Shown one piece after another: positions 1 to 63,418 of a stretch of DNA of 63,418 bases. The position numbers were made by a program, and so were the translations under genes. Every line of letters starts with the position of its first letter. Positions within the stretch are counted from its first letter, which is position 1. A model generated the notes under the pieces. It was not told the origin of the DNA and did no database searches. It was given only the letters and a program-made list of their open reading frames with translations. The DNA comes from Prosthecobacter debontii (GTDB taxonomy: Bacteria > Verrucomicrobiota > Verrucomicrobiia > Chthoniobacterales > Chthoniobacteraceae): contig CAMDQC010000010.1 of the NCBI GenBank assembly GCA_945905735.1, positions 1 through 63,418 of the forward strand, read 5' to 3'.

Positions 1-98
1 GAAGGCGTGCGTCTCGCTCCCCGGCAGGATGCCGGCGAGGACGGGCTGGAAGCCCGCGCTCCCCCGCACCCGTCTTTTCGGCTAACGATGCCCCGCCC
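1..98. other. Left edge, no gene seen
   Basis: This stretch follows the stop codon of the minus-strand gene at 99-1070. It is GC-rich and contains short inverted repeats such as GCCGGCA/TGCCGGC, similar in style to the palindromic elements elsewhere in the window. It could be the end of such an element cut by the window edge. No coding frame is supported. Confidence 0.4.
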
Positions 99-1070
99 CT
101 ACCCCGGCCGCGTCGTCACCACCGCATTCGAGCCCGCCTCGTTGTCCGTATCGCTGATCACATAAACCTTCATCACCACCGAAGCCCCCGGCTGCGTCAG
201 CCCGAAGCTCGTGATGAACTCCGGCGCGTCACCCGGCGCGTGCTCGGCGATCGTCACCGCCAACTCCTCGTCCCACTTCGTCCCCACGTGACCACGCAGT
301 TGCACCTTCTTGATGCCCGATTGCGTCACCGCCGAATGCACCACCTTCGCCTTGTCCGGCGCCTCGAAAACCGAAGACGCCGTCACCGCATCCGGCGTCG
401 CGCCCGGCTCCGGCGACAGGCGCGGCAGCGTCGCCAACAGCGCCGGATGCGCCGAACACATCGTCGGCACCGCCTGCCGGTACACCTTCATCGTCGCGTA
501 CGCCACAAGCTGAATCCGCGACCGCACCTCGCGCGCCAACCGCAAATCTTGGTCCGCCGAAGCCGCCTCAATATACGCCTCCTCCAGCGCCACGATTTTG
601 TTCCCGAAAGCGTTCTGCGTCGCCCCGTCCGAGAGCACAATCGGCAGCGCCAGCCCAGGGCGCGCGGGCGCCGCGTCGAGCTTTAGCCACAGACTCTTCA
701 CATCGTAGAGCGGCTTGGTGAAAGCCTCACGCCCATCGCTGATACTCGGCGCACCGGGACGCGCGGGAAAAAACTTCGTCCCCACATAATACGAGTCCAT
801 CAGCCCGGTAAAAAGGTTCAGCTCCCGCAAAAGCTCGGTCTTTTTGATCTCGATGTCGGCCCGCGCGATCTCGATGTCGTTGAGCTTGTCCTGAATATCC
901 TGGTCCGCGCCCACGAGCGCCGCCCGGATGCTGAGAAAGCCGCTCCGCTCCATCGAAGCATCGTTGACTGTGAGGGTGAGCGGCGGGCTGATAGCGGAAT
1001 TGACGTTAATCCAGTGCCCGAGGAACTCGTCCACGGTCGGAATGTAGGAAGCGTTTGATGTGATAGCCAT
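99..1070 (-). CDS. Protein of unknown function, helical N-half plus beta-rich C-terminal domain (array-associated, copy 1)
   Basis: I do not recognise the family. The 323-aa product has no signal peptide and no membrane segment. Residues 1-205 look alpha-helical, with charged stretches such as DIQDKLNDIEIARADIEIKK. A Pro-rich linker (LSPEPGATP) follows, and the last 90 residues look like a beta-sandwich of FN3 or Ig type ending in VVMKVYVISDTDNEAGSNAV. The start is firm because an in-frame TAA lies two codons upstream of the ATG at 1070. No Shine-Dalgarno is present; the start is preceded by CTCAACT-type heptamers. The gene at 61601-62554 has the same length, layout and upstream architecture, so I infer that the two are distant paralogues. 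Upstream lie a palindromic element and a 21-bp-period array. The function is unknown. Confidence 0.8.
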   Translation of the reverse strand: MAITSNASYIPTVDEFLGHWINVNSAISPPLTLTVNDASMERSGFLSIRAALVGADQDIQDKLNDIEIARADIEIKKTELLRELNLFTGLMDSYYVGTKFFPARPGAPSISDGREAFTKPLYDVKSLWLKLDAAPARPGLALPIVLSDGATQNAFGNKIVALEEAYIEAASADQDLRLAREVRSRIQLVAYATMKVYRQAVPTMCSAHPALLATLPRLSPEPGATPDAVTASSVFEAPDKAKVVHSAVTQSGIKKVQLRGHVGTKWDEELAVTIAEHAPGDAPEFITSFGLTQPGASVVMKVYVISDTDNEAGSNAVVTTRPG

Positions 1071-1075
1071 TGGTT

Positions 1076-1103
1076 AGTTGAGAGTTGAGTGTTGAGAGCT
1101 GAG
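1076..1103 (-). repeat. Four tandem heptamers (CTCAACT type) directly upstream of the start codon
   Basis: Read on the plus strand, the units are AGTTGAG, AGTTGAG, TGTTGAG and AGCTGAG, at 1076, 1083, 1090 and 1097. In the mRNA sense they are CTCAACT-like and end five bases before the ATG of the gene at 99-1070, where a Shine-Dalgarno would normally be. The same heptamer occurs four times inside acnA (8937-8964), and degenerate versions sit in front of the second array-associated gene (62557-62577). An A/C/U-rich leader of this kind would be unstructured and might act as a non-SD translation enhancer. That role is inference. Confidence 0.75.
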
Positions 1104-1185
1104 AGATTCGCTGCAAATCGCTCTGTTTTGTCTGATTTTTGTCCTATGTTTGGTTAAAATGACGATCGGGCGATGTGGTTAGATG

Positions 1186-1415
1186 AGAGTGCGGAGCACC
1201 GCGGAGTGCGGCAGCCTGCTGCCGCTTTCCCCCCGCCAGCCTGCTGGCGTTGCGCGGAGCGCCGAACGGCAAAAGGCGTCCATCCTACTGAACGGCCAAC
1301 CGCTCCGGAAACACATCGCCACTCTGCTTCGGGAAGCCAAAAGACTCATCGCCAGCAGGCTGGCTGGGAAGAGCGGCAGTCCCGACACGTCGGGACCGCA
1401 CTCCACGGCGCTGAG
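1186..1415. repeat. Palindromic (MITE- or REP-like) element
   Basis: The segment contains nested inverted repeats. GCGGAGTGCGG near 1201 pairs with CCGCACTCCACGG near 1396. GCCAGCCTGCTGGC at 1235-1248 pairs with GCCAGCAGGCTGGC at 1351-1364, and CGGCAGCCTGCTGCCG near 1209 is itself a hairpin. It has no coding potential and would fold into a long cruciform or RNA hairpin. It lies between the 21-bp array and the gene at 99-1070. If its roughly 230 bp are removed, the array-to-start distance falls to about 160 bp, close to the 157 bp at the second locus, so it probably inserted later. Confidence 0.65.
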
Positions 1416-1463
1416 CGCCACAGCCCGTCTTTTGACCAATTCCCGCACAATTTCCGATAAAAA

Positions 1464-1715
1464 AGACCATCGGACGACACGACCAGTGCGTCGGTCGGGC
1501 CGTACAGCGCGTATTTTCACACCGACAGCACGTCGGGCACCATCGGAAGCACGTCGGCCCATGCCAAAAGTGCGTCGGGAGCCTCCAACAGCGCATCGGG
1601 CGCTAAAACCAGAACATCGGGCTATAGAAACAGCAACCTCCCGAACCATACGACGCTCTCCGCCCGCCACCCGACGCACCAAAAAAACAGTCCGGGCGCA
1701 TGAAAACCAGTCGAG
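1464..1715. repeat. Fuzzy tandem array with exact 21-bp period (array 1)
   Basis: Units begin at 1464, 1485, 1506, 1527, 1548, 1569, 1590, 1611 and 1632, always 21 bp apart, and weaker units follow at 1653 and 1674 before the phase decays. The first ten bases of a unit follow AGNRCRTCGG (examples AGTGCGTCGG, AGCACGTCGG, AGCGCATCGG), while the next eleven differ from unit to unit. The array is noncoding with respect to the adjacent gene, whose frame is closed by a stop just before its ATG. A 21-bp period equals two helical turns and would place every core on the same face of the DNA. The flank 1716-1906 is C/A-rich and shows no gene. It is not a CRISPR array: units are too short and spacers only about 11 bp. 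Confidence 0.85.
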
Positions 1716-1928
1716 ACATATCCCCCAATACGCCTCTTCCACAACATCACACGCCCGGAAATCATAAAACCACGCCCGCCCTACCCCATCGCCAAACAAA
1801 CAACCCGAACCCAACTCCCCACGCCCCCCGAAAGCAAAAAAACTCCCCACACCCGTTACCGGATGCACAAGAGCTGTTGGCCGAGGAGCGTTCATATTTT
1901 GCCGATTTAGCGGGTGTACTTTAAGGTG

Positions 1929-2960
1929 TCAACAAGGATTTGCGCGCGAATGGTTTTTTTCGTGCCCGACGCCCAATGTTTTCGTCCATCCTTTGACCGC
2001 CTGCTCCGCGAGTGCAAGTGCTTTGGTGAAGTCTTTCTTTTTCTGGTATAGGAGCGCAAGGTTATATGCCGTGCGGCAGGTATACGGACGCTCGGAGCCA
2101 CGTGTGTCATCAAGTGGATGGAGGCTGCGGAGGAAATCCGCCTCCGCGCGGGTGATATCGGGTTTGATGCTCAACGATTCGGCAAGATTGCCTGCGCTGA
2201 GAAGTTTTGACGACGAGCCGGAGTCATACAGTCGTTCTTGGTCTTTCAGTGCCCGCTCATAGAGGGCAATTGTGGCGGTGGTATCTCCCTTTTTCGCACG
2301 CAGTTCAGCGAGCAGGGTGACGCATTTGATGGTGTCTTCGTGAGCGCTACCGAGGGTCTGCTCGCGCACTTTTAGGACGCGACGGCAGAGGGTCTCGGCG
2401 GAGGCTAGGTCGCCTGTTGCGCTTTGCAAAGTGGCGAGGGTGTAGGCACGGCGGAGGGTATCCGGGTGCTCGGGGCCGAGGGTGTGCTCGCGGTAGGCGA
2501 GGGCGGTTTTGGCGAGTGGGAGTGCCTCCTCGAAGTAATCGTTTCGCTGATGCACGGCGATGAGGATTTCGTTCACGCCGCTCCTTGCATCGGCGTCCGA
2601 GTCCTGATCGAGCAAGGCGGCGGCGGAGCGCAGGTGGGCGACGGAATTTTCGTATTGGGAGTTGCGCGCGTCGATGATCGCGATGTTGAAGTGAAGGTGG
2701 AATTTGTTCTCTCGGAGTTCTTCGGCTTCGTCTGGTGTTGCGGGGATGGTTTTTTCCAGCTTCTCGAGCATCGCGGGCATCTGCGAGAGGTCGTCGATTT
2801 GGAGCGCGCGTTCGGGAGGGCAGATTTCGATCGGGCGGGCGGGGGGCAGTTCTTTCTTCGGCGGCACTATCGGTTTCTTTTTCTCCGCGCCGATGGCGAT
2901 GCTTGCGGAGAAGATGAGGATCGCGGCGAGTGCGATGCGGGCTGTTGCGGGCGAGTTCAT
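1929..2960 (-). CDS. Exported TPR-repeat protein
   Basis: The chosen ATG at 2960 gives a clear signal peptide (MNSPATARIALAAILIFSAS then AIGAEKKK). Upstream in-frame ATGs would add an implausible Ser/Pro-rich leader. The roughly 343-aa product carries kinesin-light-chain-type TPRs (TPR_10/12 style) with the hallmark LGPEHPDTL and LGSAHEDTI loops at about 42-residue spacing, which suggests a periplasmic protein-interaction scaffold. The last repeat is broken. After TLGVGHEK an A7 tract (plus-strand T7 at 1954-1960) puts the frame into NHSRANPC and a stop. With one A fewer it would read on as GHEKTIRAQILVDTLKYTR to a stop at 1907, which better fits a TPR helix. The partner is unknown. Confidence 0.75.
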   Translation of the reverse strand: MNSPATARIALAAILIFSASIAIGAEKKKPIVPPKKELPPARPIEICPPERALQIDDLSQMPAMLEKLEKTIPATPDEAEELRENKFHLHFNIAIIDARNSQYENSVAHLRSAAALLDQDSDADARSGVNEILIAVHQRNDYFEEALPLAKTALAYREHTLGPEHPDTLRRAYTLATLQSATGDLASAETLCRRVLKVREQTLGSAHEDTIKCVTLLAELRAKKGDTTATIALYERALKDQERLYDSGSSSKLLSAGNLAESLSIKPDITRAEADFLRSLHPLDDTRGSERPYTCRTAYNLALLYQKKKDFTKALALAEQAVKGWTKTLGVGHEKNHSRANPC

Positions 2961-3130
2961 GGCGCGGAGTGTGGGGATTTGCGGGGGCGGTGGCAAGGCG
3001 GAGTGTGCGCGCTCGTTGTGTGTGGATGCGGATTCTAAAATGATGCGGCGTGCGGGAATGGGAGCGTCGGGATTCGTGCCGCTTTGGATTGCGCGAGGAG
3101 AGCGGGGAGTTTTTGAGGGGAAGGAGATCG

Positions 3131-3160
3131 ATGGATTTTGCACTTTGCGTTTCGGTTTGA
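3131..3160 (+). promoter_or_regulatory. Possible 9-codon leader peptide coupled to the rhomboid gene start
   Basis: An ATG at 3131 is preceded by a strong purine-rich ribosome binding site (GGGGAAGGAGAT) and opens a nine-codon frame, MDFALCVSV. Its TGA stop at 3158-3160 overlaps the ATG at 3160 of the rhomboid-like gene (TGATG). The rhomboid gene has no Shine-Dalgarno of its own, so translational coupling from the leader is a reasonable reading. Expression of the leader is not shown by sequence alone. Confidence 0.4.
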
Positions 3161-4062
3161 TGACGATTATCTACGCGAGCACTACGACGATGCGGACACC
3201 TCGCAGAGATACTTCTGATTTTCCACGGATTTGGAACCCAGGACGGCCAACGGCCGTTCTTCTTTTGCTGACGATCTTGCTCGCCTGGGGCGGGGCGCAG
3301 GGGGCGCTGTGGGTGGTGGATATGTTCGACGGGGGGCGCACGGAGTTGGGGGCGAATTTGTGGGAGGAGTTTCGGCTGCAGAGTGCGCTGGTGAGTGGGG
3401 GGAGCTATTGGAAGCTGATTACGTATGCGCTGGTGCATTCGGGCGCGCTGCACTTTTTCCTGAACGTCGGGGTGCTCTTTTTCGCAGGTCGGGAGGTGGA
3501 GCCGATCATCGGGCGGCGGCAGTTTTTGGCACTGACTTTGACGGCGTGGCTGATGGGCGGCGTGGTGACGTGGGCCGCGGGCGGGGAGATGACCGGGTTC
3601 TCGGCGGTTGCGGCGGCGGTGCTGGCGGCGTATTCGACGATGATGCCGGAGCTGGAGCAGCGATTGAATGTGTTCTTTGTGATCCCGCTGCGGTTTCGGG
3701 CGAAGTTTTATGCGCTGGTGGTGGTGGCGCTGGCGTCGGTGTGTTTGTTCACGGGGACGCTGGCGGTGGTGGGGCCGGCGGGAATCTTGGCGGGGTGCGT
3801 CGTGGGCTGGGCGTGGGTGAAGCAGTTGGGCTTTGGGAATCCGTTGTGGATTCAGCGGATGGTCTTTGAGCGGCGGCAGAAGGAGAGTCGGCGCGAGCGG
3901 ATGAATGCGGGGGAGTTTGTGGCGCTGGAGGTGGACCCGATTTTGGATAAAATCTCGCGCTCGGGCTTGCAGAGCCTCACGCGGGCGGAGCGCCGGGTGC
4001 TGGAGCAGGGCCGGGAGAAACTGGGGGCGCAATCGGCGACGGGGAAGGTGGAGCAGCCGTGA
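3160..4062 (+). CDS. Rhomboid-family membrane protein, probably catalytically impaired
   Basis: About 300 aa. The membrane part matches the rhomboid intramembrane serine protease fold: WKLITYALVHSGALHFFLN carries the HxxxxHxxxN motif of the second helix, and GFSA fits the GxSx nucleophile motif. The helix that should carry the catalytic His (usually AHLGG) instead reads GPAGILAG with no His, so this may be a pseudoprotease. After the last membrane helix comes a cytoplasmic tail of about 70 aa ending in a helical SLTRAERRVLEQG segment. The start at 3160 was chosen for the TGATG overlap with a leader peptide; ATG 3190 is the alternative. Its stop overlaps the GTG start of the LytTR regulator, so the two are probably co-translated. 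Confidence 0.8.
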   Translation: MTIIYASTTTMRTPRRDTSDFPRIWNPGRPTAVLLLLTILLAWGGAQGALWVVDMFDGGRTELGANLWEEFRLQSALVSGGSYWKLITYALVHSGALHFFLNVGVLFFAGREVEPIIGRRQFLALTLTAWLMGGVVTWAAGGEMTGFSAVAAAVLAAYSTMMPELEQRLNVFFVIPLRFRAKFYALVVVALASVCLFTGTLAVVGPAGILAGCVVGWAWVKQLGFGNPLWIQRMVFERRQKESRRERMNAGEFVALEVDPILDKISRSGLQSLTRAERRVLEQGREKLGAQSATGKVEQP

Positions 4063-4751
4063 AGTATCTGGTCGCGGACGATGACCCGCTGGTGTGTGAG
4101 ACGGTGGAGGCTTTTCTCCAGAAGATCGAGGACACGGAGTTTTGCCTGAAGGTGGGCGATGGGCTGACGGCGCTTCAGGTGCTCTCGGCGGGGGGGATTG
4201 ATGCGGTGTTCTTGGATTTGCAGATGCCGGAGCTGAATGGGCCGGAGGTGCTGCGGGCGTTGCCGCGCGATATTCCCATCGTGCTAATCAGTGCGAGTGC
4301 GGAGTTTGGGGCGGCGAGCTACGAGTTTCAGGTGGCGGATTATTTGGTGAAGCCGCTGGCTTTTCCACGCTTCGCGCAAGCAGTGGCGCGCATCCGGGAG
4401 CGGACGCAGGCGAAGGACGCGGCGCGCGGGGCGACGCCGTTGCGGGAGGTGTTTGTGAAGGATGGGACGAAGCTGGTGCGAGTGGTTTTTGAGGAGCTGG
4501 TGCTGCTGAAGGCGGAGGCGAACTACGTGGAGTTCGTCAGCAAGGAGTCGGCGGTGATGAGCTTGATGACGATCGGGCGGCTGGAGACGCAGTTGCCGCC
4601 GGAGTTCGTCCGCGCGCACCGCTCGTATATCGTGAACATCCGGCAAATCACGAAGATCGAGGGGAGCACGGTGTGGCTGGGGAAGCACTCGGTGCCGATG
4701 GGCGAGTCCTACCGCGATGCGCTCTTGGCGCGCCTGCCGATGCTGCGGTGA
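4059..4751 (+). CDS. LytTR-family response regulator
   Basis: The 230-aa protein has an N-terminal receiver domain with acidic pocket ADDDP, phospho-acceptor Asp in VFLDLQMP, Ser in LISAS and Lys in DYLVKPL. It is followed by a C-terminal LytTR DNA-binding domain (LKAEANYVEFVSKES, then RAHRSYIVNIRQI). It should control transcription after phosphorylation by a histidine kinase. No kinase is encoded next to it. It starts with GTG at 4059 and overlaps the end of the rhomboid-like gene by four bases, so the membrane protein may be its functional partner. This pairing is inference. Confidence 0.93.
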   Translation: MKYLVADDDPLVCETVEAFLQKIEDTEFCLKVGDGLTALQVLSAGGIDAVFLDLQMPELNGPEVLRALPRDIPIVLISASAEFGAASYEFQVADYLVKPLAFPRFAQAVARIRERTQAKDAARGATPLREVFVKDGTKLVRVVFEELVLLKAEANYVEFVSKESAVMSLMTIGRLETQLPPEFVRAHRSYIVNIRQITKIEGSTVWLGKHSVPMGESYRDALLARLPMLR

Positions 4752-4774
4752 ACTGAAAATCCGCTGTCGGGAGA

Positions 4775-5803
4775 CTACGGAGCTGCGACGAGCGCCGTCA
4801 CCACCGGCACGAGACCTTCCGCGACGATCGCCATTTTATTGTAGTCGAGCTTCTCCGCCGTGTCGCAAACGCGGTGGTAGCAGTGGTAGCGCGCGTGCGC
4901 CGTGTCGGTGACGCAAAAGGCCGGAATACCTTCTTGGGTAAACGACCAATCGTCAGACCACGCAATCGCTGGCACGACTGCCGGGATGGCGACGGCCACG
5001 CTCGGCAGCGTATCCTTTTTCCCGAACGCTGCGTCCGCTCGCCGGATGAGTTCCTGCGGTCCCCATGTGCTGATAAACGCGACGTAGTTGCCCGTCTTCG
5101 GCAGGTCGGCCATGTTCGGAAACGGATAGGTCTGCGAATCCTCATCCTGCGTGTAATAGCCGAGGGTGTCGAAAACCATCGCGCCCGTCAGCGTCTCGCC
5201 ATTGGCATTGCACCTGCGGACATAGACGAGAGAGCCCATGAATTCCGTGCGAAACCACGGCGGCTCCTCGTTGGTGAATGCAACAAAGCGAATGGTTTGC
5301 CGTGGATGAGTCCCGCGAAGGCGTCGCGCCAACTCGAGCATCACGGCGACGCCGCTGCCGTTGTCATTCGCGCCCGGTGTGCCCTGCAATTCCGGCAGCG
5401 GCGGACCGTGAGCGCGCGGCGTGCTCATCCCCACGCGAGTATCGTAGTGCGCGCCGATGGTGAAAATCCCAGGGCCCGAGCCCGGCAATTCCGCGATGAG
5501 GTTCCAGACCTTCACGCCCCCCCGCGAATCAAACTCTTGCTTCCTCACCGCGTATCCCATTGCACGGAACTGGCGTTCGATGAAATCCGAGGCGGCGCAC
5601 AATTGCCCATACTGCCAAACATGACGTTCGCCTTTATGCAATGGGTCGGCCCCCAGCGTGGTGAGATGCTGCACAACCGAGCGAAGGCGGCTCGCAGTCG
5701 AGCCGACAGCGGGCGCTGGCAGAGAGCCGGAACGCTCGGGCCCGGAGCAGCAGACGAGCAACGCGCAGAGCGGAAGCCAAACACGCCGGATGATGCCCTT
5801 CAT
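4775..5803 (-). CDS. M28-family zinc peptidase or glutaminyl cyclase-like lipoprotein
   Basis: The 342-aa product starts with a lipoprotein signal (MKGIIRRVWLPLCALLVCCS, lipobox LVCC), so it should be anchored in an envelope membrane. All hallmarks of the M28 metallopeptidase fold are present in order: GAHYDTR (His and Asp ligands), GANDNGSG (bridging Asp), TNEEPPW (catalytic Glu plus ligand), MVFDTLGY (Asp) and YHCYHRVCDT (final His). The short length and the WSDD motif resemble aminopeptidase and glutaminyl-peptide cyclotransferase-like members. The substrate cannot be assigned. It ends 20 bp from the LytTR gene on the opposite strand. Confidence 0.9.
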   Translation of the reverse strand: MKGIIRRVWLPLCALLVCCSGPERSGSLPAPAVGSTASRLRSVVQHLTTLGADPLHKGERHVWQYGQLCAASDFIERQFRAMGYAVRKQEFDSRGGVKVWNLIAELPGSGPGIFTIGAHYDTRVGMSTPRAHGPPLPELQGTPGANDNGSGVAVMLELARRLRGTHPRQTIRFVAFTNEEPPWFRTEFMGSLVYVRRCNANGETLTGAMVFDTLGYYTQDEDSQTYPFPNMADLPKTGNYVAFISTWGPQELIRRADAAFGKKDTLPSVAVAIPAVVPAIAWSDDWSFTQEGIPAFCVTDTAHARYHCYHRVCDTAEKLDYNKMAIVAEGLVPVVTALVAAP

Positions 5804-5953
5804 CGGACTGGATCGAGCGGCATCGAGGGGTCTTCGTGAAACACGGCCCTACCGAATAATTTGTCAGACTGAAAGTGGGAGCATGCTGCTATGAGGCCCC
5901 ACTGATTGGGACTGATTGGTTCGGGCAGAAGGCCAATCTCGATCCGTCCCATC

Positions 5954-6139
5954 TCACGCTGCCGCATCGTTGAGTAGCAGTGCCTCAAAAAGCCGGGCAA
6001 GTTTGGCCTTTTGTGCGACGAGTGGACGCTCAGGCGAAAGGTTGCGTCCGACTGAGAGGCCAGTCGCGTCGTCTTCGATACGCATGAGCTTTCGCCCGTC
6101 TTTCAGTTGGACGATTTGGATGCGGATGTTCGGATTCAT
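5954..6139 (-). CDS. Small protein of unknown function (61 aa), PIN operon
   Basis: The ATG at 6139 is chosen because it follows the preceding gene's stop by four bases. The product begins MNPNIRIQIVQLKDGRKLMR and has a predicted beta-strand half followed by a helix (QKAKLARLFEALL). It is the last gene of a run acnA, PIN, 66-aa gene, 61-aa gene on the same strand. It may be part of a toxin-antitoxin module, for instance an antitoxin or accessory, but there is no recognised domain. A longer frame to 6283 exists but would overlap the 66-aa gene heavily. Confidence 0.55.
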   Translation of the reverse strand: MNPNIRIQIVQLKDGRKLMRIEDDATGLSVGRNLSPERPLVAQKAKLARLFEALLLNDAAA

Positions 6140-6143
6140 GCGC

Positions 6144-6344
6144 TTACGCCGTCGTGTTTGGTACGATGCGGTCCTGCGTACGCACGACGCGGTTTCCGTA
6201 TTCCTTCTCTCGTTGGCGATAATAGTCACCGATGCGCGTTTCATCATGGTCAAACTGTGCACTGAATTCCCGACGGATTTCACGAAGCCAGTCGAGGCCG
6301 TCGTCTTTTTGCGGGCGTGATGTCGGCGTGGTGTCGTTGCTCAT
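6144..6344 (-). CDS. Small hydrophilic protein (66 aa), likely partner of the PIN protein
   Basis: It starts at 6344 with an ATG that overlaps the stop of the PIN-domain gene (ATGA), so it is probably co-translated. The sequence is charged and helical (DDGLDWLREIRREFSAQFD, then YYRQREKEYGNR), in keeping with an antitoxin-like partner placed downstream of its toxin. No DNA-binding fold is obvious. The role is inferred from position only. Confidence 0.65.
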   Translation of the reverse strand: MSNDTTPTSRPQKDDGLDWLREIRREFSAQFDHDETRIGDYYRQREKEYGNRVVRTQDRIVPNTTA

Positions 6345-6817
6345 GGTTCTTCTCCGATTAGCTCAAGTGGTGTGATGAGTTTGGGTGTGTCGAAGCCCAA
6401 GGCTCGGTTCACATGCTCGATGTGACGCGCCTTGTTTGCATTGGCGATGTGCCGACAGTTCCATGACACAAGAATATCGCATTTGTGGAATGTTGCGAGC
6501 GCAAGATGGCGGGCGTCGCCGTTTGCATCATCTGGCATTACTTTTTGGGTGATGTAATGCCTGACGAGGTCGTCAACTTTCGGACCTGTCGCGAGTAACG
6601 GTAATTCACCGAGTAAGCCGAGGCACTGAGCGCGTTTTGGCTCTGGAGTCGATTCCAGTTCCCGAATCACAGCGAGCGATGTCACAAGCTGATCTTGCCA
6701 TCGAGCAACATCCCACCATTCGCGAGTCCAATTTCGACGCGCTTCATTTTCCGCTCCGGGGCGAGTATCGAAATAGAAACTCGGGATACTGGTTTCGACG
6801 TAGATGAGTTGGTTCAT
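6341..6817 (-). CDS. PIN-domain ribonuclease, VapC-like toxin
   Basis: The 158-aa product has the PIN-domain order of acidic residues: YVETSIPS (in place of the usual DTN/DTS), RELE in the middle, and MPDDANGDARHLALA followed by DILVSWNCRHIAN near the C-terminus. These fit a Mg-dependent RNase. The first acidic position is Glu rather than Asp, as in one PIN subgroup. The gene begins 3 bp after the aconitase stop on the same strand and overlaps the next small gene by four bases. It is therefore either transcribed with acnA or carries its promoter inside acnA. The antitoxin is probably the 66-aa or 61-aa protein downstream. Confidence 0.85.
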   Translation of the reverse strand: MNQLIYVETSIPSFYFDTRPGAENEARRNWTREWWDVARWQDQLVTSLAVIRELESTPEPKRAQCLGLLGELPLLATGPKVDDLVRHYITQKVMPDDANGDARHLALATFHKCDILVSWNCRHIANANKARHIEHVNRALGFDTPKLITPLELIGEEP

Positions 6818-6820
6818 GGC

Positions 6821-9544
6821 CTACGCCCCGAGCAACTGCCGCAACACATACGGCAAGATACCGCCGTGGCGGACGTATTCGACTTCGATGGCGGTGTCTA
6901 TGCGGCTGCGGAGAGTTACTTTGTCCGTGGTGCCGTTAGCGCGGTGGATGACGAGGGTGGCGTCGCTCATGGGCTTGATGTCGTCGCTGAGGCCGAGCAG
7001 GTCGAAGGTTTCGGTGCCGTCGAGTTTCAGCGTTTGGGCGGTCATGCCTTCGGGGAATTGGAAGGGGATGACGCCCATGCCGCAGAGGTTGCTGCGGTGG
7101 ATGCGCTCGAAGCTTTGGGCGACGACGGCTTTCACTCCGAGAAGCGCGGTGCCTTTGGCGGCCCAGTCGCGCGAGCTGCCGGTGCCGTATTCCTGACCTG
7201 CGAAAATCATCAGCGGCGTCTTCGTTTGCGCGTAGAGCATCGCGGCGTCGTAGATGGGCATTTGCACGCCGTTGTGCATCGTCACACCGCCTTCGGTGCC
7301 GGGGCACATGAGGTTTTTGATGCGGACGTTTGCGAAGGTGCCACGTGTCATGATGCGGTCGTTGCCGCGGCGCGATCCGTAGCTATTGAAGTCTTCAAAT
7401 GCGACGCCAGCTTCCGTGAGGAACTTGCCTGCGGGCGATGCTTTCTTGATCGCGCCTGCGGGCGAAATGTGGTCGGTCGTCACGCTGTCGCCGAAGATGC
7501 CGAGCGGGCGTGCGCCTTTAATTTCGCCGATGGTCCCGGCGGACATGCCGAAGCCGGTGAAGAACGGCGGCTCTTGGACGTAAGTGCTCGCTTTGTTCCA
7601 CTCGAACACGTCGCCGACGGTGCCGGGGATTTCGTTCCACTTCGGATTGAGTGTGGCGAAGTCGGTGTAGAGTTTGCGGAAGACTTCGGGTGAAAGGGCG
7701 GTGCTCATCACGCTGCGGACTTCGGCCTGCGAGGGCCAGATGTCGCGGAGATAAACGGGGCCGTTTGTGCCGTTGCCGATGGGCTCGCTGCTCAGGTCAA
7801 TATCCACGCGCCCAGCGAGCGCGAAGGCGACGACGAGCGGCGGCGACATGAGGAAGTTCGCCTTGATGTTTTGATGCACGCGCGCCTCGAAGTTGCGATT
7901 ACCGGAGAGCACAGACGCGGCGACCAAATCATTTTCCGTCACCGCTTTTTCGATGTCCGGGTGAAGCGGGCCGCTGTTGCCGATGCACGTCGTGCAGCCG
8001 TAGCCGACGGTCTGGAAACCGAGCGCGTCGAGATACTGTGAGAGCCCCGTTTTATCGAGGTAATCGGTGACAACACGCGAGCCTGGACCGAGCGAGGACT
8101 TCACGGCGGGGTTCACTTTCAGTCCGAGTTCGACGGCCTTTTTCGCCAGCAATCCAGCGCCGAGCATCACGCTCGGGTTCGACGTATTCGTGCAAGAAGT
8201 GATCGCCGCGATGAGCACGCTGCCGTTGCGAATCGACACGTCGCCGACTTGCGTGGGGTTTTCGCCCGTGAGCGTGAGCGCGACCTTTTTCTCCGCGAGT
8301 TCGGCGGCGGGTTTGCCGTAGCCGCCATCGGGCACGGACTTGGAAAAGAGTTCGCTGAACGTGCTCTTGAGGTCCGTGAGATTGATGCGGTCCTGCGGGC
8401 GTTTCGGCCCTGCGACGCCAGGCACGACGGTCGCCAAATCCAGCTCCAGTTCGACGCTGTAAGTCAGCTCGCCCTTCATCGGCACGCCCCACAAACCTTG
8501 CGCTTTGTAGTAGTTCTCGAACGCCGAGCATTGCGCCTCCGTGCGCCCGGTGCCGCGCAGATACGCGACGGTTTCTTCATCAATCGGGAAAAAGCCCATC
8601 GTCGCGCCATACTCGGGAGCCATGTTCGCAATGGTCGCACGATCCACGACCGCGAGCGCCTTCGCGCCGGGGCCGTAAAACTCCACAAACTTCCCGACGA
8701 CCTTCGCCTTTCGCAGCATTTGCGTGATGTGCAGCACCACATCCGTCGCCGTCACGCCCTCAGCCGGAGCGCCGGTGAGATTCACTCCCACGACTTCCGG
8801 CGTCAGAAAATAGACCGGCTGCCCGAGCATCCCGGCCTCCGCCTCGATGCCGCCGACGCCCCAGCCGACGACGCCGAGGCCGTTGATCATCGTCGTGTGC
8901 GAATCGGTACCGACCAAAGTGTCCGGGTAATAAATGGGTTGAGAGTTGAGAGTTGAGGGTTGAGAGAACAAGACACCCTTCGCGAGGTATTCGAGGTTCA
9001 CTTGATGCACGATGCCAATGCCCGGAGGCACCACGCCAAACGTCTCGAAAGCCTGCTGCCCCCACTTGAGCAATTCGTACCGCTCGCGGTTGCGCGTGAA
9101 CTCTAAATCGAGGTTCTTTTTCAACGCATCGCCGCTGCCGAAAAAATCCACCTGCACCGAGTGGTCCACCACCAAATCCACGGGCACGAGCGGCTCGATC
9201 ATTTTCGGGTCGCGACCGAGGCGCGAGACCGTCGAGCGCATCGCCGCCAAATCCACCAACAGCGGCACACCGGTAAAATCCTGCAACACCACACGCGCCA
9301 CCACGAACGGAATCTCGACTTGCGCGGGAGCCTTCGCATTCCAGTTCGCCAGCAGCCGCACATCCTCCTCGCGCACGCGCTTCCCGTCGCAATTTCGCAG
9401 CACAGATTCCAGCACGATGCGGATGGAAATTGGCAATTTCGAGATCGGCCCTACGCCCGCTTTTTCCAGCGCAGGCAGGCTGTAAAAAGAACCTTGTTTT
9501 CCGTTACCGAGATCGAACTTTGCGAGTGTGTTGAATGCGTCCAT
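6821..9544 (-). CDS. acnA: Aconitate hydratase A
   Basis: Interconverts citrate and isocitrate in the TCA cycle using a [4Fe-4S] cluster. The roughly 907-aa protein shows the AcnA/IRP-type layout: SDS-type substrate loops, [19 protein letters not shown], the cluster cysteine in [11 protein letters not shown] and the other two in [14 protein letters not shown], and the C-terminal swivel domain with [12 protein letters not shown]. The start at 9544 ([17 protein letters not shown]) aligns with the family; the longer frame to 9607 is unlikely. A short insertion, [10 protein letters not shown], encoded by four CTCAACN heptamers (8937-8964), interrupts the loop just before YYPDTLVG. It is divergent from the TolC gene across 108 bp. 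Confidence 0.97.
8937..8964 (-). repeat. Four CTCAACN heptamers inside acnA
   Basis: On the plus strand the units are GGTTGAG, AGTTGAG, AGTTGAG and GGTTGAG. They code for the [10 protein letters not shown] insertion in a surface loop of aconitase before PDTLVG, a position where other AcnA proteins have an unrelated short loop. The heptamer and the copy number of four match the leader of the array-associated gene at 99-1070. Twenty-eight bases do not keep frame alone, so flanking bases must have changed as well. Confidence 0.8.
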
Positions 9545-9652
9545 GTGCGGCGAGAAAAGCAGCCGCTTCCGCTGTGTGCAAGCCGTCCGTGCAGCGATGC
9601 CCGCCAAAGGATTGAACTAACAGGAATCTCCGAGGCTGGTTTTCACGGCACA

Positions 9653-11134
9653 ATGCTCCGAACCGTCACCGTCTTGTTTTTTGCCACCACCGCTTTTGCC
9701 GCCGAACCGCGCAGCCGAATCTTGGAGGTGAGCCTCGGTGAATCCATCGGCATGGCGCTGAAAAAGAACTTCACTCTGGAGTCAGCGCGGCTGGAGCCGA
9801 AGGGGGCGAAAGAGCGCGTGACGCAGGCGAAGGGGCGCTTCGACCCGACGTTCGATTTTGGCTACACACGCGGTGAGGCGACGACGCGCGACCAGTTCCG
9901 GCGCGATGCCACGGGGAAGGGCGGGCACTTTGAGTTTAACAGCATCTCGCAGAGCGCGACGTGGAGCACGGGGGTGAGCGGCGTGACGGCGTGGGGGCTC
10001 GGCTACGATGTGGGCGCGAGCACGCGCAGCCTCAGCGGGACGGGCAATTCGTTCGACCAGGATTTCAACAGCGAGGTCGCGTTCAGCCTGCGCCAGCCTT
10101 TGTTGCGCGGTGCGGGGACGGAGGTAAATTTAGCAAGCATCCGGGTAGCGCGGAACAATGTCGCGGTGTCGGAGTGGTCGGTGAAGCAGAGCGTGATGCA
10201 GGTCATCACGGATGTGATCGAGACGTATAACGATCTGCACTTCTCCCACGAGAATCTGGAGGTCGCCCGGCGCAACCGAGGGCTCGCGGAGAAGCTGCTG
10301 CAAGACAACATCAAGTTCTTCGAAGCAGGGCAAATGACCCCGCTCGATGTGACGACTGCCCGGGCCGAAGTCGCCTCGCGGCAGGAGGCTGTGATTACCG
10401 CGACGCGGGCGGTGAAGGACCAAGAGAACTTCCTCAAACAGCTCATCACCCGCGACATGATCCCGCTCCTCGGCACCCGGATCGAAATCACCCCGCCGGA
10501 GTCGCCCGCTTTTACTGCGAATGTCGTCGAGGCAATCGAAAAGGCGCTGGAGCTGCGGCCTGATTACCGGCAGGCGAAACTCGACCTCGCGAACCGCCGA
10601 ATCGTCCTCGTCGTGGAGAAAAACCAGAAGCTCCCACGCCTCGATCTGTCTGCCAGCCTTGCGGTGAACGGCTTCGACGACGACTTCGGCACGAGCGCCC
10701 AGCGCGCGGCTTCGCGCGACCAGACGGCGTGGAGCGGCGGCGCGACGTTCAGCGTGCCGCTCGGCAACCGCGAGGCACGCGGACGTGTGAATGCGGCGCA
10801 GATCGACATCGCGCAAGCACTGGTCAATTTACAACGGCTGGAGCAGGACATCGTCGTCCGCGTGGATAATGCCAGCGGCCAAGTGACCACAACGAAACAG
10901 CGCATCGAGGCCACGGAGGAGGCCAGCAAGCTGGCAAAAGAAAGCCTCAAAGCCGGCGAGGCGAAACTCGTCGCGGGAAGCGGGCGGATTTTTGAAGTGC
11001 TGGAGCTTCAGCGCAAAGTCGCCGAAGCCGAGACCGCTGAGCTTCGCGCTCGCTCCGACTACAACAAAGCCGTCGCCCGGTTTCACCTGCAAGTAGGCTC
11101 GACGCTCCGCACCCACGGGGTAAAGGTCGAGTGA
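9653..11134 (+). CDS. TolC-family outer-membrane efflux protein
   Basis: About 493 aa with an N-terminal signal peptide (MLRTVTVLFFATTAFAAEP) and two outer-membrane-efflux-protein repeats, each with long heptad-rich helices (for example SVMQVITDVIETYNDLHFS and QQRIEATEEASKLAKESL-like segments). Members form trimeric channels for RND or ABC exporters. No inner-membrane pump or adaptor gene is adjacent. It begins 108 bp from the acnA start and is followed after 3 bp by a glycosyltransferase, so it may serve polysaccharide export rather than drug efflux. That role is inference. The ATG at 9653 was chosen for its signal peptide. Confidence 0.9.
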   Translation: MLRTVTVLFFATTAFAAEPRSRILEVSLGESIGMALKKNFTLESARLEPKGAKERVTQAKGRFDPTFDFGYTRGEATTRDQFRRDATGKGGHFEFNSISQSATWSTGVSGVTAWGLGYDVGASTRSLSGTGNSFDQDFNSEVAFSLRQPLLRGAGTEVNLASIRVARNNVAVSEWSVKQSVMQVITDVIETYNDLHFSHENLEVARRNRGLAEKLLQDNIKFFEAGQMTPLDVTTARAEVASRQEAVITATRAVKDQENFLKQLITRDMIPLLGTRIEITPPESPAFTANVVEAIEKALELRPDYRQAKLDLANRRIVLVVEKNQKLPRLDLSASLAVNGFDDDFGTSAQRAASRDQTAWSGGATFSVPLGNREARGRVNAAQIDIAQALVNLQRLEQDIVVRVDNASGQVTTTKQRIEATEEASKLAKESLKAGEAKLVAGSGRIFEVLELQRKVAEAETAELRARSDYNKAVARFHLQVGSTLRTHGVKVE

Positions 11135-11137
11135 TTC

Positions 11138-11902
11138 ATGCAGATCGAAAAGTTTAACGTGTTGGGCGTCGCCGTGTCGGCGATGAACCTCGATATCGCC
11201 ACGCAAGCCGTCCTCGACGCCTGCGCCACGCGCACCAAAGGCTACGTCTGCGTCACCGGCGTCCACGGCATCACCGAGGCGCAGAGCGACGCGGGCTTCC
11301 GGGCGATTTTGAACGGTGCATTCCTCAACACTTGCGACGGGATGCCGCTCGTGTGGGAAGGCCGCCGCGCCGTCGGGAGCTGGGTGGACCGCGTGTATGG
11401 GCCGGACCTTATGTTGCGAATCATGGAGGCGACGCGCGATGGAAAATGCACCCACTTTTTCTACGGCGGAGCTCCCGGCGTGGCCGACGCACTCAAGGCC
11501 GCGATGGAGTCGCGCTTCCCCGGCGTCCGCGTCGTCGGCACGTATTGCCCGCCCTTTCGCCCGCTCAATGCCGACGAGGAAACCGAACTCACCGCCACGC
11601 TCGTGGAGAAAAAACCGGACCTCTTTTGGGTCGGCCTCAGCACGCCGAAACAGGAGCGCTTCATGTCCGCCTATCTGCCCAAGCTGGAGACGACGGTGAT
11701 GTTCGGCGTCGGCGCAGCCTTCGACTTCCACACAGGCCGGATGAGCGAGGCCCCGCGATGGATGATGCGCTGCGGCCTGCAATGGCTCCACCGCCTGTGC
11801 AGCGACCCGAAGCGCCTGTGGCGGCGCTACGGCATCATCGTCCCCACGTATCTCTTCCGCATCTTCCTCCAGCGCACCGGGCTGCGGAAGTATCCGCTGT
11901 AG
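11138..11902 (+). CDS. WecG/TagA/CpsF-family glycosyltransferase (GT26)
   Basis: The 254-aa protein has the family hallmarks in order: NTCDGMPLVW, VYGPDLMLRIM, THFFYGGAPGVA, LFWVGLSTPKQERFM and GVGAAFDFHTG. Members transfer N-acetylmannosamine or a similar sugar to a lipid-linked acceptor during synthesis of enterobacterial common antigen, teichoic acid linkage units or exopolysaccharide. The C-terminal basic helix (RLCSDPKRLWRRYG) is typical for membrane association. It starts 3 bp after the TolC-like gene and is probably in one transcript with it. The acceptor and donor cannot be told from sequence. Confidence 0.93.
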   Translation: MQIEKFNVLGVAVSAMNLDIATQAVLDACATRTKGYVCVTGVHGITEAQSDAGFRAILNGAFLNTCDGMPLVWEGRRAVGSWVDRVYGPDLMLRIMEATRDGKCTHFFYGGAPGVADALKAAMESRFPGVRVVGTYCPPFRPLNADEETELTATLVEKKPDLFWVGLSTPKQERFMSAYLPKLETTVMFGVGAAFDFHTGRMSEAPRWMMRCGLQWLHRLCSDPKRLWRRYGIIVPTYLFRIFLQRTGLRKYPL

Positions 11903-12028
11903 AGAAATTGACGCCGTTCTGCGGAAAATTTCACTTCATTTGCATATTACAGTTGTCACGGCTCGCCTTGCCCCACTAAACCGTCGCGCTTAAAGCAACC
12001 AGCCAAGAAAGGGGTGACACTTCATACC

Positions 12029-12145
12029 ATGCGCATTATCGCTCTCATCGCACTCGCAGCCGTAACATTCGGCTTCGCAGCTTGCTCCAGCTCAGAATCG
12101 GCTCCGGCTCCACAGCCCGGCCCATCGAAAGGCTACAGCAAGTAA
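12029..12145 (+). CDS. Very small lipoprotein (38 aa)
   Basis: An ATG at 12029 opens 38 codons ending in TAA at 12143-12145. The product is MRIIALIALAAVTFGFAACS followed by a Ser/Pro-rich tail ending KGYSK. FAAC is a good lipobox, giving a mature peptide of about 20 residues with a lipidated Cys. A purine run AAAGGGG lies about 15 bases upstream. A strong intrinsic terminator follows immediately, which supports it as a real, separately ended transcript. Its function is unknown. Small lipoproteins of this kind may be entericidin-like or envelope stress related, but I see no specific match. Confidence 0.75.
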   Translation: MRIIALIALAAVTFGFAACSSSESAPAPQPGPSKGYSK

Positions 12146-12173
12146 GCTGACTTCCCTGTAAGGTGATTTCACA

Positions 12174-12207
12174 GGCCAGGCCGCACAACGCGGCCTGGCC
12201 TTTTTTT
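12174..12207 (+). terminator. Intrinsic terminator after the small lipoprotein gene
   Basis: An 11-bp perfect stem, GGCCAGGCCGC (12174-12184) with GCGGCCTGGCC (12190-12200), a five-base loop and a T7 tract at 12201-12207. It ends the transcript of the lipoprotein gene and separates it from the toxin-antitoxin genes downstream. Confidence 0.93.
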
Positions 12208-12261
12208 GCCCGCCATCCTTACGTTGACGGGGTGCGGCGGTTGCGGCAAAGTGCCGTCATC

Positions 12262-12522
12262 ATGACTATGACGTTCGATATTCCAGCGGAGGTGCAAAGC
12301 GAGGTGGAGGGGATTCCGGGGTTGGATATGCGTGTGGCGCTGTTTTTACGGCATGAGGCGCAGCTTGAGCGGGTGCGACGCGAGCGGCACAGCGCGGAAG
12401 CGAGAGAGATTGCAGAGCGTGCAATGCGAGGAGCGGAGGAGGATAAAGCGGCGGGAAGGTCGCGGGAGGATGCGTTTGCGGAGTTTCGCAAGCTGCACAC
12501 CGAGGTGACGGAGCAACTGTAG
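12262..12522 (+). CDS. Antitoxin-like partner of PIN toxin
   Basis: About 86 aa starting MTMTFDIPAEVQSEVEGIPG. The short N-terminal strand and following helix resemble ribbon-helix-helix-type antitoxins, and the rest is a charged helix (RRERHSAEAREIAERAMRGA), suitable for wrapping the toxin. The ATG at 12262 was chosen; another ATG lies two codons on. It ends 3 bp before the PIN gene, the usual arrangement of type II modules. No exact antitoxin family is claimed. Confidence 0.75.
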   Translation: MTMTFDIPAEVQSEVEGIPGLDMRVALFLRHEAQLERVRRERHSAEAREIAERAMRGAEEDKAAGRSREDAFAEFRKLHTEVTEQL

Positions 12523-12525
12523 AGT

Positions 12526-12951
12526 ATGGCCGGACTGCGAGCTGTGCTGGATACGAATGTGTTGCTCGCCGCGAAACGGAGCAATCATCCGACGAGCCCG
12601 AATGTAGAAATTCTGGACCGCTGGCAGGCAGGCGAAACTGTGCTTCTTTATTCGATGGATACGCTGACCGAGTATTCGGAGAAGCTGCTGGAGCATGGAG
12701 TTTCCCCAGCAGTTGTGGAGGCGCTATTGAGGCAGTTCGCGCAGCTCGGCGAGGTGGTACCCATCGTATTCTTTCACTTCCGCCATTACCCCGTTGATGC
12801 GGATGACGTAATGTTTCTGCTCTGTGCGCTGAATGGAAACGCATCGCATCTCGTAAGCTATGACGCACATCTCTTGTTGCTGCGTACGTATTACGAAACC
12901 GAAGTGTGCATCTGCGAGCCACTGGAGTTTTTGAGGAGTTGCCGGAAGTAG
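12526..12951 (+). CDS. PIN-domain toxin (PIN_3 type)
   Basis: The 141-aa protein has the PIN motif set: AVLDTNVLLAA (first Asp), TLTEYSEKL (Glu), PVDADDVMFLLCAL (Asp pair) and HLVSYDAHLL (last Asp). These residues bind Mg for RNA cleavage. It follows its antitoxin-like partner by 3 bp. It differs from the other PIN protein in the window (6341-6817) in having a canonical DTN first motif and a different subfamily pattern, so the two modules were not formed by local duplication. The RNA target is unknown. Confidence 0.9.
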   Translation: MAGLRAVLDTNVLLAAKRSNHPTSPNVEILDRWQAGETVLLYSMDTLTEYSEKLLEHGVSPAVVEALLRQFAQLGEVVPIVFFHFRHYPVDADDVMFLLCALNGNASHLVSYDAHLLLLRTYYETEVCICEPLEFLRSCRK

Positions 12952-13106
12952 CGGCGCGATCTTGGCGGGTTATTACCCCATCCCTTTATTCGTGCAGTCT
13001 TTCGCTGCCGACGGGCGGGCACCGAAACTGTTCCACATCAAATCACACACCCATAAACGGCATTGCGAAACCCCATGGCATCGCCGATGCTACCTCCGTA
13101 ATACCG

Positions 13107-13799
13107 ATGATTACTCCAACGTGTCGGGAAAGGCTTACAGCCGCAGATTTTGACTTCATTATCCGCACACTCGCAGGCAGCGGCCAGCGCCGTTCAGCGT
13201 CTCTCGCTGAACTCCTCACCGACTCCGACACCCGCGACTCCATCCTAGATAGCGAGCCACTTTTCCAAGCCGTGTTGGAAGCGGGCGCGAACCTCCAAAT
13301 CTCCCCCCAATGCTATTTCTATGTCCTCCTCCGCCACGTCCTGAAGGAGCACCAACTCGCCAGCCGCGAGACTGCCGACTATCTCGCATCACTACTGGAG
13401 AAATTTAGCCGCACCGAGCGAATGAGCGCGCCCTCCGGCGCTGGCGAAGGCCCGCAGCAATACGTCAGCGATATGCTCCTCGCTTTGCAAAAGGCCGCAT
13501 CCACGCAGAGCTTCCTCCTCCGCGCGCACATCGGGAACTACACGCTCTTCATCACCGGCGTCTTCCACGAGCGAGTCGAATGCCGCTCGCGACGCGGCGG
13601 GCCGGATGTGGAGTTTTTCGAGCACGTCGGCGCAACGAACTACTCCATCGCCGCCGAACACTCGATGGCCCGCGAGCACTCGCTCGCACCCATTTTCCGC
13701 GAACTCGGCGAGCGATTTCACGACATCCGCCTCGCCCTCAACGACACCGCCGAGCGCCACATGCACCTTGATGAACCTTCACCGCTCATCCTGCCATGA
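13107..13799 (+). CDS. Protein of unknown function, first of an overlapping pair
   Basis: A frame continues upstream to 12906, but that part would overlap the PIN gene, so ATG 13107 (MITPTCRERLTAADFDFIIR) was chosen. The 230-aa product is mostly helical and soluble, with no signal peptide. A conserved-looking block is FLLRAHIGNYTLFITGVFHERVE, followed by EFFEHVGATNYSIAAEHS. Its last four bases overlap the next gene (ATGA). I do not recognise the family. The tight overlap suggests that the two products work together. Confidence 0.75.
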   Translation: MITPTCRERLTAADFDFIIRTLAGSGQRRSASLAELLTDSDTRDSILDSEPLFQAVLEAGANLQISPQCYFYVLLRHVLKEHQLASRETADYLASLLEKFSRTERMSAPSGAGEGPQQYVSDMLLALQKAASTQSFLLRAHIGNYTLFITGVFHERVECRSRRGGPDVEFFEHVGATNYSIAAEHSMAREHSLAPIFRELGERFHDIRLALNDTAERHMHLDEPSPLILP

Positions 13800-14491
13800 G
13801 CTCGCTCTTCCACGACATCACCCGCCTGCTGGAGCGCACGTACGCGAGCGCGGGCGTCGCGCTGGAAGACTGCATCATCCCCGAGCAACGCTGCGCCCAG
13901 CTCACCCATCTCGCTGGCGCACAAGCCCGCGAACTCAGCCACCTCGCCCGCACTTTCCTCCGCCACAGCGGCGACAATCTCTTCATCGGCATCTACTACT
14001 CCCGCTGGCTCATTGACCATCTGGAGGCCCACGACCCGCGCCGCGGCCTCAGCGACGCGAACATCGGCAGCCTCATTTCGTTCGTAGAGGAAATTGACCA
14101 CGCCCTCCACGCCGCACTCGCATTCCGCCGAGGCGTACCCGATGTCACCGCCGAGCCATTCATGCGCAATCTGGAGCTCCAAGCGCGCGTGGACACCTAC
14201 ATGGTTCTACTGCTCTTCGTCGGCTTCTTTCGCAAGACACAGCGCGTCTCCCTCGCCGACCGGCGCTGGCTGCGCTTCCACCTCTTCCAGCGCGAGAGCC
14301 ACGACTACACCGACGCCGACCTCCGCGCCCGCTACATGGAAACTGCCGCGCTGGGCCTCAAATACACGCGCCTCCTCGACGCCCTCAACGCCGCGCGCCG
14401 CATCGAAGAAATCCGCGTCTTTCACGCCTTGGATTATGACGAGAAAAAGGCCCGCATCCTCCAGCTCGCGGCCCCTCGGCAGAAGGAATAG
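13796..14491 (+). CDS. Protein of unknown function, second of an overlapping pair
   Basis: 231 aa, helical, soluble, starting MSSLFHDITRLLERTYASAG inside the end of the previous gene. Notable blocks are LARTFLRHSGDNLFIGIYYS, EEIDHALHAALAFRRG and RRWLRFHLFQRESHDYTDAD. The Glu/His-rich helices (EEIDH, then FHLFQRESH) could be metal ligands, but no known four-helix iron or diiron pattern is complete. No family is recognised. It ends 33 bp from the CotH/lamin-tail gene on the opposite strand. Confidence 0.75.
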   Translation: MSSLFHDITRLLERTYASAGVALEDCIIPEQRCAQLTHLAGAQARELSHLARTFLRHSGDNLFIGIYYSRWLIDHLEAHDPRRGLSDANIGSLISFVEEIDHALHAALAFRRGVPDVTAEPFMRNLELQARVDTYMVLLLFVGFFRKTQRVSLADRRWLRFHLFQRESHDYTDADLRARYMETAALGLKYTRLLDALNAARRIEEIRVFHALDYDEKKARILQLAAPRQKE

Positions 14492-14524
14492 CAACGGATA
14501 TTTGCCATTCGCGCTCGGTCAGCC

Positions 14525-17500
14525 CTACGGCGTCCGCACCGCGCGGTAGAATCGGCGCGTTTGCGGGCTCGGTGTGTCCATCACATCGAGCGTGGCACCG
14601 GTGGCTTTGATGGCGGGGCCGAGGTCGGTCCACGTCGCGTCGGAGAGGTCGTTTTTGAACTGCGGCTGATACGTGAATTCCGGCGTGGTCGTGATGGTGA
14701 AAGTAATCACGCCGCCGCTCAGCGTCGCGGTTGCGGTGGGCAGCGCGAGCGTTGCGGTGTTGGCGTTTCCGGGGCTGGCGCTCGCGAGGAAGTCGAGCGC
14801 TGTTCCGCCGTCGGGGATGCGTCCTTGGCTGATGTTTTTGACCTGCGCGCCGAATGTCACGAAGTCCTCAACGGTGCCGTCTGGGGCGCGGAGTGAAAGC
14901 GTTTCGCCGCTGTTGCTGAGCTTGAAAGGGACATGAAGCTGCCCACTGCCGGTGTTTTGAATCGTCTCGTCGTCGGCCCAGACGAGCAGGCGTCCGGCAG
15001 CGCTGATGCTGTATCCGGCAGGGATGACAAATGTCGTCGGCGTCGACGCGGAATCGCTGAGCGTCCAGTTCGCGAGGCTCACGCTTGCGCCGGTGGGATT
15101 GTAGAGTTCCAGCCAGTCTTCGCTGTCGCCATCGGCGGGGTCGAAAGTGAGCGCGGCATTGTCGGCGAGCCACTCGTTGATGCGCAGCGCGGCCCATGCG
15201 TTGGTACCGGTGAAGTTGATGCTGAGCGTGGTTGTGCCGACTTGTGTGCCTGCGCCATCGAACGCGGTGATGACGAGCGGGTTTGTGCCACCAGCCACGC
15301 TCACGCTTGCGCTCCACGCGGTCGTAGTCGTCCAAGTCAGCGGGACTTCCACGCCGTTAAACGTAATCGTTTTCACACTCACGGGCGCGGTGCCGGTGAT
15401 CGTGATCGGGCTGACCGTTGTCGTAAATGAGGAAGGTCCATCGACGGCAAATGGCGCGCTGACGGTTGCGAGTTGGCTTTGCACATAGGCAACGCGCAGA
15501 TTTATCCACTCCGGAATGCCGCCGGTGATCGCGGGGACGGTGGGGTTGGTCCGAGCCACGGAGTAGTAGTCACTGGCCACAAACGGCGAGACCACGGCCA
15601 CGCCGTTCGCGATGTAGCCATTGTATCGCTGGGTAAGGCGGTTGGTCACAGCGGCTCCGCTGAAAAATGTGCCGAGCGACTCGTGCAGCGCGCGCCAGTA
15701 GGGGCGGACGAGCGCAGGCGTATCAAACATCTTTTGCACGGGCGCATCGATGCCCGCTGCGAAGAGCGGTTCGATAGACGGATGGTGGTTCGAATTGTCG
15801 GCTCCAATGCCAACGTCCAGGTCGTTGGTGATAACTTTCCAGCCACTGAGCGTGGGTTTGTAGAGGTAGGCGTTTTTGTCGTTTGGGTTTCCAAATGTGT
15901 CCCAATATGCGCACAGGTCGGCGAAGGCAAAGCTGCCCATCCATTGATCCACGTCCACCAGTGCGGTGACTCCGTTCACGTAGTTCGCGCCGCCACCCGC
16001 GATGTTGGAAGCGGTCACGAGGTTGAAAATATCCGCGAAGTCGTTCTCGCTGCCTTCCGAGGAGCGCGGCATCCAGCACCAGCGGTAGCGGGCGGTTTTA
16101 TAAACTCCGCCCGTCGTAGTGAAGGGCAGCAGCGAGTTGAAGTCCCCCGCCAGCACAGTGTTCGTGTCGCTGGTCTCGTCCCAGCGGCTGGTTTTGATCA
16201 GGCGACCCTTCGTGTCGTCCGAAAAGCTGGAATCGAGATGGTAACTGCCAGGCTGATGGCAGTCGTGGTAAATGGGAGCAGCCGAAGATGCTGGAATCCG
16301 TCGCGCACCGTTGACCACGAGATGCACGTCTCGCCGGTGGAGCGTTGGCAGCTTCATTTGATCGAGCATCCAGTGCATGAGCTGCTCGCGCTGGTTGGTG
16401 GTGTCGCGAATCGGGTAATCGAGCACCACTTCATCTTCGCCCATCAGCGGCTCGCCTGCGGGAAGGTCGATGTCGTAACCGATGATCGTGGTGGTGGGAT
16501 TGGTGTTGCCGCTTTCGGCAAACTGCGCGAAGTGCGCGCCGGTGCCGTAAAAGATCCGGCTGCCGTTGTGCAGCAACGTAATCGGGAAGGATTCGTTACT
16601 CTTGACCAACCGCGCAGACCAGGCCGTCAGCGTGGAACTCGTGATCCACATCGTGTAAGTGCCAAACGCCCCCGTCGGCAGGGTGTCGCCGACCCGCGCC
16701 AAACATTCCAAGGTCGGAGGGAAAACCGCGCTGGCCGCAGCCGGATCGGTGGCCGTGATCGTGAACCCGAGTAGTGCGCCTGCGGACTGCGCGGGGACTG
16801 TGCCGGTGAAAATTCCGTCGCCCGCGAGAAGGTCGCCACCGGCTCCGGAGTCGAGCATCGCGATGCTGGTGAGCGTCGCCGACGGATCGAGACGGAAATT
16901 CAGCGTGACGCTGGCAACGCCGTCCGGGTCCGTCACCCGAGCGAAGACGCGGAAAGGGAGACCGGCCACGGGGAGCGCCGGAAGATGGGTGACGGCGGTA
17001 ATCGAAGGCGCGGCGTTGGCCACTGCGCGGCTGTTGGCGGCGGCGGGCGTGCCGAGATTTTTCGGCACCGTGAGTGCGCCGTATGCCTCCAGCCCTCCGC
17101 CGCGCAGGCGGAGCAGGAAATCCGAAGAACCGCGAAGCCAGCGGGCGCGGGCGCGGAGCGTGGCGGTGGAGTTGGTGGCGATGGTTGCGGTCAGCGAAGT
17201 CCGCACATGGTTTGGCAACGGATCGCCGCGGCCCTGTGCGACGAGGCGCAGCGATTTGGTGCCGGCAAAGCCAGAGTTTTCGATGACGGAGCGATTGTGC
17301 GTGCCCTGCACGAGCCATGTTCCGATGCCGCTTTCGAAGCCGCCGTTGGTCACGACATTTGCACCGCCGAAGGGCGTCGCCTCCACTTCATCGAGCAACG
17401 CTTCGCCCGTATTGAGCAGACAGGCGTCAAGGCGATTGGCTAGGGCGCTCGCGTTGAGGTTCACATGGTCCAAAACGCCGGTCGTCTCCACGAGTGTCCA

Positions 17501-20011
17501 CGGCGCTTTCGCCGTCTCATCACTATCGAGCCAGAGTGGCGTGGCGACGTCGCGCGGGTCGGAAAGCTCCAGACTGCTGCCACCGCCGTCGGCCCACTGC
17601 GACCACCGGGACGCGTCGGCATAGCTCACTTCATCCACTGCGGCGAAATACGTGAGCGGACCCGGAATCGTCACGGGCTGGCCAAGCACGACTTCTTCGC
17701 CACTGTCCGCAAGCGAGCCGGTCCATGGGCCGAATACGACTCCAGGTGAAAGTGCCGGATGATTCACCAGCACGCGCGCTGGGTTCTTCGCGACGACGAT
17801 GTAGCCGTTCGCCGCGATGCTCGCGCCTGCCGGAAAAGTGAACGACACACCGTCGCTAATCCGCCAGCCGGCGAGGCTCACGGCGCTGCCGGAGAGATTG
17901 CGAAGCTCCAGCCACTCGTCTTCGGAGTCGCCCGTGATGGGATTGAAATACAGTTCGTTGATGACGACCGGACCGCGCGCTGCCGCTGCGTTTGTGGTCC
18001 CCGGAGTCGCGCTGGCGAGACGCCGCACCGGCCCTTCGCCGTCGGGCGTGCGACCGCTCCCGGTGTCGGGCAGTTGCCCGCGAAAGCGCACTGCATCCAG
18101 CACGCGGGTCTGCGCGGCGTTTGTGAAATAGACCGTCTCGCCTTCCGCGCTGAGGCTAAAGCCCATCTGCATTTGCGTGAAACTCACCCGGCCGCGCGGC
18201 GCGAGAATGGTGCCGCCGGGAATCTGAAACTTCCCGAGCAGCGCGTTGTCATCGGACAGCCAGCAACCGCTCACATCCACGCTCAGCGAGCTGCTGTTGA
18301 AAAGCTCCACGAAGTCCACGCCGGTCGTCGAGTGCGCGAGGATTTCGTTGATGAGCACATGATCCTGCGCGCTCGATGGCACTGCCTCGGCAACGCCCGG
18401 TGACCCGCCGACGACTCCGCTGTGGCTCCACGCTTTTACATCGGCTTCGCCAAAACTCGGCCTCGCCAGCACGAGCGAATGCCCCGCGCCATCCGCCGCA
18501 ACGGGCCACTCGGGGCCGTCGTTCCACGTCGCTTCGAGCACGATAGCGTCGTTTTTCCGCCGCAGCCGGAGCGTCCCGCCTTCGTTGGAAAGCGCCCCCG
18601 TCCACGGCCCGAGAACGCCCGTGATTCCATGCACCGTCTGCACATCCGCAGGCACGGCAGCCACGACGAGAAAGCCCTGCGCTGGGATACTGGTGCCGGG
18701 CGCGAATGCAAAATCCACATCGCCCGAAATACGCCAGCCCGTGAGATCTTCCGGCCAAGGGTTTGTGTTGTAGAGCTCGATAAACTCCACGTTTTTCCCG
18801 TCCAGCCGCGGTGCCGGATTTGGCATGAGCTCGGAGAAAACCAGCGGCGTCTTTTTGCTGGAGACAGCCAGCGGTTCGGCGCTGCGCTGCCAGCGGTTTG
18901 GGAAGATCACGTTCACTGCAGCGGAGGCTGTCGTGGTGCCGTTCGAGTTGGTCACGGCCACGGAGTAGTTGCCGCCGCTTGCCAGCGCAGCGTCTGTGAT
19001 TGTCAGCGTGTATGCCGTCGCGCCGCCGATGGGCGTGCCGTTCAGCGACCACTGGTAAGTCGGCTGAGCAATGCTATCCACGTTCACGCTCAGCATCGTG
19101 CTATCTCCAACCCAAAGCGTCTGCGGCTGCGGCGCAATTGCGATCACCGGCGGCGCGAGCGGGTCGCCCACGAGCGCCACCGTGAGATTCTCCACCCGCC
19201 CGTCGCATAACGCACCGGCACCTGTCGCGTTGCTGCCCTGGAGCACGCGGATTTCCACGTATCGCGCCGCGTTTTCCCAAGTCAGATTCCAAGGCCCGAG
19301 GTTAAACGTGCCGCCGCCCGCCACGGTCACCACCGCACTCGCGACGACGGGCGAAACGGTCTCGTCGATCGTCAGCGCAAGCGCCCAATTCGTCGCATAA
19401 ATATCCGGTGTCTTCAGCGCAGCCGCCGCGCCGCTGGCGATGTTCACATTGTCCGCCCACGTCGCCCACGCGCCGTTTCCGCGTATGAAAAAGCCGATGT
19501 CCGTCGAGGCATTATTCGGTCCGACATGCCCCGTCGTATCGCCGAGATCGAGCGATAGCCATGAGTCTGCGACTGCCGTCGCATCGCTGCGCTGGATATT
19601 GCCCGTGTAAGAAACGCGCCACTTTTTCCCCGCCACCTGCGGACCGAAGTTCGTCGAGAGCCGCACCGCCGTGGCGGACGACGCCGTGCCATGAAACGTC
19701 CGCAACAACAGTGCATCGCTCCCGGCAAAAGTGGCGGAACTTTTCTCAATGAGCGCATCGTTCGTGAAGCCCGTCGCATTCGTGAGTAGTTCCGTGTAAG
19801 TCCCGCCCGCCAGCGGCCCCGTCTGCCTCGCGGGGATGTTCACGTTGATATTCGTATCGTTCGCCGCGCCTGTGATCGTGAACGGGTCGGCGAGCTGAGT
19901 CACATCCGCCAATGCGCCCGCAGAGAGCGCGAAAAGCGCAAAAGCAGCTTTGAGCGAACGTCGAATGGCGGCGTGCGGGCTGGGGAGTTGTAAAGGCTCC
20001 TGTGGTTTCAT
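14525..20011 (-). CDS. Large exported CotH-like protein with lamin-tail and Ig-like domains
   Basis: About 1828 aa. The ATG at 20011 gives a signal peptide (LKAAFALFALSAGALADV). In order: a laminin-G-like sandwich (about 40-280), an Ig-like domain (QPQTLWVGDSTMLSV), at least three lamin-tail domains (FSELMPNPAPRLDGKNVEF, LINEILAHSTTGVDFVELF, VVINELYFNPITGDSEDEW), a carbohydrate-binding-like segment, a CotH-kinase-like region ending near WKVITNDLDVGIG, and a further lamin-tail domain (LRINEWLADN). The C-terminal 60 residues end FYRAVRTP, a module shared with other exported proteins here. CotH members can phosphorylate surface proteins; here the LWDxN-type motif is degenerate, so activity is uncertain. 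It likely acts at the cell surface. Confidence 0.85.
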   Translation of the reverse strand: MKPQEPLQLPSPHAAIRRSLKAAFALFALSAGALADVTQLADPFTITGAANDTNINVNIPARQTGPLAGGTYTELLTNATGFTNDALIEKSSATFAGSDALLLRTFHGTASSATAVRLSTNFGPQVAGKKWRVSYTGNIQRSDATAVADSWLSLDLGDTTGHVGPNNASTDIGFFIRGNGAWATWADNVNIASGAAAALKTPDIYATNWALALTIDETVSPVVASAVVTVAGGGTFNLGPWNLTWENAARYVEIRVLQGSNATGAGALCDGRVENLTVALVGDPLAPPVIAIAPQPQTLWVGDSTMLSVNVDSIAQPTYQWSLNGTPIGGATAYTLTITDAALASGGNYSVAVTNSNGTTTASAAVNVIFPNRWQRSAEPLAVSSKKTPLVFSELMPNPAPRLDGKNVEFIELYNTNPWPEDLTGWRISGDVDFAFAPGTSIPAQGFLVVAAVPADVQTVHGITGVLGPWTGALSNEGGTLRLRRKNDAIVLEATWNDGPEWPVAADGAGHSLVLARPSFGEADVKAWSHSGVVGGSPGVAEAVPSSAQDHVLINEILAHSTTGVDFVELFNSSSLSVDVSGCWLSDDNALLGKFQIPGGTILAPRGRVSFTQMQMGFSLSAEGETVYFTNAAQTRVLDAVRFRGQLPDTGSGRTPDGEGPVRRLASATPGTTNAAAARGPVVINELYFNPITGDSEDEWLELRNLSGSAVSLAGWRISDGVSFTFPAGASIAANGYIVVAKNPARVLVNHPALSPGVVFGPWTGSLADSGEEVVLGQPVTIPGPLTYFAAVDEVSYADASRWSQWADGGGSSLELSDPRDVATPLWLDSDETAKAPWTLVETTGVLDHVNLNASALANRLDACLLNTGEALLDEVEATPFGGANVVTNGGFESGIGTWLVQGTHNRSVIENSGFAGTKSLRLVAQGRGDPLPNHVRTSLTATIATNSTATLRARARWLRGSSDFLLRLRGGGLEAYGALTVPKNLGTPAAANSRAVANAAPSITAVTHLPALPVAGLPFRVFARVTDPDGVASVTLNFRLDPSATLTSIAMLDSGAGGDLLAGDGIFTGTVPAQSAGALLGFTITATDPAAASAVFPPTLECLARVGDTLPTGAFGTYTMWITSSTLTAWSARLVKSNESFPITLLHNGSRIFYGTGAHFAQFAESGNTNPTTTIIGYDIDLPAGEPLMGEDEVVLDYPIRDTTNQREQLMHWMLDQMKLPTLHRRDVHLVVNGARRIPASSAAPIYHDCHQPGSYHLDSSFSDDTKGRLIKTSRWDETSDTNTVLAGDFNSLLPFTTTGGVYKTARYRWCWMPRSSEGSENDFADIFNLVTASNIAGGGANYVNGVTALVDVDQWMGSFAFADLCAYWDTFGNPNDKNAYLYKPTLSGWKVITNDLDVGIGADNSNHHPSIEPLFAAGIDAPVQKMFDTPALVRPYWRALHESLGTFFSGAAVTNRLTQRYNGYIANGVAVVSPFVASDYYSVARTNPTVPAITGGIPEWINLRVAYVQSQLATVSAPFAVDGPSSFTTTVSPITITGTAPVSVKTITFNGVEVPLTWTTTTAWSASVSVAGGTNPLVITAFDGAGTQVGTTTLSINFTGTNAWAALRINEWLADNAALTFDPADGDSEDWLELYNPTGASVSLANWTLSDSASTPTTFVIPAGYSISAAGRLLVWADDETIQNTGSGQLHVPFKLSNSGETLSLRAPDGTVEDFVTFGAQVKNISQGRIPDGGTALDFLASASPGNANTATLALPTATATLSGGVITFTITTTPEFTYQPQFKNDLSDATWTDLGPAIKATGATLDVMDTPSPQTRRFYRAVRTP

Positions 20012-20049
20012 GGTTCGGGATCGGTCATGGAAAAGGTGAAACTCGGCTT

Positions 20050-23000
20050 CTAGTTCGACTGCACTTGCAGCCGCAGGAAGTTTCTCGCCGGCGCGCCGAG
20101 GGTGAAGGTGTAGGAAATGGTGGTCGCGTTGTTCACGTAGGAACCGCCGGTGACCTCCGCCCATGGGTCGGCGATGCCGACGTCAGTGGAGTCTTGGATG
20201 GAGTAGGTGAGGCCGGTGGTGCCGGGGCGTTTTGTAAAGCTGAGGGTGTTACCACTGAGGGTGCCGACGGTTGGGTTTGGCGCTGTGGGGTCGTGGCCGG
20301 ATACGGCGTATTCCACGACGTTGCGGATGCCGTCGTTGTCGGGGTCGTCGTTCGGGCCTCGTTTGTCTGCGGGGATGGTGGCTCCTCCGGCGAAGGTGCC
20401 GGTGATCCATGTGGAAAATGTCGTGACCACGCTGGCGGTGAGGTAGCCGGTTGCATTGAGGGCGAAGGAGTGGAAGCCGGGCGCGGAGATAAGGGCGAGC
20501 TGTGTGGGCGTGAGGCCGCTGCTGGTGGTGCCGAAGCGGAGCGATGTGCCGGATACGAAAGTGCCGGTGATGCTCAGCGTGCCGCCGGTCCAGTCGATTG
20601 CGCTGCTATTTGCAAACGAGAGCGCGGCACCGGTGCCGAGATTGATTTTGGCAGTGCTGGTGAGGTCGAGGGGTCCGAGGTTGTCGGTGAAGGTCGCGGC
20701 GTTGAGGGTGGCGTTGCCGATGGTGATGTCGGAAGTGCTGGAGATTACATTGCTGGCACCGAGGCCGAGCGTGCCGCCATTCACGGTGGTGTCGCCGGTG
20801 TAGGTGTTGGCTCCGGCGAGGGTGAAGGTGCCCGCGCCGTTTTTGGTGAGGCCGAAGTTGTTTCCGTTCGTGCTGCCCGGCATGGCGGACGCCGCGACTG
20901 AACCAGTCGCGCTGCCGCCGAGGGTGCCTGAAAACGTGTGATTCCCGCTGTTGTGGATCGTCAGCGTTGCCGCCGCAGAGGTGTTGCTGTTGACGACGCG
21001 TTGGATTCTGAGGCTTTGCGTGGTGTTGCTAAGACCGGCGAGCTGTTGACTGAATCCATTCAGATTCAGCTCGGCATGTCGGCCAGTGCCAGCGCCAGGT
21101 TGGCCGTCGATCGTCAGCACGGTTGTCGTGGGCAGGGCGTTGTTGATGCCGAGCTTGAGGATAATCTGGGTGGCCGTGGTTCCATCGGTGTCGAGCAGCG
21201 TGCTACCCGCATAGGTGCTTTGCGCGCCGAGATAGACTGTGGATAGCGCGTTTTGATCGACGCTGCTGGAAAAGGTGACGTTACCGCTCCCGGCCAGCAC
21301 GCTCCTGAGCGTGAGCGTGGAGACGATTAAAGCGCCGGGGGCGTTGCTGGGCGCGCTGATGGTGGCGGTGGCTCCGCTGCTGGCCACGGTGATGGGCGCA
21401 CTGATGACCACGCCATCCAACTTGGGTTGCAGCACGGTCCCGCCAGCCAGCGTAAGGCCGGGCGCGCTGAGCAGCGCGGAAGTGTTGCCGATGGCGAGCG
21501 TTCCAGCGCTGACGTTGGTCGCGCCCGTGAAAGTATTCTCGCCGGACAATGTGAGCGTGCCCGTGCCGGTCTTGGTCAGCGAGCCCGTGCCGGCGATGGA
21601 ACCATTCAATGTCAGCGTTTGCGACGCGCCGACATTCACGGCGGCATTCGCGTTCAAACTCACGTCATTCCCCAACGTGCAGCTCGCGGTGTTGGACAAG
21701 TTCCCGCCATTGAGCACGAGCCGTCCGGTGCTCAGGGCCGCGTTGTCGTTTGCCACCAGCGTGCCGGCGCTGACGGTCGTGTCGCCGCTGAAGGTGTTTG
21801 CGCCCTCCAACTGCACGGTCCCGACGCCATTGAGCGTGAGGCCCGGATAGCCGCTGATTTTTCCATTGAATGTCGCGGTGCGTCCCGTGGCCACACTCCA
21901 GGTGCTTGGCACGACCAACTGCACCGGACAGTTCACGGTGAGGTTCTGCGTAGCTGCGGTCATATCCACGCCCGAGTCATCGATGCCGAGGGTTGCGGTG
22001 CCGTTGATCGTCACCAGGCCAGCGGGATTCACGATTTTGATACCCGCCCAATCCTGATCGCTGGCGAGCGTGCTCGTGTTCGCTGAAGTGACCGTGCTGT
22101 TCCACACGGCTTGCTTGTAAATCCCGGGATCCACGCCGCCTACCCAACTCCCCCCGGCGTCGAGGTTCGTGGCGTTGTTGGCTTTCGTGATCGTCGTGGT
22201 GGCGGCGGCCAGAGTGCCCGGCCACGATTGAATTTGTGCACCGCTGACGAGCACGATGTTGAAATCGGCCGGGGGATTGAGATTGTTCGCGCCGAAATAC
22301 ATGCCCCAACGGAAGGTCGTCGTTCCCGTAGGGCGGGAATAACTGCTGGAGGCATACAAGACGCCATCGATCCACAGTTTGTAATTCAAGCCGTCGTCGA
22401 GCACGCGCACATCGAAGCCGCGTCCGTCGAAGTCCTTCGCGCTGCCGTCGGGATTCGTCACGACCACGTCGGCGCCGCTTCGATTGTTCACGGTCAGCGA
22501 GCCGTCGCCGCCCATGCTGAGCTGCACCGCCCAATCGTTGTCGGTGTTCTTGAGTTGAAAGCAGCAATACCCCTGCTGGAGACGAGCGATGGTGTAACGG
22601 GCCGTCCACTCGTAGGTTGTGTAATCGGTGTAGATCCACCCGCCGCTCATGAAAGCCTCGGTGTGCGAGGAGGTGCCGGTCCGCGTGGTGGCGGTATTCT
22701 CATCGTTCACAAACACCCGGAGGACTTGCGTCTTTCCATCGGTCTGAAACCACCGGGTGAAGTCCGCGAATTCCGTCGTGTTCGTGTGGCAAGCGACGTG
22801 GATTCGCTGCGAAGGGATCGAAATCGGACGATTGCCGTAGAGCCCCACCTCGACGGCGGCGTTGTTGACATTGATCACCGACCCGAGCACCGGGCCGTTA
22901 TCCGGGGAGTCCACGTTCAAGGTGGGCAAAATGGCGCTCCACAGCGGGTTCGCCGGGCTGCCGGTATCCGTGTAGAGTACCGCCGGAACGGGCACGGTGA

Positions 23001-24690
23001 ACTTCCAGCCCGTGGTGCTGGTGATTCCGGCGTAGCTGTTGCCTGAAGTATCCTCGATCGCGCCAGCGGGGATCAGCACGTAATAACTCTGACCCGTGGG
23101 CAGGTTACTGGTTGGGTTAATGATCAACTGCGCGGTGCTGAACGTCAGCCGGAGGGACGAAGCCACGTTGAACGATTCCACCAAGACGGCATCGCTGCTT
23201 CGGCGCAACTCGATGTTGCCGGTGCCGGCCACGATCGTCTCGTCAAAGGTCGCCACGAGGTCGGCGTCGGCGGACACGGTCGCGGCATTGTTCGCTGGGA
23301 GGGTGCTGCCCAAGGTCGGCGGCGTCGTGTCGCCGACGGCGGTGATCACATAGTTCAGAAAGGCTCCACTGACCTGCAAAGTGCCGGTCTGATTCCAGGC
23401 CAGCGTAGGAACGGTGCCGAGCGTGAAGCCGCTGGTATTCGCCGGGCCGCTGCCAAATTGAATCAAATGGTAAGTGCCATTGAACCCCAGCGTCGTGGGC
23501 AAGTTCAGCGTCACCGCCCCCGCTCCGCCGCTGACAGTCAGGGCGTTGTTCACTTTGACCGCAGCCGTGCTCGTGTAGCTGGAAAGCGTGCCCACATTGA
23601 CGGTTCCCGTGCCGCTGAAGGTCAGGTTGGAAACCGTGAGGTTGTCCGCACCCGGCGCGAGCGAACCGCCAGCGGCCACCGTGACGGCAGCATTCACCGT
23701 CCCGTCTCCGGCCAGAGTCGCTCCGTTGCTGACCGTGGTCGGGCTGGTGGTGCTGCCGTCCACTTGCAAAGTGCCAGCGCTCACCGTGGTGGCACCGGTA
23801 TAGGTATTTGCCGCGGTGAGAGTGAAGGTGCCGCTGCCCGTCTTGATCAGCGAACCGCCGCCGCTGAGCACGCCTTTGTAAGTGGTGCTGCTGTTGTTGC
23901 CACCCACGGTCAAAGCGATCGGAGTGCTCGCGTCGTTCAGCAGGGCAAGGTTGGAGCCGGTGCCTGCGCTGCTGGCGGCCAGTCCGCCGAAGGTGAATGC
24001 GTTTGCAGTAACGCCGCTGTCAAAGATCACAGCGGCATCCGCGCTCAGGGTCACGGTGCTGTTCTGCAACGCGAGTCGATTGTTGAGGTTCACGCGGGCA
24101 CCTCCCGTGGCGCCGGCGCTGAAACTGGTGGTGCCGCTAAAGGTGTTGGCGCCCCCCAGATTGATGGTGCCGGTGCCGGAGGTATCCGGGCCGGCGAGGA
24201 CGAGATTTCTGCCGACTGGCCCTGCAATCACAGCATTCACGGTCAAGCTTCTACCCGTGGTGTCGTTGGCGGCAGCGAGGAAAGTATTGGCTCCGGTGAT
24301 GCCCAACGTGAGCGTGTAGGGGCCGCTGCCGCCCGCGATGACGACGGAGGTTCCACCCGACTTCTGAACGATCCCTCCGAGGATGATGTTCGCACCGAGC
24401 GTCATGGTTTGCGACCCACCGTTGATGTCGGCCACGTTGCTGCCATTCACCCATGCCACGTGGGCCAGACCACTGCCTTGATCCCAGTTCTCGAGCGTGG
24501 TGTTCCAGGTGCCGCTGACGCCGTCGCTGTTCCCATCGCCGTTGCCCGCGATGTCCACGCTCCCACCGTCCCAATACCTCGTAGCGGCTTGCGCAGGGAG
24601 GGACGCAAACAACACCGACAGCACGGCGATTTTCACGCAGGTGAAAAGTCCCGTAGCAGTAAAGCGGAGGCTGTTAATGTGAAAGCGCAT
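20050..24690 (-). CDS. Exported autotransporter-associated beta-repeat protein
   Basis: About 1546 aa with a signal peptide (FTCVKIAVLSVLFASLPAQA). Much of the protein consists of autotransporter-associated beta-strand repeats of the pattern GANTYTGDTTVNGGTL, GENTFTGATNVSAGTLAIGN and ANTFSGDTTVSAGTLVANDN, which form a right-handed beta-helix. A middle section (about 600-830) carries an Ig-like/Big domain (PTLGSTLPANNAATVS) and a LamG-like sandwich. There is no 12-strand beta-barrel at the C-terminus. It ends instead in a DxDxDG-rich segment (NDDPDNDGIRNVVEYA) and a short module ending NFLRLQVQSN. It is most likely a surface adhesin or structural protein. ATG 24690 was chosen; ATG 24705 is possible. 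Confidence 0.85.
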   Translation of the reverse strand: MRFHINSLRFTATGLFTCVKIAVLSVLFASLPAQAATRYWDGGSVDIAGNGDGNSDGVSGTWNTTLENWDQGSGLAHVAWVNGSNVADINGGSQTMTLGANIILGGIVQKSGGTSVVIAGGSGPYTLTLGITGANTFLAAANDTTGRSLTVNAVIAGPVGRNLVLAGPDTSGTGTINLGGANTFSGTTSFSAGATGGARVNLNNRLALQNSTVTLSADAAVIFDSGVTANAFTFGGLAASSAGTGSNLALLNDASTPIALTVGGNNSSTTYKGVLSGGGSLIKTGSGTFTLTAANTYTGATTVSAGTLQVDGSTTSPTTVSNGATLAGDGTVNAAVTVAAGGSLAPGADNLTVSNLTFSGTGTVNVGTLSSYTSTAAVKVNNALTVSGGAGAVTLNLPTTLGFNGTYHLIQFGSGPANTSGFTLGTVPTLAWNQTGTLQVSGAFLNYVITAVGDTTPPTLGSTLPANNAATVSADADLVATFDETIVAGTGNIELRRSSDAVLVESFNVASSLRLTFSTAQLIINPTSNLPTGQSYYVLIPAGAIEDTSGNSYAGITSTTGWKFTVPVPAVLYTDTGSPANPLWSAILPTLNVDSPDNGPVLGSVINVNNAAVEVGLYGNRPISIPSQRIHVACHTNTTEFADFTRWFQTDGKTQVLRVFVNDENTATTRTGTSSHTEAFMSGGWIYTDYTTYEWTARYTIARLQQGYCCFQLKNTDNDWAVQLSMGGDGSLTVNNRSGADVVVTNPDGSAKDFDGRGFDVRVLDDGLNYKLWIDGVLYASSSYSRPTGTTTFRWGMYFGANNLNPPADFNIVLVSGAQIQSWPGTLAAATTTITKANNATNLDAGGSWVGGVDPGIYKQAVWNSTVTSANTSTLASDQDWAGIKIVNPAGLVTINGTATLGIDDSGVDMTAATQNLTVNCPVQLVVPSTWSVATGRTATFNGKISGYPGLTLNGVGTVQLEGANTFSGDTTVSAGTLVANDNAALSTGRLVLNGGNLSNTASCTLGNDVSLNANAAVNVGASQTLTLNGSIAGTGSLTKTGTGTLTLSGENTFTGATNVSAGTLAIGNTSALLSAPGLTLAGGTVLQPKLDGVVISAPITVASSGATATISAPSNAPGALIVSTLTLRSVLAGSGNVTFSSSVDQNALSTVYLGAQSTYAGSTLLDTDGTTATQIILKLGINNALPTTTVLTIDGQPGAGTGRHAELNLNGFSQQLAGLSNTTQSLRIQRVVNSNTSAAATLTIHNSGNHTFSGTLGGSATGSVAASAMPGSTNGNNFGLTKNGAGTFTLAGANTYTGDTTVNGGTLGLGASNVISSTSDITIGNATLNAATFTDNLGPLDLTSTAKINLGTGAALSFANSSAIDWTGGTLSITGTFVSGTSLRFGTTSSGLTPTQLALISAPGFHSFALNATGYLTASVVTTFSTWITGTFAGGATIPADKRGPNDDPDNDGIRNVVEYAVSGHDPTAPNPTVGTLSGNTLSFTKRPGTTGLTYSIQDSTDVGIADPWAEVTGGSYVNNATTISYTFTLGAPARNFLRLQVQSN

Positions 24691-24819
24691 GGCGCGTGGT
24701 GTCATTCGTCGCTGGAAGTGAGTCGGACGCTGTATTCGCACAAGAATCTCAGTCTGTCCGGTATTTTCGCCGCGCGATTGCACCCAAAAGCCACGACGCT
24801 CCAATCGCCGCGTTCGGGT

Positions 24820-26397
24820 TCAATCTTTCTCCGGCTTCTCGCCGACTCCACCGCCTAAAAACTTCCGCCATTTGACTTCGACATCATTGGCCTGCTTCGG
24901 GCCGGGAGTGATGCGACCGTCGCTGACGAGCTTCTCCATCGTGGCGGTGAGTTCGGCGACGAGTTCGGGCTTTTCCGCCCAGAGGTTTTTCTTTTCACCG
25001 AGGTCGGTGGCGAGGTCGTAGAGCTGGCCGGTCGGGAGCTTGCCCCCTTTTGCTCCGAAGCCGCCGCCGCCTTGTCCGAAGATGATTTTCCACGCGCCCT
25101 TGCGCAGCGCGGGCAGGCCGCTGGCCGCATGACTGATTGCGTATTCGCGTGTCGGCTGCGTGCCACCTTTGAGCAGCGGGACCAAGCTCACGCTGTCCTC
25201 CGCGGCGTTGTCGGGGAGTTTGGCGTCGAGGGTTTCGGCGAGCGTGGCGATCACGTCGCTCTGCTGAACCAGCGCGTCGCAGCGGACGTCCGCTTTCACC
25301 ACGCCGGGCCAGCGCACGATGAACGGAACACGGTGTCCGCCTTCCCACGCATCGGCTTTGTATCCGCGCAGAGGGCCGCTGGGGAAATGGCCTTTCGCTT
25401 CCAGTTCCGCCGCGCCGATGTAGGGCGCGCAGCCATTGTCGCTGGTGAAAAAGACGAGCGTCTTGTCCGCAGCGCCGCTCTTTTCCAGCGCGTCGAGCAC
25501 GCGTCCCACGACGGCGTCGGTCTGCATCACGAAATCCGCGTACTCATTGAGCCCGCTCTTGCCATGCCATCCTTCCGCGAGAGCGATGGGCGTGTGCGGC
25601 GCGGTGAGCGGGAGGTAGAGAAAGAACGGCTCGGGCTGCTTCGCGGACCGCTCGATGAACGCGCTCGCGCGGTCGCCCAACGCTGGCAGGATGCCTTCGA
25701 GCTGCCAGCCCGCGAGCGCCGGGCCTTCCTTGCTTGCTTGGCTTTTCCCGAGCTTCGACGCGGGCAGGAACTCGGACGGGATGCCGACCGTGCGGTCGTT
25801 CTCGATGAAACAAAACGGCGGCCAGTTTGGCACATCGGTGCCGAAGTATTCATCAAAACCCCGCGTCACTGGACCTCCGCCGATGGGCTTGGCAAAATAC
25901 TCCCGCCAAGCCGCGCGATGCGCTTCGGTCGCTTCGCCAGCCTTCGCGCCGCGCCCGCCGCTGAAGAGTGGTTTTTGCTCCGGCGCGACGTTCCAATCCC
26001 AGCCGAGATGCCACTTCCCCACAATGCCCGTGCGATAGCCATTCTGCTTCAGCAAGCTCGCAATCGTCAGCCGGTCCGCAGCGATGAGCGGTTTTTCGAG
26101 ATAGCCGACAATGCCGCTCTGCAAGCGCGACCGCCAATGATAGCGCCCCGTGAGCAACGCGTAGCGCGAAGGCGAACACACGCCACTCGAAGTATGCGCA
26201 TCGGTGAACCTCATGCCCTGCGCCGCGAGCTTGTCGATATTCGGCGTCGGGATCTTCCCGCGCTCCGGGTTGTAGCATCGCAGGTCACCATAACCGAGGT
26301 CGTCGGCCAGGATAATGAGGACGTTCGGCTTCGATGCGGCGCGAGCGGGAAAGGCGAACGCGCAAACGACGGTGACGATAAAAATAAGTGCCTTCAT
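24820..26397 (-). CDS. Exported arylsulfatase-family sulfatase
   Basis: The 525-aa protein has a signal peptide (MKALIFIVTVVCAFAFPARA) and the type I sulfatase fold. Key features are the metal-binding LIILADDLGYGD, the formylglycine motif GVCSPSRYALLTGRY (Cys to be oxidised to formylglycine), GKWHLG and FFTSDNGC. Such enzymes remove sulfate from polysaccharides or glycosaminoglycans in the periplasm. No formylglycine-generating enzyme is in the window. It lies between two large exported proteins on the same strand, with the next one also containing a sulfatase domain. Confidence 0.95.
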   Translation of the reverse strand: MKALIFIVTVVCAFAFPARAASKPNVLIILADDLGYGDLRCYNPERGKIPTPNIDKLAAQGMRFTDAHTSSGVCSPSRYALLTGRYHWRSRLQSGIVGYLEKPLIAADRLTIASLLKQNGYRTGIVGKWHLGWDWNVAPEQKPLFSGGRGAKAGEATEAHRAAWREYFAKPIGGGPVTRGFDEYFGTDVPNWPPFCFIENDRTVGIPSEFLPASKLGKSQASKEGPALAGWQLEGILPALGDRASAFIERSAKQPEPFFLYLPLTAPHTPIALAEGWHGKSGLNEYADFVMQTDAVVGRVLDALEKSGAADKTLVFFTSDNGCAPYIGAAELEAKGHFPSGPLRGYKADAWEGGHRVPFIVRWPGVVKADVRCDALVQQSDVIATLAETLDAKLPDNAAEDSVSLVPLLKGGTQPTREYAISHAASGLPALRKGAWKIIFGQGGGGFGAKGGKLPTGQLYDLATDLGEKKNLWAEKPELVAELTATMEKLVSDGRITPGPKQANDVEVKWRKFLGGGVGEKPEKD

Positions 26398-26513
26398 AAC
26401 GGAGTCGCTTCGGATGGTGCGGGGTTCCCTTCCGCTTTCACAGCACTTGTTGCGTGAAATCTACTCCATACTGAGACCACCCGCTCCGCGCTTTGCTCTG
26501 CCTTTGTTTCGCC

Positions 26514-29500
26514 CTACTGCGCAATCACCGGAATGGTCACGCGGTAGAATCCGCGGGGCTGTGACAGTCGGGCAGCGTCGAGCTCGGTGAAGGTGGCGGT
26601 GCTGCCGTCGCTGGTGACGCTGCCGATATCCGTCCAGGTGCCGGTGGTGAGGTCGCTCAGATATTGCAGCGTGTAGGTAGTGCCGGGGGTGGATTTGAAG
26701 TCGAGCTGGATGAGGCTGTTGTCGCCGCTGCGCGTGAAGCTGGAGATGGCGAGTGCTTCGGTGACGTTGTTTTTTACCACGAACTGTCCCATGAGGCCTT
26801 CGTCTTCGTGGTTTGAGAAATGGCAGTGATACATGAAGGGGTTGGTCTCGCTGGCAAATCCATCGAACTTCGCGATGAAGCTGACGGTTTGGTTTTGGCC
26901 GATGAAGAGCGTGTCTTTCCAGCCTTCCTCGTAGGCTTTGATTCCGGTGTTGTTGCCGCCGGTCCGCGAGATGAGGTGGAACTGGATGTCGTGGATGTGG
27001 AACGAGTGGCTGAAGGCGGAGGTGTTGACGACGTTCCAGCGCTCGACGGCGTTGAGGTTGAGGTTCTGGTTTATGACGTTCGACGAATAGACGAGGTTGT
27101 CGAAGCTGAACGGGAGTCCGCTGCCGGGGAAGCCGTTGGTCATGGTGACAGTGCGCGTGTTGGTCACGTCGGCGAGGCCGTAGAAGGTATTCGTCGTGAG
27201 CGTGGTGGGGCGCGTGTTGACGGGGTTTGCGGTGGTGGCGCCGACGTTGATGCGGAGGATGTTGAACGTGGTGTTGTTGAGCAAGCTGCCGAACTGCCCC
27301 GTCTGCGCGGGCTCGCCGCCGGGGAAGTCGTTTGCCTGTCCGCTGTTGAAGGCTTGCAAGTCGAATGACGAGCCGACGGTCGCGCCGGTGAGATCGACGA
27401 GGATTTCTGCGCGTTCGCCGACTGCGAGGACGAGGCGGGTCAAGGCGATCGGCGCATTGACGAGGCCGCCGTCGGTGGCGATTTGGTAGAAGGTGCGTCC
27501 GTCGCTAAAGCCGAGGTTGTAGCTGCGCTCGATCTCGGCGTTGAGGATGCGGAGACGGACGTATTGCTTTGGCAATGTGACCTGCGGGCTGAGCGTTCCG
27601 TTTACCAGCATGTAGTCGCCGTATGCGCTCTGCGTGACTCCCGCGAGGCCGGTGACGAATTGATTCGCGGCCCAGCGGCGGCTGGTGAGCGAGAGCGGGA
27701 AATCATCGACGCCGTAGGTGCGCGGGAGGTTGAGCGCAGACTCGATGGGATCGCGGATGATGATCATGCCGCCGCCGCCTTTGGTGAGCTGGTCCTGCGT
27801 GTGTTCGTGGAGGTGCGGGTGGTACCAGTAGGTGCCGGCGTTGTTGTCCACTTTGAACTGCGGACGCCATGTGGTTCCTGCGGGGATGACCTGGTGCGGC
27901 CCGCCGTCCATGATGGCGGGGATGTGGAATCCGTGCCAGTGCGTGGTGGTGGATTCGGTGAGGTTGTTCGCGACGTTGAGCTGCACCCAGTCGCCTTTGT
28001 TCATGATGAGCGTGGGGCCCCAGAACAGCATGTTGTTGTACGAAATCGTGTTGGTGTCGGCAGTGTTCTGGAAGGTGGTGTTTCCAAAGCGTTTCGTGGT
28101 CGTGTGGAGGTCGAGGTTGAACGTCGTGCCGGTCATCACTTCGGGGACGATGAGCGGATTGTAGGTCTGCGTGGCGGTGAGCGTGACGCGCACGGGAGCT
28201 GTGGTGGTGACGTTTCCCGCGGCGTCGAAGGCGACGGCGGTGATGCCGTTCGTGCCGTAGCTGAGCGGGATGGTGACGCTCCAGTTTGCGAAGCCGTTCG
28301 CGGTGGTCGCTGTGACGCCGTTGACGGTGACTTTTGAAATACCGGAGAGCGCATCGGAGCTGGTGCCGCTCACGGTGAGCGTCGCGGTCGCGGTGGAAAG
28401 CGCGGACGCTGGCGAGGTGATGGCGACCACCGGCGCGACGTTGTCCTGCGTGGAGGAGACGACGTTGCTGTTCACCGATGAGCCGATCGTATTCGTCGCG
28501 ATGACGCGGTAGTAGTAGGTCACGCCGCTGGCGAGGTTCGTGAATGTGGCGCTCGGCGTGGTGACGTTTTGCGAAACGACGCCGGCGGTGAATGCAGCGT
28601 TGGTGGCGATTTGGATCGTGTAGCTCGTCGCGCCGCTGACTGCGGGCCACGTGATGGTCTGCGTTCCGCCCTGGCTGAACAGCGGCAGCGCGGCGAGCAC
28701 CGGCGCGGATGGCGCGGTGTTCGAGCCGACCGCGAGACTCACGGCACGCATGGTGTTTCCGGTGGCGTTTGTCGTATTGGTAAATGTGATCGTGTCGCTG
28801 TAGCTGCCGACGGCGAGCGAGTTCGCGGTGGTGTTGATGCTCGCGGTGACGGTCGTATTTGCGCCCGCTGCGAGTGTGCCGCTCGCGCTGGAAAGTGTGA
28901 CCCACGCGGCGGTCTTCGCAGCGGTCCAGTTCATCGAAGCGTTGCCGGTGTTCGTAAGCGTGTAAGCCGCGCTCGATGGTGCAAATGGCCCGCCGATGGT
29001 GCCGGTGGACGTGAGGCCCGCGGCCGGAGTGACCGCGAGGACCGGCGCGGCTGCGACGACGGTGTAGCTGCTTGCGACGTAGTCAATGCCCGCCGTGGAG
29101 TCGGTCGCCAGGATCGAGTAATTTACCGTGGTACCCGTGGGCTGGAGCGGAATCGTGGCAGTGTAGTTTCCGCCGCCCGCTGCGGTCATCGCGACTGTCA
29201 CCGGTGAACTCGCGCCGCCGACATTCACCTTGATGTCGTCGAGGCGGACGGTGGGCACCTGATTCATGCCGCCACCCGCGAAACGGAAGCGCAGCTTCAG
29301 CGTGCTCACGCGTTCGGCGGCGGAAAGCGTGTAGCTCTTCAGCGTGAAGGCGTAGTTGGCCGCGGTCGCTTCATTGATGCGCGTGGTCCACGTGGTGCCG
29401 TCCGTGGATGTCTGGAAGTCCCAGCCTTGAGCGCCCGTGATTCCGGTCGTGGAGACGTAGAACTCGACGGAGCCAGCCGTGCCAGCCGCGTTGATGTTGT

Positions 29501-32500
29501 TCGTCGTGGTAATCGTGTTCTGGGCGATGTTTGGCGAGTTCCCAAAGACCTCCATGCCAAACTGATTGCCCTGCCCGACCGGCGTATTATTCCCGGCGGC
29601 GGTCTGGCGGAACGGCGAAGTCGGAGGACCGGCAAACGTGATCGTCCAAGGATAAACGGTGCCCGCACCGAGCCATTGCGTGCCGGCAGCCGTGCCCATT
29701 GTTTCATTGAAGACGGTGGTGGTGCCGGAGCCCGTGTCATAGGTAAGAGCCACGCTGGAGATCGTCGTCGATGGTGCGGGGGTAACATTGGCAGTGACAG
29801 TAACCGCCTCGCCGCCCACCGGCACGATTGGATTCAGCGCCACGGAATTGATCGTCGTCGGCGCGGTGGTCGAAAAGTTACCGAGGTCCGCGACGAGCGA
29901 GTAGTACGCTGCCTGCCGCGCGGTCGTCATCGCATTCACGCCGCCCGCGAGCAGATTGGTCGCCTCGTACGGATCGGCTGTCAGATCGTAAAACTCGTCA
30001 CTCCCGGTCTTAGGTCGGATGACTTTGTATTGGCTGTTGCGCAAGGCCCGCCCGCCGAAGGTCGCATCGCTCGTGTCGAACAATTCACTATACGCTTGGG
30101 GCCGCGTGACTGTCTGGTTCTGCAAGATCGGCAGCAGGCTCTGCGAATCGAGCGTCGTCCCGCCGGGGATGGTTGCGGCGACGTTGATCCCCGCGAGTTC
30201 GAGAATCGTCGAGTAGAGATCGGCTACGTGAACGAGTTGCGTCGCGGTGCGGCCGGGTGCCGCCACATTGGGCCCGCGGATGATCATCGGCACGCGGACG
30301 CCGCCCTCGTAGAGCGTGGCTTTACCCCGGCTTGCGGGATAGGGCGATTGCAACGTCGCCGTCGGCGTGCCGTTGTCGCCGATGAAAATGACCGTGGTCG
30401 TGTTCTGATCGACACCGGCGAGCAGGCGTCCGATTTCCGAGTCCATCGCCTCGACTGCGGCATTGTAGTGAACGAGCGAGTTTCCCGCAATCGCGAGCGA
30501 CGCCCAACCGGCGACCGTCGTGTCGTAAGTGTGCAGGGCGTCCGGCGGCTTGTGATACGGCGTGTGCGGTGCATTGAAGGCGACCGAAGTGAACCACGGC
30601 TTTCCGACAGCGACCTGCGTGTTGATGAACGAGAGCGCGTCATTCACGTTATCCGACGTGGCATATGTCGTGGAAGTCGCGCTGCTCGCGGAGGCACCGC
30701 TGCCCGTGACTTTTGTCCAACTGTAGAAATCCGTGATCTCTCCGATGAGCGCACCCGCAAACGATGGCCAGCCGCCGATGAGGCACGGGGCAGTCTGCCC
30801 GCCACCGAGATGCCATTTCCCGATATGCTTGAGCTGATAGTCCAGCCCGGCGTTCGCGGCAAAGGCATCGGGCAATGTGAACTCGGAAGCCTGCAACGCG
30901 TTGTTCGCAGCGGCGCTCACCACATTGCCGGTGCCAGTGCGAAATCCGAGGCGGCCCGTGAGCACGCTGGAACGCGACGGGGAGCAGAGCGCATACGCGT
31001 GTGCGCTCGCGAACTTCACACCACCCGCGGCGAGCGATGCGATGTTCGGCGTCGGCGCCAGCGAGACGCCGGGGCTTGTGTTGTAGAGCGAGCTGGCATC
31101 GAGCCCATAATCGTCCGCGACGATGAGCAGGATGCTGTTCCGGTTACTCGCGGGCGCGACGGTGAAAGTGAATGTAGTATTCGTCGTGGTCGCGCCATCG
31201 TTCACACCGACGGTGACAGTTGCAGAGCCGCTCTGATTCGTCGCCGGCGTGACCGTGACCGTGCGATTCGCGCCGCTGCCGCCAAAGGTGATGTTCGCAT
31301 TCGGCAGCATCGTCGTATTTGACGAACTGCCGCTGACGGTGAGGCTGGCGACCGCCGTCTCCGCATCGCCCACGGTGAAGGCGATGCCGCTCACCGCCGT
31401 GTTGATCGCGACATTCCGGTTCGCGATGCCGGTGATCGTCGGCGGCGAATTCGGCGGACCGAGCACATAGCTCGTCGTTGCACTTTGCGCTACCGTCGCG
31501 GCGGTCTGTCCATTCGCGTCGTACGTGGCGAGCGCCGTGCGATTCACACGACCATACTCCGTGCCGGACGAGCCGAGCGTGGCGTAGGTGGATGATTTGG
31601 AAATGCCGGTGGAGACAAGCCCAGTCGCCTTGTTTGTGAACGGCGTGAAATTCGAAGCCGCCGACGCATCCACCGAGTATGTCCCGCCTTCCACGGAACT
31701 CCACGTGAGCGTGACATTCGGCGCGGAAACGCTCGGCGTGCTAATCGTGAGCGGTTTGTTTGCGCCGCCGATGAACTGCTGCGTGAGCGGCGTGTCCGCA
31801 TTCATCACCGCCGCGCTGGAAGCACCGCCGCTCGGTGTCCCGAAATATGCGCGCCCCGTGGTGTAAGGATACTGCGGCGTGCCGTCGGCATTGATCGGCG
31901 TGAAGTAAGCCCACGTCCCCGCAGGAAATTCCGGCGTCAGGCAGAAGCGCACGTTTTGCTCGTTGAGATCGAAGTCACGAATCGTCGCGCTCGTCGTCTG
32001 CGTCTGCCCGAGGTCGCCGCGATAATCGAAGTCCTCGATATAGTGGCCGAGCAAATAGGCGCTACCAACTGCGGTAGTGACTGCCGGGCCATATTGATTC
32101 GCCGCAAGCGTCGTGCGGTTTTGCACACGCTGCGCCCAAAGCGGGAGCACCTGACGCACGGTAATCACCGTCGTCCCATTCGTGCCATTGCGGAGCGTGA
32201 AGCCCGAGATCATCCGGCGAATTCCGCTGCCCGCATTCGTCGGATCGCTGTATCCGTAAGGCCCGTAAACCGGAATGCCGTCCGCGGCCCACGCGACGAT
32301 GGGCGAGTGCGCAGTAGGAGCAGCAGCGCTTTCCGTGTAGCGATTCGTCCCAGCATTGTAGTCCACATGGTCGCCGAGCTGATACCGCAGCGCGATGGGA
32401 TGCGCGTGGTAGTGGTAGTTGTTCCCCGCTTGATGCGCGAGCCCGGCGTCAAACGTGACGCCTTCATTGTGATACCCGTCGCGATTCCAAATCCCGTCGC

Positions 32501-32999
32501 CCGTCAGCCCGTTCCCCGGCGTCGCGTCCGTCGCGCTCCCGTTCACGTAAGAAAACGCATCGCGCGAATCGAACATCGACACGCCATTCACCATCCGCCC
32601 CGTCGCACCGAGCCCCGTGAGCGTCTTCGTCGTCGGGATCACCGGCGTCCTCGGGATGCGATAAACCACCGCCGTGTTCGATGGGAAGTTCGGGAAGTTC
32701 TGCGTCTTCGCCGCATCCAAGTACCACGGGCCCATGATGTGCGAAGCGAGCCCCGTCGTCCGGATATACACCCAGCTCGCCGAGTAGTTGATCTCGTTCA
32801 CATCGGCGTAGGCGGGATTCGTCTGCGTCCCCGTGCCGCGCGACCATGTCGTGGAAGTCGTGCCCGCCGTCTCATTCGCGGTGCTTTGGTAAATGCGGGC
32901 ATACTGCCCCGACTGCGCGGTGTACCAGGAAGTGAGCTGCGGGTCGGCGTGCGCAACCCCGAGACTGGCGAGAAGGGCGAAGAAGGTAAGGAATTTCAT
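26514..32999 (-). CDS. Giant exported fusion: YHYH domain, sulfatase, Ig/FN3 repeats and multicopper oxidase
   Basis: About 2161 aa starting at MKFLTFFALLASLGVAHADP (signal peptide). Domains in order: a YHYH domain (about 100-300, NNYHYHAHPIALRYQ); Ig-like repeats; a complete sulfatase (about 620-1040) with LLIVADDYG, formylglycine motif ALCSPSRSSVLTGR and GKWHLGG; beta-sandwich and FN3 repeats (to about 1600); and a C-terminal multicopper oxidase of laccase/CopA type (about 1610-2090). The oxidase keeps all copper-ligand motifs: THWHGFHIP, YWYHPHLHEH, HSFHIHDIQFH and MYHCHFSNHEDEGLM. The last 60 residues end FYRVTIPVIAQ, a module shared with neighbours. The reading frame is unbroken, so a true fusion is likely. 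Substrates are unknown. Confidence 0.9.
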   Translation of the reverse strand: MKFLTFFALLASLGVAHADPQLTSWYTAQSGQYARIYQSTANETAGTTSTTWSRGTGTQTNPAYADVNEINYSASWVYIRTTGLASHIMGPWYLDAAKTQNFPNFPSNTAVVYRIPRTPVIPTTKTLTGLGATGRMVNGVSMFDSRDAFSYVNGSATDATPGNGLTGDGIWNRDGYHNEGVTFDAGLAHQAGNNYHYHAHPIALRYQLGDHVDYNAGTNRYTESAAAPTAHSPIVAWAADGIPVYGPYGYSDPTNAGSGIRRMISGFTLRNGTNGTTVITVRQVLPLWAQRVQNRTTLAANQYGPAVTTAVGSAYLLGHYIEDFDYRGDLGQTQTTSATIRDFDLNEQNVRFCLTPEFPAGTWAYFTPINADGTPQYPYTTGRAYFGTPSGGASSAAVMNADTPLTQQFIGGANKPLTISTPSVSAPNVTLTWSSVEGGTYSVDASAASNFTPFTNKATGLVSTGISKSSTYATLGSSGTEYGRVNRTALATYDANGQTAATVAQSATTSYVLGPPNSPPTITGIANRNVAINTAVSGIAFTVGDAETAVASLTVSGSSSNTTMLPNANITFGGSGANRTVTVTPATNQSGSATVTVGVNDGATTTNTTFTFTVAPASNRNSILLIVADDYGLDASSLYNTSPGVSLAPTPNIASLAAGGVKFASAHAYALCSPSRSSVLTGRLGFRTGTGNVVSAAANNALQASEFTLPDAFAANAGLDYQLKHIGKWHLGGGQTAPCLIGGWPSFAGALIGEITDFYSWTKVTGSGASASSATSTTYATSDNVNDALSFINTQVAVGKPWFTSVAFNAPHTPYHKPPDALHTYDTTVAGWASLAIAGNSLVHYNAAVEAMDSEIGRLLAGVDQNTTTVIFIGDNGTPTATLQSPYPASRGKATLYEGGVRVPMIIRGPNVAAPGRTATQLVHVADLYSTILELAGINVAATIPGGTTLDSQSLLPILQNQTVTRPQAYSELFDTSDATFGGRALRNSQYKVIRPKTGSDEFYDLTADPYEATNLLAGGVNAMTTARQAAYYSLVADLGNFSTTAPTTINSVALNPIVPVGGEAVTVTANVTPAPSTTISSVALTYDTGSGTTTVFNETMGTAAGTQWLGAGTVYPWTITFAGPPTSPFRQTAAGNNTPVGQGNQFGMEVFGNSPNIAQNTITTTNNINAAGTAGSVEFYVSTTGITGAQGWDFQTSTDGTTWTTRINEATAANYAFTLKSYTLSAAERVSTLKLRFRFAGGGMNQVPTVRLDDIKVNVGGASSPVTVAMTAAGGGNYTATIPLQPTGTTVNYSILATDSTAGIDYVASSYTVVAAAPVLAVTPAAGLTSTGTIGGPFAPSSAAYTLTNTGNASMNWTAAKTAAWVTLSSASGTLAAGANTTVTASINTTANSLAVGSYSDTITFTNTTNATGNTMRAVSLAVGSNTAPSAPVLAALPLFSQGGTQTITWPAVSGATSYTIQIATNAAFTAGVVSQNVTTPSATFTNLASGVTYYYRVIATNTIGSSVNSNVVSSTQDNVAPVVAITSPASALSTATATLTVSGTSSDALSGISKVTVNGVTATTANGFANWSVTIPLSYGTNGITAVAFDAAGNVTTTAPVRVTLTATQTYNPLIVPEVMTGTTFNLDLHTTTKRFGNTTFQNTADTNTISYNNMLFWGPTLIMNKGDWVQLNVANNLTESTTTHWHGFHIPAIMDGGPHQVIPAGTTWRPQFKVDNNAGTYWYHPHLHEHTQDQLTKGGGGMIIIRDPIESALNLPRTYGVDDFPLSLTSRRWAANQFVTGLAGVTQSAYGDYMLVNGTLSPQVTLPKQYVRLRILNAEIERSYNLGFSDGRTFYQIATDGGLVNAPIALTRLVLAVGERAEILVDLTGATVGSSFDLQAFNSGQANDFPGGEPAQTGQFGSLLNNTTFNILRINVGATTANPVNTRPTTLTTNTFYGLADVTNTRTVTMTNGFPGSGLPFSFDNLVYSSNVINQNLNLNAVERWNVVNTSAFSHSFHIHDIQFHLISRTGGNNTGIKAYEEGWKDTLFIGQNQTVSFIAKFDGFASETNPFMYHCHFSNHEDEGLMGQFVVKNNVTEALAISSFTRSGDNSLIQLDFKSTPGTTYTLQYLSDLTTGTWTDIGSVTSDGSTATFTELDAARLSQPRGFYRVTIPVIAQ

Positions 33000-33182
33000 A
33001 AAGGTGTGGTTCAAGTGGGTATGTTCGAGGGGAGAGGACACCATCCTCATTAAGATATTATGAGGAGCCAAAGTGTTTATTGTAAAGAGTCTGCAAAGTC
33101 GCACGGGCATGGATCGATGACTCCTTCGGCGCGCGGCGAACATCTCAAGAAACTCGATTCAGGGCGGACGTGGCGATGGACG

Positions 33183-34058
33183 CTAGGCGAGAGTCGCGAG
33201 ATATTTGCGCAGCTCGCCCGCCACGGCTGGGTCGCGGAGAGCGAACTCGATGTTCGTTTTCACAAAGCCGAGCTTGTCGCCGATGTCGAAACGGCGTCCG
33301 CCGTAGCGCCAGCCATACACGCTCTCTTGCGTGATGAGCCGGGCGAGCGCGTCGGTGAGTTGAAGCTCGCCGTTTTTGCCCGGAGGGGTGTGGTCGAGGC
33401 AGTCGAAAATGGCGGGGGAAAGGACGTAGCGGCTGGTGATGGCGAGGCGGCTGGGAGCTTCTTCGGGCTTGGGTTTTTCCACGAGGACGTTCGCTTTCAC
33501 GAGGCCGGGAGAGACTTCCGTGCCGCCGACTATTCCGTAGCGGCTGACGCGCTCGGGGGCGACTTCCTCCACCGCGATGGCGCTGCCGCCGTGCCGCTCC
33601 CACACGTCGCAAAGCTGCCGGGTGACGGGCGCTGCGCCGGGCGCGGGCTCGACGATGGTGTCGCCCATGAGCAAGGCAAACGGCTCGTCGCCGACGTGAT
33701 GCCGTGCGTAAAGGACGGCATCGCCCAGACCGCGCATCTCGTGCTGCCAGACGAAGTGGATGCGGGCCAAATGGGAGACGGCTTGGCAGGCGGCGAGGGC
33801 TTCCGTTTTGCCCTTCGCGGCGAGTTCGTCTTCGAGTTCGCGGTTGGGGAAAAAGTGTTCTTCGATGGAGCGCTTTGCTCGCCCGATGACGATGAGGATA
33901 TCAGTGATGCCGCTCGCGACGGCTTCTTCCACGACGTATTGGATGACGGGCTTATCCACGATGGGCAGCATCTCTTTTGGCACGGCCTTGCTGATGGGCA
34001 GGAAGCGAGTGCCGTAGCCAGCGGCAGGGATGACGGCTTTGCGGACAGGTAGATTCAT
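33183..34058 (-). CDS. galU: UTP-glucose-1-phosphate uridylyltransferase
   Basis: Makes UDP-glucose from UTP and glucose-1-phosphate for cell-envelope polysaccharides. About 291 aa, of usual GalU length, with the nucleotide-binding signature VIPAAGYGTRFLPISKAVPKE, LPIVDKP, the LMGDTIV metal/nucleotide segment and the KNGELQLTDALA and RRFDIGDKLGF motifs. The ATG at 34058 (MNLPVRKAVIPAAGYG) fits the family; six extra codons upstream are possible. It follows dnaB on the same strand after 51 bp and could be co-transcribed. It would supply the rfbB and glycosyltransferase pathways elsewhere in the window with activated sugars. Confidence 0.96.
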   Translation of the reverse strand: MNLPVRKAVIPAAGYGTRFLPISKAVPKEMLPIVDKPVIQYVVEEAVASGITDILIVIGRAKRSIEEHFFPNRELEDELAAKGKTEALAACQAVSHLARIHFVWQHEMRGLGDAVLYARHHVGDEPFALLMGDTIVEPAPGAAPVTRQLCDVWERHGGSAIAVEEVAPERVSRYGIVGGTEVSPGLVKANVLVEKPKPEEAPSRLAITSRYVLSPAIFDCLDHTPPGKNGELQLTDALARLITQESVYGWRYGGRRFDIGDKLGFVKTNIEFALRDPAVAGELRKYLATLA

Positions 34059-34109
34059 CCACGCCGTGTACCGCAAAAACGCATCACGGGTCCACGTATT
34101 TGAGGAAAG

Positions 34110-37052
34110 CTACCCCTGCGGCTCCGGCGCATCCGCCCGGTCCTCAAAGCGCGTGAACTCTTTCAGGAAGGTGAGCGGCACGTCGCCGACGGGGCCGTTA
34201 CGCTGCTTGGCGATGATGAGGGTGGCTTTGCCTTTCATCTCTTCCCGCTGCGCGTCGGTCTCGGCGTAGTATTCTTCGCGGACGAGGAGGCCCACGATGT
34301 CGGCGTCTTGCTCGATGCTGCCGGATTCGCGCAAGTCGCTGAGGCGTGGCCGGCCTTTGCTATCGCCCGTGCGGGACTCGGGGCCACGGTTGAGCTGCGC
34401 GAGGACGAGGATGGGGATGTTCAGCTCTTTTGCGAGCGCCTTGATGCCGTTGCTGATCTCGGAAATTTCGATCTGCCGGTTCTCTTGCCCGCGCTTGCTC
34501 GGACTGCGGAGGAGCTGCAAGTAGTCGATGAAGATGGCTTGGATGTCGCTCTGCGCTTTCATCCGGCGAGCCTTGGCGCGCAGCTCTCCGATGGTGAGGC
34601 CGCTGGTGTCATCAATGAGGATTTTCGCGGCGGCGAGTCGCTTGGCCGCCGCAGCGAGATTCGGGAAATCGCGCTCGCTCATAAAGCCGTTGCGGATGTT
34701 GCCCATGTTCACCTTGGCGATGGAGCAAAGGAGACGCTGCACGAGCTGTTGCGCACTCATTTCCAGCGAGAAAACGGCGACGGCGTGCCCGAGATTCAGC
34801 GCCATGTGCTCGGCGATGTTCATGGCGAACGCGGTGTTGTGAACGCAGATGTCGTTGGCGACGAAGTTGTGCGTCTCGGGGATCGTCAGGTCATACACTT
34901 GCTGGCGACCGAGTGGCTCGATGGAAACGATTTCATCCCAATAAACTTCGCTCTCTGCGAGGGCCGCGAGCTTCTCGCTCTGAAGTGCTCGGGCAAAGGC
35001 AGAAAGCCGATCGCGAGTCGGGCGGCGGCGTCCGGCGTGGATGTTTGTGAATCCACGGATGCCAGCGCGCCGGGCCAGCGCGACCCATGGCTCGTTGCCT
35101 TTCGCAAGACGGATTTCGTCCCATATTTCGATGGGGATAAGGTCGGAATTGGTCTGGTAATTCTTCGAGCGCACGGCGGCGGCGACTGCTTCCACGGCTC
35201 CTTCTTTTCCGAAGATGCCGACTTCCTCCGCCAGCTTGCGCAGTGAGTGCCCGTCGGTGATGTCGAGCTGCCACGCGGGCCTGCGCTCATCGCGGTAGCG
35301 GATGCTGCGGGCGCGAAGTTTCGCGATGATTCCGAACCTCAGCAAAAGGTGCTGCACTTGCCGGGCGAGCCGCTCGCTCGTGGATGCGTAGCCTGCCTGC
35401 GCTTGGCCCGTGCGAAGCACGCACGCCCATCCGTCGGTGGCGAAAAGGCGATTGAGGAACATCACGAGTTGCTCGTGCGGGAGACGAAATACGAAGCTGG
35501 GCACGAACTTCTCCGCCGACTTGCGGCCCCAGAGCCCAAGCGAATCCAACCAGCGTGTGAGGCGGTTTTTGTCGTTCTTCCTGCCGGAAACGGTGCTGTC
35601 GAAAAGCAGTGACGGCGAAACATCGAGCGCGCCGGCGAGGCGGGCGAGCGGCGCATCGGCGGGCACGCATTTGCCAGCGGCCCATTGTGTGAGCGACGAC
35701 GGCAGGACGCCCGCACTGTGGGCGATGACTCTGCGAGCGCGTCCGTCGTTTGCCAGCGCCACCGTCAGCCGCTTGCCAAACTCCGCGCGCTCCGTCGCGA
35801 GGTCGCTGCGGCACGAAGAGACGGAGAGCGTGGGCGCACGGAGGCTGTCCCTGCTGGCCCTAACCGAGAGCCCGCCAAACTGCACGGCGGCATCCGTGAA
35901 CTCTTCCAGCACGCGCGGATTCGTATTCGTGAACTCAGGCGTCGTGTCCGAGAGCCCGCCGTCGCCAAGCAAGTAGGCGAGCAGCTTCACCTCGCACTCG
36001 CGCGCTGCGGTGTCGCCAAAAACGGGCAACTCGCGAGGGACGGCAATGGCTTCGCCCGGCTGAAGCTCACCGAGTGGCTTCCACCCGCGCACGGTGAGAA
36101 AAGGATGCGGCTGAGTGGCAACGACCGTGCGCCCGAGCTTCGTCGTCACTCGGAAAGTCGGCTTCTCTCCATCGTCCACAAACGCGGACGGCGCGGCGAA
36201 GCGGAACTTCCAGTTGTCGCCCAGCGTGAGCAGTCGCGCGGCGCGGCGGCGGTAAATTTCGCCGATAGTCGTTACGCTGCCATCTGCGAGGAGGATTTCC
36301 GAGTTTGCTGCGAGGCATTTCCCCATCGAAGGCCGTGCGGCGACGACCATCATTTCGGCTCCGTGGAGGCCGTCGCTCATCTGGTCGAATTGCTTGAAGC
36401 CTGTCTCCAAGCCCATGATTTTCCCCCGGTTGCTGTGGAGTATCTCGATGTCGCTGATGGCCTTGCGGACCATGTCTTTCATCGTGACACCTTTCTCTTT
36501 ATAGCGGTCTTTCGAGATGGCGAAAATCTCCTGCTCTACCTTGTCGAGCAGGCTGGTGACTTCGCCCTGCTCGTCGTAGCTGCGGGCGGCGTATTCTGTG
36601 CAGACGCGGATGATTTGCCGGAGGACATATTTCTCCTGAAGGAGGTCTATGTAATAGGCCGCGTTCGCTGCGGTGGGGAGGAAGGTGTAGAGCGAGGTGA
36701 TGAAGCCCGCGCCGCCGACGGCTTCGAGCTTGTTCCGGTCGCGCAGGGATTGCGTGATCGCGATGAAGTCAAACGCTGAGCCTTTATCCCAAAGCCCCAG
36801 CAGCACTTCATAAATCTCCGCGTGCGCAGGGATGTGGAAGTGCTCGCCTTTGATGACGGCCTCGGCGCACATCACGCCGACCTCGCGCGGTGCGAGCAAG
36901 AAACTGCTCAGGACTCCCTGCTCCGCTTCCGGTGCTTGTGGGAGTAACCTGTGAATCTCCGGTAAATAACTGACCTTCGATTTCAGGTCAGGGCCGGATT
37001 TTCCATCCGACCTGCTTTGCTTCGGATTCGCCTGTGTGGAACCCTCAGCCAT
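34110..37052 (-). CDS. dnaB: Replicative DNA helicase DnaB containing an intein
   Basis: The 980-aa precursor is DnaB split by an intein. The N-extein (1-245) has the DnaB N-terminal domain and linker, then LETGFKQFDQMSDGLHGAE and the P-loop AARPSMGK. The intein interrupts directly after the Walker A Lys, and the C-extein resumes with TAFAMNIAEHMALN and runs through FIDYLQLLR (Walker B) and SDLRESGSIEQDAD. Without splicing the ATP site is destroyed, so an efficient intein is required. After excision the mature helicase is about 486 aa, which is normal. rplI lies 6 bp upstream, forming the common rplI-dnaB arrangement. Confidence 0.97.
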   Translation of the reverse strand: MAEGSTQANPKQSRSDGKSGPDLKSKVSYLPEIHRLLPQAPEAEQGVLSSFLLAPREVGVMCAEAVIKGEHFHIPAHAEIYEVLLGLWDKGSAFDFIAITQSLRDRNKLEAVGGAGFITSLYTFLPTAANAAYYIDLLQEKYVLRQIIRVCTEYAARSYDEQGEVTSLLDKVEQEIFAISKDRYKEKGVTMKDMVRKAISDIEILHSNRGKIMGLETGFKQFDQMSDGLHGAEMMVVAARPSMGKCLAANSEILLADGSVTTIGEIYRRRAARLLTLGDNWKFRFAAPSAFVDDGEKPTFRVTTKLGRTVVATQPHPFLTVRGWKPLGELQPGEAIAVPRELPVFGDTAARECEVKLLAYLLGDGGLSDTTPEFTNTNPRVLEEFTDAAVQFGGLSVRASRDSLRAPTLSVSSCRSDLATERAEFGKRLTVALANDGRARRVIAHSAGVLPSSLTQWAAGKCVPADAPLARLAGALDVSPSLLFDSTVSGRKNDKNRLTRWLDSLGLWGRKSAEKFVPSFVFRLPHEQLVMFLNRLFATDGWACVLRTGQAQAGYASTSERLARQVQHLLLRFGIIAKLRARSIRYRDERRPAWQLDITDGHSLRKLAEEVGIFGKEGAVEAVAAAVRSKNYQTNSDLIPIEIWDEIRLAKGNEPWVALARRAGIRGFTNIHAGRRRPTRDRLSAFARALQSEKLAALAESEVYWDEIVSIEPLGRQQVYDLTIPETHNFVANDICVHNTAFAMNIAEHMALNLGHAVAVFSLEMSAQQLVQRLLCSIAKVNMGNIRNGFMSERDFPNLAAAAKRLAAAKILIDDTSGLTIGELRAKARRMKAQSDIQAIFIDYLQLLRSPSKRGQENRQIEISEISNGIKALAKELNIPILVLAQLNRGPESRTGDSKGRPRLSDLRESGSIEQDADIVGLLVREEYYAETDAQREEMKGKATLIIAKQRNGPVGDVPLTFLKEFTRFEDRADAPEPQG
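34836..36317 (-). mobile_element. Intein with LAGLIDADG homing endonuclease and HTH-like segments, in the DnaB P-loop
   Basis: Precursor residues 246-739 (494 aa). Splicing blocks are complete: N-terminal Cys in CLAANSEILLADGS, block B ATQPHPFLTVRG, block F QQVYDLTIPETHNFVANDI and terminal CVHN, followed by Thr as the +1 nucleophile. Two dodecapeptide (LAGLIDADG) motifs, LLAYLLGDGG and LNRLFATDGW, mark a homing endonuclease. Between them is a Cro/CI-like helix-turn-helix (VIAHSAGVLPSSLTQWAAG, then RLAGALDVSPSLL), and a second HTH-like stretch (VALARRAGIRGFTNIHAGRR) follows. Both may aid target recognition. Acidic residues are kept in both dodecapeptide motifs, so the nuclease may be active. 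Confidence 0.95.
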
Positions 37053-37058
37053 CGTGCG

Positions 37059-37625
37059 TTATTCCTTGGCTGGAGCTTTGTGCTTGGCCTTGGCTTTCGC
37101 CTTGTAGCCACCAGCTTCCTTGCGCTCCTCGTCAGCCTGCTCGGCTGCGGCAGCGGCTTCCGCTGCACCCTTGGCGGAGACGGTGATTTCGATAGTCGCG
37201 GTGATGTCGTGGTGGAGCTTGATGACGACTTCGTGCTTGCCGCTCTCTTTGATCGGGCGGTCAATGTGAATCTTGTGGCGGTCAATCTCGATGCCTCCGA
37301 GCGCGGCCTTGAGCTTCTCTGCGATGTCGGCGGCGGTGATGGAGCCGAACGATTTGCCGGTCTCGCCGGTTTCGAGTTCCATCTCGATCTTCACCTTGTT
37401 GATCTTGCGAGCGAGCTCCTGTGAGTCGTTCAGCTCCTTGGCTTCACGCTCGGCGCGCTTGGCTTTAAGGATGTTAATGCGGCGCAGGGTCGCGGGTGTG
37501 ACTTCGAGCGCTTTGCCACTAGGGAGCAGGAAATTGCGGGCGAAACCGGTTTTAACTTTCACGATGTCGGCTTCGACGCCGAGATTGTGGATCTGTTCGG
37601 TAAGGATGACTTCGGTAGTAGGCAT
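37059..37625 (-). CDS. rplI: Large-subunit ribosomal protein bL9
   Basis: Binds 23S rRNA. The start at 37625 (MPTTEVILTEQIHNLGVEAD) matches the family. The N-terminal RNA-binding domain shows VKTGFARNFLLPSGKALEVT, then the long connecting helix (LKAKRAEREAKELNDSQELA) and the C-terminal domain (FGSITAADIAEKLKAALGG). At about 188 aa it is longer than the usual 150, owing to a C-terminal Ala/Lys-rich tail (GGYKAKAKAKHKAPAKE) that may bind RNA. It is the first gene of an rplI-dnaB operon, and a good sigma-70-type promoter lies upstream. Confidence 0.97.
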   Translation of the reverse strand: MPTTEVILTEQIHNLGVEADIVKVKTGFARNFLLPSGKALEVTPATLRRINILKAKRAEREAKELNDSQELARKINKVKIEMELETGETGKSFGSITAADIAEKLKAALGGIEIDRHKIHIDRPIKESGKHEVVIKLHHDITATIEITVSAKGAAEAAAAAEQADEERKEAGGYKAKAKAKHKAPAKE

Positions 37626-37668
37626 AACTGGAAAATTTTTTAGATGATTCGGACGAAAAAGGGCGCGA

Positions 37669-37697
37669 TGGATACCGGCGACCTTTTGCTTTGTCAA
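37669..37697 (-). promoter_or_regulatory. Probable sigma-70 promoter for rplI-dnaB
   Basis: Reading the minus strand, TTGACA (37692-37697) matches the -35 consensus perfectly. After exactly 17 bp follows TATCCA (37669-37674), a fair -10. The start codon of rplI is about 44 bp further on. CTTTTG/CAAAAG and ATACCGG/CCGGTAT inverted repeats overlap the promoter and could form an operator or hairpin. The gene at 37772 is divergent. Confidence 0.65.
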
Positions 37698-37771
37698 AAG
37701 CCTTTTCCGGTATTTTTCAAAAAAGCTGTCTCGTTTGACTCCGCAGCCCGAATCGCGGCACTGTCGCCGGG

Positions 37772-40282
37772 ATGTTTCGTCGCCTCTCTATAATAGTGTC
37801 GTTCTCCGTCACCGCCCTGGCCCAGACGCCGGATGCCGCTGGCTTTGCCAAAGTCGTGCAGCCTTTTGTGAAGGAACACTGCGTGAAGTGCCACGGCCCA
37901 GAGAAGCAGAAGGGCAAGCTGCGCCTCGATACGCTGCCCAACAATTTCGCCGACCCCGCGATCACCGCGAAATGGGCCGAAGTCGTGAACTCCGTGAACG
38001 GCCACCAGATGCCGCCAGAGGAGGAAAAGCAGCCCTCTGCCGTAGCTGCGGGCGCTTTCGCCGGATGGCTGGAGAATGCCCTGGCGCAGGGCGAGATCGC
38101 GAAGCGTTCGGCGCGTGTCGTCATGCGGCGCATCAATCGCGCCGAGTATAATAATACCATCCGCGACCTCGTGGGCGTGGACTTTCATCCGGCGGATCAA
38201 TTCCCCGAAGACCCACCAGCGGGCGGCTTCGACAATATCGGGCAGGCGCTCACCATTTCACCGCTTCATCTGGAGCTTTACTACGCCGCCGCTCGGCAAA
38301 TCCTCGACCGCGCGCTCGTGGAAGGCGAGCAGCCGCCCAAAGTCCTGTGGCGCTTCGAGCCTGAGGAAAACACCCTCGGCGGCGACCGCTACCGCGTGAA
38401 GCGCGACGCCAACAACATCCTCCTCAACGACGGTAAAAACGAAACCGAGAACGGCTTCACCGTCGTCCACCACGATTCGTGGGACAAAGGAATCGGCTTC
38501 CGCGATTTCAAGCTCAAGGACGCGGGCGAATACATCATCCGCTTCCGCGCTGCGGGCCGTGTGCCGAGCCGGGAGCAAGTCGTCGCCTCTGCAGAGAAAA
38601 TCCTCGCGATCCGCCGCGACGAGCAGGACACCAAGAACCCCAAGGGCAAAGAATACACCCAGCGCGAATACGACAACTCTCTCGCCCATTTCAAAACCGC
38701 TCGCATCTACGAATACGGCCCGCCCCGCGTGAAGCTCGGGCAGAGCCTCGGCGGCACGCCGCGCGTCATCGCCGAGCTGGACATTGATGCCCCGCTCACC
38801 GAGCCCAAGACCTACGAAGTGCGCGCCTACTTCACCAAAGCCAGCGCGGGCGTGGGCCTCGACTACGCCTACGACATCCCCAAAGTGCTGGAGAACTTCT
38901 GGATGCAAGGCCGCGACAACTTTGCGCGCCCGGAGTTGCTCGTAGATTGGGTGGAACTCGAAGGCCCCATCCTCCCCACATGGCCTCCCACAAGCCACAC
39001 GCGAGTGCTCGGAGCCGCCAGCACCAAAGACGAAAAAGCCCAAGCCCGCGACATCCTCGCCCGCTTCATGGCACGCGCCTACCGCCGCCCCGTCACCCCC
39101 GACGAACTCGCCGCAAAACTCGCCCTCTTTGACAAACTCCGCCCCGAAAAACCCAGCTTCACCGAAGCCATAAAGACCCCGCTCGCCGCCGTGCTCTCCT
39201 CCCCGCACTTCCTCTTCCTCGTCGAGCCCGAGGCCGCCCAGCCGCGCAAGCTCACCCCCTACGAACTCGCCTCGCGCCTCTCCTACTGGCTCTGGTCCAC
39301 CATGCCCGACGACGAGCTGTTTAAACAAGCCGCCACCGGCGAACTCACCAAGCCCGCCGTCCTCGCCGCGCAGGTGAACCGGATGCTCGCCGACCCACGC
39401 AGCGATGCCTTTATAAAGAACTTCACCGGCCAATGGCTCGGCCTCCGCAAAATCGGCGCAAACCCACCCAGCAAAAACCTCTACCCCGAATACGACCGCC
39501 ACCTCGAACTCTCCATCGCCCGCGAAACCGAAGGCTTCTTCGCCGAAATCCTCAGCCACGACCTCGACGCCCGCGCCCTCATCAAGAGCGACTTCATCAC
39601 CATCAACGAACGCCTCGCCCGGTTCTACGGCATCCCCGGCGTAAAGGGCGACGCCATCCGCAAAGTCCCAGCCGCAGAGCATCGCGGCGGCCTCGTCACC
39701 CAAGCCTCCATCCACAGCCTCACCTCAAACGGCACCCGCACCTCCCCCGTCACACGCGGCGTCTGGGTCATGCGCACCATGCTCGGCATCGACCCCGGCC
39801 TCCCCGTCGCCAACGTCGGCGAAATCCCCAACAAAGTCCCCGGCCTCGACAAAGCCACCGTCCGTCAGCGTCTCCAAATCCACCGCGAAAACGCCGCCTG
39901 CGCCCGCTGCCACGACCGCATTGATCCCCTCGGCTTCGCACTCGAAAACTTCAACGCTGCCGGCCAATGGCGCGACCGCGAAGGCCACGGCTACCAAGGC
40001 CGCATCGAGAAAAACGACCCGCTCATTGATGCAAAATCCAAGATGCTCGACGGCACCGAAATCACCGGCGTCGAAGGACTCCAAACCGCCCTCCTCGCAC
40101 AAGAAAACCTCTTCCTCACCGCCCTCGCCAACCAGCTCGCCACCTACGCCCTGGGCCGCGAACTCGGCTTCTCCGACCGCCCCACCATCCGCGCGGCCGT
40201 AGAAGACATGAAGCGCAACCGCACCAGTCTCCGCAGACTCCTCCAAACCATCGCCACCTCCGAACTCTTCACCACAAAATAG
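37772..40282 (+). CDS. Exported c-type cytochrome/DUF1587-DUF1592-DUF1588-DUF1585 protein
   Basis: The 836-aa protein carries a signal peptide (MFRRLSIIVSFSVTALAQTP) and a planctomycete-type cytochrome c domain with heme motif CVKCHG, then DUF1587 (MRRINRAEYNNTIRDLVGVD). A lipid-like/carbohydrate-binding middle part follows, then DUF1595, DUF1592 (LLVDWVELEGP region onward), DUF1588 (SDFITINERLARFYGIPG) and DUF1585 with a second CxxCH-like motif (CARCHDRIDPLGFALENF). Such proteins are typical of the PVC superphylum and are thought to take part in polysaccharide oxidation or electron transfer in the periplasm. The DUF1552 partner usually found next to it is absent here. It is divergent from rplI. 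Confidence 0.93.
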   Translation: MFRRLSIIVSFSVTALAQTPDAAGFAKVVQPFVKEHCVKCHGPEKQKGKLRLDTLPNNFADPAITAKWAEVVNSVNGHQMPPEEEKQPSAVAAGAFAGWLENALAQGEIAKRSARVVMRRINRAEYNNTIRDLVGVDFHPADQFPEDPPAGGFDNIGQALTISPLHLELYYAAARQILDRALVEGEQPPKVLWRFEPEENTLGGDRYRVKRDANNILLNDGKNETENGFTVVHHDSWDKGIGFRDFKLKDAGEYIIRFRAAGRVPSREQVVASAEKILAIRRDEQDTKNPKGKEYTQREYDNSLAHFKTARIYEYGPPRVKLGQSLGGTPRVIAELDIDAPLTEPKTYEVRAYFTKASAGVGLDYAYDIPKVLENFWMQGRDNFARPELLVDWVELEGPILPTWPPTSHTRVLGAASTKDEKAQARDILARFMARAYRRPVTPDELAAKLALFDKLRPEKPSFTEAIKTPLAAVLSSPHFLFLVEPEAAQPRKLTPYELASRLSYWLWSTMPDDELFKQAATGELTKPAVLAAQVNRMLADPRSDAFIKNFTGQWLGLRKIGANPPSKNLYPEYDRHLELSIARETEGFFAEILSHDLDARALIKSDFITINERLARFYGIPGVKGDAIRKVPAAEHRGGLVTQASIHSLTSNGTRTSPVTRGVWVMRTMLGIDPGLPVANVGEIPNKVPGLDKATVRQRLQIHRENAACARCHDRIDPLGFALENFNAAGQWRDREGHGYQGRIEKNDPLIDAKSKMLDGTEITGVEGLQTALLAQENLFLTALANQLATYALGRELGFSDRPTIRAAVEDMKRNRTSLRRLLQTIATSELFTTK

Positions 40283-40413
40283 GTATGCAAAGCAAACGCG
40301 CTCCCCACGCGCACGCTCGCGAAAGTTTGGAATGCCCGTAGCCGCGAGAGAGCTGCGATTTTTCAAAAAATGTAGAATCGACTCGCCACCTTTTGCGTCC
40401 AAAGCTGCAAATC

Positions 40414-42495
40414 ATGAAGCCACGCATCATCCTTAGCGTCACCATCGCAGCACTCCTCGCCGGCTGCGGAGAAGAGAAACGAGCCGCTGAAGTCGAGCAG
40501 CTCAAAAAACAAAACGCCGAACTCGCCGAGCGCATGGCCGCCCAGGAGCAGGCGGCAGAGAAGGAGAGACAGGCGCTCGCAGAGGAAAAGCTCCGCGCCG
40601 CCGAAGCGGAAACCGACAGGGCCGCAGATGCCAATCGCGCGGAAGCCGACCGCCTTGCTGCGGAGCGTGCGTCGATCGATGCCGACCGCAAGCGCATGGA
40701 GGATGACGCTGCCCGCGTCACCGCCGAACAACGCACAGCGATGGAAGCGGAGCTTCGCAGACGCGACGACGCGCTGAAGGCCTCCGAGATGAAAGCCGCC
40801 GCCGCGGAACGTGCCGCAAAACTGGAGCGCGCCCGCAACACGACGCCGCCCACCGCGGCACGGAATTCCGACTTTTTCTACACGGCCCTCGATCCATACG
40901 GCGACTGGGATGAAGTGGAAGGATACGGCCCCGTTTTTCTGCCGCGCGAGGGGCAGCGGGACAGGAACTGGCGGCCTTACACCGACGGCGAGTGGGTACG
41001 CAGCGAGCAGGGCTGGACGTGGCGCTCGAATGAACCGCACGGCTGGGCGACAAATCATTACGGACGCTGGGTGCGGCACACCCGCGAAGGCTGGATGTGG
41101 GTCCCCGGCAGCGAATGGGCTCCTGCATGGGTATCGTGGCGGAAAAGCGACACGCACATCGGCTGGGCACCTTTGCCGCCGGAGGCACATAGCGGACGCG
41201 GCTTCAACGCAAGCGTGGACGAGTATTACGACATCGGCGCGCGCAACTACAACTTCGTGCCGCGCGAACGATTTGGCGCGGGGCGGACGTATCTCGGACG
41301 CATCGTCGAGCCGGAGCGAAACGTGACCATCATCCAAAATACGGTAAACGTGACGAACATCACCTACCGCGATTCGGGCAACGGCACGGTGATCGTGAAC
41401 GAAGGGCCGGATATTAATTTCGCGAACGCCCGCGCGGCTGCGCCGGTGCAGATTGTCCGGCTGGAACGGGAGGACATCCCCGAGGGCCGCGCAGCCATTA
41501 CCCCAGCCGTGATCACGGCGGGGTTGCTGCGTTTGGTTGCGCCGCGGTTTAATCATGATCGCCCGGTTGCGAAGCCGCGCACGGTGCGCAAAACCGCGAC
41601 GCAGGACTTCGACCGCGGCTGGACCGGAGCGGATCCCGTCGCTGAACAACTCCTCCGCCAGAAAGCGGCTGCAGAAGCGCGCAAAGCCGAGGAAGAAGAG
41701 CGGGAGGCCTTCCGGAAAATGTCTGCGGAGAAAAAACCGCCGACAGTAAAACCAGCGCCGTTTGTTCAGCCACCGCCGGCAGCAAGACCGGTCGTCCCGC
41801 CTGCGGAAAAGCCAGTTCCGCCGAAAGCCGTGGTTTCGGAGAAAGTGACTCCGAGTGCTCCCGTTCCGCCTGTCGGGAAGCCCGCTGCACCACTGGCAAA
41901 TCCGCCAGTGATTGAAAAGAAGCCACCGCTCGCACGGCCCGTGGAGCCCGCGCCAAAGGAAATTCCGAAAGCTGAGAAAAAGCCGGCGACGGAGCCCGTC
42001 GCAGAGCCTGCACGGGAAGCCGTTCCGCCGGAGAAGCCCGCCGAAGTGAAGCCAATGCCGCCCGAGCTCCCGGCTGAAAAACCGGTCACGAAACCGAAGC
42101 CGGAACCAGCGATTGCGAAACCGGTGAAAGAGATCGAAAAGCCGAAGAAGGAAAAGCAGCCGACTGCCAAGCCGCTTGCGGAAACTCCTGCGGCCCCCGC
42201 AAAGGGGGAACTGAAGAAGCCGGTGACTCTCAAGCCGATCAAGCCCGTCATCGCCACTCCCGACGCAAAGCCTGCCGCTCCCGTGGCGGAGCCGATCAAA
42301 GACAAAGGCAACCCGGCTGCCAGACAACCGGCCGAAGTGAATCCGAAAAAGCCCACCGAAAACGGGGACGAAAAGCGTGACAGCGATCGCGCCTCTGACC
42401 TTTTGAAGAAGAAGCTGACGCCGGAGGAAAAAGCCGCGCTGAAAGACGAAGCGGAGAAAGCTCTCAAATCCCTGAGGGAAAAACTCGGGCAATAG
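40414..42495 (+). CDS. Lipoprotein with coiled coil, DUF6600-like Trp/Tyr-rich domain and Pro/Lys-rich tail
   Basis: About 693 aa. MKPRIILSVTIAALLAGCGE shows a lipobox (LAGC). Residues 25-145 form a charged Ala/Glu/Arg coiled coil (KERQALAEEKLRAAEAETD). The middle part (about 150-260) is rich in Trp and Tyr with repeats of the YGDW, GEWVRSEQGWTWRSNEPHGW and HYGRWVRH type, resembling DUF6600. The C-terminal third is a Pro/Lys/Ala/Glu low-complexity tail (EKKPATEPVAEPAREAVPPE), likely spanning the periplasm or interacting with peptidoglycan. The role is probably structural in the envelope. The ATG at 40414 is chosen because the signal starts there. Confidence 0.8.
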   Translation: MKPRIILSVTIAALLAGCGEEKRAAEVEQLKKQNAELAERMAAQEQAAEKERQALAEEKLRAAEAETDRAADANRAEADRLAAERASIDADRKRMEDDAARVTAEQRTAMEAELRRRDDALKASEMKAAAAERAAKLERARNTTPPTAARNSDFFYTALDPYGDWDEVEGYGPVFLPREGQRDRNWRPYTDGEWVRSEQGWTWRSNEPHGWATNHYGRWVRHTREGWMWVPGSEWAPAWVSWRKSDTHIGWAPLPPEAHSGRGFNASVDEYYDIGARNYNFVPRERFGAGRTYLGRIVEPERNVTIIQNTVNVTNITYRDSGNGTVIVNEGPDINFANARAAAPVQIVRLEREDIPEGRAAITPAVITAGLLRLVAPRFNHDRPVAKPRTVRKTATQDFDRGWTGADPVAEQLLRQKAAAEARKAEEEEREAFRKMSAEKKPPTVKPAPFVQPPPAARPVVPPAEKPVPPKAVVSEKVTPSAPVPPVGKPAAPLANPPVIEKKPPLARPVEPAPKEIPKAEKKPATEPVAEPAREAVPPEKPAEVKPMPPELPAEKPVTKPKPEPAIAKPVKEIEKPKKEKQPTAKPLAETPAAPAKGELKKPVTLKPIKPVIATPDAKPAAPVAEPIKDKGNPAARQPAEVNPKKPTENGDEKRDSDRASDLLKKKLTPEEKAALKDEAEKALKSLREKLGQ

Positions 42496-42606
42496 CACGT
42501 CATGATTTTCGCCACCAATCCCGCCTGTAAAACGCACAGTTCCGGCAAGGGAACCGGCGCGCTACGGGGAACTGCACATCAAAAACCTACGGGTGGAGGT
42601 AAAGTG

Positions 42607-43692
42607 ATGTTCAAATTCCTCGCCATTTTTCCGTTCATCGTTTCAGCGACTTTCGCTGCGGATGTAGCCGTTCGCGACACCGAGGCCCTCACTCGCGCCC
42701 TCCGCGAGGCGAAGCCCGGCACCGTCATCCGTCTTGCGCCGGGGCGCTACGCGGGCGGACAGTCTGTCGCGGGCATCAGCGGAACGGTGGGCTCGCCGAT
42801 CGTCCTCGCCGGAGCGCCCGGCGGGGCATCCATCATCGAGGGCGGCGCGAGTGGGATACATCTCAGCGGTTGTTCGTTTTGGCAGCTACACGATGTCGCT
42901 TTCACCGGCGCACAGTCAAACGGAGTCAACATCGACGATGCTGGGAAGCCTGACCGCCCGGTACGCGGGATCGTCCTGCGCGGACTCGATATTCGCAACA
43001 TCGGCCCACGCGGGAACCGTGATGGAATCAAGCTCTCCGGGGCGGACGCATTCACCATCACCGGATGCAAAATCGCCCACTGGGGCGACGGCGGTTCGGG
43101 CATCGACATGGTGGGCTGTCACGATGGCGTCGTAGAAAAGAGCACCTTCACCCACGGGGAGACCGCTGTGATGGCGAACGGCGTGCAGACCAAAGGTGGT
43201 AGCCGGAGCGTCACCATTCGGGAATGCAAATTCATCAACGCCGGAGGCCGCGCCGTGAACATCGGCGGAAGCACGGGCGCAGACTATTTCCGCTCGCTTG
43301 CCGCAACGTACGAGGCCCGCGACATCACCGTGGAGGGCTGCCATTTTACCGGCAGCATGGCCCCCATCGCATTCGTGGGCGTGGATGGCGCGACCGTGCG
43401 GCAAAACACGATTGTGAACCCCGGGCGTTGGGTGATTCGCATCTTGCAAGAGAACCAAAACCCGGCACTTGCCCCGTGTCGCAATGGCGTGTTTGCAGAC
43501 AATCACATCACCTTTCAAAGCACCCTCACCACCGCGGTAAACATCGGCGGCGGCACAGATGCGAAGAGCTTCCGCTTTGAAAGAAACACATGGCACTGCC
43601 AAGACGCGCCCGCCGAAACGCGCAGGCGGGTCGTGCTCCCTGTGGAGGAGAATGGCGGCACTTACGATGCGAGTCCGCCCAAGGTGAGGTGA
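42607..43692 (+). CDS. Exported right-handed beta-helix protein
   Basis: About 361 aa. The ATG at 42607 has a good Shine-Dalgarno (GGAGG, 8 bases upstream) and a signal peptide (MFKFLAIFPFIVSATFAADV). The rest is made of parallel beta-helix repeats (IVLRGLDIRNIG, FTITGCKIAHWGDGGSGID, VTIRECKFINAGGRAVNIGG). The start VRDTEALTRALREAKPGTVI and LAPGRYAGG resemble polysaccharide lyase family 6 or related pectate-lyase-like proteins. It may cleave or bind anionic polysaccharides. Catalytic residues cannot be assigned with confidence. Confidence 0.85.
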   Translation: MFKFLAIFPFIVSATFAADVAVRDTEALTRALREAKPGTVIRLAPGRYAGGQSVAGISGTVGSPIVLAGAPGGASIIEGGASGIHLSGCSFWQLHDVAFTGAQSNGVNIDDAGKPDRPVRGIVLRGLDIRNIGPRGNRDGIKLSGADAFTITGCKIAHWGDGGSGIDMVGCHDGVVEKSTFTHGETAVMANGVQTKGGSRSVTIRECKFINAGGRAVNIGGSTGADYFRSLAATYEARDITVEGCHFTGSMAPIAFVGVDGATVRQNTIVNPGRWVIRILQENQNPALAPCRNGVFADNHITFQSTLTTAVNIGGGTDAKSFRFERNTWHCQDAPAETRRRVVLPVEENGGTYDASPPKVR

Positions 43693-43795
43693 GGTAAAAT
43701 GACGAACCCCGCCACTACCTCACTCCTTGCCTCTGCGCGCCACGGCGATTGTTGGATTGCCGGACTGCGGCGAACGGCGTTCTCATCGCGCATCA

Positions 43796-44428
43796 ATGAC
43801 GCAGAACGAAATAAAACTGAACCACGGACAATTTCTCGCCGCCGCTGAACGTGCGGAGTGGAAGCCACAGGACATCGCACGCCGCGCCACGGTCGCGGAG
43901 ATTTTTGCGCGCGAGGCTGCGCTGGAAGTGGACTTTGGCAGCGGGGATGGCGCGTTCATTCTCGCGATGGCGCGGCGTTTCCCCGAGCGCAATTTCCTCG
44001 GCATTGAGCGGATGTCCGGGCGTGTGGAAAAGACGTGCCGAGCGGCGGCGCGCGGGGACATCGAAAATGTCCGTATCGTGCGCTTGGAGAGCCTCTACAC
44101 GGCCCAGTGGCTCTTGCCCGTGGGCTCGGCGAGCGTCGTCCACATCGGCTTCCCCGACCCGTGGCCGAAGCGGCACCACCATCCCCGGCGGCTGTTCCAA
44201 GATGAGTTCATGGTCGCGCTGCACCAAGTCGTCGCGGCAGGCGGAGAGGTGCGGATCAAGACGGACGACCAGCCGTATTTCCTGTGGATCGAAAAGGTGC
44301 TTGAGCGCGCGAAGGGTTTCAAACGCATCACTTGGGAGGAAGAAGCCGACTACCCGAAGACCGACTTTGAGGCGCACTTCCTCGCGCAAGGACTGGCGAT
44401 TTACCGCGCTCGGCTGCGGAAGGTGTGA
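43796..44428 (+). CDS. trmB: tRNA (guanine-N7-)-methyltransferase
   Basis: Methylates G46 of tRNA using S-adenosylmethionine. The roughly 210-aa protein shows the SAM site EVDFGSGDGAFILAMARRFP, the acidic FLGIERM strand, and the family signature HIGFPDPWPKRHHHPRRLFQ. The Asp and Pro-Trp residues form the catalytic loop, and TDFEAHFLAQGLAIYR is near the end. The start at 43796 (MTQNEIKLNHGQFLA) is chosen over a longer frame. It converges on the esterase gene with a gap of only 3 bp. Confidence 0.95.
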   Translation: MTQNEIKLNHGQFLAAAERAEWKPQDIARRATVAEIFAREAALEVDFGSGDGAFILAMARRFPERNFLGIERMSGRVEKTCRAAARGDIENVRIVRLESLYTAQWLLPVGSASVVHIGFPDPWPKRHHHPRRLFQDEFMVALHQVVAAGGEVRIKTDDQPYFLWIEKVLERAKGFKRITWEEEADYPKTDFEAHFLAQGLAIYRARLRKV

Positions 44429-44431
44429 CGT

Positions 44432-45301
44432 TTACAGCCAGCCGTTTTGCTTGAGCCAGAAGAGCAAATCCTTCCCCCACGGATGCACATCGTCTGCCGC
44501 GACACCGTTCTTGCCGCTGCTGAGGCCGATGCCGTGCGGGCCTTTTTGGTAAACGTGGAAGTCCCACGCGATGCCTGCTTTTTGCAGCGCGCTGACAAAA
44601 CGCAGACTGTTCTCCACCGGCACGGCTTTGTCTTCCTGCGTGCTCCAGACGAAGCACGGCGGCGTTTCTTTCGTCACCTGCTTTTCGCTGGAGAGATACT
44701 CGACGAGCTTCGGGTCGGGGTCTTTGCCGAGCAGGTTGTTCTTTGAGCCGCCGTGGGTGACGCCGTCTTCCATCGTGATGACGGCGTAGCACAGAATGCC
44801 GAAGTCCGGCCTGCACGACACCTTCTCCACCGCGTCCGTGGCCGCTGCGTTGCCTGCATCGAAATGCGTGATGGCCGTGCTGGCAAGATGCCCGCCTGCA
44901 CTGCTGCCCATGATGCCCACGCGCTTAAACTGCGAGGCGTCTGCGCGGACGGTGCGGATGGCGCGCTGCGCATCGCCGAGCATCACGGGATGACGGTAGC
45001 CTTTGCTGCCGAGGCGATATTTCAAAACGAACGCCGCCACGCCATTCTTTGCCAAGTAGTTCGCGTAGCCTTCGCCCTCATGCCCCGCGAGCCCGCCGTA
45101 GCCGCCGCCGGGACAGATCACAATCGCCGTGCCCGTACCCGTGCCCGCTGCCGGGAGATACGGCGTAAGCGTCGGGATGTCGTGTTCGGCTTGCCCGAGT
45201 GCGCCGGGAGCGTCGCCGGCCCAGAGCCGGATCGGCGCGCCGGGACCGGCGTGGAGCGTGGAAAGAGAGAGCAGGCTGGCGAGCACGAGTGCGAGTTTCA
45301 T
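44432..45301 (-). CDS. Exported alpha/beta-hydrolase (esterase, BD-FAE/axe2-like)
   Basis: About 289 aa with a signal peptide (MKLALVLASLLSLSTLHAG). The alpha/beta-hydrolase features are the oxyanion loop VICPGGGYGG, nucleophile elbow GSSAGGHLAS (Ser), an acid residue near STQEDKAVPV and the catalytic His in KGPHGIGL. This matches family esterases that remove acetyl or feruloyl groups from plant polysaccharides, and the signal peptide places it in the periplasm. It fits with the beta-helix and sulfatase genes in a polysaccharide-using lifestyle. ATG 45301 was chosen over one two codons upstream. Confidence 0.9.
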   Translation of the reverse strand: MKLALVLASLLSLSTLHAGPGAPIRLWAGDAPGALGQAEHDIPTLTPYLPAAGTGTGTAIVICPGGGYGGLAGHEGEGYANYLAKNGVAAFVLKYRLGSKGYRHPVMLGDAQRAIRTVRADASQFKRVGIMGSSAGGHLASTAITHFDAGNAAATDAVEKVSCRPDFGILCYAVITMEDGVTHGGSKNNLLGKDPDPKLVEYLSSEKQVTKETPPCFVWSTQEDKAVPVENSLRFVSALQKAGIAWDFHVYQKGPHGIGLSSGKNGVAADDVHPWGKDLLFWLKQNGWL

Positions 45302-45346
45302 CGGCACAGAAGCTGGCGCATCGGCGGGTCGCGTGACGAGCAGAAT

Positions 45347-47308
45347 CTAACCGACTGCGGGTATGCCGTGAATCAAGTCCTTGAGCGTCTGGAGTAACTT
45401 GTCGGCCGTGTAAGGCTTTTCGAGAACTGACTTAATGCCGATGGCGTCGAGCGCGGCTTGGTTCTGTTTTTGAATGTGGCCGCTGGAGACAATGACTTTG
45501 ATTTCTGGGTTCAGCTTTCGCAGGGAGCGGACGAGCGTGAGTCCGTCCATCATGCCCATGTGCAAGTCGGTGATGACGATGTCGATCTCCCTCCGCTCGA
45601 AGTAAAGGGCGAGTGCGTCCGTCCCGTCCTCAGCGGTGTAGCAGCGATAATTGTGCGACTCCAGCGTGCCGACGATGGCCTCGCGGATTGGCGCTTCGTC
45701 GTCCACGACGAGGACGAGTTCGCCGTTGCCGCGTAGCCCTTCGAGAGAAATTTCTTGGGCCGCCTCGGTCTTGGCTTCGCGGTCGGCGGGGATGAAAACT
45801 TTGAACGTCGTGCCCACGCCGACTTGGCTCTGGATCGTGAGGAAGCCTTTGTGCCCTTTGACGATCCCGATGACGGTGGCGAGGCCGAGGCCGGTGCCTT
45901 TCCCCTGTTCTTTAGTGGTGAAGAATGGGTTGAAGATTTTGTCCATGACCTCGGGCGTCATGCCGGAGCCGGTGTCGGTGACGCTAAAGCAGACGTGCGG
46001 CCCGCACGTGGCACCGGCATTGGTGCGGACGAGGTGTTCGTCCACCTCCATGTTTTCGCAGGCGACTTTAAGCGTGCCGCCGCGTTCGCCCATCGCATCG
46101 CGGGCGTTGACGCAGAGGTTCAGCAGCACTTGGTGGAGCTGGGTGGAGTCGCCCAGGACCATCCACAAGTCGGCGGGGAAGTCCGTCCGGATGTCTATGT
46201 TTTTAGGGAAAGTCTGCTGCATGACTTTCGTCATCTCAGAGGCGAGGTGCTTCGGCTGGAGCAGCACGCGCTCGCCTTCCACGCCTCGGGCAAATGTGAG
46301 CACTTGCTTCACGATGCCCGCGCCCCGTGCGGCGCTGGCTTCGATAATGTTGATCATCTTTTGCTCTGCGGGACCGAGCGATTGGCGCATGATGCCGACG
46401 GCCATCATGATGGGGGAAAGGATGTTGTTTAAGTCGTGCGCGATGCCGCTGGCCAGCGTGCCGATGCTCTCCAGCCTTTGTGCGCGGAGGAACTGCGATT
46501 CGAGTTTCTTCGTCTCGGTGATGTCGCTGTTGATGAGCAGGATGGACTTGGGCTTCCGCTCGTCTTCGTCGCGGGCGAGCGTCCACCGGCTGTTGACGAT
46601 GACTTCGCGCCCGTCCTTGCGCTCGTGGTTCATCTCGCCGGCCCACTCTCCTTTATCCAGCAACTCGGTGATGCACTTAATGGCGTCGTCGGAGTTGAGG
46701 TGGAAGAGCTCCTGCACGTTACGGCCCAAGGCTTCGTCGGCGCTCCAGCCATAGATCTTTTCCGCGCCGATGTTCCAGAAAAGGACTTCGCGGTTCAGGT
46801 TGCAGACGATGATGGCGTCGGCGGCGAGGTTCAAGACGTGGGCAAGCTCGCGGTTTTCCTCCTCGGTGCGCGTCTGCTCGCTGCGGTCGGTGATGGTGAC
46901 GAGCGCCGCCTTGCGCCCGTGAAACCGGATGATCTGCCAAGCCGTCTCGACGGACAGCAGCGTGCCGTCCTTCGTCCGATGCCGCCAAGCGTCCTGCGTA
47001 TTCAGCCCGCTCCGAGCGATGGACTCCATCTGCCGCCGGTAGTCGTGAAAATGGGCCACGTCTTCGGGCGGGCGCACTTTATCCGCAGTCATGGCGAGGA
47101 ACTCATCGCGCGACCAGCCGTAGCGTTTCGTCGCCGCGCCGTTCACGTCCTTGAAGCCGCTTGTCTCCAAATCGAATATCCACATTGGCAGCGGGCTACG
47201 GTGGAACAGCTCGTCAAAGCCCGGCAGGGAGTCGGGCGGTGCGAGCACGGTCGGAAGAGCCACGGCTGGCGGATCAAAAAATGGAATTGGCTTCGGGCGC
47301 GAAAACAT
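45347..47308 (-). CDS. Hybrid sensor histidine kinase with two PAS domains and a receiver domain
   Basis: 653 aa. Order: PAS 1 (about 30-145, LFHRSPLPMWIFDLETSGFK), PAS 2 (about 155-275, HVLNLAADAIIVCNLNREVL), dimerisation/phospho-acceptor helix GIAHDLNNILSPIM (His), ATPase domain with N box LLNLCVNARDAMG, G boxes DTGSGM and GKGTGLGL, and a C-terminal receiver domain with phospho-Asp in VITDLHMGMMDG and Lys in LEKPY. It has no membrane helix, so the sensor is probably cytoplasmic. No HPt protein or output partner is adjacent. Part of a phosphorelay. Confidence 0.95.
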   Translation of the reverse strand: MFSRPKPIPFFDPPAVALPTVLAPPDSLPGFDELFHRSPLPMWIFDLETSGFKDVNGAATKRYGWSRDEFLAMTADKVRPPEDVAHFHDYRRQMESIARSGLNTQDAWRHRTKDGTLLSVETAWQIIRFHGRKAALVTITDRSEQTRTEEENRELAHVLNLAADAIIVCNLNREVLFWNIGAEKIYGWSADEALGRNVQELFHLNSDDAIKCITELLDKGEWAGEMNHERKDGREVIVNSRWTLARDEDERKPKSILLINSDITETKKLESQFLRAQRLESIGTLASGIAHDLNNILSPIMMAVGIMRQSLGPAEQKMINIIEASAARGAGIVKQVLTFARGVEGERVLLQPKHLASEMTKVMQQTFPKNIDIRTDFPADLWMVLGDSTQLHQVLLNLCVNARDAMGERGGTLKVACENMEVDEHLVRTNAGATCGPHVCFSVTDTGSGMTPEVMDKIFNPFFTTKEQGKGTGLGLATVIGIVKGHKGFLTIQSQVGVGTTFKVFIPADREAKTEAAQEISLEGLRGNGELVLVVDDEAPIREAIVGTLESHNYRCYTAEDGTDALALYFERREIDIVITDLHMGMMDGLTLVRSLRKLNPEIKVIVSSGHIQKQNQAALDAIGIKSVLEKPYTADKLLQTLKDLIHGIPAVG

Positions 47309-47356
47309 CGGTCGGAATTGGCCTGCTTAGTTAGCAGCTTCCCGGCCAGTCGCGGC

Positions 47357-48178
47357 TCAGCCTTTTCGCTGAATCGCCCGGAGCCCGACCGCCGCGAGGA
47401 CCAAGAACGCACCGCCGATACTCCACGGGCCGGGCACTTCGCCGCGCTGGAGGGCGACCCAGATGGGGTTCAAAATCGGCTCCAGCATCGGGATGAGGAT
47501 GGCCTCCAGCGCCGTCACCCGCTGGACGGAGATGCTGTACATGACATACGGGATGCCGAGCTGGAAGATGCCGAGCACAGCCAAAATGCCGCACGCTTTC
47601 CCCGATGGCATCCCCGCTGCGAAGGCGGAGGGGATGGCGATGAGGACGGTGAGGATGTTCCCCAGCAGCAGCGAAGTCGCGGGCGAACGGTCCTTTTCCA
47701 CCCGGAGGCAGAGGACCATTACGGCGAAGGAAAGCCCGCTCCCCAGTGCCGCCGCGATGCCCCACGCGCCGCGTGTGTCGAAGTCGTCCCGGAAGAAAAG
47801 CGCGATGCCGCAGAGTGCCACGCCGATGCAGACCCAGTCTATGCGGCGGGCCTTTTCCCCCAGCACCCAATGGCCGAGCAGCGCGACGTAGATCGGCGCG
47901 GTGTATTGGAGAAAAATGGCGTTGGCCGCAGTGGTGAGATCGTTCGCGATGACGAAGAGCGCGACAGTCCCCGTGTAAGCGATGGCCGCCGTGATCTGCA
48001 CGCGGGAGAAGGTGAAGACAGGCTTGCGAATCCAAGCCCACAGGATGAGGGCCGCGAAGAACGAACGCGCCCCGGACTTTGCCAGCGAGGGCCATTCGAC
48101 GGATTTGATGAGCACCCCGCCGAGGCTCCAGAGCACCGAAGTGATGAGCAACAGGATGACTGCGGAACGGTGCCGCAC
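47357..48178 (-). CDS. EamA/DMT-family transporter
   Basis: 273 aa with ten hydrophobic segments in two EamA-type halves; for example ITSVLWSLGGVLIKSVEWP near the start and LGIPYVMYSISVQRVTALEA in the second half. It probably moves a small metabolite or drug across the inner membrane, but the substrate is unknown. It begins with GTG at 48178, which abuts the TAA of rfbB without a gap, so translation is probably coupled. No link to dTDP-sugar pathways is clear. Confidence 0.9.
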   Translation of the reverse strand: MRHRSAVILLLITSVLWSLGGVLIKSVEWPSLAKSGARSFFAALILWAWIRKPVFTFSRVQITAAIAYTGTVALFVIANDLTTAANAIFLQYTAPIYVALLGHWVLGEKARRIDWVCIGVALCGIALFFRDDFDTRGAWGIAAALGSGLSFAVMVLCLRVEKDRSPATSLLLGNILTVLIAIPSAFAAGMPSGKACGILAVLGIFQLGIPYVMYSISVQRVTALEAILIPMLEPILNPIWVALQRGEVPGPWSIGGAFLVLAAVGLRAIQRKG

Positions 48179-49156
48179 TTACTTTTTGCGCAGCGGCTCC
48201 CACCACGCGCGGTTCGCGACATACCACGCGATTGTCTCGCGGATTCCCGCGTCGGGGCGATGGCGGGGCTTCCAGCCGAGTTCGGCCTGGATTTTCGAGG
48301 AATCTATCGCGTAGCGCCGGTCGTGGCCGAGGCGGTCGGCGACGTATTTGATGAGCGTCTCGGGCTTGCCCAGCTCGCTCAGGATCATCCGCACGACTTC
48401 GATATTCGTCAGCTCGCCATCGCCGCCGATATTATACACCTCGCCGCTCCGCCCGCGCTCCAGCACGGCCAGCGCGGCTTCGTTGTGGTCGTGGACGTGA
48501 ATCCAGTCGCGCACGTTCAGCCCGTCGCCATAGACGGGCAGCGGGAGGTCGCCCATCGCGTTGGTGATCATTAAAGGGATGAGCTTTTCGGGGAACTGAT
48601 ACGGCCCGTAGTTGTTCGAGCAGCGCGTCACCAGCACATCCTGCCCGTAGGTGTGAAAGTGCGCCAGCGCCAGCAAGTCCGAGCTCGTCTTGCTCGCCGA
48701 GTAGGGCGAGCTGGGCTGAATGGGCGACTGTTCGCTGAACCGCCCCGTCGGCCCGAGCGAGCCATACACTTCATCCGTCCCGATCTGCAAAAAGCGCCCC
48801 GCTTTATGCCGCCGCGCCGCATCGAGGAGCACGCCCGTGCCCACGACATTCGTCTGGATAAAAGCCATCGGCCCCGAGATGGAGCGGTCCACATGCGACT
48901 CGGCGGCGAAGCTCACCACCGCATCGAATTTCCCCTCCGCGAAAATGCGCTCCATCGCCGCCGCATCCGCGATGTCCGCGTGGTGGAAAACATAGCGCCC
49001 GCCTACATTGGCGACGACATCCGCGAGATTCGCGGGATTCCCCGCATACGTGAGCGCATCCACATTATGCACCGTCCACTCAGGACGCGCCGAAAGGAGA
49101 AGCCGAACAAAATTGCTGCCGATAAAGCCGCAGCCGCCAGTGACAAGAATACGCAT
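48179..49156 (-). CDS. rfbB: dTDP-glucose 4,6-dehydratase
   Basis: Converts dTDP-glucose to dTDP-4-keto-6-deoxyglucose, a step towards dTDP-rhamnose. The 325-aa protein starts MRILVTGGCGFIGSNFVR (NAD-binding GxxGxxG), with DALTYAGN, FAAESHVDRSI, the catalytic TDEVYGS (Thr/Asp/Glu) and YSASKTSSD (Tyr and Lys), and RCSNNYGPYQFPEKLIPLM. The ATG at 49156 fits the family. No rfbA, rfbC or rfbD gene is next to it. It is directly followed by the EamA transporter gene. Confidence 0.95.
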   Translation of the reverse strand: MRILVTGGCGFIGSNFVRLLLSARPEWTVHNVDALTYAGNPANLADVVANVGGRYVFHHADIADAAAMERIFAEGKFDAVVSFAAESHVDRSISGPMAFIQTNVVGTGVLLDAARRHKAGRFLQIGTDEVYGSLGPTGRFSEQSPIQPSSPYSASKTSSDLLALAHFHTYGQDVLVTRCSNNYGPYQFPEKLIPLMITNAMGDLPLPVYGDGLNVRDWIHVHDHNEAALAVLERGRSGEVYNIGGDGELTNIEVVRMILSELGKPETLIKYVADRLGHDRRYAIDSSKIQAELGWKPRHRPDAGIRETIAWYVANRAWWEPLRKK

Positions 49157-49579
49157 TGGTCCCGGCGGATGTAGCACGCCACGCGCCGCTGAAAAGCGTG
49201 GATTGGCCCCGCTGGGAAATTTGAGGGCGACGGGGCGTGTTCAACCCGAACGGCGCGATTGAAGAGCTAAATGCCGTTGCCGCCGGGTAAAACCGTCATT
49301 CGTCATTTTGAGCCCATCAGTTCATGCCGGGTGATGCACTAGTTTAGATCGGAATTTTCGCCCGCTGTTCCGCTATTTTACGGCTTCAGGCGATTTCCCC
49401 ACCCTTTCCCTTGCGGTGCAAGACATCTGCGGAGCTTCGGGAATTCTGCCTCATTTGTAGGCCAGTCTGCGGACAGCAAATTTCGGAATATCCCTTGGCG
49501 GGGATCGGAGTGGCCGTATGTTGGCCCGCGTGGAGTCCTGCGGCAGCCCGGCTGTGGGCCCAAGCAAATCAACCCTGCC
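49157..49579. other. Intergenic region between rfbB and the CotH gene
   Basis: 423 bp between divergent genes. The part next to the CotH gene holds the conserved site described separately (49442-49497). The remainder (49157-49441) contains no gene and no clear hairpin. rfbB would be transcribed from its left end, but no convincing -35/-10 pair was found. Confidence 0.5.
49442..49497 (+). promoter_or_regulatory. Conserved regulatory site upstream of CotH gene (shared with GntR/PEP-CTERM intergenic region)
   Basis: This 56-bp stretch matches 55099-55153 at about 44 positions with one gap. Invariant parts include AATTCTGC, CATTTGTAGGCCAG and TTCGGAA...ATCCCTTG. It lies about 80 bp before the GTG start of the CotH gene. 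Since the other copy lies between the GntR-type regulator and the PEP-CTERM gene, this is a candidate operator or promoter of that regulator. The role is inference. Confidence 0.7.
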
Positions 49580-52500
49580 GTGCGAATACCCCGAACCAAA
49601 AAACAATTCTTGAAAACGACCACTCCAAATCTGCGCTGTTTACTTTCGTCTTGTGTGGTCGGCACGCTGCTCTGGGTAATCATCGGGCTGGTGGCTGTTG
49701 CGCTGCCGCTTTCTTCGGACGCTGCTCCTGTCGTGTGGGGCTCTTGGACTGCGGTTTCGGACCACACGGCCATCCATACGCCCGGTGGATATACGACTTA
49801 CGGGGGCGTAAATTTCAATGGTTCCACCACGACCATCAACAACGGCACGATGGATGTGACCTTCACCGGCATCGCTCAAAATGCCAGCGGCACGGCTGCG
49901 GGGATTACTGTGGCCACGTCGGGCTTTGGGTTCCAGAGCACGGGGAACAATTCCAACGTGGTTTCCGCCGTGGGCGCTCCTCAGACTTGGGGCACCGTGC
50001 TCGACCGCGTCATCGGTGACTCCGATAATTCTGCGTCGATCACTTTGTCAGGGCTGACGGTTGGGACGAATTACTACGTGCAGTTTTTCTCCTCTGCGCC
50101 GGACGCCAACATTCTCGCCACCTCGAAGATCGCCAGCGGCGGAGTGGATAGTCCGCTTTTTGGCAACCATGTTTCGGGAGGCACGAGGTCCATCGTTGGG
50201 AGTTTTACGGCCAATGGCACGAGTCAGACGTTCGCGCTCACGGGCACCGAGCCGACTTACAGCGCGCTGGTCATCGGCGTGCAGCCTCCGGTGATGGATA
50301 CCACCCCGCCGACGTGGATTGCAGGCTGGCCGCAGGCTGCTCCGCTCTCCGCGACATCGCTAGTCGTTCGCGCAAAAATTAACGAGGTAGGAATTGCTTA
50401 CTACGTCGTGCTTCCGGGCGGTTCCACTGCGCCGAGCGCGGCGCAGGTGAAGGCCGGGACTAATAGCAGCAATGTTCTGGTCGCCGCGCGGGGCAGCATC
50501 GCGCTCGTCGCCAATGCCGAAAACACGGCCTCCGTCACCGGCCTGACGACGGACAGCACCCACGGCGTGTATGTCGTTGCCGAGGACGCCATCCCGAATC
50601 TTCAGGCCGCGCCGTCGGTCGTCAGCGTGACGCTTTCATCGGTGCCGTTGGAGCCCGTGATCTCGGAGTTCGTGGCCGTGGGCAGCACGCATCTGGACGA
50701 GAATCTCACCAGTCAGGACTGGATCGAAATTCACAATCCAAACGGCTTTTCCATCAACCTCACGGGGTATTATCTGACGGACGATCCGGCGCTTCTCACG
50801 AAGTGGGTTTTTCCAGCGACGACGCTGGCTGGCGGCGGCTACGCGGTGGTTTTCGCATCGGATAAAAACCGCGCGGTTTCTGGCTCGCCGCTGCACACGA
50901 ACTTCAAGCTCACTGCGGCTGGAGAATATTTGGCGCTGGTGAAGCCGAACGGCACGACTGTGGTGAGCGCGTATTCGCCGACATTTCCCGGCCAGGTCGA
51001 GGGCTTCAGCTACGGGCGGAATTCGTCCGGGACGAACGGCTATTTTTCGCCAACGACACCGGGCGCGGCGAACGGCCCTTTGGTTCCGCATCTGCCTCCG
51101 CTGCTGAGCCCGGCTTGCGGGACGTTCACGACGAGCATAGCTGTGACGATCACCGACACGATTCCCGGCGTTGGAAATGTGATCCGCTACACCACGAATG
51201 GGAACGAGCCGACGACAAGCTCGACGCTTTATTCGGGCACGCCGATTACCATCAGCAGCACGACGCATCTGCGCGCGCGGGTGTTCTCGAGTTTAGGGGC
51301 GGCTGGCGCGGTTTCCGGCGGAGTCTATCAGCAACTTGCGACCACGTCGAATTTGGCGGGGATCAACTCTCCGAGCACTTTTGACTCAAATCTGCCAATC
51401 ATGGTGGTCGAGAATTTCGGGGCCGGAGCCATTCCTGCGGTGACCGCGACGACGCTGCAAACCGCGCGTCTGTCGGTCTATTCGCCGCCCATTGGGAACA
51501 GCGCATTGACTGCAACACCGGATGCCTGTTTCCGCATCGGCATCAAGCGGCGGGGCAATAGTTCGAAGACTTGGCCGCAGGGCCAGTACCGCGTCGAATT
51601 GCGTGATGAGGCTGACGGCGACCTCGCCGGCGGACTGCTGGGAATGCCCGCCGATTCCGACTGGACGCTCCACGGTCCGTATCCCGACAAGTCGCTCATT
51701 CGCAACGCGCTCATCTACGATCTGGGGCGCGAAATCGGCATCGATGCGCCGCGGACCCGGCATTTTGAACTCTTCCTCAACCTCGACGGCGGCGACCTTC
51801 AGTCCTCGGACTATGCGGGCGTTTACGTGCTCGTCGAAAAAATCAAGCAGGGGAATAATCGGACAAACATCGCGTCGCTCAACCCGACAGACAACGCCGA
51901 GCCGGAAGTCACTGGCGGCTACATCATTCACCACGACGAGCCATTTCACATCATCGAAGGCGGCGGCGGGCAGCCGACGAACTGGAGGAGTCTCGAGATT
52001 GATGAACCGAGGAATCCGACGGTCGCTCAGAAAAACTACATCGGACAGTACATGGATAATTTCGTGGCGACGCTGGGATGGTCCCGATGGACCGGGGCGA
52101 ACGACGCGGGAGTCATCAACAACAACCCGCTCACCGGCTATCCCGCATTCATCGATACGGATTCTTTCGTGAATCTGCTCATCATGAATGAACTGACGCG
52201 GAATCAGGATTCCTACGTCGCGAGCGACTACATGTATAAAGATCGTGGCGGCAAACTTTTCAAAGGCCCGCTTTGGGATTTCAACCTCACGATGGGAATC
52301 GGGTGCTGCCACAACAATACCGCGCTGCGGACTGGATGGATGCTGAGTCTCACGTTCTGTCGGGGCGGAAGTGAGCACAGTTGGGAGCCGGATGTGATGG
52401 TGCCGCTATTGCGCGATGCCGACTTCCGCCAGCAGTGGATCGACAAGTGGTTCAGGCTGCGCCGCTACGGAGCGCTGACGACTGCCGCTTTGAATGCACG

Positions 52501-53905
52501 CATCGATTCCCACGCGACTCCGCTTTCCGCCGCTGCGGCGCGCCATTTCGTCAAGTGGCCGCTTCTCGGCAGCAGTTCGGTCGGCGGTTTCAATTCTCCG
52601 GTGACCACGACGTGGACGGGGCAGATTGATTTCATGAAGACCTGGCTCCAGGACCGTATGCCTTGGATTGACGCGCAGTTTCCGGGGCTGGTGGCGCTCG
52701 CGCCCAATGCGAGCGTGGTATCCGCAGGCGCGCCTGTCACAATGACCGCGTCGGGTGGGACGATTTATTACACCACCGATGGCAGCGATCCGCGGCTTCC
52801 GGGCGGAGGCGTCAGTCCCACGGCAGTCGCGGTTTCGAGCGGTGGGACGGTGACGATTAATGCGACGACGACCTTCATCGCACGGACCTTTTTCAGCACG
52901 TGGTCAACCACTCCGACCGGAGCGACGTGGGGCGCGACATGGAGCGCACCGACGCGCGTCACCTACGTCATCGGCTCTCCGGCCAGCGCCGCCAATTTGC
53001 TGGTCACGGAAATGAATTATCATCCGTCCAGCCCGGCCACGGCAGCCGAACTGGCCGATCCGACGTTCCGCAACGACGACTTCGAGTTTATCGAAGTGAA
53101 GAACAATAGCGGTGGCGCGATCGAGCTGAGCGGCATCGCGTTCACCGGCGGGATTGCCCTTGAAATCATGCCCGGACAAGTGCTCGCGCCGGGCGAATAC
53201 GGCGTATTTGTCGAAAGCATCGCCGCTTTCCGGGCGCGCTACGGCAACGGCCCGAGGGTTCTGGGAGTTTACTCCGACAAGCTGGATAATGGCGGCGAAC
53301 CGGTGCGGCTGGTGGATTTCACCGGTGCGACGATTCAAAGTTTCACCTTTGCAGACACGTGGTTTCCGACGACCGACGGCGCGGGTTACACGCTCGCCGC
53401 AGTCAGTGAGACAACCGGCGCGGATCTCAGCAACCCATTGAGTTGGACTGCAAGCAGCCGCTTGCTTGGGACTCCCGGAATGGCAAATAACTCGATTGGA
53501 TTTCCCGGATGGCTGCGTGAGAACTTCACGGAGCCGGAGCTTGCAGACTCGCTGGTCAGCAGCCCGCTCGCGGACGCCGATGGCGACGGAATCGCCACTT
53601 TGATGGAGTTTGCGCTCGGCCTGGACCCGCATCAGCCCAATCTATCGCTCGCCCTTCCGACCGGCCAAACGGTGAACGTAGCCACAAAAGACCACCTCGC
53701 CTTGAGCTTCCGCCGCCGAAAGCTGGCAACCGACGTGAAGTATCGCGCCCTTGTTTCACCCGACCTGCTCATCTGGACCGAAACAAATACAGCGCACGGC
53801 ACCCCCGTGGACAACGGAGACGGCACGGAAACCGTGACGTTCCGCGACCTGGTTGAAGTGGAGGACGCACCGCGGCGCTTTATGCGGCTCAAAACCGAAT
53901 GGTAA
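49580..53905 (+). CDS. Exported CotH-kinase protein with lamin-tail domains
   Basis: 1441 aa beginning with GTG at 49580; no ATG gives a better signal peptide (LLWVIIGLVAVALPLSSDAA). Residues 50-230 form a beta-rich domain (GYTTYGGVNFNGSTTTINN, SAPDANILATSKI) that is clearly homologous to the whole PEP-CTERM protein at 55410-56111. Then a lamin-tail domain (DWIEIHNPNGFSINLTGYY), a CotH kinase domain with KRRGNSSKTWPQGQYRVEL, PDKSLIRNALIYDLGREIG, DYAGVYVLVEKIKQG and GPLWDFNLTMG, further lamin-tail and chitobiase-like domains, and a DxDGDG segment near the C-terminus. The CotH motifs are better preserved than in the 14525-20011 protein, so kinase activity is plausible. Confidence 0.9.
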   Translation: MRIPRTKKQFLKTTTPNLRCLLSSCVVGTLLWVIIGLVAVALPLSSDAAPVVWGSWTAVSDHTAIHTPGGYTTYGGVNFNGSTTTINNGTMDVTFTGIAQNASGTAAGITVATSGFGFQSTGNNSNVVSAVGAPQTWGTVLDRVIGDSDNSASITLSGLTVGTNYYVQFFSSAPDANILATSKIASGGVDSPLFGNHVSGGTRSIVGSFTANGTSQTFALTGTEPTYSALVIGVQPPVMDTTPPTWIAGWPQAAPLSATSLVVRAKINEVGIAYYVVLPGGSTAPSAAQVKAGTNSSNVLVAARGSIALVANAENTASVTGLTTDSTHGVYVVAEDAIPNLQAAPSVVSVTLSSVPLEPVISEFVAVGSTHLDENLTSQDWIEIHNPNGFSINLTGYYLTDDPALLTKWVFPATTLAGGGYAVVFASDKNRAVSGSPLHTNFKLTAAGEYLALVKPNGTTVVSAYSPTFPGQVEGFSYGRNSSGTNGYFSPTTPGAANGPLVPHLPPLLSPACGTFTTSIAVTITDTIPGVGNVIRYTTNGNEPTTSSTLYSGTPITISSTTHLRARVFSSLGAAGAVSGGVYQQLATTSNLAGINSPSTFDSNLPIMVVENFGAGAIPAVTATTLQTARLSVYSPPIGNSALTATPDACFRIGIKRRGNSSKTWPQGQYRVELRDEADGDLAGGLLGMPADSDWTLHGPYPDKSLIRNALIYDLGREIGIDAPRTRHFELFLNLDGGDLQSSDYAGVYVLVEKIKQGNNRTNIASLNPTDNAEPEVTGGYIIHHDEPFHIIEGGGGQPTNWRSLEIDEPRNPTVAQKNYIGQYMDNFVATLGWSRWTGANDAGVINNNPLTGYPAFIDTDSFVNLLIMNELTRNQDSYVASDYMYKDRGGKLFKGPLWDFNLTMGIGCCHNNTALRTGWMLSLTFCRGGSEHSWEPDVMVPLLRDADFRQQWIDKWFRLRRYGALTTAALNARIDSHATPLSAAAARHFVKWPLLGSSSVGGFNSPVTTTWTGQIDFMKTWLQDRMPWIDAQFPGLVALAPNASVVSAGAPVTMTASGGTIYYTTDGSDPRLPGGGVSPTAVAVSSGGTVTINATTTFIARTFFSTWSTTPTGATWGATWSAPTRVTYVIGSPASAANLLVTEMNYHPSSPATAAELADPTFRNDDFEFIEVKNNSGGAIELSGIAFTGGIALEIMPGQVLAPGEYGVFVESIAAFRARYGNGPRVLGVYSDKLDNGGEPVRLVDFTGATIQSFTFADTWFPTTDGAGYTLAAVSETTGADLSNPLSWTASSRLLGTPGMANNSIGFPGWLRENFTEPELADSLVSSPLADADGDGIATLMEFALGLDPHQPNLSLALPTGQTVNVATKDHLALSFRRRKLATDVKYRALVSPDLLIWTETNTAHGTPVDNGDGTETVTFRDLVEVEDAPRRFMRLKTEW

Positions 53906-54007
53906 GCGCGGGTCGTCCCGCCGCAGTAAGTGCCAGCGCCGCCTCCGCTTACGCGCCGAATGCGACGGGGGCGTCGCAGCTACGGCACATCGTCCCGCAG
54001 GGCGAGG

Positions 54008-55093
54008 CTAGACAGACACTGCCGTGCTCCTCGGCACCGGCCCGATCGTTTCTCCATCGACCAAGCGTGCCGTGGACCACGACTTGCGAAGGTCCGGCTT
54101 GCCCTGACTCACGTTTCTCACCCAGCGCACAATCCGCCGGACGATGGGCCGGTGATCCCAATGGATGTGGAAAATCGAAGGCTGGCACCACGCAAAAGCG
54201 GGGTCCGGGTCGCCGCACAGAAGTGAAAGGTGTTCAGGTACCCGCAAACCCCGGGCCAGGCAGAACTGGAGCGTGGCCATGACGAACGATGCCTCGGAAA
54301 TGAACAATGCGGTCGGCGGCGTCACCTGAAACAGAGATTCCAAACCGCGATGATAGCCCTCCACATTACCCTCCCAATCCGGTAAATTGTAGGCGCCAGT
54401 CGGAATGCCATGCGCCTCCAGCTCTCGCAAAAACAGCCGCTCCGTCAATCCCGGCTCCGGCTTGCGGCGTTCCTCGCGAACCATCAGCACGATCCGACGA
54501 TGTCCAAACTCTACCAATCGCCGGATTGCCGCTCGCACGGCATCTTCGCGGTCTGGCGCAATGCTCGCAATTTGCACTCCGTTAGCACGACCAGCATATG
54601 CAAACGTCGGCAGTTGCTGCTTCGCGAACCATTCCAGAACGTCCCTAGACCCGGCAAAGATCACCCACGCATCGGCCGGAGTCTCCCTCACAAGACGTGC
54701 GACGCGGTCCACGCTGTGGTCCAATTCGATCAAGGTCTTGGACGCGATTTTGGCCACATTTCCCATTGCCCCGAGTTCATAGAGCAATTCGACCGTGTCG
54801 GGAGCGCTCCGATCCGAGGGCTCGTAGGCCAGGATCGCCACTCGGAGCTTTCGGGCCATCGTCACGCCCTCCGGCATCACGATTTCCCGTCGCCGCCTCG
54901 GCCCTTGGCTCGATAGAAAACCATCTCGCTCAAGCAGCGCCAGCGCCGCTTCCACGAGCTTGCCGCTGACCCCAAGCTCCGCCGCCAGCCGCTGTCTGCC
55001 CGGCAATGCCCCGCTCCAGCGGCCTTGCAAAATCCCGTCACGAAGGTGCGTCGCCACCTGTTCGCTACCCGACAATATGAAGAATCCGGACAT
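54008..55093 (-). CDS. GntR-type transcription regulator with LacI-like ligand domain
   Basis: About 361 aa. The start is set at 55093 (MSGFFILSGSEQVATHLRDG), just before the winged helix-turn-helix (LRDGILQGRWSGALPGRQRL, AAELGVSGKLVEAALALLE). Residues from about 85 on form a periplasmic-binding-protein-like domain (LRVAILAYEPSDRSAP, RRLVEFGHRRIVLMVREERR, PPTALFISEAS), expected to sense a sugar or related ligand. Upstream codons to 55129 are possible but would run into the conserved site at 55099-55153. That location suggests autoregulation and control of the divergent PEP-CTERM gene. Confidence 0.85.
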   Translation of the reverse strand: MSGFFILSGSEQVATHLRDGILQGRWSGALPGRQRLAAELGVSGKLVEAALALLERDGFLSSQGPRRRREIVMPEGVTMARKLRVAILAYEPSDRSAPDTVELLYELGAMGNVAKIASKTLIELDHSVDRVARLVRETPADAWVIFAGSRDVLEWFAKQQLPTFAYAGRANGVQIASIAPDREDAVRAAIRRLVEFGHRRIVLMVREERRKPEPGLTERLFLRELEAHGIPTGAYNLPDWEGNVEGYHRGLESLFQVTPPTALFISEASFVMATLQFCLARGLRVPEHLSLLCGDPDPAFAWCQPSIFHIHWDHRPIVRRIVRWVRNVSQGKPDLRKSWSTARLVDGETIGPVPRSTAVSV

Positions 55094-55098
55094 CCGCA

Positions 55099-55153
55099 AA
55101 TTCTGCACCATTTGTAGGCCAGATGGCAACCAAGAAACTTCGGAAATCCCTTG
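55099..55153 (+). promoter_or_regulatory. Conserved regulatory site between GntR-type gene and PEP-CTERM gene
   Basis: The counterpart of 49442-49497, with the core CATTTGTAGGCCAG kept exactly. It lies 5 bp upstream of the regulator start and about 256 bp upstream of the PEP-CTERM start, so one site could control both. The rest of the 316-bp interval, up to 55409, shows no gene and holds an A/C-rich leader before the PEP-CTERM gene. Confidence 0.7.
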
Positions 55154-55409
55154 CGACTGGTCTGCGGCCTTCTACACTCTTCCTCACATTCACCTCACCA
55201 CCGAACCACGCTATATGGAACACAACTCCTTAGAGAATAGCCAACCAAGTGCAGCGACGACAAACCCGCGCCCGCTCCATCCTTTCGCCGTCCCCTCGGG
55301 GCTGAGCGTGAACGACACCGCCCTTTGAATGACCAACTGCCCCGACTCTTTTCCTCTCAATTCGAAACGACAACCAAACCAACAACTAACTCAATAACGC
55401 CTAATCCAA

Positions 55410-56111
55410 ATGAAATCCAAAGTCCTATCCATAATCTGCGCAACAAGTCTAGTCCTGCCTCTCTCGTCCCAAGCGGCCACTGTCACTTGGGGCGCATGGA
55501 ACCCAGTCACAAACAACACTGCCATTCTGACACTCGGCGGATACACGACCTACGAGGGCGTGAATTTCAATGGTGTCACGACCGTTATCAACAACGGCTC
55601 TATTAATGTAACGTTCCAAGGCATCGCCCAAAATGCCACTGGCACCGCAGCCGGAATAACGGTGGGAACCACAGGCTTCGCCTTTCAAAGCACTGGTAGC
55701 GGCAACTCGAATGTGGTTTCCGCCGTGGGTTCCCCGCAAACGTGGGCGACGGTTCTGGACCGAGTCATCGGAGACGATAATGGCTCCGCTAGTTTCGACT
55801 TCTCTGGGTTGACCGTTGGTAATGATTATTACATTCAGTTCTTCTCTTCCGCACCCGACGCCAACATCCTCTCCAACTCGAAAATCAACAGCAGCGGGGT
55901 CGATAGTCCGTTCTTCGGAGCCCATGCTGGAGGGGGCACAAAGTCGATCGTCGCCACATTCACTGCCGATAGCGCGAGTCAGAGCTTCGCAATCTCCGGG
56001 ACCGAGCCCACATACGGTGCCATTGTCATCGGCTCCGTGCCTGAGCCCAGCACCGCCCTTCTCGGTGCCGTCGGCCTCTGCAGCCTAATGCTGCGCCGCC
56101 GCCGCAACTAA
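55410..56111 (+). CDS. PEP-CTERM-anchored surface protein
   Basis: The 233-aa protein has a signal peptide (MKSKVLSIICATSLVLPLSS) and a C-terminal PEP-CTERM sorting signal: VPEPSTALLGAVGLCSLML followed by the Arg cluster RRRRN. These are recognised by an exosortase that anchors proteins to the outer surface, often with exopolysaccharide. The mature domain is a beta-sandwich (GYTTYEGVNFNGVTTVINN, FQSTGSGNSNVVSAVGSPQT) that is about 65-70 percent identical by eye to residues 50-230 of the CotH protein at 49580. The exosortase is not in this window. It is divergent from a GntR-type regulator with a shared control site. Confidence 0.93.
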   Translation: MKSKVLSIICATSLVLPLSSQAATVTWGAWNPVTNNTAILTLGGYTTYEGVNFNGVTTVINNGSINVTFQGIAQNATGTAAGITVGTTGFAFQSTGSGNSNVVSAVGSPQTWATVLDRVIGDDNGSASFDFSGLTVGNDYYIQFFSSAPDANILSNSKINSSGVDSPFFGAHAGGGTKSIVATFTADSASQSFAISGTEPTYGAIVIGSVPEPSTALLGAVGLCSLMLRRRRN

Positions 56112-56152
56112 CCAGCCGGGTGTGCGATGTATTAACTCGCGCATAGAAGACG

Positions 56153-56289
56153 CGGGCGCAAAAAGTCGAAGGCACGGCGTAGCTCGACTTTCTAAAGTCG
56201 AGCCTGGACGTTTTCATCAGAAAAAATGTCCCGCTTTTCCGTAGCCACCACTCGACATTGGAATGTCGAGCTACGTTTTTGCGCCCGCA
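56153..56289. repeat. Palindromic element with 13-bp terminal inverted repeats
   Basis: Ends are GCGGGCGCAAAAA (56153-56165) and its perfect complement at 56277-56289. Inside are GTAGCTCGACTT/AAGTCGAGC at 56180-56204 and TCGACATT/AATGTCGA near 56253-56275. It has no coding potential. It looks like a short nonautonomous mobile element, different in sequence from the elements at 61008-61582. The remaining intergenic bases (56112-56152, 56290-56424) show nothing clear. Confidence 0.65.
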
Positions 56290-56424
56290 TCATAAGGGCG
56301 AAGAAACGCCTCTATTCAATCTCGACGTTCGGGTTCAACGCGATGAATCGGAACAGGCGGTGTATGATTGAGCTCTACCGCTGATGACGATGGTCGAAGT
56401 GAAACGGTGTCCGGGAGCCACCAA

Positions 56425-59400
56425 CTATTTCACATGCAGCATCCCGCGCATGACGATGTGGTGGCCGGGGAATGAGCAGATATATGGGTAGTCGCCGGGT
56501 GTGGCCGGGGCGGTGAAGTCGATGACCTGCTCCTTGCCATTATCGAGCAGTTTGCTCGACCAGAGGATGTCCGGGCTCTCGGGCACGAAGTTCATTTCAA
56601 AGCCCTTTGCTCCGAGCGCCATCGCTTTGTTGCCGATGTCGTCGGCTTTGCCGGGCTTCACGAGCAGGATGTTGTGCGGCATGAAGTCGATGTTCGCGAA
56701 GGTGAGCTTGATCTTCTTGCCGGCCTTCACGGTGAGCTCTTTCACGTCGTAGGACATCTTCTCGGGCACAGTCGCGATGCGGATGGTGGTGAGTTCGGGC
56801 GTGTCGGAGAGGATGCCGGATTTTTGCGCGGCGGCATCCTTGGCTTCGGCGATGACTCCGCCGATTTGCGATGCTTCGACGTTGAACCACAGGTGCTGCA
56901 CGGTATTCGCGGCGATGCGGGCGTGCGGCTCGGGGGACTTCAGCAACTGGCCGAGCAACTCGATGTTGCGGACGTTGTGTTGCTGGTGAATCCAGAGCGC
57001 TTCGAGCAAATGATGTGCGTCTTCCTTTTTGGTAGGGTCGAACTGCTTCATCCACTTTTTCGTCTCGGCGATGACTTCCTTGGAGTCGCGTTCGCTGAGC
57101 TCGATGTGCGTGCGGTGGCGCACGCCGTCGGCGGTGTGTTTGAGATTTTCGAGCAGCGCGGGAATTGGCTGGCCGTCGATGGCGACGATCTTTTGCAGCG
57201 GGCGACCTGTCGCGGTGACGCGGTAGATTCGGCCGTGTGCGTGGTCGCGGTTGGGGTCGCGGACGTTGTGCTGCATGTGGCCGATGATGACGTTGTGCCA
57301 GTCGCTAAAATACAGCGAGCCATCGGGTGCGAAGATGGCATCCGACGGACGGAAGTTTTTGTCGCCGCTCATCAGCAAGCCGCGTGATTTTTCCTCCGAC
57401 TTGGACCCGTCGGCGTTGACGACGGTGGCTGTGAGTTCAGCCCCAGCAGGCTCGCCCCAGACGACTCCGGTGTCGGGGTTGCGGTCGAGATGGTAGTGCT
57501 TGATGCCGAGAAAGCCGATGACGTTGCAGATGAGGAAATCGCCTTGCATGGATTCCGGGAAATGGGTGCTGGAGACGACTTCGCTCGCAGTTACCGGGCG
57601 GACTTCTTTTTTCAAAAGCTCGCTCATTTTGAAGCCGCTGCCGCTGGGCCGCACTTGATACGCGCGGCCGCCGGTGCCGTCGGTGGCGTAGTGGTAGCCC
57701 CACGAGTCGAACGAGGTTCCGTGCGGGTTTGGCGAGTTTGTCGCGTGCATCGCGATGGTGAAGCGGCGCGGGTCGAAGCGATACATCGCGCTCGCCGAGG
57801 ATTGCAGCGACGGGCCCCACGGGTGCTCGTGGTTGTGCACCATGAAGACGCCGCTCTGCCAGTAGATGCCGCCGTCGGGGCCGTAGATCAGATTGTTCGC
57901 GCCGTGGTGCGTGTCGGAGGAGTCGAGGCCCTGAAGCATGATGGTGCGCACGTCTGCCTTGCCGTCGTCGTTGGTGTCCTTGAGGAAAAGCAGTTCCGAC
58001 ATGCAGGTCACGATGACGCCGCCGTTCCAGAACTCGAAGCCGAGCGGGTTCTGCACTTTTGCAAACTCGGTGGCGCGGTCCGCTTTGCCGTCGTTGTTAT
58101 CGTCGTGCAGAATGATGAGCGCGTCGTTCATCGCCTTGAGCGGCTCCCATTTCGGATAAGTCGGCCACACTGCGGCCCACAGGCGGCCCTTCGTGTCGAA
58201 CTGCATCTGCACGGGGTTCACGAGTTGCGGGAATCGCGACTCATCGGCGAAAAGGCTCACTTCAAATCCGCTCGCGACGGCCATGCTCTTGATGCCGTCC
58301 TCACCGCTCACGTATTTCAGCGTGCCCTCTTTCACAGCGCTGGAGCTCTTGCTGCGGCCACCGACATTCGACACGACCGGCACAGGCTTCGGCACGTTGC
58401 TGTCGTCCACTTTCTTGTCCTTGCCAGCGGCGCGGGCCCACACGCGCTCGTCGCGGTTTGCGGTCATCACGTCGAGCATCGAGAGCTCGTGCTGGAGGAC
58501 GACGGCGTTGGTCTGTCCGTCCACAAATGCCAGCGTCGAGCGCCCGCCCCAAACGTCATTTCCATCGGATGCGCGGTAGCGGTTGTGCCAGTGCAAACTC
58601 TTGTCGAGCACGGCCTCTCGCAGCGGATCGAGCGAAGGCGACGAGCTGACCTGTTTACCAAGCAGCGCCTTGGCGATGACCTCAGCGAGCAGGCGGTTGC
58701 CATCTTCGGAAAGATGCGCGCCGTTGATCGTGAGCGGCGATTTCGCTGCTTTGAAAAGCTCCTGCGACGGATGGAACAAATCCACAAACGCCACGCCTGC
58801 TTCCTTTGCGGCGGCTTCCGTGGCTTTCGTGTAGGCTTCGAGTTGTGCGTTGTGCGCTTTGCCATCGGGCACGTTCGGGTTGCGCGTGTCCTCGTGCGCG
58901 ATGGGGCTGAAAAGCACGATGCGCGGGAAGCTCTTGCCGTTCGGTTTTGCGCCGCGTGTTTTCTTCACGAAGTCGAGCAGTTGCTTCCGGTAGTCGTCCG
59001 CCTTGCCGTCGTATGATTCGTTGTAGCCGAAGAAACCAAACACGACGTCGGCTTTCACATGCTGCAAATACGCGGTCATCGAAATCTGCCCGCCACTGCG
59101 CGGATAGCTGCCGGGACGGTCACCGCTGGTGCTCATATTGCGGAAGCGAACCGCTTGTGCCGGCATCGCGCTTTGCAGGAGCGTCTCCATCCAGCCATCG
59201 TGCTGCATCCGGTCCGGCAGACCATTGCCGAGAATGGCGACGGTATCGCCTTTCGCGAAAGCGAACGGAAGCGGGTCGCGGTAATCCGCCGGCACATCTG
59301 CGAGCGCGGGCTCCTTCGACTTATTTCCTTTCTCGCCCTTTGCCGTCTTCTCTCCGCCTGCCGCAGGCTTGCCCGGCTTTCCTGCGAAGGTGAGATACGT

Positions 59401-60915
59401 GAGCTTCCCGCCTTTCTTCACATCGATCTCCATCGCTTCCGGGGCCGCTACATTCGTTGCTCGGAAGACCTCTTTGCGGTCTGCATCGAGGAGCGTGATT
59501 GTGAAACCATCGAGCCTGCTCGCGAGTTCACCGCGATTCCAAATACCGATCTTCTCGATGTCCTTGGCCTGCCCGAGATCCAGCTCCCACCACGGCAGTG
59601 TCATTCCCTCGTTAGCGGTGTGCGTCTGCCCCTTCTTGTTGTAGTCCGCATCCTTGTTGCCATCGATCGCCCGCGCCGCCACTCCGTCGCCATTCGTGCT
59701 GGATTGTGTCGCTTTACCGCTCGGCGCGATATTCTTCCCGTCGCTGATGACCTCCACCTCCGCAAGCGTGAGGATGCGTTTGTCGCCGGGCAGTTCGATG
59801 CGGACAAAACGCGCCTGCTTCCCCGTGACCAGCGCCGCTGCCGCCTCCGCGCCCTTCGCGCCTTGGTCGCCCTGCGCGCCGTCCTTCTTGTTCTCCTGCT
59901 TCTTCGCAGGCTTCGTCGTGTTGTTGTTCGCCGGGATCGGGCTCTCGAATCCCGCATACATCTCCGGCTTGATGCCCCGCGCATACGCGCCGCCAGCGAA
60001 GGTGTTCGGCTTCGCAGCGCCGAGGAATGCGATGTTCAGGTCCGGCTTGATCGCGTCCTCCATGCCCAGCGCCCATAGGCACCCGTTTACCAGCATCCGG
60101 CGGTAGCCCTCATTGAGGATGTCCTCCGAAGTCCCGTAGAGCGAAGTGAAGACGCGCCCCGTTTTTCCCGAGGCCGACTTGTAAGTGCGCGTCCACTCCG
60201 AAGGCTGCGGCGGCTTCTTCGCATCGGCAGGGGAATCCGGCGTCATCCCATCGAGCGGCTGCGCCATCGTCAAAATCTCGCCGTCGGTCGGCTTGCCCAC
60301 ATAGCCGCCCGCTTGCACCCAAATGTCCTTCACGCCGCGCAAAATCGGATGCGCCTTCTTGTCATCGACGATTGTGATGCGCGTGCTCTGCTTGTGGTTC
60401 TGGCCGTAATGCCCCACCCACGTCTGCCCGAGCACCTGGTGCCCAAAGCCCAACTCATAATCCGCGCCCTTGTAGTCATACGAATACTTCGCAAACGGAT
60501 CATCCTTCGGCAGCTTGAACCCATGCGTCGCCGTGCGCATCCCGATCACCGGCCCGCCGCGTTTCAGATACTCATCAAAGTGCTGCATCTGCTCCTTCGG
60601 GAAATTTTGGAAACGCAGAAACACCACCGCGAGGTCCGCCGAATCCAGCGCCTCCAGGCCCGGCATGTCCGAAGTCCCCCCGACAATCTCCCCCGTCGCT
60701 TTATCGATATTAAAAAGCACCGTACACTTAAATCCCTGATGCTTCGCGAGCAGTCGCGCCATTGCCGGAAGCGATTCCTCCGAGCGATACTCGTGGTCCC
60801 CCGCCAAAAAGACGATGTGCTTGCCCTTGCCGGGCCCCTCCGTGCCTTCGTAAACAAGCGGCGCAGCACTCGCGAAAGTCGCGAACGCGATGAGGACGGT
60901 AATAATGTGTTTCAT
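56425..60915 (-). CDS. Giant exported ThuA/F5-8C/SGNH/PVC-dehydrogenase-like/cupredoxin protein
   Basis: 1496 aa with a signal peptide ([20 protein letters not shown]). In order: a ThuA-like domain (about 30-290; [31 protein letters not shown]), a Lys/Ala-rich linker, an F5/8 type C (discoidin) domain (about 365-520), an SGNH hydrolase (about 560-760; [39 protein letters not shown]), a PVC-type membrane-bound dehydrogenase-like beta-propeller (about 860-1250; [20 protein letters not shown]), a short HEAT-like helical part, and a C-terminal cupredoxin (about 1390-1496) with copper ligands in [22 protein letters not shown]. The cupredoxin replaces the cytochrome c domain that usually ends such proteins. 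It probably oxidises or binds carbohydrate in the periplasm. Confidence 0.9.
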
Positions 60916-61007
60916 ATGTTAGATTTTGGAAGTGGCAGAACGATTCGCCACTTTGAGTTCGTATGTCCGGCAGCTCTCGATGGCTAGGAAATTGCGCCCG
61001 CCGCATC

Positions 61008-61359
61008 GGGTGTGATTGAAAGTGGCATGAGTGAAGGGCCGAAGGCCCGGCAATGTAATAGCCCAGGGTCAGCGAGGAACGAGCGCAGCCCTGGGTCCAG
61101 AGCGAAGAGATGTATGAGCCCTGAAAGGGCGGGATATATCGGGGAGCACGCGGTCGTGTCGCCCATTGCTTTCGCTTCGCTCACCCCTTCGGGGCAGCCT
61201 TCGGCTGGCTGTCTCCGCTTCGCTCCGGCTCAGGGCTGCAACCCTCATCCATCCAAACCCAGGGCTGCGCTCGTCCCTCGCTTACCCTGGGCTATTACAT
61301 TTGCGGACCTTCGGCCCTCCAGGTCATCCACCTTCTGGACTCCACTTTTAATCACACCC
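61008..61359. repeat. Large palindromic element A
   Basis: Ends GGGTGTGATTGAAAGTGG (61008-61025) and CCACTTTTAATCACACCC (61342-61359) are near-perfect inverted repeats. Inner arms also pair: AATGTAATAGCCCAGGGT near 61051 with ACCCTGGGCTATTACATT near 61284, and GGGCCGAAGG near 61037 with CCTTCGGCCC near 61309. It can fold into a long cruciform of roughly 350 bp. No transposase is encoded. The interval 60916-61007 between it and the start of the preceding gene holds no gene. Confidence 0.75.
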
Positions 61360-61365
61360 GCGCCC

Positions 61366-61582
61366 GGGTGTGATTAAAAGTGGAATGGATCGAAGTCGCG
61401 ACAGCGACAAGGAGCGGCGACATTCCTGTCGCTGTCCTTAAAGCGCGAAGCGCCCAATATCGAGCACCGTGCAGTTTCCCAGAGCCGTGCGTATCTGATT
61501 AGGCGCTTCACGCTATGGGGACAGCGACAAGAATGTCGCCGCTCCTTGTGCGCTTCGCGCTATTCCACTTTTAATCGCACCC
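61366..61582. repeat. Large palindromic element B (direct copy at 63188)
   Basis: Ends GGGTGTGATTAAAAGTGGAA at 61366 and its complement at 61563-61582. Inside, ACAAGGAGCGGCGACATTC near 61407 pairs with GAATGTCGCCGCTCCTTGT near 61531, and CTGTCGCTGTCC pairs with GGACAGCGAC. The first 163 bp (61366-61528) are nearly identical to 63188-63350. Its termini closely match those of element A, so both belong to one family. Not coding. Confidence 0.8.
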
Positions 61583-61600
61583 CCCGCGCCCCCCTCCCCC

Positions 61601-62554
61601 CTACAAAATCGGCTCGCCAATCGTGATACTCCGCACAGCCGTCGTCCGCGTGGCGGCGCTGTTTTTCACTTCGGTATAGACCTTCACCACCTGGTCCACC
61701 TCGAACGGCCCGAGCGCATTCCCGCTCATATCCAGCGCGACTTTCGTGAACTCCGCGTCCACCCCTTCGATCTTGAAATAGACCGATTTTTCCGTCGCAT
61801 GGTCGCCCCCACCCGGCACGAAACTCACCAGCGCCTGGAGCCCCTCCTCGCCGCCCTGGGTGATCGCATCGATCTCGATCGGCTCTGGCGCAGGAGTGCT
61901 AGGCTCGGTGGTGATTCCGCCCAGCGCCTCCTTGAGGACCGTGCCTTCATCAGCAACCGCATTTGCATACTTATAGAATCGCTTATTAAGCTGGTCGCAA
62001 TCCCGGTCATGCGCCCGCAAGTCCGAGCGCGAGGTATCCAGAAGCACTTTTTTATCCGAGATGACATTAACCAGCCCATTATAGCTATCTAGGAGCGCCA
62101 GTGCCGCCACAGCCGTATAGGCGACACCCCCGACGACGCGGATGAGCGGTGCCATCCCACCCGGCAGCGCCGCAAGGGCCGTATTCGCGCGCAGCCAGAC
62201 GGGTATTAGCTCCCGCAGGCGCTTCAAAATAGACCCCTCATCCCGAGGCGGCGTGCGAAAGACATCCTTCAAGTCCTTCATAACGACCTCATCCTCAGAA
62301 AGTTGACTATCGATCATCTGCGGCACCTTCACCCCCAGCACCCGCATCGCCGCAAGGGCCGTTTGCGCCGCACGAAACGCCGCATCAAAATTATCCTGCG
62401 CCGCCACGCGAGCCTGTACGAGCGGCTCAAACCCATCAATCAACGCGCTCAAAGTCGCAGGCGTCGAAGTGCCGATCGTAACCGTGGGTAGGTGTTGCTG
62501 CCAGACCGGATAGGTCTGAATAGCCCGCGCTTTAGTGATTTCCCAGTATTCCAT
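61601..62554 (-). CDS. Protein of unknown function, helical N-half plus beta-rich C-terminal domain (array-associated, copy 2)
   Basis: 317 aa if started at the ATG at 62554 (MEYWEITKARAIQTYPVWQQ). The frame runs open to 63172, but that stretch consists of repeats and palindromes and is probably not translated; the chosen start also matches the firm start and length (323 aa) of the gene at 99-1070. Residues 1-215 look helical (LSALIDGFEPLVQARVAAQD, DCDQLNKRFYKYANAVADE). A Pro-rich linker (TEPSTPAPEPIEID) follows, then a C-terminal beta domain ending VDQVVKVYTEVKNSAATRTT. There is one moderately hydrophobic helix (VVGGVAYTAVAALALLD), no signal peptide, no Shine-Dalgarno. It sits between elements B and C, and a 21-bp array lies upstream. 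Unknown function. Confidence 0.75.
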   Translation of the reverse strand: MEYWEITKARAIQTYPVWQQHLPTVTIGTSTPATLSALIDGFEPLVQARVAAQDNFDAAFRAAQTALAAMRVLGVKVPQMIDSQLSEDEVVMKDLKDVFRTPPRDEGSILKRLRELIPVWLRANTALAALPGGMAPLIRVVGGVAYTAVAALALLDSYNGLVNVISDKKVLLDTSRSDLRAHDRDCDQLNKRFYKYANAVADEGTVLKEALGGITTEPSTPAPEPIEIDAITQGGEEGLQALVSFVPGGGDHATEKSVYFKIEGVDAEFTKVALDMSGNALGPFEVDQVVKVYTEVKNSAATRTTAVRSITIGEPIL

Positions 62555-62556
62555 AG

Positions 62557-62577
62557 AGTTGTGTGTTGAGTTTGGTG
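62557..62577 (-). repeat. Degenerate heptamers directly upstream of the second array-associated gene
   Basis: Plus-strand units AGTTGTG, TGTTGAG and TTTGGTG begin at 62557, two bases from the start codon. They are degenerate forms of the RGTTGAG heptamer found before the gene at 99-1070, in the same place relative to the ATG. No Shine-Dalgarno is present. Confidence 0.55.
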
Positions 62578-62710
62578 TGTGTAAAAGAGGCTGTAGCGGC
62601 TGGCTGCCCGCCGGAAACGTCTGGTCCCAGCGCAATCCGCTGTCCCACGTCGCCCCTGGGGTATCCCAGCGCAGCGGTATCGAGTCAGGCATCGGCGGTG
62701 TTGGCGAACG

Positions 62711-62836
62711 GTGCTGCTGTGTATAAAAATTGTGCTGCTGTATACGCAGGCAGTTCTGCTGTGTGTGAAAATTGTGCTGCTGTGTCTGCAGACAGCTCTG
62801 CTGTATCTCAAAATTGTTCTGCTGTTTCCATTGATA
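62711..62836. repeat. Fuzzy tandem array with exact 21-bp period (array 2)
   Basis: Six units start at 62711, 62732, 62753, 62774, 62795 and 62816. The first ten bases follow GTKCTGCTGT (GTGCTGCTGT three times, GTTCTGCTGT twice, GCTCTGCTGT once), and the next eleven vary, alternating between AAAATT-ending and GCAGGCA-like forms, which gives a 42-bp superstructure. Weaker units at 62901, 62922 and 62943 are again 21 bp apart. The array ends 157 bp upstream of the start at 62554. The core differs from that of array 1, while period, core/variable split and position are the same. Its 7-residue translated repeat (QQHNFYT type) is probably incidental. Confidence 0.85.
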
Positions 62837-62963
62837 GAGTCGCTTTCCTTTCCTCTCTACCCGCTTTTGATCTACACCACAAGAGCTTTTTATAAATTTT
62901 GTTCTGCTGGGTGCAGTGTCATGTCTGCTGTTTGTGGCTCTGATGTCGCCGCAGAAGCGGAGA

Positions 62964-63187
62964 AAGCGACAATGTTTTGAGGCAAAGCAGTACAGGCAGT
63001 GGAAGGAGCAAGATGTGCAAAGCCAAGGAGCTTTTGTATGGAGCACCAAAGGTGCAGCGACATACCAGATCGGGGCAACGTCATGGGATACAGTCCATAC
63101 AAAAAACAAGCTCGGAAGGGACGGGCGACGATGTGCCGCCCCTTCATGGCTTGGAGTCTTCTGCTTGCTCACTCAGGGCGTTGCCCT
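62964..63187. other. Flank between array 2 and palindromic element C, no gene seen
   Basis: The sequence contains several short GGAGC/GCAGC-type stretches and an in-frame extension of the second array-associated gene on the minus strand, which I consider noncoding. A promoter for that gene could lie here or inside the array, but none was clear. Confidence 0.45.
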
Positions 63188-63350
63188 GGGTGTGATTAAA
63201 AGTGGAATTACGCGGAGTCGCGACAGCGACAAGGAGCGGCGACATTCCTGTCGCTGTCCTGAGAGCGCGAAGCGCCCATTATCGAGCACCGTGCAGTTTC
63301 CCAGAGCCGTGCGTATCTGATTAGGCGCTTCGCGCTATGGGGACAGCGAC
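63188..63350. repeat. Palindromic element C, truncated direct copy of element B
   Basis: Starts GGGTGTGATTAAAAGTGGAA like element B and stays nearly identical to it for 163 bp (match 61366-61528). It then departs: the right arm that would pair back (GAATGTCGCC... to TTCCACTTTTAATC) is replaced by unrelated sequence. Elements B and C are therefore direct repeats about 1.8 kb apart that enclose the second array-associated gene and its array. Confidence 0.8.
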
Positions 63351-63418
63351 GGCTCCCCGCTGTTTAGAGTGGGATTCAGAGAGGAACGGCATTGATGAAC
63401 TGGGCCGGATTCTTGGGG
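63351..63418. other. Right edge, no gene seen
   Basis: Sixty-eight bases after element C. No start, stop or repeat is clear enough to annotate. A gene may begin or end beyond the window. Confidence 0.3.

Follow-up and report, generated by a model that had tools for sequence, protein, structure and literature searches.

Locus-specific 21-bp repeat arrays upstream of orphan genes in Verrucomicrobia: candidate helically phased protein-binding platforms

Background

Phased direct repeats are already known from several systems. In plasmid R388, the stbDRs are two sets of direct repeats that lie before the operon of their binder, StbA (PMC3098194). Iterons of other plasmids are bound by Rep proteins and have a unit of 22 bp in R6K and pPS10 and of 17 bp in RK2; a half-turn separation of two iterons abolishes their cooperative binding (PMC4980987). 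TIGR arrays are made of repeats of 8-12 nt and spacers of 9 nt, with two alternating repeat types, processed RNAs of 36 nt and a Nop effector, and the same source gives CRISPR repeats as ~25-36 nt with spacers of similar size (PMC12045711).

Here we analyze a window, i.e. the whole stretch of 63,418 nucleotides from an assembly of Prosthecobacter debontii, that carries two arrays in which a short word recurs every 21 bp. Like the R388 stbDRs, they combine a short conserved word, a fixed spacing and a position before a gene; unlike them, they repeat every 21 bp (two helical turns) with locus-specific words rather than as a single 9-bp word spaced by 2 bp (one turn), and they occur at many chromosomal loci beside genes for acidic proteins without a known DNA-binding domain, whereas the plasmid repeats serve stability and transfer (PMC3098194). 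With iterons, they share direct repetition in the 17-22 bp range (PMC4980987), but they differ in their inverted arms, their locus-specific words and the lack of a Rep gene beside either array of the window, where the neighbors are a gene for a TPR protein and the orphan families A and B. The resemblance to TIGR arrays lies in short repeats alternating with short variable stretches and in a repeat sequence that depends on the locus (PMC12045711); the arrays described here nevertheless have mostly one repeat per unit, with 42-bp double units in the second array of the window and at L157, L176 and L184. CRISPR differs in unit size from the present 21-bp unit with its core of 8-10 bp, and no Cas family was found among the few neighbors scanned. 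As in minisatellites or VNTRs, whole units are gained or lost and arrays are homogenized, and copy number does vary, by one unit between the genomes G000 and G002; on the other side stand one recurrent period, inverted units on a common lattice and what looks like a conserved word joined to a free spacer. An earlier note on this DNA had found a poor fit to CRISPR, iteron and VNTR patterns alike, of which the misfit to CRISPR holds, whereas iteron and minisatellite readings fit in part only, and membership among the TIGR systems fails. What is new is the combination of a fixed two-turn period, locus-specific words and inverted copies on the lattice, for which no matching system was found in the open-licence literature, searches on Verrucomicrobia included.

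Results

Two arrays in the window

Scanning the window at periods of 18, 21 and 24 bp with a threshold of 12 yielded two 21-bp arrays, at 1447-1635 and 62695-62841, with no third one above threshold in the 63 kb, no 18-bp array and a single weak 24-bp segment (13.7 at 46663). For period 21, the log Bayes factor (lnBF) reaches 37.8 at array 1 and 50.0 at 62651-62900, which holds array 2; when the complete window was shuffled by dinucleotides 20 times, the highest value was 10.2. Identity at fixed lags across 1464-1715 likewise peaks at 21, 42 and 63 bp (0.489, 0.419 and 0.397), so that both the existence of array 1 and its period, as claimed in the earlier note, are borne out.

The main arm of array 1 extends over 1464..1652 on the plus strand, with the core AGNRCRTCGG (CCGAYGYNCT on the gene-sense strand). 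Nine consecutive units had been proposed. Their phase is indeed exact; the core is well held, with at most one mismatch, in only seven of the nine slots at 21-bp steps from 1464 (at 1464, with one mismatch, and at 1485, 1527, 1548, 1569, 1590 and 1611), and the slots at 1506 and 1632 are degenerate, with more than two mismatches and little beyond AG kept. Two inverted core copies, AGAGCGTCGT and GGTGCGTCGG, occupy 1650-1659 and 1671-1680 with one mismatch each, forming a minus-strand arm at 1650..1680 that falls on the same 21-bp lattice in a two-arm model, the gain of that model at this locus (L005) being only 4.4 nats. Exact core pairs 21 bp apart are confined to array 1 in the whole assembly of 5.19 Mb and 258 contigs (four overlapping matches, with none in the backward control); isolated single cores occur elsewhere in the window three times on the plus and twice on the minus strand. 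Array 2, at 62711..62835 on the plus strand, consists of 21-bp units with the core CTGCTGT, arranged as 42-bp double units.

Each array lies 5' of a minus-strand gene: array 1 of gene 1 (99..1070; 323 aa, family A) and array 2 of gene 2 (61604..62554; 317 aa, family B), which has an in-frame leader with a possible start near 62692. The gene neighboring array 1 has, as had been read from the letters, an in-frame stop directly before its ATG (TAA CCA ATG). A minus-strand gene for a TPR protein (1929..3143) adjoins array 1 on its other side and is given as context only.

The proteins and their neighborhoods

Neither gene product has a match in Pfam or NCBIfam above the curated cut-offs, and family B, the only one compared with PHROGs, has none there. 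A single profile comparison links families A and B with an hhalign probability of 92, and gene 2 thus appears to be a distant homolog of gene 1. AlphaFold2 models, with a mean pLDDT of 88.0 for gene 1 and of 92.7 for L059 of family B, contain long helices, of which two measure 53-54 residues, and a C-terminal domain which Foldseek matches to fibronectin type III, such that the gene 1 protein combines long helices with an FN3-like domain. FN3 domains predominate among the Foldseek rows shown, and a few long matches fit poorly; pectate lyases head the rows for family A, with ~92 columns aligned, and the viral library returns phage tail and FN3 proteins. The proteins at L015 and L026 end ahead of the C-terminal domain, and that at L006 differs after residue 230. 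The isoelectric point lies between 4.8 and 5.9 in 26 of the 27 listed proteins; the one outlier, at 9.3, is the L006 entry, which is truncated. We accordingly rejected the encoded protein as the DNA binder, on account of its acidic pI and the predominance of FN3 domains in the Foldseek matches; as the encoded proteins are acidic and do not resemble DNA binders, a reader of the arrays would probably be another protein.

An origin from phages or plasmids was likewise rejected, since tblastn with one family B protein, L059, came back empty against 50,697 phage and 72,556 plasmid records, and neither of two viral_contigs scans confirmed a relative. Nor is there a conserved upstream partner gene: by Pfam the neighbors include TPR, TIR-NB-ARC-TPR and LRR-Roc-COR-TIR proteins, and by reading of translations LRR-like, katG-like and cytochrome-like ones, and this variation in type between loci argues against a general partner.

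Arrays accompany families of orphan genes

Family A was found in three and family B in eight of 57 genomes searched; family B further occurs in 10 of 213 genomes of the order and in 2 of 387 of a phylum sample, its own genome included, and the ten GTDB loci with family B are labeled as Verrucomicrobiota MAGs. Thirty-three loci with sufficient upstream DNA and a placed start were used, leaving out contig-end fragments, split genes and weak matches (e.g. L009, L014, L016, L017, L032, L033, L035, L050-L054 and L065), and removal of the near-duplicates L008, L010, L018, L019, L028 and L060 gave 27 loci for counting. Among periods of 10-40, 21 is the best in 25 of these (exceptions L013 and L022), and upstream lnBF at period 21 exceeds 14 in 24 against a background allowing for codon periodicity. 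The three below this value are L059 (13.6), L021 (10.1) and L022 (-9.0), the last having the gene with no array. Simple lag identity also places period 21 on top in 15 of the 27 gene bodies, but once codon periodicity is modeled, none of the 27 exceeds lnBF 14. It had been considered that related strains might lack the periodicity; at the orthologous places in G002 (both arrays) and G004 (array 2) the gene is missing along with the array, and homologous genes elsewhere carry one in the 24 of 27 loci.

Core words vary between loci or gene lineages, as exemplified by GGAACGTC (L025), CAACGTCGG (L031), CCGGACGGCTG (L034), CATTTTAG (L011) and CCCGGCGTCTG (L036). A second family, defined by the orphan protein of L160, was found in 9 of 97 genomes and has a 21-bp array upstream in 12 of 16 loci (lnBF 54-128), or in 11 of 15, since a single gene is split between L188 and L199; the arrays of L187 and L192 were already part of the 1.57-Mb scan described below. 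Loci L190, L195 and L202 have no array, and L201 offers only 146 bases upstream. The cores of L187 and L196 differ at a protein identity of 66%.

Inverted copies on a common lattice and possible constraint on the core

Core alignment was carried out on 23 loci, 10 of the 33 having been left out as low-scoring or near-duplicate. The core of 16 aligns to the profile of the remaining loci at p ≤0.05; those that do not are L011 (0.52), L023, L006, L024, L043, L005 and L020. Two opposite arms beat one by more than 10 nats at 13 loci. Both orientations share a lattice offset of 0, relative to reference column 9, at 16 of the 23 loci and at 10 of the 13 above 10 nats, including all nine plus-to-minus ones; off the lattice are L011, L012, L015, L023, L024, L042 and L043, with L011, L012 and L024 exceeding 10 nats. 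When everything outside the best single arm was shuffled in 168 control runs, none gained more than 10 nats and six had offset 0, with eight expected; 16 extra runs, from L029 and L058, do not count as controls because the single arm there spans both orientations. The binomial probability for 16 of 23 on the lattice is 1e-16, a figure that ignores both the choice of the reference column after the data had been seen and the shared ancestry that may explain part of the agreement.

The core is more contiguous than expected from a neutral simulation of duplication and decay (p 0.05) in 24 of 42 arrays, or 22 of 40 distinct ones, the remaining 18 of the 42 not beating neutral decay; this comparison covered arrays with at least five units and a single-arm lnBF of 25 or more, less three near-duplicates. 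Tested against column shuffles, 11 of 48 arrays show a palindromic core at p ≤0.05. Most cores are therefore asymmetric, and palindromic dimer operators were rejected as a general rule.

Genome-wide occurrence

In a sample of 1,574,082 bases, drawn by contig order from G037 (~1.1 Mb) and G000 (~0.47 Mb) and scanned at periods of 16-27, we found 22 matches at period 21 (lnBF 14-197; 19 in G037 and three in G000), as against four at 18, three at 24 and two at 27 (lnBF 14-31) and none at 16, 17, 19, 20, 22, 23, 25 or 26 bp. Two of the 22 lie within predicted genes (L160:7963 and L173:10855). A sample of 722,132 bases, partly picked for known loci, gave 24 matches at period 21, including two microsatellites (L095) and, at L086 and L089, two pairs that fall in the same array regions, together with six at 14 bp, one at 15, two at 22 and two at 28, and none at 18, 19, 20, 23, 24 or 27 bp. 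Ten genomes without families A, B or L160 (351,879 bases) had eight matches above 14: three at 21 (L206, 36.5; L220, 20.9; L222, 68.1), with the other five split between 22 and 24 (two each) and 18 (one). The array at L222 lies within a long frame, and that at L206 looks intergenic. Where these gene families are missing, period 21 is thus not special, and the contrast with the array-rich genomes is one of degree.

The context of the arrays was read from 25 of them, namely the 22 less the two in genes plus five from earlier G037 stretches. Genes were called with a script based on codon usage, and the arrays of L157 and L078 overlap a weak predicted frame. Fourteen lie before the start of a gene for a small orphan protein; the other 11 have no orphan gene, five lying between two gene ends (L110, L168, L171, L176 and L181) and six in other contexts. 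Since those five are placed between converging gene ends, a promoter role cannot be general. Twelve of the 14 orphan proteins were scanned against Pfam, of which 11 had no match and L180 had a weak fn3 match below cut-off; the remaining two are family B.

Discussion

A proposed platform for a putative binding protein

What can be regarded as established is an exact two-turn period, a locus-specific core, a mostly orientation-tolerant lattice, noncoding status for the class, linkage to orphan genes and one whole-unit gain or loss. We propose, with a probability of roughly 0.42, that array 1 belongs to a chromosomal, noncoding class of helically phased arrays in some Verrucomicrobia, which would be multi-site platforms for a putative binding protein, each with a locus-specific word and traveling with orphan genes. 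On this proposal, a locus-specific word of ~8-10 bp would recur every 21 bp, with the other 11 bp acting mostly as a spacer of fixed length, and the two-turn spacing would bring every copy to the same side of the helix. A sequence-specific DNA-binding factor, probably a protein other than the encoded one, could occupy these sites cooperatively, and the nucleoprotein platform so built might control or insulate the linked gene; array and gene might travel jointly as a cassette. Joint inheritance or matching of word and reader would explain why each lineage retains its word. The earlier note had offered two ideas, a row of binding sites on one face of the DNA and a transcribed array whose variable half carries information. 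The former is the better supported, given the exact 21 bp at many loci, the inverted copies on the lattice in 16 of 23 and the contiguous cores in 24 of 42, with binding itself being an inference.

Competing explanations

The spacers do not support an informative variable half. In four sets of close paralogs, whose arrays diverge by 8-35% per site and whose third codon positions differ by 7-12% (four pairs from three of those sets), the spacers differ through point changes that are about as frequent as those at third codon positions, or more so, and the core has evolved only a little more slowly than the spacer (odds ratios 0.36-0.97; p<0.05 in one of eight comparisons). An array that is transcribed and processed into TIGR-like RNA guides would have repeats and spacers of about the right size, judging from the TIGR description (PMC12045711), and among 48 arrays folding z falls below -2 in 12 for one strand and in 11 for the opposite one. 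Against it stand this drift of the spacers by point changes, the single repeat type per unit in most arrays, the inverted units, a mean folding z of ~-1.2 and the absence of Nop (PF01798) from 38 genomes, G000 and G037 included, in a search that did give a signal in 4 of 14 control genomes. With no Nop, no general RNA structure and no Rfam match at the gathering score in the window, we consider RNA guidance very improbable and reject it. Still less credence can be given to coding heptad repeats, translated now or formerly. The 21 bp do equal seven codons, and the frame of gene 2 runs open through array 2, spelling QQHNFxT-like heptads; however, 7 of 28 arrays have none of the six frames open (L006, L011, L021, L026, L028, L034 and L058, of which L021 and L028 are near-duplicates), inverted units are present, and the heptads are rejected for the class by these closed frames. 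The same closed arrays, and an in-frame stop within 15 codons ahead of the start in 13 of 31 listed genes, answer the concern that the repeats might be in frame with a conserved protein. The noncoding status claimed for array 1 is consequently drawn from its relatives, as a class, since array 1 taken alone has three of six frames open, and array 2 four.

Two further alternatives are unlikely to a similar extent and deserve more weight than the preceding ones. Functionless minisatellites, i.e. 21-bp tandem duplications at various stages of decay, would account for the near-perfect repeats at L181, L036 and L116, the double units of 42 bp, the one unit more in G002 than in G000 (in the arrays of L187 and L188/L199) and the 18 of 42 arrays that fit neutral decay. 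They do not explain a single period across unrelated loci, with no arrays of 19, 20, 22 or 23 bp in 1.57 Mb, nor the lattice shared by inverted units, the contiguous cores in the other 24 arrays and the location before orphan genes. Alternatively, the array might be the address or end of a mobile gene cassette, a cis-site that moves or targets array and gene, solo arrays being left-over or target sites. Near-identical sets have array and gene in common and little else, the conserved block beginning near the first unit and ending near the stop codon, between unrelated flanks (L059/L060, L021/L028 and L007/L010/L011). Similarity to G002 stops at window positions 3123 and 60915 and that to G004 at 60890, i.e. 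beside both modules and beside module 2, respectively, and the adjoining 680-790 bases at the orthologous places (both arrays in G002, array 2 in G004) hold no array, which suggests that gene and array are both missing there. The patchy spread, with family B in 10 of 213 genomes of the order, and the 11 of 25 arrays without an orphan gene point the same way. Conversely, neither a recombinase nor a target duplication was noticed in an unsystematic look, similarity between L008 and L013 runs ~170 bases past the stop, and recombination between dispersed repeats beside array 2 would equally move the block. Integron cassettes consist of a single gene and a cis element of variable sequence and are patchily distributed. 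The modules described here are alike in these respects, but they have a phased array 5' of the gene instead of one hairpin after it. At L008 and L013 a hairpin followed by GTTAGGC stands ~170 bases after the gene, beyond which the copies diverge; we take this motif to resemble the core of integron attC sites.

The boldest reading would be a genome-wide address system, in which many single-gene cassettes carry a word every two turns in either orientation, to be read through its 21-bp lattice by shared machinery that accepts any word or by a word-matched reader, so as to be placed, silenced or insulated; we regard this as doubtful. The arrays offer an entry point to several small-protein families without a match in the libraries used. 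If they are protein platforms, one genome would be running many binding specificities in parallel, and if they are cassette addresses, they would represent a new kind of mobile-gene organization.

Additional observations

Some features of individual loci may be recorded here. The family B loci L056-L061 have an in-frame leader resembling MPNP..HWDDG..FWDDGSTW ahead of the usual start, and their true start may lie ~46 codons farther upstream. The family B genes L030, L031 and L032/L035 have an internal stop or are split in two pieces, so some copies of this family look broken. Genes for TIR-NB-ARC-TPR and LRR-Roc-COR-TIR proteins (L057:1755-4577 and L061:2643-5441) adjoin two modules; PADLOC gave no match on six neighbor proteins.

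Three stretches of the window, 61366-61583, 63188-63276 and 63350-63418, belong to dispersed and partly palindromic repeats of ~220 bp that recur many times in G000 and G002. The final 68-69 bases of the window have 100% matches at about 20 places listed from other G000 contigs, often near a contig start, and the contig thus probably breaks at a repeat.

Two 22-bp arrays exist, at L212 and L098. The former (L212:10129-10275, in G013) is iteron-like, with a nearby frame that reads like a mobilization or coupling protein. The latter (L098:14209-14313, on G000:C38) has the core CAACCCAGA and lies upstream of an orphan-looking protein encoded on the minus strand at L098:13140-13928.
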